Position numbers and translations under genes: made by a program. Under the pieces are notes generated by a model. The model was not told the origin of the DNA, did no database searches, and was given only the letters and a program-made list of their open reading frames with translations. A stretch of 47,253 nt of DNA from a virus: IMG/VR virus record IMGVR_UViG_3300020471_001814, positions 1-47,253 of that record; one strand, 5' to 3'. This document shows positions 1-47,253 of the stretch, one piece after another (the first letter of the stretch is position 1; each line of letters opens with the position of its first letter).

Positions 1-88
1 AAGTTAATATACCCATAGATGCACAGATAGCAGCACATGCAAATCCTACTACCCATCCTATTCCAGCATAAATCCATTCTTTTTTCAT
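1..88 (-). CDS. Small membrane protein, 3' end cut by window edge
   Basis: An ATG at 88-86 opens a frame that stays open to the window edge (29 codons visible). The product begins MKKEWIYAGIGWVVGFACAA and is hydrophobic and rich in glycine and alanine, as in a single membrane span with small-residue packing. A strong SD (AGGAGAGG, about 91-100) lies just upstream and overlaps the stop codon of the preceding 19-residue peptide gene, so the two are probably translationally coupled. I do not recognise a family. A small phage membrane peptide is the only safe description. Confidence 0.55.
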   Translation of the reverse strand, partial: MKKEWIYAGIGWVVGFACAAICASMGILT

Positions 89-99
89 TTTACCTCTCC

Positions 100-159
100 T
101 TAACAATTACAGGAATTACAGTTACAAGAATCCCCACAACATTCACAGCATTTTATCAT
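100..159 (-). CDS. 19-residue cysteine-rich peptide, metallothionein-like
   Basis: The frame reads MIKCCECCGDSCNCNSCNC and stop: 8 cysteines in 19 residues, arranged as CC-x-CC-x3-C-x-C-x2-C-x-C. Clustered CC and CxC pairs are the hallmark of metal-thiolate peptides such as metallothioneins. A good SD (GGAG, followed by AAGTAAA and ATG) precedes the start. The TAA stop is part of TAAGGAG, the SD of the next gene. It is too short for ordinary gene callers. Metal binding is inference from composition only; membrane anchoring or a redox role are alternatives. The SD, the overlap with the next SD and the non-random composition argue that it is really translated. Confidence 0.55.
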   Translation of the reverse strand: MIKCCECCGDSCNCNSCNC

Positions 160-211
160 TTTACTTCTCCATTAAGTTAGTAATAAATATAAATCAATTC
201 AGAATGTACTC

Positions 212-409
212 TTATACGAATAGGTCGGGTTCGTATGGATCATTCATTCGTAGAGGTTTTTCTTTACTGGGTTGTGTTTCATAGAATTCAAGCTCTATGA
301 ACTTTTGAAATAACCCAAATCGATTTAGATTTATTATTGCAATACCGTACTGTAGTAACACCAAGCCCAATATACATAGCTTCTTTAGTAATTCGATAAA
401 CATGCTCAT
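212..409 (-). CDS. Small single-span membrane protein
   Basis: 65 residues. Residues about 8-28 form a hydrophobic segment (LLKKLCILGLVLLQYGIAII) flanked by lysines, followed by a polar, charged C-terminal tail of about 35 residues. The ATG overlaps the TGA of the upstream 35-residue gene in an ATGA arrangement, and an AGGA lies upstream, so the pair is coupled. The topology fits a small phage inner-membrane protein, but no family is recognised. Confidence 0.6.
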   Translation of the reverse strand: MSMFIELLKKLCILGLVLLQYGIAIINLNRFGLFQKFIELEFYETQPSKEKPLRMNDPYEPDLFV

Positions 410-513
410 TTGAATTTCCTATCTATATAATCAACGAATTCTAACATAATTAGGCCACCAAGCGATACCCACATCAAGTCCATATTAAATCCAAATGCAA
501 CTGCTTCCATCAT
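406..513 (-). CDS. 35-residue membrane peptide
   Basis: The frame from ATG 513 encodes 35 residues starting MMEAVAFGFNMDLMWVSLGG, a hydrophobic stretch followed by a charged end (DYIDRKFK). A GAGGGAG ribosome-binding site sits about 8 bases upstream, within the end of the preceding gene. The TGA stop shares bases with the next ATG (ATGA). Tight packing on both sides supports a real gene. It is too short to assign; it resembles the other mini membrane proteins of this cluster only in general character. Confidence 0.5.
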   Translation of the reverse strand: MMEAVAFGFNMDLMWVSLGGLIMLEFVDYIDRKFK

Positions 514-514
514 A

Positions 515-721
515 CTAAAACTCCCTCATACATCTCATAAAGCGTTTCATTACTCGCTTTATTATGTAGTTCTTATTACTATTTCGACTCATCATTAGTA
601 TTGCTTGACTTCTAATGATTGATTCCCTTAATTCACTCTTCATGATATTTTGATGTGGGATGGTGGGTTTACCTTCGGAATCCGTTAGGATTTCGGAGGA
701 TTTTATATTCAATGTATTCAT
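515..721 (-). CDS. Hypothetical small basic protein
   Basis: 68 residues, with a polar N-terminal half and a strongly basic C-terminal half (NKNYIIKRVMKRFMRCMREF). No membrane span and no recognisable domain. Its ATG overlaps the TGA of the upstream coiled-coil gene (ATGA), and its stop lies one base before the next start. Basic character could mean nucleic-acid binding or association with a membrane surface, but that is a guess. Confidence 0.55.
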   Translation of the reverse strand: MNTLNIKSSEILTDSEGKPTIPHQNIMKSELRESIIRSQAILMMSRNSNKNYIIKRVMKRFMRCMREF

Positions 722-999
722 TTATCCAAAACCTCTTCTAACCTTTTTTCTAGAGTCGTTAACCTCTCCTCTATGTCCTCGACTCTCTCTTTCTTATTAA
801 GTAATTGCTTTAGTAAATAACCCTGTCCATCAATGCGTTTCTCGAATTCTTTTATCTCATTAACCAATACTTCTAGTTTACTTACTCTCTCTTCACTAGC
901 CAATCCACTATTGTAACCATCCGGATCGGATATTACTTTCTTTAAATCATTTATTTTTTTTTCTAACTCTTTTATAAGATATAACTGATTTTGTTCCAT
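718..999 (-). CDS. Coiled-coil protein
   Basis: 93 residues, almost entirely heptad-like helix: leucine, isoleucine and valine spaced every 3-4 residues between lysine and glutamate (for example RVSKLEVLVNEIKEFEKR and EERLTTLEKRLEEVLDK). No membrane span. It lies directly behind another coiled-coil gene (stop at 1003, start at 999) and is coupled to the next gene. Likely an oligomerising accessory protein; partner and role are unknown. Confidence 0.6.
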   Translation of the reverse strand: MEQNQLYLIKELEKKINDLKKVISDPDGYNSGLASEERVSKLEVLVNEIKEFEKRIDGQGYLLKQLLNKKERVEDIEERLTTLEKRLEEVLDK

Positions 1000-1002
1000 T
1001 GT

Positions 1003-1287
1003 TTAACTCGTCATAGTATCCCATATGTTTTTAATAATCAGACTAATAAAACCAACACCAATCGGATACCGCCATTTTTTACTATCCTCTCTATACTGTG
1101 TATTCAACTTCGTTTCCGCCCATAGTCCTTCATGTGGATTAAACATATTCTCCTTAATAAAACTGAGATTTTCATCCGTTTTTTGATGAGCTTTTTCCAT
1201 ATCATTTTTCAAATCAATGATATCTTGTCGCATATCATCTAGTTTAAGATGAGCTATTTCCAATTGTTTTCTATCGTTTTGATTCAT
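1003..1287 (-). CDS. Coiled-coil protein with C-terminal membrane segment
   Basis: 94 residues. Residues about 5-45 are amphipathic helix with heptad spacing (ELAHLKLDDMRQD-like pattern). Residues about 73-90 (YPIGVGFISLIIKNIWD) are hydrophobic, consistent with a C-terminal anchor or amphipathic membrane helix. Upstream of the ATG there is no SD, only an AT-rich stretch (AATATTTATAAAC), which is unusual in this cluster. It sits next to a second coiled-coil gene, and the two products may form a hetero-oligomer. Function unknown. Confidence 0.6.
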   Translation of the reverse strand: MNQNDRKQLEIAHLKLDDMRQDIIDLKNDMEKAHQKTDENLSFIKENMFNPHEGLWAETKLNTQYREDSKKWRYPIGVGFISLIIKNIWDTMTS

Positions 1288-1298
1288 GTTTATAAATA

Positions 1299-1877
1299 TT
1301 ATTCATCTTCGTTTTCTAACCAAACTTCCTCTAATTTCTTACGCAATAAATTAGTGTTTTTAGGTGTAGTCAACATTCTACCTGTTGGTTTCATTATGAA
1401 GAAACAATTGTAGCACAACAGATGTAAGTTATCTAATGTGTGATTAGTATGGTCACCATCAAGAAAATTAATAATATACGGCCCTCTCATATCATTCTCT
1501 CTATAATCGTCATACCCACAGTTACTACATTCTTGCTTCAGATAACCGTCTCGAACTACTCTCTCTTGTAATTTCCAATGTGGATAGTTAGGATGTTTAC
1601 CATCAAATAAATCTTGTATCTTTACACCCCAACCAGTATTACCTTTGGATGTAATACCCTTACCTTGTTGATTCTTATTTTGCTCAAACAAGTCGTACAT
1701 TATAGCATATTTCTTAAATGTATTATAAGCTACACCAAGATGTTGTGCAGCTGCTCTGATAGATAGTGTACTTCTAATAGCCCACTCTATCCTACTCTTC
1801 GGAATTGGTTTACTACGAAATGGATTCTTTTTCTTTGGTCTATTTTCGTAATCGTGCAAATCAGTTAAATCAGACAT
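1299..1877 (-). CDS. HTH and HNH-like zinc endonuclease
   Basis: 192 residues. A helix-turn-helix region lies at about 38-56 (IRAAAQHLGVAYNTFKKYA). The C-terminal half has an HNH/endonuclease VII-like metal site: a CSNCG knuckle near 118-122, then LDGDHTNHTLDNLHLLCYNC, matching the family's D-H, N and CxxC pattern. Such proteins occur in phages as free-standing homing-type nucleases or as recombination nucleases. The HTH would supply target recognition. It overlaps the gene upstream by 8 bases. The first position of the HNH triad is replaced by D-G-D-H spacing, so activity is likely but not certain. Confidence 0.7.
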   Translation of the reverse strand: MSDLTDLHDYENRPKKKNPFRSKPIPKSRIEWAIRSTLSIRAAAQHLGVAYNTFKKYAIMYDLFEQNKNQQGKGITSKGNTGWGVKIQDLFDGKHPNYPHWKLQERVVRDGYLKQECSNCGYDDYRENDMRGPYIINFLDGDHTNHTLDNLHLLCYNCFFIMKPTGRMLTTPKNTNLLRKKLEEVWLENEDE

Positions 1878-2088
1878 TTCTCTTTCTACGTTTGCGTGGT
1901 GTCGGTTTAGGTTTACTTTCTAATCTGATTATCTCTTCTTTGAGAGCTTTTCTAACCACCCTTAAATCATATATCTCATTCTCTAATCGTGATACTTTAT
2001 TTGTGTTTGTTATATGCATAATGCTAACACCACCTATAGCACCTAATATCATACCAAACCACACCCACATAACTATTGAAAATTCCAT
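1870..2088 (-). CDS. Membrane-anchored coiled-coil protein with basic tail
   Basis: 72 residues. An N-terminal membrane span (about 4-27, VMWVWFGMILGAIGGVSIM) is followed by a short coiled coil (VSRLENEIYDLRVVRKALKEE) and a proline- and arginine-rich tail (KPKPTPRKRRKRNV). The layout recalls inner-membrane spanins or small Rz-like proteins, but no partner outer-membrane spanin is visible, so this is only an analogy. The stop overlaps the start of the HNH gene by 8 bases; the preceding gene ends two bases upstream. Confidence 0.6.
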   Translation of the reverse strand: MEFSIVMWVWFGMILGAIGGVSIMHITNTNKVSRLENEIYDLRVVRKALKEEIIRLESKPKPTPRKRRKRNV

Positions 2089-2089
2089 A

Positions 2090-2350
2090 TTAAATCACAC
2101 ATTCCGTATATGGTATTATATCCCAAACATATATACCAACAAAGGCAACTACCCCACCTAACACAGTGGCAAAAGCATCCCAATTATTCCATCCACTCGT
2201 AGCAAAATACTTATCATACAACTCTTTACCAAATGCTAGAATACCTAATACTATCCAAGACTCTGTTATTGCGAATCCTGCAGCTCCTGCCATAAAATGC
2301 ATAAACTTGTCCTCACCCCATTGTAACATAAAATCATTGAATTTACTCAT
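2090..2350 (-). CDS. Small membrane protein, possibly YfiM/DUF2279-like
   Basis: 86 residues with two hydrophobic segments (about 18-40 and 62-78). The conserved-looking polar residues D-K-x-x-H-F near the first span, G-K-E-x-x-D after it and W-D-x-x-A-T before the second resemble the YfiM/DUF2279 group of small periplasmic or membrane proteins. I rate this match as weak. A holin-like role is possible because it neighbours a membrane-anchored basic coiled-coil protein, but no lysozyme gene is present in the window. It overlaps the acidic gene upstream by 8 bases. Confidence 0.55.
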   Translation of the reverse strand: MSKFNDFMLQWGEDKFMHFMAGAAGFAITESWIVLGILAFGKELYDKYFATSGWNNWDAFATVLGGVVAFVGIYVWDIIPYTECVI

Positions 2351-2570
2351 CTTCCTTCTCCTTCTTAGTTATACTGTAAGCTACCTCTGATAGTTTTTCG
2401 TTTTCATCATCTAATAATGGACTGTTCTGATGTACTACGACAACACTACCACTATCTAAATTAGAAACATTTTTCTCATAATCCAACTTTACACTAATAG
2501 CTTCTTCAGCCATCTGAACCATCAATTGATTTAGTTCGTCTTGTTGTTCCTTACTTAATTCTTTGCTCAT
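2343..2570 (-). CDS. Hypothetical small acidic protein
   Basis: 75 residues, strongly acidic, with no membrane span. The N-terminal third is helical (KEQQDELNQLMVQMAEEA), then a short valine-rich segment (GSVVVVHQ) and a charged tail. The ATG overlaps the stop of the upstream gene (ATGA type). No family recognised. Its strong negative charge next to several basic small proteins might hint at a binding partner or a DNA mimic, which is not supported further. Confidence 0.5.
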   Translation of the reverse strand: MSKELSKEQQDELNQLMVQMAEEAISVKLDYEKNVSNLDSGSVVVVHQNSPLLDDENEKLSEVAYSITKKEKEDE

Positions 2571-2764
2571 TGTTGATACTCTTGTATTATATTTAGAGCT
2601 TTTTCATATTCTCCTTCACTGTTATTTAAATTGAGATACCAACCCTTTTTACCATCTACCCCCACCTTAATATGAGCGACAATAAGTCTAGCCAAATCCT
2701 CATTTCCAATGTGATTTCTACCAGTGTTATATCTGTCTAATACTTTTTTAATTAATTTTTCCAT
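2567..2764 (-). CDS. Hypothetical small protein
   Basis: 65 residues, mixed charge and predicted soluble, beginning MEKLIKKVLDRYNTGRNHIG. No motif recognised. An AAGG lies about 7 bases before the ATG. It follows the upstream gene by one base and is coupled to the next gene. Part of the run of small genes driven from the promoter near 3.75 kb. Confidence 0.5.
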   Translation of the reverse strand: MEKLIKKVLDRYNTGRNHIGNEDLARLIVAHIKVGVDGKKGWYLNLNNSEGEYEKALNIIQEYQQ

Positions 2765-2765
2765 T

Positions 2766-3011
2766 TTAAACCTTCAACTCATCATCAACTATTTCTTTAT
2801 CTTCTTTCCACCACTCAATTTGTCTGTTTTGTAGTGATGCTTTAAATTGTAAATCGTATTGTTCCTCTGTCATTACCTTCCAAATATTATTGAACTCTTT
2901 CTTATCTATTTGTTTTCTGGCTAAAAAAAACTCTTTGGCTACTTTTAAATCACCACTAACTTCTGTTTTGTCTACAATATTATCTCCCCTATCAACTAGC
3001 ACATATTTCAC
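2766..3011 (-). CDS. Hypothetical small phage protein, GTG start
   Basis: 81 residues, soluble and charged, beginning MKYVLVDRGDNIVDKTEVSG. The start is a GTG at 3011-3009, supported by a perfect SD (AGGAG, 3019-3023) 7 bases upstream. An out-of-frame ATG two bases earlier stops at once. The first strand-loop pattern (YVLVDRGDNIV) suggests a small alpha/beta domain. I do not recognise the family. Confidence 0.55.
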   Translation of the reverse strand: MKYVLVDRGDNIVDKTEVSGDLKVAKEFFLARKQIDKKEFNNIWKVMTEEQYDLQFKASLQNRQIEWWKEDKEIVDDELKV

Positions 3012-3021
3012 ATCTTTTCTC

Positions 3022-3558
3022 CTAATCTAATACAATTTGAAACTTCTCCTCTGAATTATACCAAATTGCAGTTAATGTTAAAGTGTCACCAATCATGCTT
3101 CTAACTGGTGCTATCATATTATTTATCTCACCATCAACATTGCTGTAACTAATTATATTTGAAGTTGGTACTTCCATCCCATTAAAACCTATCATGTATG
3201 ATGTATCTACTGATACATAAGTTCCAGCATCATTGAAATTTCTGTTAATGATGTAACCTAAAGTATCACCAAGATACCAGTATAAATCAGATTCCCATTC
3301 AATCCAAAAGAATTCAACAGGATTTCCATCAATTGTATTTACTGAACCAGAGACTCTATGTAAAGTCTGCCAGTTGCTCTCATCCATATCTAGATGATAA
3401 TATCCATTCTCATCAATTGGTAGTCTTACATTAAAAGACACTATTTCAGAACTGATATCCTCAGATGCTATTATTATTTCATCTTCACATCCAATGAATA
3501 GACTAAATCCTATTAGGGTGATTAGTCCAACTATTTTTCTTATCACGTTGTTTACCAT
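3022..3558 (-). CDS. Predicted phage-encoded lipoprotein
   Basis: 178 residues. A type II signal peptide is clear: basic N-terminus (VIRK), hydrophobic core (IVGLITLIGFSLF) and lipobox FIGC with the cysteine at 24, so the mature protein should be lipid-anchored in the envelope. The remaining 150 residues are polar and beta-rich (many D, Y, W, T and S), like small surface lipoproteins of marine bacteria. The gene overlaps the upstream reading frame by 56 bases, much more than its neighbours do. Phage lipoproteins often act in superinfection exclusion, but nothing here shows a target. An in-frame GTG three codons further in could also be the start. Confidence 0.7.
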   Translation of the reverse strand: MVNNVIRKIVGLITLIGFSLFIGCEDEIIIASEDISSEIVSFNVRLPIDENGYYHLDMDESNWQTLHRVSGSVNTIDGNPVEFFWIEWESDLYWYLGDTLGYIINRNFNDAGTYVSVDTSYMIGFNGMEVPTSNIISYSNVDGEINNMIAPVRSMIGDTLTLTAIWYNSEEKFQIVLD

Positions 3559-3715
3559 TTTTTTTGTAACCTTTTTTGTTTGTTTTTGTTTCTAATTTAT
3601 CCCATTGTTGTTTACTATGTGATTTTCTCTTTTGATGGAACTTTTTACGAGTTTCCTCTAAATGAAGCTCCTCTTCCATATCAATGTAATCTTCCCAGTC
3701 TTTTACTGTCGGCAT
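3503..3715 (-). CDS. Small highly basic protein, first gene after promoter
   Basis: 70 residues. An acidic start (KDWEDYIDMEEELHLEE) is followed by a long lysine-rich tail (KKFHQKRKSHSKQQ and beyond). An SD (GGGAG, 3723-3727) lies 7 bases upstream, and a sigma70-type promoter 24-52 bases upstream, so this is the first gene of the small-gene transcription unit. Its last 56 bases overlap the lipoprotein gene in another frame, so the natural C-terminus may have been altered by insertion of that gene. Function unknown. Confidence 0.6.
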   Translation of the reverse strand: MPTVKDWEDYIDMEEELHLEETRKKFHQKRKSHSKQQWDKLETKTNKKGYKKNGKQRDKKNSWTNHPNRI

Positions 3716-3722
3716 GTGTAGT

Positions 3723-3727
3723 CTCCC
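3723..3727 (-). promoter_or_regulatory. Ribosome-binding site of the 3715 gene
   Basis: GGGAG on the minus strand, 7 bases before the ATG at 3715. It fixes the start of the first gene behind the promoter at 3739-3767. Confidence 0.6.
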
Positions 3728-3738
3728 AATTACGGTTA

Positions 3739-3767
3739 AATATACAACAAAAAGTAATACAAGTCAA
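3739..3767 (-). promoter_or_regulatory. Sigma70-type promoter of the small-gene cluster
   Basis: On the minus strand: -35 TTGACT (3767-3762), 17-base spacer, -10 TATATT (3744-3739). The context CTTGACT and GTTGTATATT is shared with two other intergenic sites in this window (39029-39058 and 45465-45494). The predicted transcript would start near 3732, about 16 bases before the start codon at 3715. The -35 box overlaps the last codons of the upstream gene (stop at 3764). Confidence 0.75.
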
Positions 3768-4006
3768 GTACTTTTTATTTTCCACTTTTCTAATTTATTA
3801 ACAAACTCTTCTATGGTATATGGATTTTTCTTATCATCAAGAATTCTGATGGTTTCGATTATTTCTGGCTTATCATTCAATATTCTCTGTAATATCATAA
3901 AACCAATTGACGGATAAAATGTCTCAAAACTTTCTTCTCCTAAAACATTTGTTTCAAATAATACATCCTTTTCGGTATCACCTTTCAATAATAAATAGTA
4001 AGTCAT
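3764..4006 (-). CDS. Conserved-looking small phage protein
   Basis: 80 residues, alpha/beta, soluble, beginning MTYYLLLKGDTEKDVLFETN and ending in a helical, lysine-rich segment (TIEEFVNKLEKWKIKST). It looks like a small conserved protein of T4-type marine phages that I have seen without a function; I hold this loosely. There is no SD before the ATG, only AT-rich sequence. It stands between PhoH and the third promoter, 28 bases after the PhoH stop. Confidence 0.55.
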   Translation of the reverse strand: MTYYLLLKGDTEKDVLFETNVLGEESFETFYPSIGFMILQRILNDKPEIIETIRILDDKKNPYTIEEFVNKLEKWKIKST

Positions 4007-4034
4007 TAAATCAAAATTAATATTTTTTTCATTT

Positions 4035-4772
4035 TTACAATTTTATTTCGTGCTCATCTTCATATGTTTTTAATATTCTTTTGACTAGTGGGTGTCTAAT
4101 ACAATCACCTCTATCAAACTCCATATGATTAACACCCTCTACTCCCTTTAATCTGAACCAAACATCATAAAAACCACTCTTTTCATAAGCAGTGACACCA
4201 TTAGCTTTGTACTTGTCACACTGACTCAAATCACCTTGAATAATCATTTTACATTTATCTGATATTCTTGTCATAATCGTCTTGATTTGCATCGGTGATA
4301 CATTCTGTGCCTCATCCAATATCACATAACAATTCTCTAAGTTTGTTCCCCTTAAAAAATTTAACACACCAATCTCTATCTTACCATCTTGAATCATCTT
4401 ACCAGCCTTTGCCTTACCAATTATCTTATCCAATATGGTGAATGTGGATTCGTTATACTGTTGAATCTTTTTGTCTAATTCACCAGGTAAATATCCTAAC
4501 TTATCCTCATTACCAACATCCACGGTTGGATTGATGATTATTAATTTGTCATAACCCGTACCTCTTCTAAGTACATCTTGTAATGCCTTATAGATTGATA
4601 CATATGTTTTACCAGTTCCCGCTATACCATGACATAAAACTAATTGAGTTTGCTCTTCACTAATGATATCGTAAAATATCTTTTGATTTAGTGTTTTGAA
4701 CTCTATGTTGTTAACTATCTTTGGTATCGCTCCTATTGTTGTCTTGTAAACTCTCTTCTTTTTTTGTACCAT
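4035..4772 (-). CDS. phoH: PhoH-like ATPase
   Basis: 245 residues. Walker A is GIAGTGKT at 49-56 and Walker B ILDEAQN at 151-157, the signature of the PhoH family of P-loop ATPases related to superfamily 1 helicases. A sensor-like segment IIQGDLSQCD follows near 198-207. PhoH is common in marine T4-like phages; its role there is unsettled (RNA or phosphate-stress metabolism has been proposed). The gene overlaps the end of the upstream glycosyltransferase by 62 bases in another frame, which marks the downstream border of the glycan island. Confidence 0.9.
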   Translation of the reverse strand: MVQKKKRVYKTTIGAIPKIVNNIEFKTLNQKIFYDIISEEQTQLVLCHGIAGTGKTYVSIYKALQDVLRRGTGYDKLIIINPTVDVGNEDKLGYLPGELDKKIQQYNESTFTILDKIIGKAKAGKMIQDGKIEIGVLNFLRGTNLENCYVILDEAQNVSPMQIKTIMTRISDKCKMIIQGDLSQCDKYKANGVTAYEKSGFYDVWFRLKGVEGVNHMEFDRGDCIRHPLVKRILKTYEDEHEIKL

Positions 4773-5994
4773 TTTTGTATACCTTTACTAAATCTTTTTC
4801 ATAAGTTTTTAATGATTTAATGTCTAAATCAAATATCTCTAACTGCATAGTTCCTAACTCACCACTATCTTGCAATATCTCTGATAAATTCACCAATATC
4901 TGAAAGTTTTGTGGTGTTAACTTTTGTGCGTCAAACCTAACAATAATATCATTTGTCGGATTTAGGTGTTGAGAGTGTATTCTCTTTTTTAAATCAAATT
5001 TAGTGTTTGGCTGTTCCTCTTTTATATAAGTATTCACACCAAATCCTTTATGTCCAACCCAATCACCATAGATATTACTACACCACGGTTCTAATTCTTT
5101 TAACATATTATTATCACAATTCTCTACTACAAATCCAATGTTATATTTTGGTGGTATAACAGGATGTAGCAACTCATCGTGTTTTACCATATGTCCCCAC
5201 TTACGAATAAAATTTCTCGTGGAACGAAGATTTTGAGCTAACCACTCTGAAGATTCTCTACCTTTCATAAAGACTTGACCTGCTGGATTTCTAAGTGCCC
5301 CATCTTTAAATCTTGAACCTCTACAAGTCATATGATAAACATAACCTTCCCAAGTCTGAATTAATTCATAACCAGCTAATTTAAATCTGTTGAATATATC
5401 CGAGTCCTCTTTTGATTGTGGGGCGTATAACGGGTCGTGTCCACCAATACTCGTAAAGTCATCCTTGTATATAGCCCACGGAGCAAATATACCATTAGTA
5501 ATCTTATCTTCTGGCATTCCTTCCCAAGTCTGATTTATAAAATTCAATAATCCTTGTTCATCAAACTCCTCAGGTTCTATTCCAAAATCTTGTAAAACTT
5601 TTTCTGGTCCATCAGGATGTAGTGGTGGTTCTATACGAGTGGCACTTACTACCTTACCCCGTTCTAAATGTTTAAGTATCTCCGTATCTAATTTAGGACA
5701 GGCGTACATATCAGCATGGTATATCATCACGATATCATTTGTCGCCATATCTACTAGCGTATCATATAAAATGGTATGTCCAAGTCTTTTAGGGCCCTTA
5801 TTACGATGTATTTTTACATTTTTGTCTTTTTTAACTATCTCATTCATCCACTCCCAAGTTCCATCATCAGAGAAATCATCAGCCCAGCATATCTCATGTC
5901 GATATCCTAGATTCTTTCTGATAGAGTTGTAACTCCACTTTAGATACTTTAGGTTATTTCTACTTGGTTGTATAAAACTTATTACTTTATCCAT
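4711..5994 (-). CDS. Family 2 (GT-A) glycosyltransferase
   Basis: 427 residues. The N-terminal 260 residues are a GT2 fold: nucleotide-binding ADDFSDDGT at 38-46, metal-site region IYHADMY at 91-97, and an acceptor-side GGHDP then SKEDSD segment in the C-terminal half of the domain. The last 130 residues are an added domain with alternating strands and helices that I do not recognise. It would transfer a sugar from a nucleotide donor in the cytoplasm. It is the last gene of the glycan island. Its middle is more GC-rich (30 of 60 bases at 5401-5460) than the AT-rich sugar genes upstream. Confidence 0.85.
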   Translation of the reverse strand: MDKVISFIQPSRNNLKYLKWSYNSIRKNLGYRHEICWADDFSDDGTWEWMNEIVKKDKNVKIHRNKGPKRLGHTILYDTLVDMATNDIVMIYHADMYACPKLDTEILKHLERGKVVSATRIEPPLHPDGPEKVLQDFGIEPEEFDEQGLLNFINQTWEGMPEDKITNGIFAPWAIYKDDFTSIGGHDPLYAPQSKEDSDIFNRFKLAGYELIQTWEGYVYHMTCRGSRFKDGALRNPAGQVFMKGRESSEWLAQNLRSTRNFIRKWGHMVKHDELLHPVIPPKYNIGFVVENCDNNMLKELEPWCSNIYGDWVGHKGFGVNTYIKEEQPNTKFDLKKRIHSQHLNPTNDIIVRFDAQKLTPQNFQILVNLSEILQDSGELGTMQLEIFDLDIKSLKTYEKDLVKVYKNGTKKEESLQDNNRSDTKDS

Positions 5995-6911
5995 TATACT
6001 AATCCTATATCCTTCTTATATTTTTTTATCCAATCCTCTATCACCATAGTTGGTTTCCAACCTAACAACTTAAAAGCTAAAGAGTTATCTGCTAATGTTT
6101 GTTTCGGTTCAATAACTGGATTTTTATAAACTCTATCACCCCCTATCATATCTGCTAACTGATTAACAGATCTGTTCTCACCATTACCTATATTAATAAC
6201 TTCCCCATTACCAACGTTATGCGAATGTGATGCTAGTATGTTAGCCCTAACAACATCACCAACATAAGTAAAATCTCTCAATTGCTCCCCATCACCATTA
6301 ATTGTCATTGGTTTGTTGTTTAGTCTTTGGTTAGCGAATATACCCATAACTAAACAATAAGCACCTTCTAATAATTGTCTTTCACCATAAACACTAAAAT
6401 ATCTGAGTGATACTGTCTCAATATCATATATCTGTGCAAATGTTTTACAGTAAATTTCACCCATAAGTTTTTGTGCACCATATGGTGACAGTGGATTTGT
6501 GGAAACTTTTTCATTAGTAGGAAATACGTTTGTATTACCATACGCTGATGAAGATGCACTATATACAAATCTTCTAACTTTACTGTCTACTGCCATTTTT
6601 AATAAATTTAAAGTGCCATCCACATTTGTTTTATTGAAAGAAATTGGGTCCGTAATAGATGGTTGTACTCTAGCTTTTGCAGCTGTATGAAATACAGTAT
6701 CTACACCATCGAAACATTCTCGACTCCAAAAATATTCATCAAAATAATCCTCACTAATATCAACTTCCATAAATTTAGCTTTTGGATTTATGTTTTCTAC
6801 TTTTCCACTTGATATATTATCAAATACGATAACTTCATGACCATCTTCAATTAATTTGTCAACTAAATTACTTCCAATAAAACCAGCCCCACCTGTAACA
6901 ATGTATCTCAT
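5994..6911 (-). CDS. NAD-dependent nucleotide-sugar epimerase (GalE/WbpP type)
   Basis: 305 residues, an extended short-chain dehydrogenase. NAD-binding GGAGFIGS at 7-14; catalytic YxxxK as YGAQK with Y144 and K148; supporting serines in YSASSSAYG just before. RDFTYVGDV near 212-220 is typical of UDP-glucose or UDP-GlcNAc 4-epimerases and related dehydratases. It acts in the cytoplasm, interconverting a UDP- or other NDP-sugar. The exact substrate cannot be read from sequence. The neighbours overlap by a few bases on both sides. Confidence 0.85.
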   Translation of the reverse strand: MRYIVTGGAGFIGSNLVDKLIEDGHEVIVFDNISSGKVENINPKAKFMEVDISEDYFDEYFWSRECFDGVDTVFHTAAKARVQPSITDPISFNKTNVDGTLNLLKMAVDSKVRRFVYSASSSAYGNTNVFPTNEKVSTNPLSPYGAQKLMGEIYCKTFAQIYDIETVSLRYFSVYGERQLLEGAYCLVMGIFANQRLNNKPMTINGDGEQLRDFTYVGDVVRANILASHSHNVGNGEVINIGNGENRSVNQLADMIGGDRVYKNPVIEPKQTLADNSLAFKLLGWKPTMVIEDWIKKYKKDIGLV

Positions 6912-7837
6912 CTTACTCCTTTGAAAACTTCCTTAACGGTTTTTATTAATTCTTTATAATCTCTGTATCCTCTCTCTTCAACATCATCAACACAATCTAA
7001 AATAGGATAGAATTCGTGATTTGACATTTTTCTGTAGTAATTATCATCATTAAAATAATTATCTCTTTTACATTCTGCTGCAGCGTTGAAATAAGAAATA
7101 TTTGGAACTCCAAACATACTACAAAGTAGACTTCCACCACCACCCATTGTCACAAATCCGTTTACTTTGGATAGTATTTGCAATTGATTTTCATTGTAAA
7201 TATTAGTGTCTTTCGACTTTATTAAATCATCCATTAAAACAACATCTTCATAAAACTCTGTTAGTTTATAGTCGGTTATCGTACCAATACCCTCAACATC
7301 CGCCACTATATCCCTAAAACCCATATTTAACCCATTCGCTTCGTTTTGGTCTAATGGGAATTCTGTATTCTTTGGTCTTTTATAAATAACACCATAACCA
7401 TTTTCTGTTAAATAATTAAACAAATCATATAAAAATGGAATGTCAAAATAACCAGCTGGTGGTTTTCCATGTTCTACATTATATCTATTAGACACAAAAA
7501 TCATCGGCTTGTCAAACTTAAATGCATCTGTATCATAAAAGGTTTTGTAAGGTGGAACTGACCATTTACTATAATCTAATACACCATTCGGAGATTTAAT
7601 TCTAGGACAATGATGAATCCAATTATTAGGTAGACTATCTAATCCCGCTGCTGCATTATCTATAGTTCTTTGATTATATACCTCTTTTACATCATCACAA
7701 AAGTAGTAAAATGGTTTCATACCCCTTACAGTACGAACACTTTTTAATTCACCCCTTTCATGTAACCAATATGCATAAGTTATACCTAATGCTAACTCTA
7801 ATCCAAATTCTGGATGTAAATCTATTACCTTACCCAT
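6908..7837 (-). CDS. Putative GT-B-like glycosyltransferase
   Basis: 309 residues, soluble, with no DxD motif. The C-terminal half has Rossmann-like features: KVNGFVTMGGGGSLLCSMFG followed by VPNISYF, the pattern of donor-binding loops in GT-B enzymes (GT9 and related). A second protein of this island (26326-27312) has a similar loop (KCSIYGASGAAVVPFF). Function is inferred from fold-like features and from lying between an epimerase and an RmlD-like reductase. Confidence 0.5.
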   Translation of the reverse strand: MGKVIDLHPEFGLELALGITYAYWLHERGELKSVRTVRGMKPFYYFCDDVKEVYNQRTIDNAAAGLDSLPNNWIHHCPRIKSPNGVLDYSKWSVPPYKTFYDTDAFKFDKPMIFVSNRYNVEHGKPPAGYFDIPFLYDLFNYLTENGYGVIYKRPKNTEFPLDQNEANGLNMGFRDIVADVEGIGTITDYKLTEFYEDVVLMDDLIKSKDTNIYNENQLQILSKVNGFVTMGGGGSLLCSMFGVPNISYFNAAAECKRDNYFNDDNYYRKMSNHEFYPILDCVDDVEERGYRDYKELIKTVKEVFKGVR

Positions 7838-8543
7838 AAAATTCCTTTAGTTGTTGTAATTGTTTTTTTATTGTTGGAACTTCAACTTGTCCTCGTAAAC
7901 ATCTGTTTATTTTTAACTTAGAGTCTTTATGAATAACTATTTTTTTATCATAAACCTCTTTAATTACATTTAGTAAGTCATACTTGGATATACATTCAGT
8001 AGACATAGTTGTATTTTTAGCATATTTTTTCCAATTTACCATCAACTCAACACATTGTTTTGCCCATTGTAAAGTAGTGTTACCATTCCAGTAACATTCA
8101 GTATATCCAAAGACCTCATCATTACTATTTAGAAACCAATCTAATAGACTGACTTTATCCTTACCATGTCCTATAACACAAGTCTTTATTATTTTAGTCC
8201 TACTTCCATGTAAAGCTAAGTAATTTGAAGCTTTGATTTTAGACAAAGTATAGTCATCTTTCTCTTTCCAAGAATCAGTATCTTGATGTATAACTCTACA
8301 ATTAACATTTTCATCTAACCAAATTGGTAGCTCATAGTTTATCTTAAAATCAGTTGTTTTCTGTGGTATCGCACCAATACAATTTATTACATAGTCCCCA
8401 TTAAAACTCAACAAGCTCCTAACAAAATCTTCAGTAGACCATCGCGAATCAATAGTTAAAATTTCAAAACCAGAACAGCTATTTAGATGTTTACAAACAG
8501 CGTTACCCAACATACCATTATGACCTAAGACTAATACTTTCAT
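7830..8543 (-). CDS. RmlD-like nucleotide-sugar reductase (SDR)
   Basis: 237 residues. The N-terminal GHNGMLG (7-13) is the NAD(P)-binding loop typical of dTDP-4-dehydrorhamnose reductase-like SDRs, and the catalytic pair is YTLSK with Y98 and K102. The protein is shorter than RmlD (about 290-300 residues), and the middle region is reduced. It probably reduces a 4-keto sugar nucleotide, perhaps the product of one of the dehydratases of this island. It overlaps the next gene by 8 bases and shares one base with the one upstream. Confidence 0.7.
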   Translation of the reverse strand: MKVLVLGHNGMLGNAVCKHLNSCSGFEILTIDSRWSTEDFVRSLLSFNGDYVINCIGAIPQKTTDFKINYELPIWLDENVNCRVIHQDTDSWKEKDDYTLSKIKASNYLALHGSRTKIIKTCVIGHGKDKVSLLDWFLNSNDEVFGYTECYWNGNTTLQWAKQCVELMVNWKKYAKNTTMSTECISKYDLLNVIKEVYDKKIVIHKDSKLKINRCLRGQVEVPTIKKQLQQLKEFYG

Positions 8544-9784
8544 TATATAGAATCAAACCCCCTTAAATCCTCGTAAGAACTTACCAGTTGAACTTTAGGG
8601 AAAGCCACTAAGTAAGAATATCTTTTGAATTGAGTTTTCTGTATTATCATTTTGGAGTAATTCCAAGCGAAGATTATTATTATATCCACATCTGAATTTT
8701 TCAATTTATCAACTTCAACTATTGGTATTTTAGTGCCAGATAAATATCTACCACACCTCTCTGGTGATTCATCAACAATGAACTTTACAACACTTTCATC
8801 TAAACCAGTCATACTACAAAATATTCCAGCCCTACCAGAAGCACCATAACCAGCTATTTTATAATCTTTACTTAACTCTTTAATTTGATTATTAAAGTCT
8901 GAAATGTGCTTTTTTACGGTAACTCTATACTTTTTTAAGTAATCAATATCAGCTATATTTTTAGACTCTAATTCCATTCTTTTCATTATCTTTGGTGGTA
9001 AGTATGTGTTCCTATTTGCAACAGTAACTCTAATAGAGCCTGAATGTATTGGTATCTCTTCAAAATCAACTAAAGTCATGTTATGCTTTTGAAACATATT
9101 TTTCAAAGCTGTTATCGAATAGTAGAAAATATGTTCGTGATAAACATTATCCCATTGTTTACCATCTATTATGCTGTTTAAATAATGCACCTCAAAAACA
9201 AAATAACCATTAACCTTTAAAACATTTCTAACGCCCTCAATAACATTTTGAACATCAATTATATGTGCAAAAGAATTATTTGCTAAAACAAAATCGTATC
9301 TACTGATAAAATAATCTGAATTAAAATTTTCATAGTTAAAAAATTTATTGTAAACTTTCAAACCTTTATCTTTTGCTATTTTATAAGGTATCTCAGATGG
9401 ATCTACCCCCTCCACATCAGCACCTAACTTAGATAGTGGACTTAACAATACACCGTCATTACAACCAATTTCAAGTATTTTTTTATCTTTAATATTGTAA
9501 TCTTCATTTAAGTCAAATGCGACTTGTTTAAAATACTCTGATAAACTAACTGATGATAAATAACGGTAATCTTTAAATGCCACTTTCGGTTCAATTAATG
9601 AATCTGTTTGAACTAGTTTACAATTATCACAGAACAAAAGATTTAAGTCCCATCTTGTTTGATTATCCAAATCCTCATAACTTGGAAACTCACCAACAAA
9701 AGGCACACTTCCAAGATCGAGTATTGTCTCTAAACTATCGTTTCCACAACCAGCACACTCTAATCTCTTAGTGTATTCATTCAC
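8543..9784 (-). CDS. Sugar C-methyltransferase (three-domain, zinc-binding)
   Basis: 413 residues with the three-part layout of NDP-hexose C-methyltransferases: an N-terminal zinc site (C10xxC13 and C52xxC55), a SAM-binding Rossmann domain (KILEIGCNDG at 102-111) with the family's YHEH motif at 215-218, and a C-terminal Rossmann-like domain (YGASGRAG at 313-320). Members such as TylC3 methylate C3 of a 4-keto sugar nucleotide. The start is a GTG (9784-9782) that shares a base with the upstream TAG. The product would be a branched-chain deoxysugar, consistent with the dehydratase just upstream. Confidence 0.85.
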   Translation of the reverse strand: MNEYTKRLECAGCGNDSLETILDLGSVPFVGEFPSYEDLDNQTRWDLNLLFCDNCKLVQTDSLIEPKVAFKDYRYLSSVSLSEYFKQVAFDLNEDYNIKDKKILEIGCNDGVLLSPLSKLGADVEGVDPSEIPYKIAKDKGLKVYNKFFNYENFNSDYFISRYDFVLANNSFAHIIDVQNVIEGVRNVLKVNGYFVFEVHYLNSIIDGKQWDNVYHEHIFYYSITALKNMFQKHNMTLVDFEEIPIHSGSIRVTVANRNTYLPPKIMKRMELESKNIADIDYLKKYRVTVKKHISDFNNQIKELSKDYKIAGYGASGRAGIFCSMTGLDESVVKFIVDESPERCGRYLSGTKIPIVEVDKLKNSDVDIIIIFAWNYSKMIIQKTQFKRYSYLVAFPKVQLVSSYEDLRGFDSI

Positions 9785-10746
9785 TATAAGACACCTTTCT
9801 CAACTAAAAAATTATACGCTTCATCACTATCCATTACATAAAACTCCGAATTTAGTGGTGTGTGGTTGTAATCCTCATTGTGTCTTTCGTAACCAATCAT
9901 TAAATATTTATCATTAGCTCTGACAACTCTCTGATATTCTATTGAACTTATCATTTCTTCATGCAACTTCTCACCACTTCTAATAGGTATCTTATGAAAC
10001 TCTATATCATCTTTACCAAGTGATTTAGCTATCGCTTTGGCAAAATCTATAATTTTCATCGATGGTAATTCAGGAACCACTATTTTACCATGTGAATCTT
10101 TTGACTCATAAGACCACTCTATCAAATCAATCGCTTCATCCAACGTAATTAAAAATCTAGTCATATCAGTATTGGTTATTGGTAAACTTTTAGCACCTCT
10201 CTGAACAATATCTTTGAACACTGGTATGAGTGAGCCTGTAGAATCCAAAACATTTCCATATCTACACAAAGCGACTTTTACATCTGTTTGTTGTTTGGCA
10301 AAATTAACATACATTTGCTCTGCTATACCTTTACTCATACCATAAACATTAACAGGACTACAAGCCTTATCGGTAGATATGAACATTAAAGTTTCTATTT
10401 TATGTTGACATTCTTGTATACAATCAATCAAATATTGGTGTCCTACAATATTCGTTAGTATAGTTTCGTATGGATTATCTTGTGCAACCCAAACTGTTTT
10501 CATAGCTGCGGTATTTACTATAATTTCTGGTTTAAACTCGTACATTGTTCTCAGTATAGAACCCTTATCCTTAACATCTCCTACTCTGTATAGTGCATTA
10601 GGATATTGTCTTTTCATATCCTCTTGCTTATGTTCGTTTCTAGAAAATACTAAAATATCATTATCATTACACCATCTATCAGTAAGTGCAGTTCCCAATG
10701 CACCAGTACCACCAATAACCATTATTTTTTTATTCTCTATAATCAT
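9784..10746 (-). CDS. UDP-GlcNAc 4,6-dehydratase-like SDR (PseB/CapD family)
   Basis: 320 residues. NAD-binding GGTGALG at 12-18; STDKA at 124-128 and YGMSK with Y135 and K139, the catalytic arrangement of PseB/FlaA1/CapD-type dehydratases. MTRFLITLDEAIDLI downstream is also typical of this family. The reaction would be 4,6-dehydration of UDP-GlcNAc (with or without C5 inversion) to a 4-keto-6-deoxy sugar. The next gene downstream is a C-methyltransferase and the one upstream a PLP aminotransferase, both of which act on 4-keto sugars. Whether C5 is inverted cannot be decided here. Confidence 0.85.
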   Translation of the reverse strand: MIIENKKIMVIGGTGALGTALTDRWCNDNDILVFSRNEHKQEDMKRQYPNALYRVGDVKDKGSILRTMYEFKPEIIVNTAAMKTVWVAQDNPYETILTNIVGHQYLIDCIQECQHKIETLMFISTDKACSPVNVYGMSKGIAEQMYVNFAKQQTDVKVALCRYGNVLDSTGSLIPVFKDIVQRGAKSLPITNTDMTRFLITLDEAIDLIEWSYESKDSHGKIVVPELPSMKIIDFAKAIAKSLGKDDIEFHKIPIRSGEKLHEEMISSIEYQRVVRANDKYLMIGYERHNEDYNHTPLNSEFYVMDSDEAYNFLVEKGVL

Positions 10747-11863
10747 TTAAAACCTCTTTTATTTTATCTGTTATGAAAACAATATTCTCATCAGTTAATT
10801 CAGTATACATTGGTAGTGAAATGTGCTTTTGTAAAACTTCATCAGCTACTTTAAATTCATAACCACTAACATATTTTTCAAAAACTGGTTGTTTGTGACA
10901 AGGTGGATTGTATGCGTCACCCAACTGTATTCCAAATTGTAACATTTTATCAATAAATTTTTTTCTGTTTACATTATTAAGTATAAGGTAAAAGTTCCAA
11001 TATGAATTTTTTATTTCGTTATATATTGGTAGTAAATTTATTTCAGGAATATCATCTAACAACTTTCTATACATATTTGATATGTGATTACGTTTTTCAA
11101 CAAAATCCTCAAGTCTTTTTAACTGATATAACCCCAATATCGCTGATATTTCATTCATTCTATCATTTGAAGCTGAGTATAGTCCTAATCTACCATCACC
11201 ACCGTGATTTCTTAATGTTTTGGCCATTGACATAACATCGTATGAATTAGTGGTAATCATACCACCCTCACCAGTTGTCATTATCTTTGTTGGGTAAAAA
11301 GAAAAACAACCAACATCACCCAAAGAACCAGCACACATTCTTTTATCTCTATACTCATTATATATTTTAGCACCATGTGCATGTGCGGCATCCTCAATTA
11401 AATGTAAACCACTTCTATCACAAAAGTTCCTAATTTTGTAAATGTCTGGAGTTATGAATCCACCCATATGAACTATGATAATTGCAGCGACATCAGTAGT
11501 CATTCTATCTAAAATATTATCATACGACATACACAACGTTGAACTATCTATATCAGTAAATACAGGAGTATTATTTGATAAAATAACAGAGTTACCTGTC
11601 GCCACAAAGGTTTCAGTTGGCACTAATATTTTTTTATTTTTTATACCCAAAGATTTTATTGATAATTCTAAAGCTGAAGTACAAGAATTAGTAGCGACTG
11701 CGTACTTAGTTCCAACTATTTTAGCAAACTTAGTTTCAAACTCCTCCACTTTTTCACCCTGAACTAAATTACCAGAGTGTAATGTGCCTTTTATATCTTC
11801 TAATATATCGTCAACATCTTTTTCAGAGAAGTATGGTTTAGCTCTTGGATATAATATACTCAA
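10730..11863 (-). CDS. DegT/DnrJ/EryC1 sugar aminotransferase
   Basis: 377 residues, the full length of the family. The PLP lysine is K193 in FYPTKIMTTGEGG; the aspartate of HLIEDAAHAHGA (about 154-165) supports the PLP ring. It would transaminate a 4-keto sugar nucleotide with glutamate as donor. It overlaps the dehydratase gene downstream by 17 bases, so the pair can make a 4-amino-4,6-dideoxy sugar. The start is a TTG at 11863-11861 with a GGGGA upstream; no in-frame ATG lies near. It overlaps the upstream gene by 26 bases. Confidence 0.9.
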   Translation of the reverse strand: MSILYPRAKPYFSEKDVDDILEDIKGTLHSGNLVQGEKVEEFETKFAKIVGTKYAVATNSCTSALELSIKSLGIKNKKILVPTETFVATGNSVILSNNTPVFTDIDSSTLCMSYDNILDRMTTDVAAIIIVHMGGFITPDIYKIRNFCDRSGLHLIEDAAHAHGAKIYNEYRDKRMCAGSLGDVGCFSFYPTKIMTTGEGGMITTNSYDVMSMAKTLRNHGGDGRLGLYSASNDRMNEISAILGLYQLKRLEDFVEKRNHISNMYRKLLDDIPEINLLPIYNEIKNSYWNFYLILNNVNRKKFIDKMLQFGIQLGDAYNPPCHKQPVFEKYVSGYEFKVADEVLQKHISLPMYTELTDENIVFITDKIKEVLNDYRE

Positions 11864-12620
11864 GTATCCCCGCCTTCAATGATTCAAACCTCACATCTAA
11901 ATCATTTTTTGTTAGTTTATTTGAAAAAACACACTCTTTATTTCTGAAAGTATATTCTTCATTAAAAGTATACATTACATGTGTTGATTTGTTCATTATC
12001 TTAAAAAACAATCTGACTAACTCCCTACAAGAAATAACCTCATCATTAGCGACATCATATGTTTTACCAACCACACCCTTTTCAACTACTTTGATTATCA
12101 CGTTAGCGACATCTTCTACAAAAACAAAAGATAAATTTTTATCACCCAAACCCTCTAATTTAATTGGTTCTTTTTTATTTATAGAATCTAAAAAATAATC
12201 AATTCTTTTATGTGGATCGTTTTTTCCTATTATGTAAGTAGGTCTTATAATTACTGAGGGAATATCTGATTCAAACCTTAGAAATAACTCTATCTCTGCT
12301 TTTCTTTTACCATAATCACCAAAAAAAGAATATTGACTAGCGATACTACTGATTAATATGTACTGACTCAACCTATCTGTATTTATAGAACTAAATAGCT
12401 TTTCTATCTGACTTACATCGTAAGCACACATATCAATAATAATTTCAGGTGAAATATCAATGTTTTTAATTTCATTTCTATCTACCTTAATTACATTACA
12501 ATCAACTGGTGAATTACCAGAGCGATTCAATAAGTTAACATTATAACCTTTTTTATATAAATCTTCAGAAACCAATTTTCCTACAAATCGATTTCCACCA
12601 ATAATTAGGATTTCTCTCAT
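11838..12620 (-). CDS. NAD-dependent epimerase/dehydratase (SDR)
   Basis: 260 residues. IIGGNRFVG at 6-14 is a variant NAD-binding loop, seen in atypical extended SDRs. YGKRKAE near 103-109 provides the YxxxK pair. It resembles the reductase-type SDRs that complete deoxysugar pathways. Very AT-rich, with many AAA and TTT codons. Substrate unknown; the position upstream of the aminotransferase suggests action on the same nucleotide sugar. Confidence 0.75.
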   Translation of the reverse strand: MREILIIGGNRFVGKLVSEDLYKKGYNVNLLNRSGNSPVDCNVIKVDRNEIKNIDISPEIIIDMCAYDVSQIEKLFSSINTDRLSQYILISSIASQYSFFGDYGKRKAEIELFLRFESDIPSVIIRPTYIIGKNDPHKRIDYFLDSINKKEPIKLEGLGDKNLSFVFVEDVANVIIKVVEKGVVGKTYDVANDEVISCRELVRLFFKIMNKSTHVMYTFNEEYTFRNKECVFSNKLTKNDLDVRFESLKAGILEYIISKS

Positions 12621-13255
12621 ATTAAATTATTTTTGTAATATTTTTCAACATCCTCAGTAAATGTGCTTGTTAAATCATTACATATGTTATATAATGAAGA
12701 ATATGAATTTAACACACGTGGTTTATGGTAAGATAGTTTAACATCAGTAAATAAGGATTCTTTTAAATATAATTTACCACCCTCTCCACTAATGTATTCA
12801 GTTCCAAATCTACGAACAATGTCAACTAGTCTTTGAGTGCTTTTTGTGTTTATGTCTAACTCACTACTCAAAAATATAGGTGTTTTTATACCTAATTTTT
12901 CCCTAACCCAATTTATGCTTTCCATATTAATATCTATTAACTTTTTGTAAGAATATAAATCCGTAAAATCTATACCAAAGTTGTACTCTAATTTTTTTAC
13001 AATTTTATGCTTCCAATTAGTATTTACAACTTCAACTTCATTAATTAATTTCTTGTAAGCATTTTTTTCTACTTGTATAGTAAAAAATTCATCTGTATCA
13101 TTTTTATTTAAAAATCTGTTTCTATTTTGCCAATTCCCCTTTGAATACTGTACATCATCAAGTATTACAAATACATCTGCATATTCCATTTTTTGAAAAA
13201 AACCCATATAAGGAAAATGTTCAGGTTGGTGGATAGCAACCTTCACACCTTCCAT
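12617..13255 (-). CDS. WbqC-like protein
   Basis: 212 residues. The N-terminus VAIHQPEHFPYMGFFQKM and the following ADVFVILDDVQYSKGNWQNR are the recognised signature of the WbqC-like family found in O-antigen and capsule loci. NRNRFL and the later ISGEGGKLYL segment also fit. The biochemical role of WbqC is not firmly known; it is usually thought to take part in amino-sugar formation or transfer, often beside DegT aminotransferases, as here. One of the most AT-rich genes of the island (14 GC of 60 at 12901-12960). Confidence 0.85.
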   Translation of the reverse strand: MEGVKVAIHQPEHFPYMGFFQKMEYADVFVILDDVQYSKGNWQNRNRFLNKNDTDEFFTIQVEKNAYKKLINEVEVVNTNWKHKIVKKLEYNFGIDFTDLYSYKKLIDINMESINWVREKLGIKTPIFLSSELDINTKSTQRLVDIVRRFGTEYISGEGGKLYLKESLFTDVKLSYHKPRVLNSYSSLYNICNDLTSTFTEDVEKYYKNNLI

Positions 13256-14166
13256 AAACTATTCCAATGATTGACAAAAACTTCCTCACTATAGTAATTG
13301 TTATATCTTTTTTTGGTTGTTTCCATACATAATTTATAAAACTTTTCATCTTTCAGTTTATTTGCAATCTCTTTAGCCTTATCTATCTCACCAACATCAA
13401 CAGTGGTTAATGGATGTAGTATGTTTTGAGTGTTAACATTAGAGTAACCAATACAAGGTATTCCGTGAAAACTACAATTAAGATTGAATGTACCAGCAGA
13501 AGCTGTTCCCAACTGAATACCAACATTAAATTGTGATAGGATATCTATCCACTCTCTCCACATAACCCATGGTATGTGATTTAATACCTCTTTCTCTTCT
13601 GATTTCATTCTACCAGTTGTCACCGCTGTTATAGGATTATCCAACTCTAAAGCGACTTGATATGAATCAAATCCACCATAAGCCCAAACCCAATTACCAC
13701 CGAGTATAGTTCCATTACCCCATTCACTCCTAGAAACAATGTCATCAGTAATCATAACAGATGGTAGTAGTTCTGTCCTAACATTAGTTAATCCATTATA
13801 ATATGTCAAATCAATATCATTGTGACAAAATATCAAATCCATTTCTGTTATAAAATTGAAATACCAAATCTGTTCTGCGATAGGACTATCTTGCCAGTAA
13901 TTATAATAACTTTCCTGCATTATGGTTACTTTTCTACATACTCTACGATATTGTTCTAACAATGGATAGTTTAGTAACATCTCTCTTTTCTTTGGTAATA
14001 TCATTACACCTACATCATATAAATTGTCAGGTAGTGTTTGTATCTTAGACAATGGATGGTGTGTAGCACCCAAAGCACAAACCCAAGCAACATCTGTTCT
14101 CATATTAGGATGGTTTCTTGGTACTTTACCCTCATAACCAGCCTCTGAAAAAAATCCTATGTTCAT
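13243..14166 (-). CDS. Putative GT-B glycosyltransferase
   Basis: 307 residues, soluble. No DxD. Features of a GT-B C-terminal domain: ILSQFNVGIQLGTASAGTFNL then HGIPCIGYSNVNT near 232-265, like the donor-binding region of GT4-type enzymes, followed by a C-terminal helix that packs back on the N-domain. Placed between WbqC and a PIG-L deacetylase with 4-13 base overlaps. Sugar specificity unknown; it may also be a catalytically divergent relative. Confidence 0.5.
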   Translation of the reverse strand: MNIGFFSEAGYEGKVPRNHPNMRTDVAWVCALGATHHPLSKIQTLPDNLYDVGVMILPKKREMLLNYPLLEQYRRVCRKVTIMQESYYNYWQDSPIAEQIWYFNFITEMDLIFCHNDIDLTYYNGLTNVRTELLPSVMITDDIVSRSEWGNGTILGGNWVWAYGGFDSYQVALELDNPITAVTTGRMKSEEKEVLNHIPWVMWREWIDILSQFNVGIQLGTASAGTFNLNCSFHGIPCIGYSNVNTQNILHPLTTVDVGEIDKAKEIANKLKDEKFYKLCMETTKKRYNNYYSEEVFVNHWNSLWKV

Positions 14167-14789
14167 CCAAAGAGCCTTTCTATTCTAAACTGTTCTACAT
14201 AACCAACACCAACTTTTGAACATAAGTAGTTGGTATGGAAATCTCTTATACTTTGTTCTTGAAAATATAATTTATCTTTTTGTGAAACAAATCCTTCTCT
14301 CAGTAATCCTACCTTATTTGTTATTACAGAGTTAACATTAACATAGTAATTTGGAATCCATTCTTCTAATGTCGATGGTGCTCTATATGTTATAAGACCA
14401 ACATCTTTTCCCCTTAACAACGCGTAAGATATATGATTAACCATTCTATGTTCAAAATGTGAATCGTGTTTTGGTAAAGTACAAATTGCACCATAAGAAC
14501 TGATGTCATATTTATTTTCAATATGATTTACCCAAAAATCTTCTGATTCAGATTTTACATGAGATTGTTCTGAAAATTCACCATTCACGTTCTCAAACCA
14601 ATCCCAAATATACATACACTCTTTAGTTCTATCCTTACCAGTGGTTTCATCAAAATCTCCACCATCTGACAAAACAAGAACGTCAAATTGAGTTTCTCTA
14701 TATGTGGCCATAGAACCTAACATACCATATTCTGTATCATCAGGATGAGCTGATAAACAAAGGACTTTATTTAAATTTAAAAATTTCAT
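14163..14789 (-). CDS. PIG-L/LmbE-family deacetylase
   Basis: 208 residues. AHPDD at 14-18 gives the zinc ligands (His, Asp) of the LmbE/PIG-L fold. LSDGGD at about 41-46 and the later H-D-S-H-F-E-H segment (about 105-111) supply the distal histidine. These enzymes remove an N-acetyl group from GlcNAc-containing substrates. In this context it would expose an amino group on a sugar before further decoration. Slightly shorter than usual family members, with core motifs intact. Confidence 0.85.
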   Translation of the reverse strand: MKFLNLNKVLCLSAHPDDTEYGMLGSMATYRETQFDVLVLSDGGDFDETTGKDRTKECMYIWDWFENVNGEFSEQSHVKSESEDFWVNHIENKYDISSYGAICTLPKHDSHFEHRMVNHISYALLRGKDVGLITYRAPSTLEEWIPNYYVNVNSVITNKVGLLREGFVSQKDKLYFQEQSIRDFHTNYLCSKVGVGYVEQFRIERLFG

Positions 14790-15613
14790 ATCGACTTAAA
14801 AAACCTATCAGTATATATTTTAATACCTCTTCTTCTTAAATAATCTCTAAAATCTTCTGAAACTGGATTGACTGCACCTTTCATAGTTTTATCTATTATA
14901 TTATAAATAGTATCTTGATTTTTGTAATTAAAAAATATTTCATCACTATTCTTTTTATACTCAACTGTGAACTCCCACTCCCCTTTATACCTTATTAGTT
15001 CAGTCCAATCATAAATTATTTCCCACACAAGTTTGTTAAGCTCTTCATAGTTAAGTTTTTTTGGATATACATTTTCTTTAATAACTTTACAAGGTGAACC
15101 AGCTGCAAAACACCCATCTGGTAGACTTCTATTAATAATTGAATTGATTCCTATAACTACATCATTACCAATAGTTACATTTGGTAACACAATACTTCTA
15201 GCTGGAAGCCAAACATTATCTCCAATTTTTACTGGACCAAAATCCGCTGGAAATCCTTGTGTAGTATCTAACCAAGCACCGTGAGTCCAAATCATCACAT
15301 CAGCACCTATACCACAGTTGTCTCCTATCTCTATAGTATCGGATGGGTTAATGACAGTATTCTCAAATATACCCACCCCCTTACCAATTTTAACATTTGA
15401 ATTAGGGCCGTTACATCCACCTCTGCCAACCTCAACACCATCCCACATAAACAACCAGCTATCAGCTTCAAAACTACGACATGATATTGTTACGTTGTCA
15501 CCTATAACACAAAACTCACCTAGTTTTATACTTTCACATTCTATGTTTACATTTTTACCAATTTTAACAGATGGGTGTATGTCTGTATTTTTAGCTATTA
15601 TTCTGTTTTGCAT
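14786..15613 (-). CDS. Hexapeptide-repeat (left-handed beta-helix) acyltransferase
   Basis: 275 residues. Residues about 10-170 show repeated hexads with I, V or L in the first position (for example VKIGKNVNIE, VKIGDNVWLPARSIVLPNVT, IGNDVVIGINS), the coil pattern of left-handed beta-helix acyltransferases. The closing AAGSPCKVIKEN is typical of the WbbJ/maltose O-acetyltransferase group. The last 85 residues are an extra helical tail. It would transfer acetyl from acetyl-CoA to a sugar hydroxyl or amino group; with the deacetylase next door it may re-acylate. Confidence 0.85.
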   Translation of the reverse strand: MQNRIIAKNTDIHPSVKIGKNVNIECESIKLGEFCVIGDNVTISCRSFEADSWLFMWDGVEVGRGGCNGPNSNVKIGKGVGIFENTVINPSDTIEIGDNCGIGADVMIWTHGAWLDTTQGFPADFGPVKIGDNVWLPARSIVLPNVTIGNDVVIGINSIINRSLPDGCFAAGSPCKVIKENVYPKKLNYEELNKLVWEIIYDWTELIRYKGEWEFTVEYKKNSDEIFFNYKNQDTIYNIIDKTMKGAVNPVSEDFRDYLRRRGIKIYTDRFFKSI

Positions 15614-16481
15614 CTAAAAAATCCTTTCTTACTTTTATTCTTTGTTGTAGTGCTACAGCGATTGGTCGATATCCCAATAAATCAAAATCTTCAGGATAAT
15701 AATTTAGTATTCTAGATATTATTTCATTAGAAAAATAATATCCTTTCCAATGAACTTTATGTAATTCTTTTCTTGTTTTATTCGTAACTTTTTGTGTTCT
15801 TGATGATGATATAAATGGTAACATAGTGCTTACTTGTATCTTATTTGCAACGTATCTCCAATCATTATTTAAGTTTTCATACTTACCTATGAAATCAACA
15901 ATCGACTTACCATCACACTCTGTCAAGAGATATTGTGGCATCCAATGAACTGACTTTTCATTAATATCATAGTCTGGTAAAACTCTCATTACAAATAAAC
16001 TGAATAGCAAATATACGTGGTCGAAACTCGTATCTAAAACTCCTTGTTCATCAATCATTCTATCATTTTCAGTACCAACCTCTATTAATCGCATGTTGTT
16101 ATGATAATCGGGCATTACAGTTCCCTCTAATATAATATGAGTAAAAGCTGATAACAATCTGTCAAACGGATTTCTAACGAAAGTAAACTTAAAATATTTT
16201 TTTAATTTTCTATCCGTTAAACTATTCCACCATTTGTTAAATTCAGTTGGTTGTTCTTTGTATGAGATTAAATCACTAATCTCCCGCCTCATTATACCTC
16301 TATACATTGATGTTCCAGCGACTTTGGCATTTTTAAACCAAATAAACTTTTTGCTTTCTGAAAATATCACTTGATATTTACCTATTTTATTTTTGATATG
16401 GTCTGTTAATGGATTTTTCACATTTACCACTTTTACTTTAGTTTTTTTTTCTTTTTTAAAAATGTTAAGTAGATTAGACAT
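15591..16481 (-). CDS. Sulfotransferase (family 2 type)
   Basis: 296 residues from the ATG at 16481. KNAKVAGTSMY (50-60) matches the 5'-phosphosulfate loop and VRNPFDRLLSAF (102-113) the 3'-phosphate loop of PAPS-dependent carbohydrate sulfotransferases. It would transfer sulfate from PAPS to a sugar hydroxyl. A longer frame exists back to 16595, but it starts with GTG and overlaps the upstream gene by 120 bases. The ATG at 16481 overlaps it by 8 bases, like its neighbours. No membrane anchor remains with this start, unlike Golgi relatives, so the enzyme is cytoplasmic. No PAPS-synthesis gene is in the window. Confidence 0.85.
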   Translation of the reverse strand: MSNLLNIFKKEKKTKVKVVNVKNPLTDHIKNKIGKYQVIFSESKKFIWFKNAKVAGTSMYRGIMRREISDLISYKEQPTEFNKWWNSLTDRKLKKYFKFTFVRNPFDRLLSAFTHIILEGTVMPDYHNNMRLIEVGTENDRMIDEQGVLDTSFDHVYLLFSLFVMRVLPDYDINEKSVHWMPQYLLTECDGKSIVDFIGKYENLNNDWRYVANKIQVSTMLPFISSSRTQKVTNKTRKELHKVHWKGYYFSNEIISRILNYYPEDFDLLGYRPIAVALQQRIKVRKDFLDAKQNNS

Positions 16482-17475
16482 CACCAAACACATCATTCCA
16501 ATTGTATGTTTTTGATTGATTGAACATATTGTAACAATTATGATGAGACATATCACTAGCCTTTTTATACCAATCATGCCGTAATCGACCACCACTTACA
16601 TCATCTGATTTTAATTCACCTTGAATATAAGAACGTTTCTTTTTGTGTTTTCTATTATGAACTAATAATATATTTTTTACAACATACTGTGGTATACTAC
16701 CTTGAAACATTTGTTGTAACTGTAACATAAAAGCTGTATCTTCATGTATAAAAAATGATGACTTTGGTATGTTGACACCAGACTTTACTAAATCTGATGA
16801 GATTACTAATCCACACCCATTAAATTTATATTGATTTATAGACCTTATATCCAAATCTTCTATTTTATCATTGAAAGAATTCATCTCATCAATGCTCATA
16901 TTGTATCGTAAACTCCACCAGTTTTCAGTATCACCATCTACAAATGGTTTATCAGTAAATTCAGTATGCTCTATAGGTAGCCAACTTTCATCCCACATCT
17001 TGCAAGTTCCAAAGAAAGAAACATACTTTGGTGTATTTTCTTTTACTGAAGTATGTAAGTTATCTAATATTTGAAATGTTTGTCTCGGTATTAACGAATC
17101 ACTTTCACCCCACATTAGAACATCTACCTCTGTGCAATATTTATCATTAAAATCTCTACGATAATCAGCTATCGTATACATAGAGTTACTAACTTCATTC
17201 ATATATGGTTTCAAGTTATATCCACCATACTCTAAATCACCAAATAGTTTTTTAATAATATCTCTATATTTGTGTTTAATATCAGATATAGTCATTTGTC
17301 CTTCGTCAACTTTTTCTAACTCTTGACTACAATTAAAATATAAATCAATAATTACATTTTCTTTATTGTCTACAACATCAACCGCGTTTTTAACACTTTG
17401 TAAATATTCCTCAATTAGTTCTATCTCGTACCATTGTATTAAGCACCCAATGGCAAACGTATTATTCAATTTCAT
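16474..17475 (-). CDS. Putative GT-A glycosyltransferase
   Basis: 333 residues. The middle has VLMWGESDSLIPRQ (about 119-132), where ESD sits where a DxD metal motif would be. NGCGLVISSDL and FFIHEDTAFM (about 218-252) resemble the acceptor and ED segments of GT2-like enzymes. N-terminal LIQWYEIELIEEYLQSV is a typical first helix. Not a recognised family. The overlap with the sulfotransferase suggests work on the same glycan. Confidence 0.5.
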   Translation of the reverse strand: MKLNNTFAIGCLIQWYEIELIEEYLQSVKNAVDVVDNKENVIIDLYFNCSQELEKVDEGQMTISDIKHKYRDIIKKLFGDLEYGGYNLKPYMNEVSNSMYTIADYRRDFNDKYCTEVDVLMWGESDSLIPRQTFQILDNLHTSVKENTPKYVSFFGTCKMWDESWLPIEHTEFTDKPFVDGDTENWWSLRYNMSIDEMNSFNDKIEDLDIRSINQYKFNGCGLVISSDLVKSGVNIPKSSFFIHEDTAFMLQLQQMFQGSIPQYVVKNILLVHNRKHKKKRSYIQGELKSDDVSGGRLRHDWYKKASDMSHHNCYNMFNQSKTYNWNDVFGDV

Positions 17476-18221
17476 AACAACTCCTGTGGAAATGTATTTG
17501 TTTCAGTATTCATATCAGTGACTAATTCATTATTTCTTTCTTTTATTAGTCTATTAAAATTTGGCATATTAGTATATCCATTATCAGACCAAGAATATGG
17601 ATGTGTTAACAACTGCATTCTAAATGGATACTCCGAATAATCTATATGTAAAGGATGTCCATATTTCCATTTATGATTTGAGTCAGCTAAGTAATGAACT
17701 CTAAAATCTTCAGGTTTGTTACCCTCAAAGTAATGAAAAAACTCTTTAGCATAACAGTTAATTTTATCGGGTACTTCAACATACTTTTCTAACAATTGTG
17801 GGTTACTCCCACACCTATGAAATGCAAATCTATCAACTTCAAAACCATAATAATGTTCTAATGTTTCAATATCTTTCTGTATATATTTAACTAATTCTTT
17901 ATCACTCATTTTTGGTGGATTTTGATGTAATCCTATTTGATGTCCAAGTTCTTTGATTTCTTGCACAGATTCAATATTCTTTTGTGATAAGGCGTTGTAA
18001 GTATTATTCCGTAACTGAACCGTGTATGTGGAAGTTATATCTAACTCCTTCTCTATTCGAGCCAATATCAAAGACCTATCTATTGAAAATTCTATATCAT
18101 GTCTTATTACACAAAACTTATTAAGGTTATAGTCTAAAACATCTTTAAAGTCTTTTATTGGTAAATGTTGACTTACCATCGTAATTATATTTCTATACTC
18201 TGTGTATGAAAACGGGTTCAT
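17472..18221 (-). CDS. NodB-like polysaccharide deacetylase family protein
   Basis: 249 residues. RHDIE at 40-44 (metal-binding HD), HQIGLHQN near 94-101 (H-x4-H) and LTHPYSW near the C-terminus match the motifs of NodB/polysaccharide deacetylase-like barrels. The group includes capsule-locus members related to WbmS. No signal peptide, so it would act in the cytoplasm on a nucleotide sugar or lipid-linked glycan. Second deacetylase-type gene of the island after the PIG-L enzyme. Confidence 0.7.
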   Translation of the reverse strand: MNPFSYTEYRNIITMVSQHLPIKDFKDVLDYNLNKFCVIRHDIEFSIDRSLILARIEKELDITSTYTVQLRNNTYNALSQKNIESVQEIKELGHQIGLHQNPPKMSDKELVKYIQKDIETLEHYYGFEVDRFAFHRCGSNPQLLEKYVEVPDKINCYAKEFFHYFEGNKPEDFRVHYLADSNHKWKYGHPLHIDYSEYPFRMQLLTHPYSWSDNGYTNMPNFNRLIKERNNELVTDMNTETNTFPQELL

Positions 18222-18988
18222 CTTAACTCACCATAAAAATGTTTATATGTTTTTTCCATAAAATAATTTGTAAGTTGGTTATCTTTATTATCTGGTATCG
18301 CATTATATTGGTATATCCAACCACATTTTGTAAATAATAAATCATCTGCTAGTATCTCTTTTCTGTTCATATCATTCATATTAAATTCGTATGGTAACAA
18401 TTTCAAATCTATATTGTTTTTATGAACTAAAATATTGACTGGTGTTTGGTCTGTTCCATTGAAAAAAGTTTGCTGTAACTTAATCAAATTATCCTGATAA
18501 GTAAAGTAAAAATTTATGATATCTTGAAAAAACTGTTTGTGTTTTTCGTTAACTATAATAAATCCACAATCAAAATAGTCATACCAAGGCATCATATATC
18601 CATCAAAAATATATTTAGAATAATTTTCAAGTCCTCTTAACACCCAATCCCAACTACCATCAAATCTCGCACCACATAATTTACCATCTGTCATCTCAAA
18701 AAAATTAGGACAATCAGGATGAACTATTGTATCAGCATCCACCATAAGAACTTGGTCGTACTTAACATCATTAGCTTCTAGTATATCGAACAAGTAGTAT
18801 CTCTGCCAACAAATACCCATTTTGTCATTATCTAAAATCAAATCATTCAATACGAACAATTCACAATCATTCCTATCACACCACTTTTTCCAACTGTCTA
18901 TTGAATATTTGTAAGCAGCTCTTCTACTGCTTGCATATCTACCATCGCCTTTAATATCAATATCCATCATAAATACTAAATTCTTCAT
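18218..18988 (-). CDS. GT-A glycosyltransferase with DxD
   Basis: 256 residues. DQVLMVDADTIV gives the metal- and donor-binding DAD at 84-86. PNFFEMTDGKLCGAR and YFDCGFIIVNEKHKQFF follow, as in GT8/GT34-like retaining transferases. A paralogue lies at 22995-24356 and aligns along the whole domain (WCDRNDC versus WCKRNDC; PNFFEMTD in both; DCGFIIVNEKHKQFF versus NSGFMIFNESHKDLF), but it has lost the second aspartate of the motif. Cytoplasmic, with no membrane span. Donor sugar unknown. Confidence 0.75.
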   Translation of the reverse strand: MKNLVFMMDIDIKGDGRYASSRRAAYKYSIDSWKKWCDRNDCELFVLNDLILDNDKMGICWQRYYLFDILEANDVKYDQVLMVDADTIVHPDCPNFFEMTDGKLCGARFDGSWDWVLRGLENYSKYIFDGYMMPWYDYFDCGFIIVNEKHKQFFQDIINFYFTYQDNLIKLQQTFFNGTDQTPVNILVHKNNIDLKLLPYEFNMNDMNRKEILADDLLFTKCGWIYQYNAIPDNKDNQLTNYFMEKTYKHFYGELR

Positions 18989-19932
18989 ACCAATTCTTCC
19001 AATTTATGTGTAATAACACTTTTAATTTTATCATCTATATTTGGTTTAATCTCCAAAAACCTTTTATCAGAAAACACATAATGTCCGCATATTTTTATCA
19101 ACTCTTTCTTATTCTTTTTTGGTGTGAAATCTTTATCAACCCACTTCTCCCATCTCTTAGAGTCATAGCAAATCTGATAATAGTCCTCAATATCATCTCC
19201 CATTTCATTTAAATAACATAATGTTTCCAACTGACCAAATTCAGGTGCTATATTAATCGAATCTAATCCTAAGTCAAACCTATCCTTATATTCTAAACTA
19301 GATAAGTAATCCCCATTATGCTCTTTAGATTTTTTACCAAACTTTTTACAAACACTTACCATTTTCTCTAATCTCTCTGAATTAAAAGTACCTGTATTGG
19401 TTTGTTTTCCTAAATCCAAACCAACACCTGATTGAACAACTGCATACTCAATACTCTCGAACATAGGTGGGTATAATTTCTTCTCTAAACCACCCAATAA
19501 TTTTTCTAAATCTTCAACTTCAAATCTTCTAATTGACTCTTCTGTACCCACCTCAAATTTTATATCGTAATTAGCCATATTGCCTAACGAATCATAGATA
19601 AATTCTATATTATTAATAGTTTCTTTAAGACCATCATCAAAATCTGAGAAAATTTTCCACGGATCTACATGAATAATATCAAAACATTTTGAATCCTCAG
19701 CGTAAGATATATAACCATCATCATATTCATAACCTTGTCCAATACCACCATGATCTCTTTCTATTGGAACTCTACCACCAACATATTTGGCAAACTCAAC
19801 TGATGTCCAATTGTTCACATATCCACCATCGTAATCAACTTGCCTCCGTGATGGAATGAATCCAAAATTACCATCGAATTCAATTACTGCATCTACGACA
19901 TTTTTACTCATTGGGCCTATCCAATACTTCAT
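18985..19932 (-). CDS. Putative aldolase-like TIM-barrel protein
   Basis: 315 residues. GGRVPIERDHGGIGQGYE near 52-69 and CFDIIHVDPWK near 83-93 look like strand ends of an alpha/beta barrel. IKFEVGTEES and SINIAPEFGQLET further on fit class II aldolase-like or tagatose-bisphosphate aldolase non-catalytic subunit (KbaZ/GatZ) relatives. I am not certain of the family. Its neighbours downstream in coordinate order (NTP transferase-kinase, cupin, HAD phosphatase) suggest that it forms the carbon skeleton of an unusual nucleotide-activated sugar or polyol. Confidence 0.45.
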   Translation of the reverse strand: MKYWIGPMSKNVVDAVIEFDGNFGFIPSRRQVDYDGGYVNNWTSVEFAKYVGGRVPIERDHGGIGQGYEYDDGYISYAEDSKCFDIIHVDPWKIFSDFDDGLKETINNIEFIYDSLGNMANYDIKFEVGTEESIRRFEVEDLEKLLGGLEKKLYPPMFESIEYAVVQSGVGLDLGKQTNTGTFNSERLEKMVSVCKKFGKKSKEHNGDYLSSLEYKDRFDLGLDSINIAPEFGQLETLCYLNEMGDDIEDYYQICYDSKRWEKWVDKDFTPKKNKKELIKICGHYVFSDKRFLEIKPNIDDKIKSVITHKLEELV

Positions 19933-21503
19933 TTTACTTCCTCCGTTAACATCACTCTACCTAAATAATATAGAAGATGACAATAAGGATAATGATGTAA
20001 TCCAGCTATGTTTAGAAATATCAAAGCAGTAATTATCTTTACCTTCTTCCAGTCCAAATCATGTGTCTCTACATAATTCTGTAATATTTTTTCACACTCT
20101 ATGTTTGTGTTCTTTCTATGAAAGTCATAGTAAACATTATTCATATCCCTGCTGTAGTGATAAAAGTTTTGGTTAATAAAATCGTGTGATATTATTAAAC
20201 CATGATGTAGTTTAGCCAAATCATAGTATATATCACCATACACATAACTACGGCCAAAGTTTTGTCTCCAATCTAAAAGTGAAAATGGTAATCCATCATT
20301 AGTTTTATTCACTAATATATTTTCAAAGTGTAAGTCTCCATGAAATCTAGTAGGTTCACCATCAGCTATCCAATCCCATTTTAAGTCACCCAATATATTA
20401 CTAAGTCGTGGAAATTTATTATCATTTATCATTTCACCAAAATCGTTATTGTAAAACTTACGGTAATACAATTCTATCCTATTAACAGTTTTATCTCTAT
20501 AAAATTTTAAACAATCATCAAAAAATAATTCATGCTCTTCATCTCCAATAGTTATTGGTTTCCAAAATTCATCTAACCACGACAACAAATATTCAAATTT
20601 CTTACCTGTTACTTTTTTTGAGAACACTTCACCTTCTACAAAGTCATATGTGTAAAAGTTTTTGGAGCTATCCCTTATCTCTGGTATGTAAAAATCTAAA
20701 TGTTCAGTTCTACTTACTCTATCATCTATAAACATAAAATCAGTAGAGAACTTTATTGTTTTGTTATTTGCAAACCAAATTGCCTCATCTTCCTTTTCTA
20801 AAATATTAGGTTGATGTTCTGATTTCAACTTTTCTTTTGCATTACTCAATGACCTTTCATTTCCAGTATCGTACCATGTAAACTTAAATGAATTGAAATT
20901 GTGGTTTTCTAACAGCCTTAATATACCATAACTTTCTCCCATTGTCAAGGACTTTTTATGTTTCATATACTTCCAAAAATCTTTATAGTCCTTTATTCCA
21001 CAAATACCTATGTAAGAGTAATCCTCTGAATCTTTTATCTTATCATTTAAACTAATCACATTACCATCATCATCTAACTCTAAAGAACGATAGTCACTAC
21101 CAGCCTTTGTGGTCGAGTAGCCTAACCAATTATACTGTATCTCATCAAAGTATAATTGTTCTTCAAATATAGTATCATTTGATACAAATACAAAAGGACA
21201 TTGTAAATGTTCTTTACAAGAATTAACAGTAAGTCCTAAGCCAGTTCCCTCACCTTCATACTTTTCTATCTCAACAAAAGTGAAATGTCTCTCTGGATAG
21301 ACTATCTCCAAGTATTGTTTTACATAATCACCACCATAACCAAGAGCAACAACAACCTCTACATCAGGATGAAACTTCTCTAGTATATGTGATAATACAG
21401 GTTTATTGTCTATCGCAATTAAACCTTTGTTCAGATTATTACTCTGACCACTTACACGAGAACCAATACCAGCAGTTGGAATGAATAGTTTATAATTATA
21501 CAT
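19929..21503 (-). CDS. Nucleotidyltransferase-kinase fusion
   Basis: 524 residues, two domains. Residues 1-230: a sugar nucleotidyltransferase with AGIGSR at 11-16 and K26 in the signature, and VSNDT near 108-111 for metal binding. Residues about 240-524: an aminoglycoside/choline-kinase-like fold with catalytic HGDLHFEN at 388-395 and LLDWRQ at 409-414. It resembles a LicC-LicA style combination: the kinase phosphorylates a small hydroxylated substrate and the transferase activates it with CTP or UTP. With the aldolase-like protein and HAD phosphatase on either side, an NDP-polyol or NDP-sugar acid product is likely; the substrate is unknown. Confidence 0.8.
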   Translation of the reverse strand: MYNYKLFIPTAGIGSRVSGQSNNLNKGLIAIDNKPVLSHILEKFHPDVEVVVALGYGGDYVKQYLEIVYPERHFTFVEIEKYEGEGTGLGLTVNSCKEHLQCPFVFVSNDTIFEEQLYFDEIQYNWLGYSTTKAGSDYRSLELDDDGNVISLNDKIKDSEDYSYIGICGIKDYKDFWKYMKHKKSLTMGESYGILRLLENHNFNSFKFTWYDTGNERSLSNAKEKLKSEHQPNILEKEDEAIWFANNKTIKFSTDFMFIDDRVSRTEHLDFYIPEIRDSSKNFYTYDFVEGEVFSKKVTGKKFEYLLSWLDEFWKPITIGDEEHELFFDDCLKFYRDKTVNRIELYYRKFYNNDFGEMINDNKFPRLSNILGDLKWDWIADGEPTRFHGDLHFENILVNKTNDGLPFSLLDWRQNFGRSYVYGDIYYDLAKLHHGLIISHDFINQNFYHYSRDMNNVYYDFHRKNTNIECEKILQNYVETHDLDWKKVKIITALIFLNIAGLHHYPYCHLLYYLGRVMLTEEVK

Positions 21504-21850
21504 TATTCCCTACCGTAATCATCCTCTAATCTGACTATATCATCTTCACCAAAATATGTTCCAACTTGCACTTCAATAAACTTCAAATCTTCGTCTTGTC
21601 TATTCTCAACTCTGTGTTTTGTTCCGACTGGTACATTAACAACCTCACCTACTTTGTAAGTTGTTTCCACATCATCTAATGTAGCTACTGCTTCACCTTG
21701 TACCACAACCCAAAGTTCACTTCTCTGATGATGATACTGATAACTTGGTCTACCACCCTTTTTAATTACTATCTCTTTTACTTTACAATATTCCGTATCA
21801 AGTAAGTTTTCAAATGTTCCCCACGGTCTTTCCTCTTTATAGTTCGACAT
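21503..21850 (-). CDS. Cupin, mannose-6-phosphate isomerase C-terminal type
   Basis: 115 residues, a single cupin. RPWGTFENLL at 8-17 is the start seen in type II phosphomannose isomerase/GDP-mannose pyrophosphorylase C-domains. HHQRSELWVVVQGEA (about 40-54) and NVPVGTKHRVEN (about 72-83) give the metal-binding histidine motifs. It could interconvert mannose-6-phosphate and fructose-6-phosphate, feeding GDP-mannose to Gmd, or act as a sugar epimerase. Stand-alone domains of this kind are often in capsule loci beside nucleotidyltransferases. It overlaps the HAD gene by 14 bases. Confidence 0.75.
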   Translation of the reverse strand: MSNYKEERPWGTFENLLDTEYCKVKEIVIKKGGRPSYQYHHQRSELWVVVQGEAVATLDDVETTYKVGEVVNVPVGTKHRVENRQDEDLKFIEVQVGTYFGEDDIVRLEDDYGRE

Positions 21851-22205
21851 CTTTGACTCCTATATCTCTTTTTAAGTTAATTGCTACTGCTGTAGGGCCA
21901 TCTCTATCAGGCTTTAAATCATTTATTAATACTCTAGTACCACCACCGATACCCATAATCAATTTATCATAGATGATACCAGCCCTTCTTAACTGATTTT
22001 CAGTTGATTTTCTCATACTTTCTTTTCTACCTGTGGTTAGGATAATCATATATCCAGCTTTATCCCATTCCCATAACTTTTTTATGGTTCCTGATAACGG
22101 TATCATATCACTATCCATATCGTAACCACCGTGTTTGGTGCCTGAATATGGATGCTCACATAAAGTTCCGTCTATATCACAAAATATTGTTTTTGGTCTA
22201 CTCAA
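21837..22205 (-). CDS. HAD-family phosphatase
   Basis: 122 residues. FCDIDGT gives the catalytic D10 and D12. ILTTGRKES near 55-63 is motif II, and LINDLKPDRDG near 92-102 carries the acidic motif. Short HAD enzymes with this layout dephosphorylate sugar phosphates, as in heptose or polyol activation pathways. The start is a TTG at 22205-22203 with GAGGTGA upstream, inside the stop region of the previous gene. Probably works with the nucleotidyltransferase-kinase fusion next to it. Confidence 0.75.
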   Translation of the reverse strand: MSRPKTIFCDIDGTLCEHPYSGTKHGGYDMDSDMIPLSGTIKKLWEWDKAGYMIILTTGRKESMRKSTENQLRRAGIIYDKLIMGIGGGTRVLINDLKPDRDGPTAVAINLKRDIGVKDVEL

Positions 22206-22998
22206 AATTTGTCACCTCTTCTCTACTTAATTGTCTATATCTGAATATATCATAGTCCACATCTTTACTACCACCAATGATTTTAGGATTACGTTCATGC
22301 CAGTTACTAAATGATTTTTTTACAATCTCTTTTTTTAATAAATTCAATTTGTTTAAATGCCAAATCATCAAAAAGTGATGTGATATTGTTTTCCATTGTG
22401 GGCATTGATTAGGTAAAGTGTACCAATCTAAGTTGTCGAACATTGTCGAAAAGTGTTTCATCCAATCTGAGTTTGAAGCAAATACATGATCTAAAATTTC
22501 AGGTGAACTATCTGGCCACCCATAACTTATCATATCTGGATGAAATGGTATATGAAATTTATTGGTATCCAAATTTTTAAAATGAAATGGTTTGTTCCAA
22601 CAAGTGTCAAACCTAGCATTAATCACTAAATCATACTTGAAATAATGTTCATTTTCATATTCAGATACTAAATTCATTACCTCTTTGAAACCATACCATC
22701 TACTATAGTGAGCTGTAACCCTATTAATATTTCCACTCTTCAAATGTTCTGGTATTTTGAAATCTATCTGAGGTATCAACTTACACTTTATAGGTGATAT
22801 ATGTCGATTAAACTCATCCATAAAATCTGTATGCCAACTAAATATGAAAAAATCTACATTGTTCTGAGGTGTGATATATTTCTGTAATAAATTACTCACA
22901 TACTTTAAAACTAGAAGTTGGTCATCACGTGAACTACCACTTGAATTCTTACCAGACAAACCACCAACAAGACCATTCATTGTGTAAGCTATTTTCAT
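22198..22998 (-). CDS. Putative capsule-locus glycosyltransferase-like protein
   Basis: 266 residues. FFIFSWHTDF near 50-59 and YDLVINARFDTCWNKPF near 122-138 match a pattern seen in uncharacterised glycosyltransferase-like proteins of capsule clusters, where R-F-D follows a strand in place of DxD. No signal peptide or membrane span. Overlaps both neighbours by 4-8 bases. Transferase activity is inference from context and pattern. Confidence 0.45.
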   Translation of the reverse strand: MKIAYTMNGLVGGLSGKNSSGSSRDDQLLVLKYVSNLLQKYITPQNNVDFFIFSWHTDFMDEFNRHISPIKCKLIPQIDFKIPEHLKSGNINRVTAHYSRWYGFKEVMNLVSEYENEHYFKYDLVINARFDTCWNKPFHFKNLDTNKFHIPFHPDMISYGWPDSSPEILDHVFASNSDWMKHFSTMFDNLDWYTLPNQCPQWKTISHHFLMIWHLNKLNLLKKEIVKKSFSNWHERNPKIIGGSKDVDYDIFRYRQLSREEVTNFE

Positions 22999-24356
22999 AC
23001 TTTACAAATGACTCCTTCTCTATCAATCATTTTCCAACCAGATTTAGTTAAGAAACCAACACCCTCACCTATTTTTTTGTGTATATTAATTTTACCCTCT
23101 CTTACTTTATCATCTATGGAATTTCTTATATTGGTGTTATTCGGATTCCCATAATCATCTAATATTAATAGCGGATTATCAAAGTAATCAATGCACTTTT
23201 GTATGTCTACTGCTACTTGTGGATAATCATGACTAGCATCTACAAACACGACATCTACTTGTGGAAAATTCCAAGCATCATTTGTAACATCCATAACTGA
23301 ACACTCCACATTATCAACATCTTTACATTTTTCTCTTATCAACTGAACATTATCCTCACTTCTATCAACTGCATAAACCTTATCAAATAACTCAGCAAAG
23401 ACTCTTGTGGTATCACCGTGACAAGCACCTAACTCCAACACTTTCATCTTTTTATATTTATCATCTTTAAAAAATTCAAACAAATCAGATTTAAATTTTC
23501 TAGATGTTGCGTTCTTAAAAGTATCTTTATGATTTACACTATTAAGTACTAATTCATTTTCGTTAAATGTATAATTATTTTTTATTAAATCCCAAGTGCG
23601 TTTCATCATATCTGTTCGTTGGTCTTTGGGTATACCATTAAAACTATAGTTGTATCCATACTTTATAAAAAATGGTGTTTTATCTTCATCCAACTGCCAA
23701 TTATAACTGAACAACTCTTTTCTTTGTAAATGTGTTATTTTAAAAGGAAGTGGTAAATCTATATTCATATCAACTTCGTTTAATTGTAACCAATAATTCA
23801 TCGGTGTTTGTTCATTTCCCTTTTTGACAACTACATCTTGTAATTTACAAAAGTCGTCTATATTGTTTATGTAAAACTCTTTAAATTTTTGAAACAAATC
23901 TTTATGTGATTCATTGAAAATCATAAAACCAGAATTAACATATTTAGACATATCTAATTCAAAACCATCAAACATATTTTTGTAACCCTGAATACTTTCG
24001 TATATCCATCTCATATTATCCATATCTCTACAAGCAGTAAATTTTCTATCAGTCATTTCAAAGAAATTAGGCATATCCCACCTAGCCATAAAAGAACTAT
24101 CAACTAAACATATTTGGTCGTATTCTATATTTCTTTTATCAAGTTCATCAAAGACAAAAAGTGCTTTTTGCCAGTTGACTCTGTACTTAACTAAATCCTC
24201 TTCTACTGGTTCTGTAAATGGCACAAATAAACAATCGTTACGTTTACACCAATACTCCCAAGTATTTTTTGAATACTGAAAATAGTTATAACCACCATAC
24301 TTATCCACATGACTTTCGTTTACTATTGCCGGCCACCATACTACATTTTTTTTCAT
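22995..24356 (-). CDS. Degenerate GT-A domain fused to a SAM methyltransferase
   Basis: 453 residues. Residues 1-275 are a paralogue of the glycosyltransferase at 18218-18988, but the metal motif reads DSS (86-88, in CLVDSSFMARW) instead of DAD. The rest, from about 290, is a class I methyltransferase: KVLELGACHGDTTRVF (SAM motif I), VYAVDRSEDN (motif II) and VVFVDASHDYP (motif IV), close to Methyltransf_24-type proteins. The first domain may now bind a glycan without transferring, leaving methylation as the active function. Compare carefully before calling it a transferase. Confidence 0.75.
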   Translation of the reverse strand: MKKNVVWWPAIVNESHVDKYGGYNYFQYSKNTWEYWCKRNDCLFVPFTEPVEEDLVKYRVNWQKALFVFDELDKRNIEYDQICLVDSSFMARWDMPNFFEMTDRKFTACRDMDNMRWIYESIQGYKNMFDGFELDMSKYVNSGFMIFNESHKDLFQKFKEFYINNIDDFCKLQDVVVKKGNEQTPMNYWLQLNEVDMNIDLPLPFKITHLQRKELFSYNWQLDEDKTPFFIKYGYNYSFNGIPKDQRTDMMKRTWDLIKNNYTFNENELVLNSVNHKDTFKNATSRKFKSDLFEFFKDDKYKKMKVLELGACHGDTTRVFAELFDKVYAVDRSEDNVQLIREKCKDVDNVECSVMDVTNDAWNFPQVDVVFVDASHDYPQVAVDIQKCIDYFDNPLLILDDYGNPNNTNIRNSIDDKVREGKINIHKKIGEGVGFLTKSGWKMIDREGVICKV

Positions 24357-24360
24357 TATG

Positions 24361-25218
24361 TTAATCCTGTCTTAAAAATATATGTTCACCCTCTCCAGAA
24401 TATCTTAGATAATCAATGTTAGTGTAATCATATCCCTCAATTCTATAATTAACCCAACTTCCAGCAAAAGGTCTGTTAATGTTTATACACCCCGCAATCA
24501 TATCAATACCAGCACCAACATCCATAAAAATAGCTTTTTTGTACTTTTTAAATTTATGAAGCACTCCTGATTTAGCATGTCCAATACCTAATAAAAATAT
24601 ATCAGAGGTAGACTTTTCCAATTGTTCTCCAACAAAATTTTCTACATAATTTATATCATCACATGCAAATTTTTGTGGAAAATTAATGTAATCACTAAAA
24701 TTATTAATACCTAAGTACTCTTTGTACTCATCATACATTAACAATTCTTCAATTAATTCCATTTTTTCACTTGCACCAATTAAACCTATCTTACCACTAA
24801 ACTGACTAAAAAACCATTTATTAGCGACCAACCCATAACCATACTCAGCTGGATAACTTATATCCCTATCTATTACCTTATTGAACTTACTTATATTTTC
24901 TGGATAAATTTCACAGGTGTAATAATCATTTAATTTAGAGCCACTAACAAATTCATCATGATTTATATCATCAAAAGAAACACCTAAAGCTCTACTACCA
25001 GGAGCTGCACTACCGAATGGTTGTTTAGTCAAAAAATAGTAATCACCATCACCAAATTTGTAAAATGTTTTAGATTCCTTTTCATCAACTAACTGTTTCA
25101 CATGAGTTTTATACACATCCAAACCCTCTTGAAACTGTGGAAATGAATTAGGATCGCTAAAACAATTATGCGAATCTAAATTATTAGTTCCCTCTATCTT
25201 ATATAAATCTAAGTACAT
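24361..25218 (-). CDS. Putative GT-D-type glycosyltransferase
   Basis: 285 residues. FYKFGDGDYYFL near 52-63 and LGIGHAKSGVLHKFKKY with IFMDVGAGIDMIAG near 208-242 resemble the paired motifs of the GT-D (DUF1792) fold: an acidic GDGE-like loop and an aliphatic strand ending in DVG. The fit is by eye and partial. A four-base gap separates it from the next gene, one of the few gaps in the island. Sugar specificity unknown. Confidence 0.45.
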   Translation of the reverse strand: MYLDLYKIEGTNNLDSHNCFSDPNSFPQFQEGLDVYKTHVKQLVDEKESKTFYKFGDGDYYFLTKQPFGSAAPGSRALGVSFDDINHDEFVSGSKLNDYYTCEIYPENISKFNKVIDRDISYPAEYGYGLVANKWFFSQFSGKIGLIGASEKMELIEELLMYDEYKEYLGINNFSDYINFPQKFACDDINYVENFVGEQLEKSTSDIFLLGIGHAKSGVLHKFKKYKKAIFMDVGAGIDMIAGCININRPFAGSWVNYRIEGYDYTNIDYLRYSGEGEHIFLRQD

Positions 25219-26324
25219 TATAGTTGTGTGTTGTAAAACTCTTTAACCCAATGAATTACATAATCAATATCTTCCTCAACCATTCTGTTGTGACAAGGTA
25301 ATGTAATAAATTTTTTCCATTCAGTATCTGCTACTGGGTATTCTCTGTCTTGTAGTAATGGTGTGTACTTGTGTAATGGTTTGAAATGTACTGATGTATG
25401 TATTTTCTTATCAGCTAAGTAATCAATCATATCATCTCTAACATCTTCAGAAACTCTCGGACAATAATACTGCACTGTATCAGAATATGGTGGTCTTTCC
25501 ATCACATCTGGTAACTCTGAATTATATCTGGATTGTATGTGTCTACGAAATTCTAAATTAGCTGGTAACTTTTTCATTTGTTCTAAACATATAGCAGCCA
25601 TAATATCAATCATATAATATTTATATCCTACCAAATCAACTTGATAATCCCAAGCATAACCAGGTTTTCCACTAGTACCTTGTGTTCTACTCCAAGTAGA
25701 TGATACTCCAAACCAAGTCATCTCTTTACACTTTTCTGCTAACTCCTTATCATTGGTTGTTATCATTCCACCATCTCCACATGGCATTGTTTTAACTGCC
25801 TGAAATGACCATACCGCTGCATCTCCACCTAAACCAGCACCTGGTGTATAACAACTGTGTGCGGTATCTTCTAATATAAACCCACCAAATACCTTTCTCA
25901 ATGATTCGTAATCAGCGGGAACACCAGCCTGATTAACTGCTATTAAAACTTCACTGTTTGGTTTCTTATATCGCTCCACATCTTCTGGGTCTATACATAA
26001 TGTATCTCTCTTTACATCAACTATATTAGAGGTAAAGTTGTTCCACAATGGAATCATAGCTGTAGCAATAAATGATATCGTTGGATTTATAACATCAATA
26101 CCTTTTAACCCTAAAGCCTTCATTATTAAATCCTGACCATGTGAAGCACTAGTAACAGCAACTGCATATTTATGTCCAACCATTTCAGCGAACTTCTCTT
26201 CAAATTCTGCTACCTTAGGTCCTTTACCCCACCATCCGCTTTCTATAACTTCTTGTAATGCTTGTACTTCCTCCTTCCCACCTTTGGGGCCAAGCACTGG
26301 TAACATATTTTCTCTTATTTCCAT
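25218..26324 (-). CDS. DegT/DnrJ/EryC1 sugar aminotransferase
   Basis: 368 residues from the ATG at 26324. The PLP lysine is K178 in FQAVKTMPCGDGG, and LEDTAHSC (151-158) carries the cofactor aspartate. The start is fixed by a strong SD (AAGGAG) before that ATG, directly after the stop of the upstream gene; a longer frame to 26411 would overlap that gene by 86 bases and has no SD. It should aminate a keto-sugar nucleotide. It lies one gene before the Gmd-ColD-ColC trio, so a GDP-4-keto-6-deoxymannose aminotransferase (perosamine-type) is one possibility. Confidence 0.85.
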   Translation of the reverse strand: MEIRENMLPVLGPKGGKEEVQALQEVIESGWWGKGPKVAEFEEKFAEMVGHKYAVAVTSASHGQDLIMKALGLKGIDVINPTISFIATAMIPLWNNFTSNIVDVKRDTLCIDPEDVERYKKPNSEVLIAVNQAGVPADYESLRKVFGGFILEDTAHSCYTPGAGLGGDAAVWSFQAVKTMPCGDGGMITTNDKELAEKCKEMTWFGVSSTWSRTQGTSGKPGYAWDYQVDLVGYKYYMIDIMAAICLEQMKKLPANLEFRRHIQSRYNSELPDVMERPPYSDTVQYYCPRVSEDVRDDMIDYLADKKIHTSVHFKPLHKYTPLLQDREYPVADTEWKKFITLPCHNRMVEEDIDYVIHWVKEFYNTQL

Positions 26325-26325
26325 T

Positions 26326-27312
26326 TTATAACTCCTTGTAAAAACTTGTAAACTCATCAAATAATTCTTGTATGGGAGAATCGTATATATCATTGTTGTG
26401 ATACTTATCAAAATTCTTAAAATGTTTAAAGTCTAACAATTCTCTTTCCCAACCAAGTTCAAGTCTAAAGCCTTCTTCTTTTGTTTGTTGCGTAAAAGTT
26501 GGTGTATTAACGAAAAATGGAACAACTGCAGCACCACTTGCACCATATATACTACATTTCGTATTCTTTAAAATAGCCAACTGTTTTTCAAATGAATTCT
26601 CATCATCTTTTTCTAATTCAAAATCCATTATTCTATTTTGTAAGTCTTTAAATATTTCGTGATTAGCTAAACCTCGTGAACCACCTCTACTTCCCTGAGT
26701 TTTAATAGATAATGAAATTATATTAACATCCAACTCATCAATTAGTTTTTTTGTAAAAACAGGCCAGTTGTCTGGATTCCAATCTAAATAACAACGTTGT
26801 CCATTTCTTGTTCTTGTGCGTGCCATTAAAAATATAGTTGGATTATCATTATTAAAATAATTATTCATCTTAGATACGACATCTTTCTCAATATCAGTAT
26901 CTACATTATAATGAACATATTCACCAAATGGGTGGTTGTCTAAACAACGTTCTCTCGTAATTGCGATGTCTTTTGGTTTATGAACAGCTATTTCAGTAAA
27001 ACCCCTATTTTTAAATTCTAAAGCAACCGTATTTAAATACTCCATAAAATTAGGTGGTATTATATCTTGTCCATTTATATGTTCTCCATATGTAGCAGGA
27101 AATTGTAGTGTTTGCTCCAACTCTAATGGGTGTGGTATATACTCATCTATAAAATCTTTGTAAGCGACTTTTCTACCGTTGAAGCCTAAATGAACTGAAT
27201 AGAAATCTTTAAAGTGTTCATTTCTTACTTTTCTACATTCTGGATTCCACCAACTTAATTCATAACTAAATTCACCAACCCATGGCCCAAATATTATAAC
27301 TTTTTTATCCAT
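26326..27312 (-). CDS. Putative GT-B-like glycosyltransferase
   Basis: 328 residues. Opens IIFGPWVGEFSYELSWW, a strand-loop start like GT-B enzymes. FLMARTRTRNGQRCYLDW near 166-183 and KCSIYGASGAAVVPFFVNTP near 260-279 suggest a nucleotide-binding C-terminal domain with a small-residue loop comparable to the gene at 6908-7837. No DxD. The gene overlaps Gmd by 8 bases. Assigned by fold-like features and context only. Confidence 0.45.
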   Translation of the reverse strand: MDKKVIIFGPWVGEFSYELSWWNPECRKVRNEHFKDFYSVHLGFNGRKVAYKDFIDEYIPHPLELEQTLQFPATYGEHINGQDIIPPNFMEYLNTVALEFKNRGFTEIAVHKPKDIAITRERCLDNHPFGEYVHYNVDTDIEKDVVSKMNNYFNNDNPTIFLMARTRTRNGQRCYLDWNPDNWPVFTKKLIDELDVNIISLSIKTQGSRGGSRGLANHEIFKDLQNRIMDFELEKDDENSFEKQLAILKNTKCSIYGASGAAVVPFFVNTPTFTQQTKEEGFRLELGWERELLDFKHFKNFDKYHNNDIYDSPIQELFDEFTSFYKEL

Positions 27313-28270
27313 AAAAATTTTTCCAATAATTTATCATTTCGTCTAACATTGTTTCAAATGTATACTCTGCTTCAAATCCTATTGATTTTAGTTTTGAAGA
27401 ATCTCCTTTTAAATGTACTAGTTCTTCAGGCCTCCAAAATTTTTTATCAACACCAACATAATCCTTATAGTCCAAATTAAGTTTAGAGAAAGTATACTTA
27501 CATAAGTCTTTTACTGAATGTGAAATACCAGTCGCACAAACATAATCATCTGGCTTTGTCTGTTCCAATATCATTGTCATAGCTCTAACATAATCTTTTG
27601 CATGACCCCAATCTCTTGTGGCATTCAAATTACCCAATAATAATTTATCTGATAATCCATATTTGATTTTGACTGCTTGTTTAACAACCTTATTCGTAAC
27701 AAAATTAGTGCCTCTTCTCGGTGATTCGTGATTAAACAAAATACCATTACTTATATACATATCATAAGAATTTCTGTAATTACAAGAAATATTATAAGCG
27801 TAAACTTTTGCACAACCATAAGGACTAACTGGATGCATTGGTGTAGTTTCTCTCTGAAATCCATCTTCATCAAAAGTATTACCAAACATTTCAGAAGATG
27901 ATGCTTGATACACTTTTATATTTTTATCTGTAAGTCTAACAGCTTCTAATAAATTTAACACACCTAAACCAACAACCTTAGTTGTATAAATTGGTTGGTC
28001 AAATGATATTCTGACATGAGATTGTGATGCAAGATTGTAAACCTCATCAGGTTTAACTAATTGTAATACTCTTATCAAAGACGCCATATCCAACATATCA
28101 GCGTATTCTAGTTTCAAGTCATTAAATATGTTATCTAATCTAGCGGTTTGATTTTCTGCAACAGAATTTCTTTTTAAAATACCACAGACTTCGTATCCCC
28201 TCTCTAATAATAACTCTGCTAGATATGAGCCATCCTGTCCATTTATTCCTGTTATCAAAGCTTTCTTCAT
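27305..28270 (-). CDS. gmd: GDP-mannose 4,6-dehydratase
   Basis: 321 residues. GINGQDGSYLAE at 8-19 is the NADP-binding loop specific to Gmd; SSSEMFG at 124-130 and YGCAK with Y151 and K155 complete the catalytic set; NHESPRRGTNFVT follows as in the family. It converts GDP-mannose to GDP-4-keto-6-deoxymannose in the cytoplasm. The next two genes are a ColD-like dehydratase and an Fcl/ColC-like reductase, so the pathway leads to GDP-colitose, with GDP-fucose as an alternative by-product. Length matches the family (about 320-370). Confidence 0.93.
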   Translation of the reverse strand: MKKALITGINGQDGSYLAELLLERGYEVCGILKRNSVAENQTARLDNIFNDLKLEYADMLDMASLIRVLQLVKPDEVYNLASQSHVRISFDQPIYTTKVVGLGVLNLLEAVRLTDKNIKVYQASSSEMFGNTFDEDGFQRETTPMHPVSPYGCAKVYAYNISCNYRNSYDMYISNGILFNHESPRRGTNFVTNKVVKQAVKIKYGLSDKLLLGNLNATRDWGHAKDYVRAMTMILEQTKPDDYVCATGISHSVKDLCKYTFSKLNLDYKDYVGVDKKFWRPEELVHLKGDSSKLKSIGFEAEYTFETMLDEMINYWKNFYG

Positions 28271-29421
28271 TATCTAGTCCCCTTATTAATAATATTGGAG
28301 ATGTGAACTATCTCTCCATCTGTTATGTGTGGATTGTTTGGTACATAAAAACCATACCTATCTATTTCTGTGACGTTAGGTAACTCTAATCTACCATACT
28401 CTTTTACATAAAATGGTTGTGTTCCCATTGAGCCACAAATCATAGGTCTAACCTCAACACTAGCTCTTTCTAATTGTTCGACTATCTTATCTCGATTAGG
28501 ATGTATTACAGGATAAGCAAAGTTAGAAGTAAAATCATTCAACTCCTTGTTTGGTTTCCAATAACTATTTTTTACTAATTCTTGATAAGTTAAGTAATTA
28601 TATTCTCGTCTTACACCCCAATCATCAAGTTTGTCAATTTGAGTTAATCCTATGTAAGCCTGTAAGTCTGTAGCTCTGACATTGAAACCTTGATAGTAAA
28701 AAGTATATAATGAATTAAAGGTAGATACATCCCAATCCTGCTGTAGTTCAATTTGTTTATCAATATCTAAATCCCTACCCCAACCATGAGCTCTTATCGA
28801 TACCAATATATCATATAAATCTTTATCATCAGTTGAAACTATACCACCCTCGATTGTAGATATATGGTGTCCGAAGAATGTAGAAAAACTTGACATCTTA
28901 CCAAATGTACCTAATTTTCTATCTCTGTATTTAGAACCCATTGATTCACAGGTGTCCTCTAGTAAAATTACATTATATTTATCACACAAGTTCACAATCT
29001 TTTCCATTTCAGGAACTAATCCTAACACCGAAACAAACATTAAAGCTGATGGTTGATGTTCTTTGAATATATCTTCTAAGTGATTCAAATCAGCTGATAA
29101 ATCTCTTTTGTTTGAATCACATAAAATAGGTTCTAATCCAAGTTGCATAACTGGTGCCAAATCAGTAGACCAAGCAACAGATGGTACTACCACTTTACTA
29201 TTAGTTAAATAACCACCCTGTTGTAATGCTGAAAGCATTAATAGATTAGCGGAAGAACCTGAGTTACAAAACACAGAATATTTTCTACCTAACCACTCAG
29301 AATATTTACTTTCAAATTCTAATGTTACAGGCCCTTTAGTTAATCTTGGGTATGTTTTTAACCAATCAACTAATCTGTCTACATCATTATTATCAATCGT
29401 ATCTTTTACTAAAGTTATCAT
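28270..29421 (-). CDS. colD: GDP-4-keto-6-deoxymannose 3-dehydratase (ColD-like)
   Basis: 383 residues, DegT/DnrJ fold. At the site of the PLP-binding lysine it reads TFFGHHISTIEGG, with H185 six residues before the E of EGG, exactly where the other two aminotransferases of the island have K193 and K178. Lys-to-His is the known hallmark of ColD, which uses PMP/PLP and glutamate to remove the C3 hydroxyl of GDP-4-keto-6-deoxymannose. LLEDTCESMGSKY (153-165) also fits ColD. Gmd is adjacent with a shared base, and a reductase overlaps by 29 bases upstream. Substrate inferred from these neighbours. Confidence 0.88.
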   Translation of the reverse strand: MITLVKDTIDNNDVDRLVDWLKTYPRLTKGPVTLEFESKYSEWLGRKYSVFCNSGSSANLLMLSALQQGGYLTNSKVVVPSVAWSTDLAPVMQLGLEPILCDSNKRDLSADLNHLEDIFKEHQPSALMFVSVLGLVPEMEKIVNLCDKYNVILLEDTCESMGSKYRDRKLGTFGKMSSFSTFFGHHISTIEGGIVSTDDKDLYDILVSIRAHGWGRDLDIDKQIELQQDWDVSTFNSLYTFYYQGFNVRATDLQAYIGLTQIDKLDDWGVRREYNYLTYQELVKNSYWKPNKELNDFTSNFAYPVIHPNRDKIVEQLERASVEVRPMICGSMGTQPFYVKEYGRLELPNVTEIDRYGFYVPNNPHITDGEIVHISNIINKGTR

Positions 29422-30286
29422 AAACTCTCCTTATTCCCGATTTTAATGAAATAAACTCAAAATCTTTTAACACCGAAAGTAATTTAGATGAGTCAATATC
29501 TTTTCTATATTGACCATCGGGTTTTGTGTTATCATAAACTATTCCTAATTCTTTACCACAGGCCTCTAATCCTATCGTAGTCATTTTCTGTATGGAATAA
29601 TTAAAATTTGGTGCTACATTAAAGTTATCTACTATGTCATTATCAATCATATACTTTATCACTTTAGCTAAATCTTCAGCATGCATAAATTGTCTTAGTG
29701 GTTTTCCACTACCCCATATCTCTACGCTATCTTTTGCTTCATATATTTTCTTAACTAAAGCTGATATGAAATGACTGTGATGCTCTTCGTATTTATCGTA
29801 CTCACCATACATATTACAAGGAATCAAATAACACCATCGTTTATTATATTGCTTGATGTAAGCATCCATATGTGTAGCCATACATCTCTTTGACATAGCA
29901 TAAGCAAAGTTATCTTTAGGTGGTGGCCCATTGAAAAGTTCATCTTCTTTCATTGGATAATTCTTAACTACATCAGGATAAATGCAACTACTCAAAACTG
30001 AAATTACCCTATCAGTATTATACTCGTGACATTTCTTCAAAACATTAGTGTTCATTATAATATTTTCTTCAATGTAGTTTACAGGATAACTTATATTATC
30101 CATAATTCCACCAACACGAGCTGCTAAGTGAACAACCACTTTTGGCCTGAAGTAATCCATCATCGCATCTACTCTATCTATATCTGTTAAATCAAAATCT
30201 TTCGATGATATATAAACTGCATCTGGCAAAATATCTTTCAAGTGTTTTCCTACTAAACCACTACCGCCTGTAACTATTGTATTCAT
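29393..30286 (-). CDS. colC: GDP-L-colitose synthase / GDP-fucose synthase-like reductase
   Basis: 297 residues, Fcl/WcaG family. GGSGLVG at 7-13 binds NADP; SSCIYP at 99-104 and YAMSK with Y129 and K133 are the family's catalytic motifs; LRQFMHAEDLA near 202-212 is also characteristic. Fcl does 3,5-epimerisation and 4-reduction; ColC does 5-epimerisation and 4-reduction. Because a ColD homologue follows with a 29-base overlap, ColC is preferred, but GDP-fucose synthase cannot be excluded. Function is cytoplasmic. Confidence 0.85.
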   Translation of the reverse strand: MNTIVTGGSGLVGKHLKDILPDAVYISSKDFDLTDIDRVDAMMDYFRPKVVVHLAARVGGIMDNISYPVNYIEENIIMNTNVLKKCHEYNTDRVISVLSSCIYPDVVKNYPMKEDELFNGPPPKDNFAYAMSKRCMATHMDAYIKQYNKRWCYLIPCNMYGEYDKYEEHHSHFISALVKKIYEAKDSVEIWGSGKPLRQFMHAEDLAKVIKYMIDNDIVDNFNVAPNFNYSIQKMTTIGLEACGKELGIVYDNTKPDGQYRKDIDSSKLLSVLKDFEFISLKSGIRRVYDNFSKRYD

Positions 30287-30990
30287 AAACTTAACATCTC
30301 TTTTATTATTAATCTATCATCATCAAACATAAAATCTGTACTTTCACTATCCTTATACCAATCTGATTTTAAATTACCTTGTTTATATAAGTGACAAGAT
30401 TGTACAACATGCTTATTTGTTGTACCGATTACTCTGCAATTGTCGTTTTTACAAGAACCATCAAGTTCCCATTGCCACAAATTCATATCGTCTTTAAAAT
30501 ACTTCAAAAAATAATCTTTAGACCACAATGACCAAACTGCAGATTTTCTGTAATCCGCATACTGACCCATCTCTATAACATTGAAATCTTTTTGTTCATC
30601 AATGATATTGTGTGGTTTGTTACTTACTTGGTCTGTTAATGAAAACCTATGTATGTTCTCTTTTATAAATTTATTTTTTATGAACTCTAATAAATCTATA
30701 TCAACATCTCTAATTAGTAAAAAATCATCTACTGAAAATATAAAGTGTGTATCATCAACATCTTTAAAAAAATTTATTAGGTCACCACCTATGTAATTAG
30801 CTCCTCTATCTTCACCTAAAGAAATAAATTTGAAATTATCACTTAACTTAAAAGTTGGACTTCTATAACCAAGAATTGTAACTTGTTGTGATGAATTCCA
30901 ATACTTGTTAAAGCAGTATTGAAACCCCTCAATGGTATCTATTCCCCTATCAGATGTTAGTATGTAAATATTAATTTTCTTTCTCCACAC
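30283..30990 (-). CDS. Putative GT-A glycosyltransferase
   Basis: 235 residues. INIYILTSDRG at the start and HFIFSVDDFLLIRDVD near 86-101, where VDD occupies the DxD site, suggest a GT-A domain. WQWELDGSC near 176-184 could be the acceptor-side motif. Start is a GTG at 30990-30988 with no ATG in range. It overlaps the upstream gene by 20 bases. Family not recognised. Confidence 0.5.
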   Translation of the reverse strand: MWRKKINIYILTSDRGIDTIEGFQYCFNKYWNSSQQVTILGYRSPTFKLSDNFKFISLGEDRGANYIGGDLINFFKDVDDTHFIFSVDDFLLIRDVDIDLLEFIKNKFIKENIHRFSLTDQVSNKPHNIIDEQKDFNVIEMGQYADYRKSAVWSLWSKDYFLKYFKDDMNLWQWELDGSCKNDNCRVIGTTNKHVVQSCHLYKQGNLKSDWYKDSESTDFMFDDDRLIIKEMLSL

Positions 30991-31990
30991 TATCTAAATT
31001 ACTAAGGACATTGTACATATGCAAAACTAAATTTTGTAAATTATATTTTTCTATGAATTTTTTTCTCATATTTTGAACTAACTTTTCTCTTATGTTATTA
31101 TAATCTGACAACACATAGTCAATTTTTTCCTCTAAGTTAGACCAATCATAATTAACTGCAACATATGTTTTATCATCCTCATAAATAAATGGTTCTGATA
31201 AGATGTAACTCATATCTGGTTTTAATAACACACTACCAAACATAGCGGATTCTAAATCTCTTGGTGCCATTTCACCATAACCAAGTGGTGCCATAATAAT
31301 TTTAGAACTATACATTTTTTGATAGTATTCTTCAATCGGTATTCTCTTACCATCTACTAAACTAGCTATTTTATACCTATCACCCAATGTATCCATTAAT
31401 TTCTTTCTGTGTGGGTCGTAGTAATTAGTTTGACTAACATTATGTTCATAAACTGTTTCTTTTGTAGGATAGCCAAACATACACGATATATCATATAATT
31501 TTTCTTTACTATAATCTAACCAATTAGGTTGAACTGTATGTAGCCAATTACAACCCGATAACTTCATTTTTGATTTTAAGTTGTCAATGTCTGGTACAGA
31601 ATAATCACCTTTACCCCAATACATTCTACCATTGGCCCAACTTTGTTTATATAAATCAAAGTTTTTTAAATAACTGTTTTTCAGAAATAAAATAGCATTG
31701 GATTCACGAAACACATCAATAGTTCCAATTAATGTAGTAGCGTCTTGACCATCTACAATTATATAATCACCCGTAATTTTTGATAGAAACTCTAATCCAT
31801 TCTCTACCGACTCTTTTAATGGTTTTTTCTTATCTATAATACTAGCTTGGCCAACAAAAGCATAATCATAATCATCAGAGGTGGTAAACTCTACACCAAC
31901 TTCTTTGAATATATTTTGTGCCATAACGAATGGTCTAAACGTGGTTTCGTTTCTATGTATATGGTGTTCACATAATTTTATTTTTATCAC
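30971..31990 (-). CDS. Putative exostosin/GT-B-like glycosyltransferase
   Basis: 339 residues. IIMAPLGYGEMAPRDLESAMFGSVLLKP near 230-257 matches the donor-binding segment of exostosin-like and GT4-related transferases (APxGxGExxxRxxE then a gain in V-L-L-K). EEKIDYVLSDYNNIREKLVQ is the typical C-terminal helix. Start GTG at 31990-31988, preceded by GGTGAGAAA. The overlap with the GT2 gene upstream is 4 bases. Sugar specificity unknown. Confidence 0.65.
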   Translation of the reverse strand: MIKIKLCEHHIHRNETTFRPFVMAQNIFKEVGVEFTTSDDYDYAFVGQASIIDKKKPLKESVENGLEFLSKITGDYIIVDGQDATTLIGTIDVFRESNAILFLKNSYLKNFDLYKQSWANGRMYWGKGDYSVPDIDNLKSKMKLSGCNWLHTVQPNWLDYSKEKLYDISCMFGYPTKETVYEHNVSQTNYYDPHRKKLMDTLGDRYKIASLVDGKRIPIEEYYQKMYSSKIIMAPLGYGEMAPRDLESAMFGSVLLKPDMSYILSEPFIYEDDKTYVAVNYDWSNLEEKIDYVLSDYNNIREKLVQNMRKKFIEKYNLQNLVLHMYNVLSNLDSVEKEN

Positions 31991-32643
31991 TTTCTCACCA
32001 ATAAGTCTTTACTGAAGTTATCCATATAGAATTTATTTTGTTGTTCTTGCTTTTCCATTGTTTTAGGATGATATAAACTTAACTCCTCATTGGGTGGTAA
32101 ATGTGAATATGTTTTACAACCTGTAATGTATTCGTGTAATGGTCTAGTCCACCTTATGTTTTTGTGATTTCTAAATACTCTCGCTTGATAATCTGGATAA
32201 TTTACCCATCCCTTTTTGTCTAATCTCCACCCCCATCTTTGAACATCCTCTTGTGTAAAGCCTTCTACTGTATTCACTCTTGGTATCCATATCAAATCAA
32301 CATCGTTTATATTCAATATACTTTTCAATTGTTGTAGTAATATTTTACTTGGATATTCATCAGCATCTATGTGAAATATATAATCACCTGTTGAGTTTTC
32401 TATAACTGAATTTTTTTGGTTAGCAAAATTACCATCTAACTTTCTTTGGTAAACTCTCATAGGTTTGTAAGAATCAGAAAACTTTTTAGAATATACATCT
32501 AACTCAAATCTTACAGCATCATCTTCACCATCAACACAAACTACAACTTCATCTTGGTCATCTATGTTTTTATACAGTACCTCTAATAATCTTTTTAATT
32601 CTTCAGCCTCATTATGAACTGTGATACCATAACTAATTTTCAA
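31987..32643 (-). CDS. Family 2 glycosyltransferase
   Basis: 218 residues. ITVHNEAEELKRLLEVL near the start and VVVCVDGEDD then YIFHIDADEYPS (DAD near 93-95) are GT2 motifs, as in WaaE/LgtF-type inverting enzymes. PDYQARVFRNHKNIRW near 152-167 and PLHEYI are typical of that group. Start is a TTG at 32643-32641, supported by GAGAGG upstream. First glycan gene after the two phage-type genes at 32644-33595. Confidence 0.88.
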   Translation of the reverse strand: MKISYGITVHNEAEELKRLLEVLYKNIDDQDEVVVCVDGEDDAVRFELDVYSKKFSDSYKPMRVYQRKLDGNFANQKNSVIENSTGDYIFHIDADEYPSKILLQQLKSILNINDVDLIWIPRVNTVEGFTQEDVQRWGWRLDKKGWVNYPDYQARVFRNHKNIRWTRPLHEYITGCKTYSHLPPNEELSLYHPKTMEKQEQQNKFYMDNFSKDLLVRK

Positions 32644-33156
32644 TTAAACCTCTCTTTCTCCCATTGTGTTCTTAGTACCAAAATATTGACGTTTGGTGCT
32701 CTCTGGCAAAGGTATAGACTCAAGAGAAACTCCACTTTTTTTAGCTATTTCATAATCGTAGGTTCTGTAAATTGGTTCTTTACCCAAAAGATATTTGATT
32801 CTTCTGTAAACAGTATCTTTAGCTCCACCCCAAAATAAATCTGCTTTTCTCATATCAACTCTATAAATATCTTTGGTTTCATCTACCGCTACAAGTGTTC
32901 CTAATTTATTAAATATCTGAGTTACGACTTTAGCACCTTCTTTTATTGTACGAATATTCTGTTCTGCTAATTTCAATCCAATTAAGCGAAATGTTGTTTC
33001 TTGTCCACCGCCAGCTTTTGACCTACTGGTTTGAAACTTAGGATTCAAAACTAATACAGTATGTTCTCTACTTTTTCCAGTTCGTTCACTCTTATACTTA
33101 AAACTGATAATATCACCAGCTCTAATTTCATTCCAAGAAGTAGCTAATCTAGCCAT
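32644..33156 (-). CDS. Conserved-looking phage protein of unknown function
   Basis: 170 residues, soluble. The start WNEIRAGDIISFKYKS then HTVLVLNPKF looks like a small beta-barrel, as in SH3-like or PemK-like folds. The rest is basic and alpha/beta. It seems to belong to a family widespread in T4-like phages but without known role; I hold this at low confidence. Together with the next gene it interrupts the glycan island, and its stop directly precedes the TTG start of the GT2 gene. Confidence 0.5.
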   Translation of the reverse strand: MARLATSWNEIRAGDIISFKYKSERTGKSREHTVLVLNPKFQTSRSKAGGGQETTFRLIGLKLAEQNIRTIKEGAKVVTQIFNKLGTLVAVDETKDIYRVDMRKADLFWGGAKDTVYRRIKYLLGKEPIYRTYDYEIAKKSGVSLESIPLPESTKRQYFGTKNTMGEREV

Positions 33157-33595
33157 TACCTATATCTCTAGTAATACCCATTGATTTACAAGCTTCTACA
33201 AATTCATACTTTCCAAATGTTTGTGCATTTTCAATATCTAGTCTCTGAGTATGATTGTTGTAAATGGCTCGTTCATTCTCAGGAATGTCTATAACTTTAG
33301 CGTATTTCCAAGAGTAATCACCCGAAGTACCCTCTGGAAAAATCATACCTAATTTACCCATATTAATTACAGCTGGAAACCAAACTATATTTCTAGTTTT
33401 ATCTTCAAATTTAGAATCACTAACCAACTTAGGTGAATTTTTGAGATTCTCTGTTAATTTTATACTCCCTATTTTGTAGCGGGAATCACTCATAAAACCA
33501 CATTTAAAACATAAATAAGAACTGTGTGTTTCTTGTACATCCTCAAAGCAATGGTCTATATCAAAACAAACTGGACAGGTTATTATTCTTTCCAT
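33149..33595 (-). CDS. Zinc-ribbon phage protein
   Basis: 148 residues. The first half has two CxxC knuckles: CPVC at 7-10 and CFKCG near 29-33, a zinc ribbon. The second half has strands with W-F-P-A-V-I and W-K-Y-A-K-V-I. Small phage zinc ribbons bind DNA, RNA or RNA polymerase; nothing here decides which. It overlaps the next gene by 8 bases and sits 5 bases after the GT4 gene. Confidence 0.6.
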   Translation of the reverse strand: MERIITCPVCFDIDHCFEDVQETHSSYLCFKCGFMSDSRYKIGSIKLTENLKNSPKLVSDSKFEDKTRNIVWFPAVINMGKLGMIFPEGTSGDYSWKYAKVIDIPENERAIYNNHTQRLDIENAQTFGKYEFVEACKSMGITRDIGNG

Positions 33596-33599
33596 TACA

Positions 33600-34931
33600 C
33601 TACACCTTCTTTAATTTTGGTAGTTTAATCTTTGGAGCTTCAGTAGAATCAACCTTTTTTAATTTAGGTAATTCTAATTTAACCTCTTTGGGAAATTCAG
33701 GTACATGCTTATCTAAAATCTTACCAAGCTCTTTTGTCATCGCTTCCAATGAAAATTTAGATTTATTATACATCGTTAATTTCTTAGCACCAAGCGTATA
33801 CTTTCTGTAGTTTTTATATAACTCTTTCATAGCTGATGCTGCTTGTTGGTAATTTACAGTAAACCATTTTGAACCATCAACAAAATATTCATCAGGAAAT
33901 GAACCTCTCTCTAAATTTTGCAAAGAACCATCAATTAGTAATGAATTTGGTTTTTTCAAAAAATCAATATGACCACTCCAATTTGGAGCTATCACTGGTT
34001 TTTCCGATAATGATGCCTCAAGTAATGGTCTCCCAAATCCCTCTCCATGTGTAAACGAAACATGTGCTTTAACTTTTGGATGATTATACAACTGGTTCAT
34101 TTCATCATCAGTAAAATCACCATGTAACAAATATATATTAGGTAAATCACCTTTTATATCTTTTTTGATATCATTAATTTTTTGTAACATAGTTTCTCTA
34201 TCTAATATGGAAAAACCTGCACCACTACTTTTCATTATTAACGCTGGTTTTCGTTTCATATTTTTAAAAGTCTCACAAAATACTCTAACTAACATACCTG
34301 TATCTTTTCTATCTTTACCAATGTTACCTTGCAACCAATGACCAACATATAAAAAACTAAAAACTTCATCTATCTTACCCATTTCTTCTACAAAGCTTTT
34401 TGAAAATTCTTTAGTTGGTTTAAATATATTCGTATCTGCACCCTCAAATAAAACTTCCAATGGTTTTTCATTTCTAAGTTCACCAATTTTTTTATTTGAC
34501 TTATCATCTTGCACATCAAATGATGTTCTAGTTATTGTATCCTTTACAAAGGTTGAAGGCACTATATTTAAATTCATTTTATTAATACCTTCAATCCACT
34601 TTGGTGGACATACAGTGGTTTCTAAACCAGCAGTGATACCTATGTTGTATTTAGCAAGTGGTGCAAACTCATTTGGTATTACGATATGAATATGTATTTC
34701 TGGTTGTCTCTCCAATTGCGGATTGTCTAACAACCTATCAATAATTATTTTATCATTTGGATCGTCTTTTTGCAAAGCGTTTTGTGGTGTAGCACCCCAT
34801 CGAACTGGCCAAATTCTTAAATCATATCTATCTAGCTTAATTAAAGCTCTACATATATCTCTACTGTGGGCACCATATCCACTTCTTGTTCCAACTGGTG
34901 CGGTAACTAAACATATTGGTTTATCGCTCAT
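33600..34931 (-). CDS. GT4-type glycosyltransferase with basic repeat tail
   Basis: 443 residues. N-domain start CLVTAPVGTRSGYGAHSRDI, with a G-Y-G acceptor loop; C-domain has FTHGEGFGRPLLEASLSEKP near 297-316, the E-x7-E donor-binding motif of GT4 (GT-B, retaining). The C-terminus carries a duplicated basic motif LPKLKKV about 17 residues apart (residues 420-443), outside the catalytic fold. A homologue of about the same size follows at 35075-36463, separated by a short basic ORF. Proteins of this type are common in T4-like marine phages. Confidence 0.85.
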   Translation of the reverse strand: MSDKPICLVTAPVGTRSGYGAHSRDICRALIKLDRYDLRIWPVRWGATPQNALQKDDPNDKIIIDRLLDNPQLERQPEIHIHIVIPNEFAPLAKYNIGITAGLETTVCPPKWIEGINKMNLNIVPSTFVKDTITRTSFDVQDDKSNKKIGELRNEKPLEVLFEGADTNIFKPTKEFSKSFVEEMGKIDEVFSFLYVGHWLQGNIGKDRKDTGMLVRVFCETFKNMKRKPALIMKSSGAGFSILDRETMLQKINDIKKDIKGDLPNIYLLHGDFTDDEMNQLYNHPKVKAHVSFTHGEGFGRPLLEASLSEKPVIAPNWSGHIDFLKKPNSLLIDGSLQNLERGSFPDEYFVDGSKWFTVNYQQAASAMKELYKNYRKYTLGAKKLTMYNKSKFSLEAMTKELGKILDKHVPEFPKEVKLELPKLKKVDSTEAPKIKLPKLKKV

Positions 34932-34940
34932 ATCAACCTC

Positions 34941-35066
34941 TTACTTAAATGGTGATTCTAAAAACTTTTTAAAACCCCTAACAACACTCGTCCAAAAAAT
35001 ATCTTCACTTCCTCTAAGATTACCAGCGATATTTTTTCTTTTTACATTCTTTTTTACTCTTGGCAT
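34941..35066 (-). CDS. 41-residue basic protein
   Basis: ATG at 35066-35064 with an AGGAG 6-7 bases upstream opens a frame of 41 codons, beginning MPRVKKNVKRKNIAGNLRGS and ending in the hydrophobic/aromatic KFLESPFK. It fills the only space between the two GT4 genes. Ten of the first 20 residues are basic or amide, so nucleic-acid or membrane-surface binding is possible. Not recognised; too short for most callers. Confidence 0.55.
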   Translation of the reverse strand: MPRVKKNVKRKNIAGNLRGSEDIFWTSVVRGFKKFLESPFK

Positions 35067-35074
35067 TTTTACTC

Positions 35075-36463
35075 CTATGCTTTAAATAGTGTATAACGTT
35101 TTCTAGGTGTCCATTTATCAAACGCAGTTTCCATATGATTAATAAAATTGTCACTCATAGCTTTAGCAGACATCATAGCATCATCACTCATAACAAATTC
35201 ATGTCCTTTCATACCATACTCCATTCTCTTATCCGAGCCCTCATCAAACCAGTCTTTCATAGCTTGTGCAACATCATCAAATCTACATCTATCATCAAAG
35301 ATATATGGTGTTGGTATTGAACCAACCATAGACCTGTTTGAAGGCCACACTGGTTTCACCCAATCACCCCAAGTTAAATCAGGATTACTAGCCCATTTTC
35401 TATCATCATGTAGTGATTGAATCTCGTCATAATCTTTGTGAGTTAGTAATTTATTATTTAATCTAAATCCACATTGGTCTTGTAATCCACCAGTAACATT
35501 TACTGTAATTGGTGTTCCAGCCATTAATGATTCACAAGTTCCTAATCCAAATCCCTCATTAGAAGCTATGTTAATAGTTATATCAGCCATATTGTACAAC
35601 CAATTTAACTGATTAGGTTCTAATTTTCTATCACTAAAGTAAACTTTACAATCTGGTGCTATCGTATTAGCAACAACTGGTAAGTCCGTACCATTTTCGT
35701 CTCGTGGTTGAGTATGCATTAACAAACAACATTTATCAGCTTCTTCTTTAGGTAACATATCACAAAATGTTTTAAAAGCTAATACCAAATCACCAGGAGA
35801 TTTACGGCGTATATTTCTATTATTGTAAAAAATAATAAATTCAATTTTATCATCAGTAAGTTGACTTCTCATTTCTTGTACTTTTTTATATTCATCATCG
35901 TAAATACTAATAGGATAAAAGTTTTTTTCATTTATTCCATGTGGTATGTAGGTACAATCCCAATCTGTACGAGGTTTCTTTTTTGCAACTTCATTAACTA
36001 TAGCTACTGTCTGTTTAGATATATTCATAATCAAATCACAAGACTCGTAAAAAAATTCATTGTAGTATGGAGCTGGCCAATCATCCCATATGTTGTAGTA
36101 AAAGATAGGCATTTCTTGTCTAATTTCATGTTCCATATCATATAACCAACCCCAAAACCTTGGGTCTGTATAATGTAATATGGCGTCTGGGTTTTCGATA
36201 TTTATTAAATTTCTGAGTAACTCTTGATTACCATATCCACTTATAGGATAAATTTTAAGAAATGCATCCTCAATACCAGTTTCTTTACGAACTGTTTCAT
36301 TCATATCTACTATCTTACCCTCTTCGGGATGTTTAATAGCTCCACCTGCCTGTACCCAATCATATTTGTGTAATGTTCCAAGTACAAATTCTTTTGACAT
36401 TGTACCAACTCCAGATGTCATTCTTAAATCATCTGATAATAACAATATTTTTTTCTTAGCCAT
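35075..36463 (-). CDS. GT4-type glycosyltransferase
   Basis: 462 residues. LLLSDDLRMTSGVGTMSKEF (7-26) is the acceptor loop of a GT-B enzyme; NRNIRRKSPGD near 213-223 and ASNEGFGLGTCESLMAGTP near 303-321 give the phosphate-binding and E-x7-E motifs. It is the first gene of the glycan island in transcription order. It overlaps the upstream small gene by 8 bases; the SD of the following 41-residue gene overlaps its stop. Likely retained in related phages independently of the variable sugar genes. Confidence 0.88.
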   Translation of the reverse strand: MAKKKILLLSDDLRMTSGVGTMSKEFVLGTLHKYDWVQAGGAIKHPEEGKIVDMNETVRKETGIEDAFLKIYPISGYGNQELLRNLINIENPDAILHYTDPRFWGWLYDMEHEIRQEMPIFYYNIWDDWPAPYYNEFFYESCDLIMNISKQTVAIVNEVAKKKPRTDWDCTYIPHGINEKNFYPISIYDDEYKKVQEMRSQLTDDKIEFIIFYNNRNIRRKSPGDLVLAFKTFCDMLPKEEADKCCLLMHTQPRDENGTDLPVVANTIAPDCKVYFSDRKLEPNQLNWLYNMADITINIASNEGFGLGTCESLMAGTPITVNVTGGLQDQCGFRLNNKLLTHKDYDEIQSLHDDRKWASNPDLTWGDWVKPVWPSNRSMVGSIPTPYIFDDRCRFDDVAQAMKDWFDEGSDKRMEYGMKGHEFVMSDDAMMSAKAMSDNFINHMETAFDKWTPRKRYTLFKA

Positions 36464-36683
36464 TTAAAACCTCTTTTTCGTTTTCACCAAAATACTTTTC
36501 TAATACATTCAGTTTATCTTCATATTCAGCTATAATTTCTAATTCTTTTTCTATAGTCTGTATGTGGTCTGGATGTTCAGCCACACCAACAGAACTATCT
36601 GTGTGTATTTTTATATTTGTTATATGTTTTTCAATGTGTCCTTTGAAATAACTGCTTAAAGCTTTGAATAACATTTTTCTCAT
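36456..36683 (-). CDS. Hypothetical helical protein
   Basis: 75 residues, helical. The N-terminus is basic and amphipathic (MRKMLFKALSSYFKGHIEKH); the second half has EKELEIIAEYEDKLNVLEKY, a short coiled coil. Coupled to the RHH-like gene upstream by a 4-base overlap and to the GT4 gene downstream by 8 bases. Not recognised. Confidence 0.5.
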   Translation of the reverse strand: MRKMLFKALSSYFKGHIEKHITNIKIHTDSSVGVAEHPDHIQTIEKELEIIAEYEDKLNVLEKYFGENEKEVLNG

Positions 36684-36871
36684 AACCTACTCCCACTTAC
36701 CTTCAAATTTTTGTATTCGTGAATTTTTGATTTGAAATCACCGTCTAATAGATATAAATCCATTGAACGATTTACTAATTTTTGTAATGTGAATTCATCA
36801 GATAAAGCATTTAATTTAAACTTTTTATATAAGTCTTGTAATATTTTTACCGATGTTAATTTATAATCCAT
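36680..36871 (-). CDS. Small ribbon-helix-helix-like protein
   Basis: 63 residues. LTSVKILQDLYKKFKLNA followed by TLQKLVNRSMDLYLLDG has the strand-helix-helix layout of RHH DNA-binding proteins: a short alternating strand, then two helices with a conserved L-x-x-L-V-N-R-S-M. Similar small proteins recur in T4-like marine phages. It could regulate transcription; a repeated AT-rich 15-mer (36884-36898) lies 13 bases upstream of its start and may be its site, which is inference. No clear SD. Confidence 0.6.
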   Translation of the reverse strand: MDYKLTSVKILQDLYKKFKLNALSDEFTLQKLVNRSMDLYLLDGDFKSKIHEYKNLKVSGSRL

Positions 36872-36883
36872 AAAAACCCTTTA

Positions 36884-36898
36884 ATATATACATATATA
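36884..36898. repeat. AT-rich 15-mer, copy 1
   Basis: ATATATACATATATA, identical to 42872-42886. Both copies lie in short intergenic spaces directly before a start (RHH-like gene and clamp gene), in a genome part where almost all genes overlap. Possible operator or -10 region. Low-complexity sequence could recur by chance in AT-rich DNA. Confidence 0.4.
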
Positions 36899-36906
36899 AA
36901 TATATA

Positions 36907-37320
36907 CTAATTAATTATTTTAATCATTTTTTTTAGTTTTTTAGCGTGACCAACTGTATCCATTGTACCTCTTGATTCGACTCCCTTTTGAATAAAGGCG
37001 ACTATTATGTTAGAGTACTCTGCAATTTGTTTGTTTCGTTTGAAAAAATTACTTACATAATATGGTTTATTGTAATGTTTAGCTGATAACTTACAATGTA
37101 TATTGTGACTATAATGAGCTGGTGGGAATTCAACATAATTCATGTCAAATTCAAGAGCATATTTTTTAGCATATCCATCTGCACCATCTTTTTGACCACC
37201 ACTAACTATTTCTACTTCATTACCATATTTTGTTTTTATTTCAAATATCAATTCTTTTACTTTATTTCTATCTGTGTAAGCTCTACTACCTACAATTCCA
37301 ATTTTAATCTTCGTAGTCAT
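36907..37320 (-). CDS. SLOG-domain (YspA/DUF2493-like) protein
   Basis: 137 residues. GIVGSRAYTDRNKV at 8-21 and IVSGGQKDGADGYAKKYA at about 38-55 are the two nucleotide-binding loops of the DprA/LOG-like Rossmann fold; RNKQIAEYSNIIVAFIQKG matches the third element. SLOG proteins bind nucleotides or nucleotide-derived signals. In phages they are common but undefined; some relatives act in signalling or DNA-related pathways. The start overlaps the stop region of the upstream gene by 17 bases. Confidence 0.75.
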   Translation of the reverse strand: MTTKIKIGIVGSRAYTDRNKVKELIFEIKTKYGNEVEIVSGGQKDGADGYAKKYALEFDMNYVEFPPAHYSHNIHCKLSAKHYNKPYYVSNFFKRNKQIAEYSNIIVAFIQKGVESRGTMDTVGHAKKLKKMIKIIN

Positions 37321-37726
37321 TCCTCTTTTGTCTTTTTGGTGGTCTGTCTAATTTAATAAACTTTAAACAATTGTATAGTTCAGTTAATCCATCCTTAATT
37401 TTATCATTACTTGTGTAAGTATATGCAAATCTGTATCTACTATTTAGAGGGGCATCAATTGGAATTATGTCAAAAAATACAAATTCATATGGTTCTGTAT
37501 TTGAAGTTTGTTTTACAATGGTCCTAAAATGTAATTCATCTTCCCACCTAATTAGAAAATTTTTCAAATCAGTAGAAGTTATTTCATCATTTTCGTACCA
37601 CAAGTGTAACAAAATAGTAGTTCTCAAATCAGTATGAGTTTTATCTATCATCTCCATTATTTTTTTTTCATTATCAGTATTTATAAAATCTGATAACTTC
37701 ATTCTTAATCTTATATTACTTGCCAT
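37304..37726 (-). CDS. Hypothetical phage protein
   Basis: 140 residues, soluble, mixed alpha/beta. RLRMKLSDFI and TTILLHLWYENDEITSTDLKNF look like helix-strand elements; the tail is strongly charged (RPPKRQKRNDYED). No motif recognised. It shares one base with the RecB-like nuclease gene upstream and 17 bases with the SLOG gene downstream. Confidence 0.5.
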   Translation of the reverse strand: MASNIRLRMKLSDFINTDNEKKIMEMIDKTHTDLRTTILLHLWYENDEITSTDLKNFLIRWEDELHFRTIVKQTSNTEPYEFVFFDIIPIDAPLNSRYRFAYTYTSNDKIKDGLTELYNCLKFIKLDRPPKRQKRNDYED

Positions 37727-38589
37727 TACACTACTCCTACATCACAATATTTAGTTTGATTAAATTCACAAAACTTACAATTTTTCTTAGAGGGTTGTTT
37801 CATATAAGTATGTTCTGTATTGTATTCTCCATCAATAAAAGATTCATTTACAAACTGATTCAAATTGTTAATAACTTTATTTACAGATGGTTTACCATTT
37901 GCTGGTGTGAATGTTTGTACTCTTCTTTGTGGAAAATCTACTTTAGTGTATAACTTTCTTTTAACAATAAAGTATTCCACATCTATTTTATCAAGTGAAA
38001 TATCATTTTGAGCTCCATAAAAATGTTTGTATAACAATAATTGGTCGGTTTTATTTTTATCAGCCTTCATATATTTGTTCCAACCCATAGTTGATGTCTT
38101 TATATCTATAATCTTATATCTATCTCTAACGCTATCATATATAACCACATCCATATAACCGATGAACTTGATATCACTTGATAAATCGTAATTAATTGGA
38201 ACTTCTATACCAACTAACTCATAACCTTTTTTACTAAAATAATTAGCTCTTTTCTTCTTAAACCATTCTAATATTAGTAAACCATGTTGATAAAATTCTT
38301 CCATATCAGCTTGTGTACAAAATTCAACACCACCATTGTTTTCCATAATGTTAGTGTAATTATATTTCATTCTATGTAATAACATCTTTTCTAATGGTAA
38401 TACATCGGCCATTTTTATAGTATCATTATACATTACAGTAAGATATGTTTGTAACACCTCATGCATTGATGTACCAAACAGAGTATGTATACTATCAGTG
38501 TACTCACCTAAATCATCTATGTAATTTAATTTCCACTTATGTGGACAAGTAATCCATTGGTTATATTGACTATAACTTATTCTTTTCAT
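37726..38589 (-). CDS. RecB/Cas4-type PD-(D/E)XK nuclease with Fe-S cysteines
   Basis: 287 residues from the ATG at 38589. SYSQYNQWITCPHKW at 5-19 contains the first cysteine (C15); FGTSMHEVLQ (38-47) the helical histidine; GYMD (144-147) and IIDIKTS (160-166) the PD-(D/E)XK active site; and C271, C274 and C282 (CKFCEF, YC) the remaining Fe-S ligands. It is an exonuclease of the RecB/Cas4/AddB type. Start: a GTG nine bases earlier is possible, but the ATG has GGGG just upstream and an ATGA overlap with the preceding gene. Confidence 0.88.
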   Translation of the reverse strand: MKRISYSQYNQWITCPHKWKLNYIDDLGEYTDSIHTLFGTSMHEVLQTYLTVMYNDTIKMADVLPLEKMLLHRMKYNYTNIMENNGGVEFCTQADMEEFYQHGLLILEWFKKKRANYFSKKGYELVGIEVPINYDLSSDIKFIGYMDVVIYDSVRDRYKIIDIKTSTMGWNKYMKADKNKTDQLLLYKHFYGAQNDISLDKIDVEYFIVKRKLYTKVDFPQRRVQTFTPANGKPSVNKVINNLNQFVNESFIDGEYNTEHTYMKQPSKKNCKFCEFNQTKYCDVGVV

Positions 38590-39005
38590 TTTCCCCACTT
38601 ACCATTCTTTACGATAGTAGCCATAATACCATAATTAGATACATCAAGGTAAGCATCTTCTAATGGTTCACCCACAGCAGTTTCTCTACCAGATAATAAC
38701 AAAGTTTTTAATCTTTGTATTTTATCATTCATCCTAAACCACAAACCTGTAAGTGACAAATGTATTTCATCTTTAGTTTGTAAGTTAGTACCGACAGATA
38801 TATTACCTGGACCATAATCATGTTGTTTTCTACAAAACAATTCATATTGTTCTCTTTGTAATCTTTTAAACTCCGTAGTCATTTCAGGCCATTCTTTTTC
38901 CATTTGTTCTACCACAGGATGGTTATCACTTTCTACTTTGGTTTTATTAGCGTAATGATTTGTATACTTTTGTTTTGTTTTAGATTCTTTTATAACTGTT
39001 GTCAT
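38586..39005 (-). CDS. DUF1599 / nucleotide modification associated domain 1-like protein
   Basis: 139 residues from the ATG at 39005. QYELFCRKQHDYGPGNISVG followed by WFRMNDKIQRLKTL and EDAYLDVSNYGIMATI is the pattern of DUF1599 (Nmad1): a helical, MazG-like fold with K-x-x-D-Y-G, R-x-x-K and D-x-x-N-Y motifs. It is linked to phage nucleotide modification by name and context, not by proven chemistry. An earlier ATG at 39017 is too close to the predicted transcription start; the GGAG at 39012-39015 fits the ATG at 39005. First gene behind the second promoter. Confidence 0.75.
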   Translation of the reverse strand: MTTVIKESKTKQKYTNHYANKTKVESDNHPVVEQMEKEWPEMTTEFKRLQREQYELFCRKQHDYGPGNISVGTNLQTKDEIHLSLTGLWFRMNDKIQRLKTLLLSGRETAVGEPLEDAYLDVSNYGIMATIVKNGKWGK

Positions 39006-39011
39006 ACAACT

Positions 39012-39015
39012 CTCC
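39012..39015 (-). promoter_or_regulatory. Ribosome-binding site deciding the start at 39005
   Basis: GGAG on the minus strand, six bases before the ATG at 39005. It lies inside the four extra codons that would be added by starting at 39017, so it favours the shorter protein. Confidence 0.6.
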
Positions 39016-39028
39016 ATTTTAACAACTA

Positions 39029-39058
39029 AATATACACATTTTTTAGTATATTAGTCAA
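39029..39058 (-). promoter_or_regulatory. Sigma70-type promoter of the Nmad1-like/nuclease unit
   Basis: On the minus strand: -35 TTGACT (39058-39053), 18-base spacer, -10 TATATT (39034-39029) in the same GACTTGACT and GTGTATATTTAG context as the other two sites. Predicted start of transcription near 39021. It lies in a 76-base gap, large for this window. Genes from 39.0 kb down through the glycan island follow without another clear promoter of this kind. Confidence 0.75.
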
Positions 39059-39081
39059 GTCTTTTTACAAAAATTATTTTC

Positions 39082-39564
39082 TTAATCTCCAGCTGTGTAC
39101 CCACCAACAGTGCCAAGAACATTCAGTCCTGCATCCTGTATTTTCTTAGGTTCAACTCCCCACTTTTGTGCTAGTTGTCCTAACTCTAACATACCACCCT
39201 CTGTGAGCATTAACATCTCTATGTACTCTACTGCTTCTTTTTTACTAATCTTTTCTTCGTTAACTACAACGTTGATTAGCCAATTTGGTTGACTCATTTC
39301 AGTTCTCCCCTTTGTATATTTTAACCACTGTTTACCCTTTGGTAAAATGTTTGTATATAGTTTATACAATTCTTTTGGCTGTAAATTATATTTTTGTAAT
39401 TCATTTACTAATTCTACCCATTCCATTTTCATAGACAAAAATCTATGCGTCATATAATTAGACCAAGACTTTTTATCTTCCTCTGATATTTCATCCCAAT
39501 AATTGGGATTCTGTACAGATGTTATTTGATTTATGTGGTCGAATAAACTTTTCTTTTTTATCAT
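39082..39564 (-). CDS. Clamp loader small subunit, gp62-like
   Basis: 160 residues, all-helical. ILPKGKQWLKYTKGRTEMSQP near 73-93 aligns with VPRGKRYGKW of T4 gp62, and WLINVVVNEEKISKKEAVEYIEML follows with the same spacing as in gp62. Gene order (small subunit, zinc ribbon, ClpP, large subunit gp44) supports the assignment. With gp44 it forms the ATP-driven loader of the gp45 clamp. The ATG overlaps the stop of the zinc-ribbon gene by 4 bases. Confidence 0.75.
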   Translation of the reverse strand: MIKKKSLFDHINQITSVQNPNYWDEISEEDKKSWSNYMTHRFLSMKMEWVELVNELQKYNLQPKELYKLYTNILPKGKQWLKYTKGRTEMSQPNWLINVVVNEEKISKKEAVEYIEMLMLTEGGMLELGQLAQKWGVEPKKIQDAGLNVLGTVGGYTAGD

Positions 39565-39842
39565 AAATCTAAGCGTGACAACGATTCTTCTTCTGGTTCT
39601 TCACCCATACGAATGTGACTCATCATAGATTTTGGTACAGTACCACAGTTACCACAACTATAAACTTGGACTGGTATCAAAGCTTCTTGACCAGTTGGTG
39701 ACATAACTGGTGATAATCTTTTCAGAAAGAAAGATTGAATGAAAGAATAGTTTCCACACTTCTCGCATTTTATAGTTTCAGCTTGTGATAAATCCACTTG
39801 TACATTTGGTTGTGGTAGTGGTTTTTTTGCCTTCATATTCAT
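39561..39842 (-). CDS. Zinc-ribbon protein
   Basis: 93 residues. CEKCGNYSF (about 26-34) and SCGNCGTV (about 62-69) are the two CxxC knuckles of a zinc ribbon, flanked by basic and proline-rich sequence. Strong SD (AGGAG) 7 bases upstream of the first of two ATGs, so the start is at 39842. It lies between the ClpP-like gene and gp62. Possible DNA, RNA or RNA-polymerase binding; function not known. Confidence 0.65.
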   Translation of the reverse strand: MNMKAKKPLPQPNVQVDLSQAETIKCEKCGNYSFIQSFFLKRLSPVMSPTGQEALIPVQVYSCGNCGTVPKSMMSHIRMGEEPEEESLSRLDL

Positions 39843-39853
39843 ATTATTTCTCC

Positions 39854-40459
39854 TTAAATAACTTCGTCTATTAATCCATACTCTTTACAAGTCCTAGCAT
39901 CCCATAGCAAATCATGTTTAAGTATTTCACTAAGTTCTTTCATAGGAACTTTGGTATATTTTTTGTAGACATCTCTGATTGTATTCATCATCAAATCTAA
40001 ATTCTGTTTTTCATCTTCAAAGTTGGCATAAGTTCCCCAAAAACTACTTGATAGTTGATGTATCAACATATATGAATGCCTACTCATAGCTCTATAAGAA
40101 CCAACAACTGAGAGAAATGTAGCTGCACTAGCTGCAAATCCATCCACATAGGTATGAATTGGAACTTTACATCTCAGTATTGTATCCATAGATGAAATAC
40201 CAGCTGTTATAGAACCACCACCTGAATTTATAAATACTTTAATTGGTGGTGATTCATCTAAATCCAAAGTATTTTTTAGTGTCAAACTTTTTGATTCTAT
40301 CTCACCTATCTTTTTATTTAACTCTGACACACTATTTCTATTTACACCAGCATAATAGTAAATTTTGTTATCTTGTACTGATATATGTTTTTCAGGTGAC
40401 ACATTTTGTGCACTCTTCTTTGATTTTAATTTTTTATCACCCCAATGTCTATTCATCAT
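39854..40459 (-). CDS. ClpP-type serine protease
   Basis: 201 residues. INSGGGSITAGISSMDTI (77-94), catalytic serine S111 in DGFAASAATF, catalytic histidine H134 in MLIHQLSS, and D183 or D187 near the end (LKHDLLWDART). The first 30 residues are basic and phage-specific. ClpP-like enzymes in T4-like phages are sometimes head-maturation proteases, but this one sits in the replication cluster and looks like bacterial ClpP, so a proteolytic role in infection is also possible. It shares one base with the clamp loader gene upstream. Confidence 0.85.
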   Translation of the reverse strand: MMNRHWGDKKLKSKKSAQNVSPEKHISVQDNKIYYYAGVNRNSVSELNKKIGEIESKSLTLKNTLDLDESPPIKVFINSGGGSITAGISSMDTILRCKVPIHTYVDGFAASAATFLSVVGSYRAMSRHSYMLIHQLSSSFWGTYANFEDEKQNLDLMMNTIRDVYKKYTKVPMKELSEILKHDLLWDARTCKEYGLIDEVI

Positions 40460-41373
40460 TACTTTATCACTCCTAATAGTTCTATTAACATAGCCATAGC
40501 ATTTATTTCTTTATCAACTACTTGACTATCTGACAATTCATATCTAGCCAAAATTAAAATACATTCCGCTACATGACCTTTACCCCAATCATCAACCTCA
40601 TCATATAACAAGCGAAATAAATCAGCAAAGTCTGTAATCTTATTGTCTGCTAATAATTGTCTAATATCTTTGAAAGCTGTTTTCTTATTTTGTGTTTTCA
40701 AAATCTTTAACAATTTTAATTTGTAATCATTCTGTATTATACTTGTCGTATCCAATTTAAGTTTATTATTGACAACATTTCTCTGTGAAGAATTGATAAT
40801 TCTACGAATGTCTGGATAACCACTATCTATCAATACTTTTAAGTCATCCATTTCATGAGTCACATTTTCACTCAAAAGTATATCGTGAATATGTTTTGCA
40901 ACCTCACCCTTTGATGGTGGTATAATCTGAAACGATTGACACCTACTTTGTATTGGGTCAATAATCCGTTCCACATAATTACAAGTCAATATAAATCTAC
41001 AATGTTTACTAAATGTTTCCATTAGATTTCTTAGAGCCGCCTGAGCATTTGGTGTTATGTAATCACACTCATCTAAGATGATAATCTTCATATCTTTGAA
41101 TCCGATAGTAGAAGCAAAGTTTTTAACTTTAGTCCTAACCGTATCAACATTGTTCTCATCGGATGCATTAATATATAAGTAATCACATTCTATATTCTTA
41201 ACAAGTAATTTGGCGAGAGTGGTTTTACCTGTACCAGCCTTGCCGAACAGTAAAAGGTGTGGTAAATCTCCACTCTCAAGATATACAGATACTTTACTTT
41301 TGAGATGTTCGTTCCCAATGTAAGTGTCTATTGTTGTCGGCCGATATTTTTCTACCCATAAACTATGACTCAT
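40459..41373 (-). CDS. Clamp loader large subunit, gp44-like
   Basis: 304 residues, AAA+ ATPase. Start WVEKYRPTTIDTYIG (6-20) is the replication factor C/gp44 box; Walker A GKAGTGKT at 44-51; Walker B DECD at 101-104; SRC arginine finger in IDPIQSRCQSF. It loads the gp45 sliding clamp with the gp62-like partner at 39082-39564. The start lies inside the end of the Mom-like gene (11-base overlap). Confidence 0.92.
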   Translation of the reverse strand: MSHSLWVEKYRPTTIDTYIGNEHLKSKVSVYLESGDLPHLLLFGKAGTGKTTLAKLLVKNIECDYLYINASDENNVDTVRTKVKNFASTIGFKDMKIIILDECDYITPNAQAALRNLMETFSKHCRFILTCNYVERIIDPIQSRCQSFQIIPPSKGEVAKHIHDILLSENVTHEMDDLKVLIDSGYPDIRRIINSSQRNVVNNKLKLDTTSIIQNDYKLKLLKILKTQNKKTAFKDIRQLLADNKITDFADLFRLLYDEVDDWGKGHVAECILILARYELSDSQVVDKEINAMAMLIELLGVIK

Positions 41374-42139
41374 TGTAAATACCTTTGTTATCTACTTCAT
41401 ATTTTATAACTTCTGCTTTGTTTAAAGCCTCTTTTGGATAAGGCAATAGTGGGTGTTTTATTGTATTCATAAATAATTTGTTCTCTTTTTTATTACCAAG
41501 AAAATATAAATATCTGTGTTTTTCTGCTTCTTTCTTTAGCCAAAATGTGTGTCCTATTTGTTTCTTTAAGTGTTCAACATTACTACTACCATATAACGAG
41601 TAAACAGTTCTACTATGAATCCAATCACCATCCTCTTCTATTCTCAAACTAAAAGTTGGTGCCATCTGAATATCACCACATCCTTGATATAACCAATTTG
41701 TCGCTTGATATATTCCACCAGCATGATTTTGCTCTGGATCAGCGTATGATATCAGAACTTTTATATCAGGTGCATTATTCTTCATCCATTTAAATGATTG
41801 AGATATAACATAAGATTCAACATTCTTTCCATATCCATCGTGAATAAAGAGTCTTGTTAATTCTAAAATATTTTTAGTAGTTAACTCTAAATCATCTTTG
41901 AATATAGAACCTAACACTCTTCTACCAATTGGAAATCCATAAGCTATACAACCAATTAACTTTTCTTCAAGCTCATCAAAAAACTTATGTTGATTACCAG
42001 GCTGGTAGAAAACTCCCAATGCATACCTACAAGAAGATAACCTACCGCTGTAATGATTTTTTTCTATTATGCTTTTTGCTATTGGTTTCTGTATTGGCCT
42101 TAAAAGAATTTTTGAAGTGTCACAAAGATTAGTCGTCAT
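41363..42139 (-). CDS. Mom-like DNA adenine modification enzyme
   Basis: 258 residues, GNAT-like fold. NHYSG (28-32), LIGCIAYGFPIG (61-72), LELTRLFIHD (92-101), VLISYADPEQNHAGGIYQATNW (about 128-149) reproduce the conserved order of the Mom family, whose Mu founder adds a carbamoylmethyl-type group to adenine in phage DNA. Such modification protects DNA from host restriction. It is placed between clamp and clamp-loader genes with 11-base overlaps on both sides, suggesting tight co-expression with replication. Exact chemistry is inference. Confidence 0.8.
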   Translation of the reverse strand: MTTNLCDTSKILLRPIQKPIAKSIIEKNHYSGRLSSCRYALGVFYQPGNQHKFFDELEEKLIGCIAYGFPIGRRVLGSIFKDDLELTTKNILELTRLFIHDGYGKNVESYVISQSFKWMKNNAPDIKVLISYADPEQNHAGGIYQATNWLYQGCGDIQMAPTFSLRIEEDGDWIHSRTVYSLYGSSNVEHLKKQIGHTFWLKKEAEKHRYLYFLGNKKENKLFMNTIKHPLLPYPKEALNKAEVIKYEVDNKGIYNES

Positions 42140-42848
42140 TAGTTGATGCTACTAACCAATAAGTTACACTAAAATCATCTACTCTAAAAGTAATTTTGGA
42201 TAACCCCTCACTACTAACTTCCAATGTAGCACTTTCACATTCTTTATTAGCAGTAAGCACTTCTTTAAAAATGTTAGCATTAAAAGACACATTATCAATA
42301 TTACTTGATTCTTGTGTAGTAACTGGAATAGTAACTCTATTAGTATTTATTGAAGCATATCCTATCACAATTTTAGTTTCACTACCATCTGTAATAACTG
42401 TAAAGTCATCAGTTTCGGCCAAAGCACCTTTACCTGAAATAAACTTACTCATTAAATTTGGTGTAACATCAATTTTTAGTTCAAAATTTGGTACAGTTTT
42501 TAATTGTGGTGGTTTACTAATGATAGATGTATCACTTAACATATAATTTACCGAAGATGATGAATCACTTACTTTTAGTGCAATTGATTTATCACCTGCT
42601 TTATTTATAGTTACATTGATATCTTCATCTAATACAGAAAGTAATTTCAATAATTGTTCTGTACTGTATATACCAACTTCAGAATCTTCAAACTGCCATT
42701 TATCCATTTCCAGTTCACCTAATAAAGTTTTATCACCTGATATAAATCTGGCTAACAACTTATTCGATTTACTGTTTAATACTACTGAATTAACTGTTCC
42801 ATTCAAGTAATATTTATTAATGAAACGAACTAGTTTTTGTTTATGCAT
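42129..42848 (-). CDS. Sliding clamp, gp45-like
   Basis: 239 residues, close to T4 gp45 (228). All-beta/alpha clamp composition without catalytic motifs; ends with a strand-rich C-terminus (KITFRVDDFSVTYWL). A good SD (AGGAG, 42854-42858) precedes the ATG. Position directly after the DNA polymerase and before the Mom-like and gp44-like genes supports the call. Would be a trimeric processivity ring for the polymerase. Confidence 0.85.
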   Translation of the reverse strand: MHKQKLVRFINKYYLNGTVNSVVLNSKSNKLLARFISGDKTLLGELEMDKWQFEDSEVGIYSTEQLLKLLSVLDEDINVTINKAGDKSIALKVSDSSSSVNYMLSDTSIISKPPQLKTVPNFELKIDVTPNLMSKFISGKGALAETDDFTVITDGSETKIVIGYASINTNRVTIPVTTQESSNIDNVSFNANIFKEVLTANKECESATLEVSSEGLSKITFRVDDFSVTYWLVASTNDD

Positions 42849-42853
42849 AACTT

Positions 42854-42858
42854 CTCCT
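42854..42858 (-). promoter_or_regulatory. Ribosome-binding site of the clamp gene
   Basis: AGGAG on the minus strand, 5 bases before the ATG at 42848. It fixes the clamp start; a TATAAT lies 7-8 bases further upstream but is too close to be its -10 box. Confidence 0.65.
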
Positions 42859-42871
42859 ATTAATTATAACC

Positions 42872-42886
42872 ATATATACATATATA
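42872..42886. repeat. AT-rich 15-mer, copy 2
   Basis: ATATATACATATATA, identical to 36884-36898. Lies in the 59-base gap between polymerase stop and clamp start. May be part of a clamp promoter or operator; a TTGAGA about 17 bases before a TATATG on the minus strand could be -35 and -10, but the match is weak. Confidence 0.4.
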
Positions 42887-42907
42887 TAGTATGTTTTTTT
42901 CTCAAAA

Positions 42908-45427
42908 TCAAAAAAATCTTTCCATTGTTTTAGAAGAATCAGTTGGTTCACTCCAACCTAATGATTCATACAACATCATAATTTTTTTGTGTAAAGCTTG
43001 TTTGTAAAGTTTATCTGGATTTATAAACTGTCTAATAAATGATAAAATTTCAGGTGGGTCTTCGTATCCTTTATAAGCCACAGTTTCTAATCCAATCGGA
43101 TTATTTTTTAAATATATCCACTTAATTTTTTCCCCATTATGTATCTGTGAGTATCTTCTCTGAACATTAAAGTGTTTCAATAAATCATTATAAAATAAAG
43201 CACTTTTTACATGAACTGGTGTTCCTAATTTGTAACCACGAAACATATCACTATCTTTAATTCTATACTTTGTAATACCCTTTACACTTGTTGGTATTGC
43301 TATCTTATCAAAATCCATCAACTTCATACTGTTTTTGAAATTTAAAATAAACTTATCTAATTGTTCTTTAGGTACATCCATCAGAATATCTTCTAATAAC
43401 TTACTCAACATCTCTCTCATCGCAACTGGAAAACTAGACCTAACTGTGTCTAATCCTTTTACCATCAGTTTATTTACTTTCTTTCCATTATCATTAATAA
43501 TTTTTAAACCATATCTTTTTTTAGTGACAAACAAACCACTTTTAGCGATAACTTCCTGTTTGATGTCAAATCTGTGTTTTTGTAAATTACAAAATTTCTT
43601 AGCAAAATAGTTGTAACTCTTATTAAGATATTCTTGAACTTCACCACAAATTTCCATAATTCGTTTAGTCATCTCCACTTCAGTAAATACCTTATTTGGA
43701 AACCTTTTTTTAATCAATGGTAGAGCTGAATAAAAGACAGAATCCGTATCAATGTAAATACAATAATTTTCTCCATCATTAAGTTCTGCATTGTAGTAAA
43801 AGTTAGCAATCTTTTTTGTAAACTTAATCAATGATTGGCCAGTATAAGTAACAGCTTCTGCATTATCCAAATCGTAAAATCTGAATACAGGTAATCCCAA
43901 TACACCATACAAACTATTTAACAGAACTTTCTGAAGATATTGTCGTCTATCAAAATAATCCGATTTATCTTTGTTTCCTTCTTCATGAAACTTCTTTGAT
44001 AACTTTCTATATTCAACTCTTTCATCGAACCACTTTCTTAGTAGTGCTGGTAGTAAACCATCTTTATCTGTGCGATACATTACACCATTAGTTGCGATTC
44101 CAATAGACCTATCTTCTAAATAGTCCTTTAGTTCTTTATCTGTAAATCTACCTAATACCTTTTCATCATTTGTTATAGAATATGTTTTATCCGTGCCTCT
44201 AATAAATTCCTCAGGATTCCATCCTTCTAATTTACCAATTTTTGTTTCAGGTGATATATTCAATGACATAATACAAGACGGATACATAGAGGTAATATCT
44301 AAATCATATACCCAATTATGTTTACCCTTAATTGGATCTTGAACATAAGCACCAACAAATTTATCATTAGAAAACTTTTTTGGTTTTTTGGGTTTATTGG
44401 GAGCTACAATATTTTTCTTTCTTAAATAAACTAATATAGCACCCTCTAAATAACGAGAACTCATAAACACATCCTCATATGGAACGTGTCCTAAATGAGC
44501 CAAACCTCTAGCTATTTCAATAAAATCTAATTTATCATCTAACTTCTTAACTAGTTTAACATCTTGCAAGTTATAGTCTATAAATTTATCTAAATCATTT
44601 TCATATAAATCGTTGAGTGTTCCCTCATAAGCGACTTTCTTCTCACCAACTTCATATTCACCAATGGCATCTAATCTATACGATGACTTTTCACTAAATG
44701 TAAATCTTTTATATAATTGTAAATAGTCTAATATACTAACACCAGCAATTTTATATCTCTTACTGAAGTCACTCCACTGTACATTCATAATCGGTGATAA
44801 TACATTAGCTACATTCTGACCAACTATCTTACAAGCTCTGTTGTAAAGATATGGAACATCAAAGAACTCTACATTCCAACCTGTTAATATGGTTGGTTTG
44901 ATTCTTATATACTTCATAAAGAATGCATTTAGTAAGTCATATTCATCGGTAAATGACTTTATTATTTCATTACCATTAGTTGATGTTTTAGTATCATCTA
45001 ATTTTAATTTATTCGCAGTGTCTAATACATAACAAAAGTATTCATCAGTTCTTGAATCGTTAAACCCTATGGCAGTTACTCTGTTTTCTGCTTTATTTAC
45101 GTCTGGAAAACCCTCAGTAACTTCCACTTCAATATCAAATATCATTGTGCGATGTCCAGTAGAAACATCATCTGAATCTGTGTAGTTATCTACCAAAACT
45201 CTGATTTCAGGATTAACATCGGATTCAAATAAATTAGATTGGTCTTTATCCCATTTAGTAATTCTTTTTAATCTATCCCCATACAACGAAACATAGGTTC
45301 CAGCTTTACTCTTAGTGTAAGCATATTTTTTATAGCGAAATGTTTGGTGACCAAACTTGTCATCCCAAACATGCATTTTGTTTAAACGTCTATCGTAATA
45401 TATATTCTGATATATAACTAACTCCAA
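42908..45427 (-). CDS. Family B DNA polymerase, gp43-like, TTG start
   Basis: 839 residues. Exonuclease motif FDIE (D98, E100); polymerase motif A DLDITSMYPS at 375-384; motif B NSLYG at 504-508; motif C YIDTDS at 558-563. The C-terminus ends SSKTMERFF, a likely clamp-binding peptide as in T4/RB69 polymerase. The frame opens at a TTG (45427-45425); no ATG exists before residue 18, and the N-terminal beta strand (VIYQNIYYDRRL) matches the expected start of the family, so the TTG is plausible. An out-of-frame leader frame overlaps this start. Preceded by a strong promoter. Confidence 0.95.
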   Translation of the reverse strand: MELVIYQNIYYDRRLNKMHVWDDKFGHQTFRYKKYAYTKSKAGTYVSLYGDRLKRITKWDKDQSNLFESDVNPEIRVLVDNYTDSDDVSTGHRTMIFDIEVEVTEGFPDVNKAENRVTAIGFNDSRTDEYFCYVLDTANKLKLDDTKTSTNGNEIIKSFTDEYDLLNAFFMKYIRIKPTILTGWNVEFFDVPYLYNRACKIVGQNVANVLSPIMNVQWSDFSKRYKIAGVSILDYLQLYKRFTFSEKSSYRLDAIGEYEVGEKKVAYEGTLNDLYENDLDKFIDYNLQDVKLVKKLDDKLDFIEIARGLAHLGHVPYEDVFMSSRYLEGAILVYLRKKNIVAPNKPKKPKKFSNDKFVGAYVQDPIKGKHNWVYDLDITSMYPSCIMSLNISPETKIGKLEGWNPEEFIRGTDKTYSITNDEKVLGRFTDKELKDYLEDRSIGIATNGVMYRTDKDGLLPALLRKWFDERVEYRKLSKKFHEEGNKDKSDYFDRRQYLQKVLLNSLYGVLGLPVFRFYDLDNAEAVTYTGQSLIKFTKKIANFYYNAELNDGENYCIYIDTDSVFYSALPLIKKRFPNKVFTEVEMTKRIMEICGEVQEYLNKSYNYFAKKFCNLQKHRFDIKQEVIAKSGLFVTKKRYGLKIINDNGKKVNKLMVKGLDTVRSSFPVAMREMLSKLLEDILMDVPKEQLDKFILNFKNSMKLMDFDKIAIPTSVKGITKYRIKDSDMFRGYKLGTPVHVKSALFYNDLLKHFNVQRRYSQIHNGEKIKWIYLKNNPIGLETVAYKGYEDPPEILSFIRQFINPDKLYKQALHKKIMMLYESLGWSEPTDSSKTMERFF

Positions 45428-45452
45428 TTATTATAGGTTGTAAAATCCCCAT
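45390..45452 (-). CDS. Possible 20-residue leader peptide overlapping the polymerase start
   Basis: An ATG at 45452-45450 opens a frame of 20 codons (MGILQPIIIGV and on) that ends in TAG at 45392, inside the polymerase gene in another frame. It starts only about 6 bases after the predicted transcription start, so its AAGG would not be transcribed; it would be almost leaderless. Hydrophobic sequence. It may be meaningless, or it may tune translation from the weak TTG start. Confidence 0.25.
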   Translation of the reverse strand: MGILQPIIIGVSYISEYILR

Positions 45453-45464
45453 TTTCGATACCTT

Positions 45465-45494
45465 AATATACAACTAAAACCTAACATAAGTCAA
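45465..45494 (-). promoter_or_regulatory. Sigma70-type promoter of the DNA polymerase
   Basis: On the minus strand: -35 TTGACT (45494-45489), 18-base spacer, -10 TATATT (45470-45465), with CCTTGACT and GTTGTATATTAAGG context. Transcription would begin about 30 bases before the TTG start. It lies directly behind the terminator of the receptor gene, so the polymerase unit is transcribed independently. Confidence 0.78.
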
Positions 45495-45507
45495 GGTTTA
45501 TTTTGAT

Positions 45508-45533
45508 AAAAAAGGGGGGAATAAATCCCCCCT
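45508..45533 (-). terminator. Intrinsic terminator of the TonB-receptor gene
   Basis: On the minus strand: an 8-base stem (AGGGGGGA with TCCCCCCT) around a 5-base loop, followed by TTTTT. It is a textbook rho-independent terminator, placed 13 bases after the receptor stop. The only hairpin of this strength that I see in the window. On the plus strand no T tract follows. Confidence 0.85.
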
Positions 45534-45545
45534 AAATTTACCATT

Positions 45546-47252
45546 TTAGAAATTAACAGTTAGTCCTAAGTTGTAGTATCTTGGTGTTCCCAAGAATACT
45601 TCAGCATTATGAGCTAAGTGAAGTTTATCACCATACCCATTGTACCTACTGTTATCAGTAGCATCTTGAACATAAACATCATCAAGAGCATTAAAGACAT
45701 GACCGTGTAAAGTCAAGTCCAAACCAGCAATCTCTGGTAGTTTGTAAGATAGATGTAGGTCTAATTTAGAATAGCCAGGAGCTTTCCAAACCTGTGCCCT
45801 ATCAGCTTCACCTTCTACCTCACGAGAATCTGGTGACCAATCGGCATAATTGTCATCATAGATTTTTAACAAACCTTGAATGTTCAATCCTTTAATTGGT
45901 TTCAATGTCAAACCACCAACATAAGCAGTCTGTGGCATATCTCCAACTTTAAGGTTGTTTAATGCATATTGGTATTCAGTAGATGTCTGTCCGATGATTT
46001 GATTATCATCATTGTATTCCATCTCTGTGTAATCACCTTGTGCGTCTCCATCGAAGAACCAATCACCTTTACTGAAAGCAAAGTCAACCTCTACCATTTC
46101 GTGTAGAGCTACTTTAGCCTCAACCTCAACACCACTATGACTCTGATTTACACCAGTTAAATAAATGATGTCTGTGTCACCTGAGTCACCTTGTCCTGTT
46201 GTTACAGATTTGGTAAGGTTTCTATCTTTCCATTGTGTGTTGTAGTAACTACCTTTGATAGCAACTAATCCACTTCTGTAAGAACCACCAACTTCCATTG
46301 ATGTGAACTTCTCATTATCAGGATTAGAAGCAACATTACCATCATAGTCAATTACATTGTCCAAGATAGGTGGTTTCTGAACATACCCAAGATTAGCAAA
46401 AGCAGATAATCTGTCATCAAGATTAAATACACCACCACCCTTTACTTGAAAGGTTGTAATAGCTGGTGCCTCTACCTTTTCAAAATCGACTTGAAAATGG
46501 TCATCATAGGAATATCCAATTGTAGATACACCACCCATACCATATAGGTTGAACTTCTGTATGTCGTATTTACCTTGTACGAATGCTCCAAACCAATCAA
46601 CAGTTGTGTTGTTGTGATAAGCAATAATATCACCTAACCCAACTTTTTTACCATCTGGTGCATTGTCATCAGCGAAGTCTACATAGTAGTCTCCACCAAG
46701 TAAGTCACGAACCTCTCTAGCATGTTCGATACCAGCAGTTCTCCAATCGATACCAACTTGAACCTCTAAGTCATCATTGACATCATAGTTTAACTTGGAA
46801 ATCAAACCATAGGTATTTTGCCTATTGATTGAATTACGAAGTATTCCTGTGGAACGATTTTCGGTATCTGACCAATCAGAATCTACATTATCAGAGTTCT
46901 GAGCTATTTCAGCATCCCAATCCCAAGTCCACGGTGAACTTGCATACCAAGGTGAACCTTCAATAGCAGGCACTCTACTGACACTACCATAAGTTCCAGT
47001 TCCACCACCTGAACCACCACTCCAATACAATATTGAACTTACATTAACCCTATCATTTACATCATAGAAATGATTTAAGTTAACTAGTGGTTTATGAAAG
47101 AAGTTTTCTCTTTCATTCAATAGATTACCAATCTTTCTGTCTGTTGTCCTAGCACCATACATGTACCAGTATTGTTGTCCTGTATAACTCTCGTCAACAG
47201 GTGCCCAATTCTGATTGAAGAACCTACCAGCTTCATGTTCAAACTTCTCTCC
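45546..47252 (-). CDS. TonB-dependent receptor, C-terminal part (5' end beyond window)
   Basis: The frame is open to the window edge; 568 residues are visible. It is an outer-membrane beta barrel: alternating aromatic and polar strands with turns rich in D, G and N, and repeated pairs such as VEVEAKVALHEMVEVDFAFS. Near the end, APGYSKLDLHLSYKLP, LTLHGHVFNALDD and the terminal GLTVNF with final phenylalanine are typical TonB-receptor C-termini. The plug domain is not visible. GC is higher than in the polymerase gene (22 and 24 of 60 at 45601-45660 and 46861-46920, versus 13 of 60 at 44521-44580). It has its own strong terminator, so it looks like a late-acquired bacterial gene. Style recalls marine Bacteroidota or Marinimicrobia receptors, which I cannot verify. 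Confidence 0.85.
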   Translation of the reverse strand, partial: GEKFEHEAGRFFNQNWAPVDESYTGQQYWYMYGARTTDRKIGNLLNERENFFHKPLVNLNHFYDVNDRVNVSSILYWSGGSGGGTGTYGSVSRVPAIEGSPWYASSPWTWDWDAEIAQNSDNVDSDWSDTENRSTGILRNSINRQNTYGLISKLNYDVNDDLEVQVGIDWRTAGIEHAREVRDLLGGDYYVDFADDNAPDGKKVGLGDIIAYHNNTTVDWFGAFVQGKYDIQKFNLYGMGGVSTIGYSYDDHFQVDFEKVEAPAITTFQVKGGGVFNLDDRLSAFANLGYVQKPPILDNVIDYDGNVASNPDNEKFTSMEVGGSYRSGLVAIKGSYYNTQWKDRNLTKSVTTGQGDSGDTDIIYLTGVNQSHSGVEVEAKVALHEMVEVDFAFSKGDWFFDGDAQGDYTEMEYNDDNQIIGQTSTEYQYALNNLKVGDMPQTAYVGGLTLKPIKGLNIQGLLKIYDDNYADWSPDSREVEGEADRAQVWKAPGYSKLDLHLSYKLPEIAGLDLTLHGHVFNALDDVYVQDATDNSRYNGYGDKLHLAHNAEVFLGTPRYYNLGLTVNF

Positions 47253-47253
47253 A

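Follow-up and report, generated by a model that had tools for sequence, protein, structure and literature searches.

Between the ribonucleotide reductase (RNR) gene and the DNA polymerase gene of a T4-like phage lineage lies a cassette made up of an RNA pseudoknot leader, an intact TonB-dependent receptor (TBDT) gene and a terminator. In our reading, to which we give about an even chance as a whole, the cassette is mobile and under selection, derives from Marinimicrobia and would import a substrate for viral DNA synthesis, regulated by its leader. The window, by which we mean the whole 47,253-nt stretch analysed, is a 47-kb linear viral record with a fragment of the receptor gene in its last 1.7 kb.

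The receptor frame runs on the minus strand from 47252 to 45546 and encodes 568 residues, or 538 counted from the first ATG. It is open at the contig end, with the 5' end of the gene and its leader outside the window, and represents the C-terminal 62% of a protein of about 910 residues, the barrel part only. The fragment alone matches no Pfam, PHROG or NCBIfam model and its identity therefore rests on full-length relatives; from an IMG/VR scan with the fragment, the best 80 of 192 relatives were kept. The complete receptor in relative L011 has 910 residues and comprises a hydrophobic N-terminus, a CarboxypepD_reg domain, a plug (PF07715, E 1.3e-12) and a barrel. Its AlphaFold2 model (mean pLDDT 81.6) aligns with BtuB over 530 residues (Z 39.1, rmsd 2.5), and it possesses both the plug and the 22-strand barrel that define TonB-dependent receptors. 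The original prediction of a TBDT barrel at the window's end is thereby upheld, full-length relatives matching both Plug and CarboxypepD_reg. Before the plug, in the part outside the window, a LEVLASRA segment is as conserved as in hosts, the TonB box being assigned by position.

The receptor is not placed in the SusC/RagA subfamily (TIGR04056), for which it scores 56.9 bits where 368 are required, and no SusD-like gene was recognised at the phage slot. Fold matches include siderophore and B12 transporters, which are the closest solved structures, at 11-18% identity, as well as the FhuA-pb5 and FhuA-Llp structures. In the viral structure library just one full-length protein is comparable, a SusC-like receptor encoded by a marine phage that is likewise uncultured (A0A8D9FQQ5), at 13% identity. 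Among INPHARED phage proteins there is no close TBDT relative; the best are about 30% identical and lie on unannotated gut contigs that are possibly bacterial.

The receptor stop codon is separated by 118 nt from the start of a T4 gp43-like family B DNA polymerase gene on the same strand (42908..45427, minus strand; 839 aa; PHROG 262, E 4e-185), an arrangement that the open reading frames and the PHROG match confirm as first described. Within this gap lie both of the signals that had been taken to be intact there. One is an intrinsic terminator of the receptor, GGGGGG-ATTTATT-CCCCCC-TTTTTT (45508..45533, minus strand; stem 45533-45513 plus T tail), which received five overlapping calls against 0.2 expected and is arranged in the same way in relatives. 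The other is a sigma-70-like promoter of the polymerase, TTGACT-18-TATATT (45465..45494, minus strand), present also at loci without the receptor. Also on the minus strand are the genes for the DNA polymerase processivity factor, or sliding clamp (42129..42848; PHROG 223, E 1e-13), a conserved downstream partner, and for a clamp loader subunit (40459..41373; PHROG 168, E 1.5e-83). Inside this replication module a Mom-like DNA modification protein, recognised by profile matches, is encoded at 41363..42139 (minus strand), and further Mom-like copies occur in relatives, L011 among them. Elsewhere in the window, overlapping genes for sugar-nucleotide and glycan functions span about 28 kb (4711-32643, minus strand) and form a very large phage-carried surface-polysaccharide cluster, with genes for GDP-mannose dehydratase, epimerases, DegT aminotransferases, WbqC, a sulfotransferase and glycosyltransferases.

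The claim that the receptor gene differs in base composition from its neighbour stands as regards overall GC, which is 0.39 against 0.29-0.30 in the polymerase. The excess lies in the first and second codon positions, however, while GC3 is near that of the polymerase (0.27 versus 0.23). Because GC3 is phage-like, the shift mostly reflects amino-acid content; recent foreign DNA is ruled out as its explanation, and the phage-like GC3 argues for long residence of the receptor in phages. It also tells against a chimeric assembly or bacterial contamination, an idea to which the GC shift at the junction and the ending of the contig within the gene could lend some colour. The identical junction recurs in more than 100 viral loci, T4 structural genes are found on long contigs and a phage-specific leader precedes the receptor in relatives, so that an artefact of this sort is rejected, its probability being practically negligible. 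The gene was thus rightly seen as natural phage cargo, and beyond position 47253 the flank continues upstream, in relatives, with the phage genes RNR, helicase and RecA-like rather than with bacterial chromosome.

Among IMG/VR viral loci with enough flank, RNR lies upstream of the receptor in 67/67 and the gp43 polymerase downstream in 105/105, and all 82 complete receptor reading frames are intact, with none truncated; some contigs are represented by two loci in these counts. The wider gene order in relatives is helicase, RNR, TBDT, polymerase, clamp and clamp loader. The presence of the receptor is variable: of 78 loci found via the polymerase, 45 have it, 23 lack it and 10 are too short to tell. 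At many receptor-less loci the RNR gene ends right at the same polymerase promoter, others have glutamine synthetase in the slot between RNR and polymerase, and receptor-bearing slots may also contain glutamine synthetase, dUTPase or DNA methylase. On the polymerase tree, the distribution of the receptor requires at least eight gains or losses. The phage glutamine synthetase, which alternates or co-occurs with the receptor, is only about 330 residues long (L227 5964-6950, L193 2037-3029, L013 7337-8314). At one receptor-less locus, L174, a tRNA-like sequence, recognised by eye, fills the slot between RNR and polymerase.

The T4 gp23 capsid and gp20 portal genes are present on the long relatives L011, L223 and L006, and the closest cultured polymerase is only 46% identical; for both reasons the carriers of the receptor are assigned, by gene content and similarity, to an uncultured T4-like lineage. 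The window itself has neither gp23 nor gp20, its T4-like markers being gp43, the clamp and the clamp loader.

The closest bacterial proteins, at 59-70% identity, are chromosomal receptors of Marinimicrobia (SAR406, Fidelibacterota), one of them on a 570-kb contig. Phage receptors form one cluster inside those of Marinimicrobia, apart from a gene of a Marinimicrobia MAG (L082) nested within it, and this topology argues for descent of the phage receptor from Marinimicrobia. A single phage clade excluding the MAG gene was rejected by the AU test (p 0.007). That gene (L082 986-3736) lacks the phage leader and lies beside a second, different TBDT; it may represent recapture by a host, misbinned phage DNA or a second transfer. 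Judged from receptor ancestry only, we infer that Marinimicrobia are also the hosts infected. The phage polymerase was found in three of 245 Marinimicrobia genomes, with no receptor slot in those examined and hence no direct host link.

Within the phages, pairwise distances between receptors are uncorrelated with those between polymerases (rho 0.05), whereas polymerase distances follow those of clamp loader, RecA and helicase (0.64-0.74). This indicates that recombination at a fixed slot carries the cassette from phage to phage; RNR distances follow the receptor in part (0.41). The dN/dS of the phage receptors, at about 0.14, points to purifying selection. Being host-derived, placed between phage genes, intact and under selection, the gene has the genomic attributes of a candidate auxiliary metabolic gene. 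The extracellular loops, assigned from the DSSP strand order of the L011 model, are no more variable than the strands in phages (entropy 0.57 versus 0.56), in contrast to host loops at 1.00; near-fixed differences between phage and host receptors number 4 in 910 sites, and conservation of the TonB-box region and plug in phages equals that in hosts. Conserved loops and few fixed differences fit a transporter that still handles the ligand of the host receptor, and fit a decoy poorly.

Every one of the 82 phage receptor leaders whose 5' end is complete has a covarying element of 35 nt, which precedes the ribosome-binding site and ends 24-40 nt before the start codon. Its consensus is ACAGG-CAGnn-GACACA-CCTGT-nnAAAAA-TGTGTC and, since its two helices interleave, it is an H-type pseudoknot. 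Across 34 distinct sequences 98.4% of cells are paired and four pairs have changes on both sides, with G-U intermediates in L023 and L067. Neither the pairing nor the covariation score was equalled by any of 500 shuffles, and pairing falls to 18-56% when the helices are set in shifted registers. The window has no leader because the contig ends inside the gene; we infer that its own receptor copy has one too.

A pattern scan of IMG/VR returned at least 116 occurrences of the leader and, among the matches listed, 116/116 stand directly before this receptor, its identity confirmed by BLAST in 107; the other nine are on contigs ending within the first residues, mostly with a typical start. The element was found in none of the 245 Marinimicrobia genomes, in none of the receptor-less relatives and at no host receptor locus. 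H-type folds of 5+6 bp can be drawn in 17 of 72 host leaders; they share no sequence and were set aside as chance products of AT-rich DNA. Rfam 15, whose models score pseudoknots incompletely, gave no match at gathering thresholds for eight loci and nothing credible for two leaders when E was relaxed to 10. The two weak minus-strand matches per leader were dismissed as chance.

Short H-type pseudoknots with an A-rich third loop are known in the 5' leaders of T4 gene 32 and of the preQ1-I and SAM-II riboswitches. The phage leader resembles these in form and location, but differs in matching no Rfam family, in sequence and in standing before an outer-membrane receptor. It would control translation of the receptor, as a riboswitch sensing a metabolite or as the operator to which a phage protein binds. 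Were it a translational operator for a phage replication protein, receptor synthesis would be timed with DNA replication, in a manner compatible with import. T4 gene 32 provides the precedent, and the phage-only distribution, the absence from the receptor leaders of the donor and the scarcity of invariant unpaired bases outside the CAG and the A-rich loop all accord with the idea. However, one might expect an operator for a replication protein to recur at other sites, and no second copy precedes other genes of these loci; we consider the operator a serious candidate, if somewhat short of an even bet. A small pseudoknot riboswitch of a new class confined to phages, which would sense a nucleotide-type metabolite and tune the captured importer to the demand for DNA precursors, seems to us improbable, though not strikingly so.

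Clues to the substrate come from bacterial gene neighbourhoods. Among 54 wider bacterial (FCB) relatives with a downstream flank, 17 have a gene of the type I phosphodiesterase/nucleotide pyrophosphatase family (PF01663) at most 500 nt downstream on the same strand. These linked relatives, from Ignavibacteria, Balneolaceae, Bacteroidales, Calditrichia and others, are only about 45-52% identical to the receptor. In nine genomes checked, each with 2-10 PF01663 matches, the receptor-adjacent gene is the genome's strongest. Marinimicrobia receptors are themselves found with S1/P1 nuclease and PF01663 genes upstream (L086), with S1/P1 nuclease (L100) and with deoxynucleoside kinase (L083, L090, L119), but such neighbours are few in this donor clade, where the usual one is an SRAP gene. 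The regularity with which the Marinimicrobia receptor gene follows this HMCES/YedK-like SRAP gene can be seen in L245, L246, L083, L086, L090, L095, L098 and L101. PF01663 enzymes also act on non-nucleotide esters. Phosphate-starvation TBDTs of Flavobacterium are encoded with phosphodiesterases (PMC8115612).

Given the PF01663 neighbours and the phage slot beside RNR and polymerase, a slot which otherwise carries glutamine synthetase or dUTPase, import of a nucleotide or phosphoester is suggested. It is the likeliest substrate class, although we hold it only tentatively and at less than even probability, the case being drawn from neighbouring genes and weaker in the direct donor clade. That the receptor functions in import of some kind is, on sequence grounds, probable. 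We envisage capture of the cassette of pseudoknot leader, receptor and terminator from Marinimicrobia, followed by its insertion downstream of RNR and ahead of the gp43 promoter. The receptor mRNA probably continues from the RNR gene, since no clear promoter of its own was seen. The protein would then be exported by the host Sec and Bam systems, energised by host TonB and would bring in a substrate supporting viral DNA synthesis, whether precursors or phosphorus. The suggestion that the gene alters uptake by the infected cell thus gains partial support from the retained plug, TonB-box region and barrel and from purifying selection, transport being likely and the substrate tentative.

The receptor might instead import a generic scarce cofactor for RNR or respiration, such as iron-siderophore, haem or cobalamin, and have no part in nucleotide supply. 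The neighbouring RNR could need B12 or iron, and the closest solved folds are those of siderophore and B12 transporters; at such low identity, however, fold matches do not discriminate ligands, and the model-based comparison singles out none. Among the bacterial neighbours scanned PF01663 appears repeatedly, but nothing recognisable as a gene for siderophores, B12 or haem, and we think cofactor import rather unlikely. Less credible again is superinfection exclusion or receptor replacement, by which the phage would flood or replace a host receptor used by competing phages. In its favour, phages often use TBDTs as receptors, the fold matches include FhuA-pb5 and FhuA-Llp, and the gene is swapped among phages and variably present. 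A competing phage should nevertheless still bind a receptor whose loops are so host-like; the TonB-box region and plug would be needless in a decoy, and the gene sits beside RNR and polymerase rather than exclusion or lysis genes. Exclusion is accordingly less well supported than transport. Neither masking or replacement of the receptor against superinfection nor a bias of host range, both raised in the original prediction, agrees with the loop conservation and the few near-fixed differences, which are not those of a decoy that has diversified or lost binding. The Lc porin of phage PA-2 and Llp of T5 are phage-encoded changes of the receptor surface that block superinfection, PA-2 by flooding or replacing the host receptor. 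The present gene would share with them the alteration of the outer-membrane receptor surface by a phage, and differs in its host-like loops and retained transport parts.

The nearest phage parallel is found in marine megaphage Mar_Mega_1, whose SusC-like TBDT was proposed to raise uptake during infection (PMC9723777). The resemblance to Mar_Mega_1 and other huge phages (PMC9723777; LR745206, LR756502) is that a marine phage encodes a TonB-dependent receptor, but the family is different, the L011 receptor being 27-28% identical to those of LR745206 and LR756502 over about a quarter of the protein. The Mar_Mega_1 receptor was reported as a single gene, in contrast to the cassette described here, which is widespread, swapped between phages and equipped with an RNA leader of its own. 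The Flavobacterium PUS loci (PMC8115612), induced by phosphate starvation, also combine TBDTs with phosphodiesterases and phosphatases; they are bacterial, of PusCD type with SusD partners, and are compared here by gene setting and not by receptor homology. Among the open-access papers searched, none reports the cassette, and TonB is unmentioned in PMC11360552, PMC7174320, PMC4981710, PMC5332604 and PMC7029224. The parent lineage, the chromosomal TBDT of the SRAP-linked Marinimicrobia locus, has the same architecture, but lacks the pseudoknot leader and has more variable loops.

Auxiliary transport genes of phages mostly encode periplasmic or inner-membrane parts. Here the gate of the outer membrane is itself encoded by a large group of phages, in which it is kept intact, swapped and fitted with its own RNA control element, which suggests that these viruses reprogram the uptake of the infected cell. 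The leader sequence serves as a marker, always followed in IMG/VR by this receptor among the matches listed, and the pseudoknot offers a specific handle for finding the signal to which it responds. If import is indeed the function, phages of a major uncultured ocean phylum would set the uptake of their hosts during replication.
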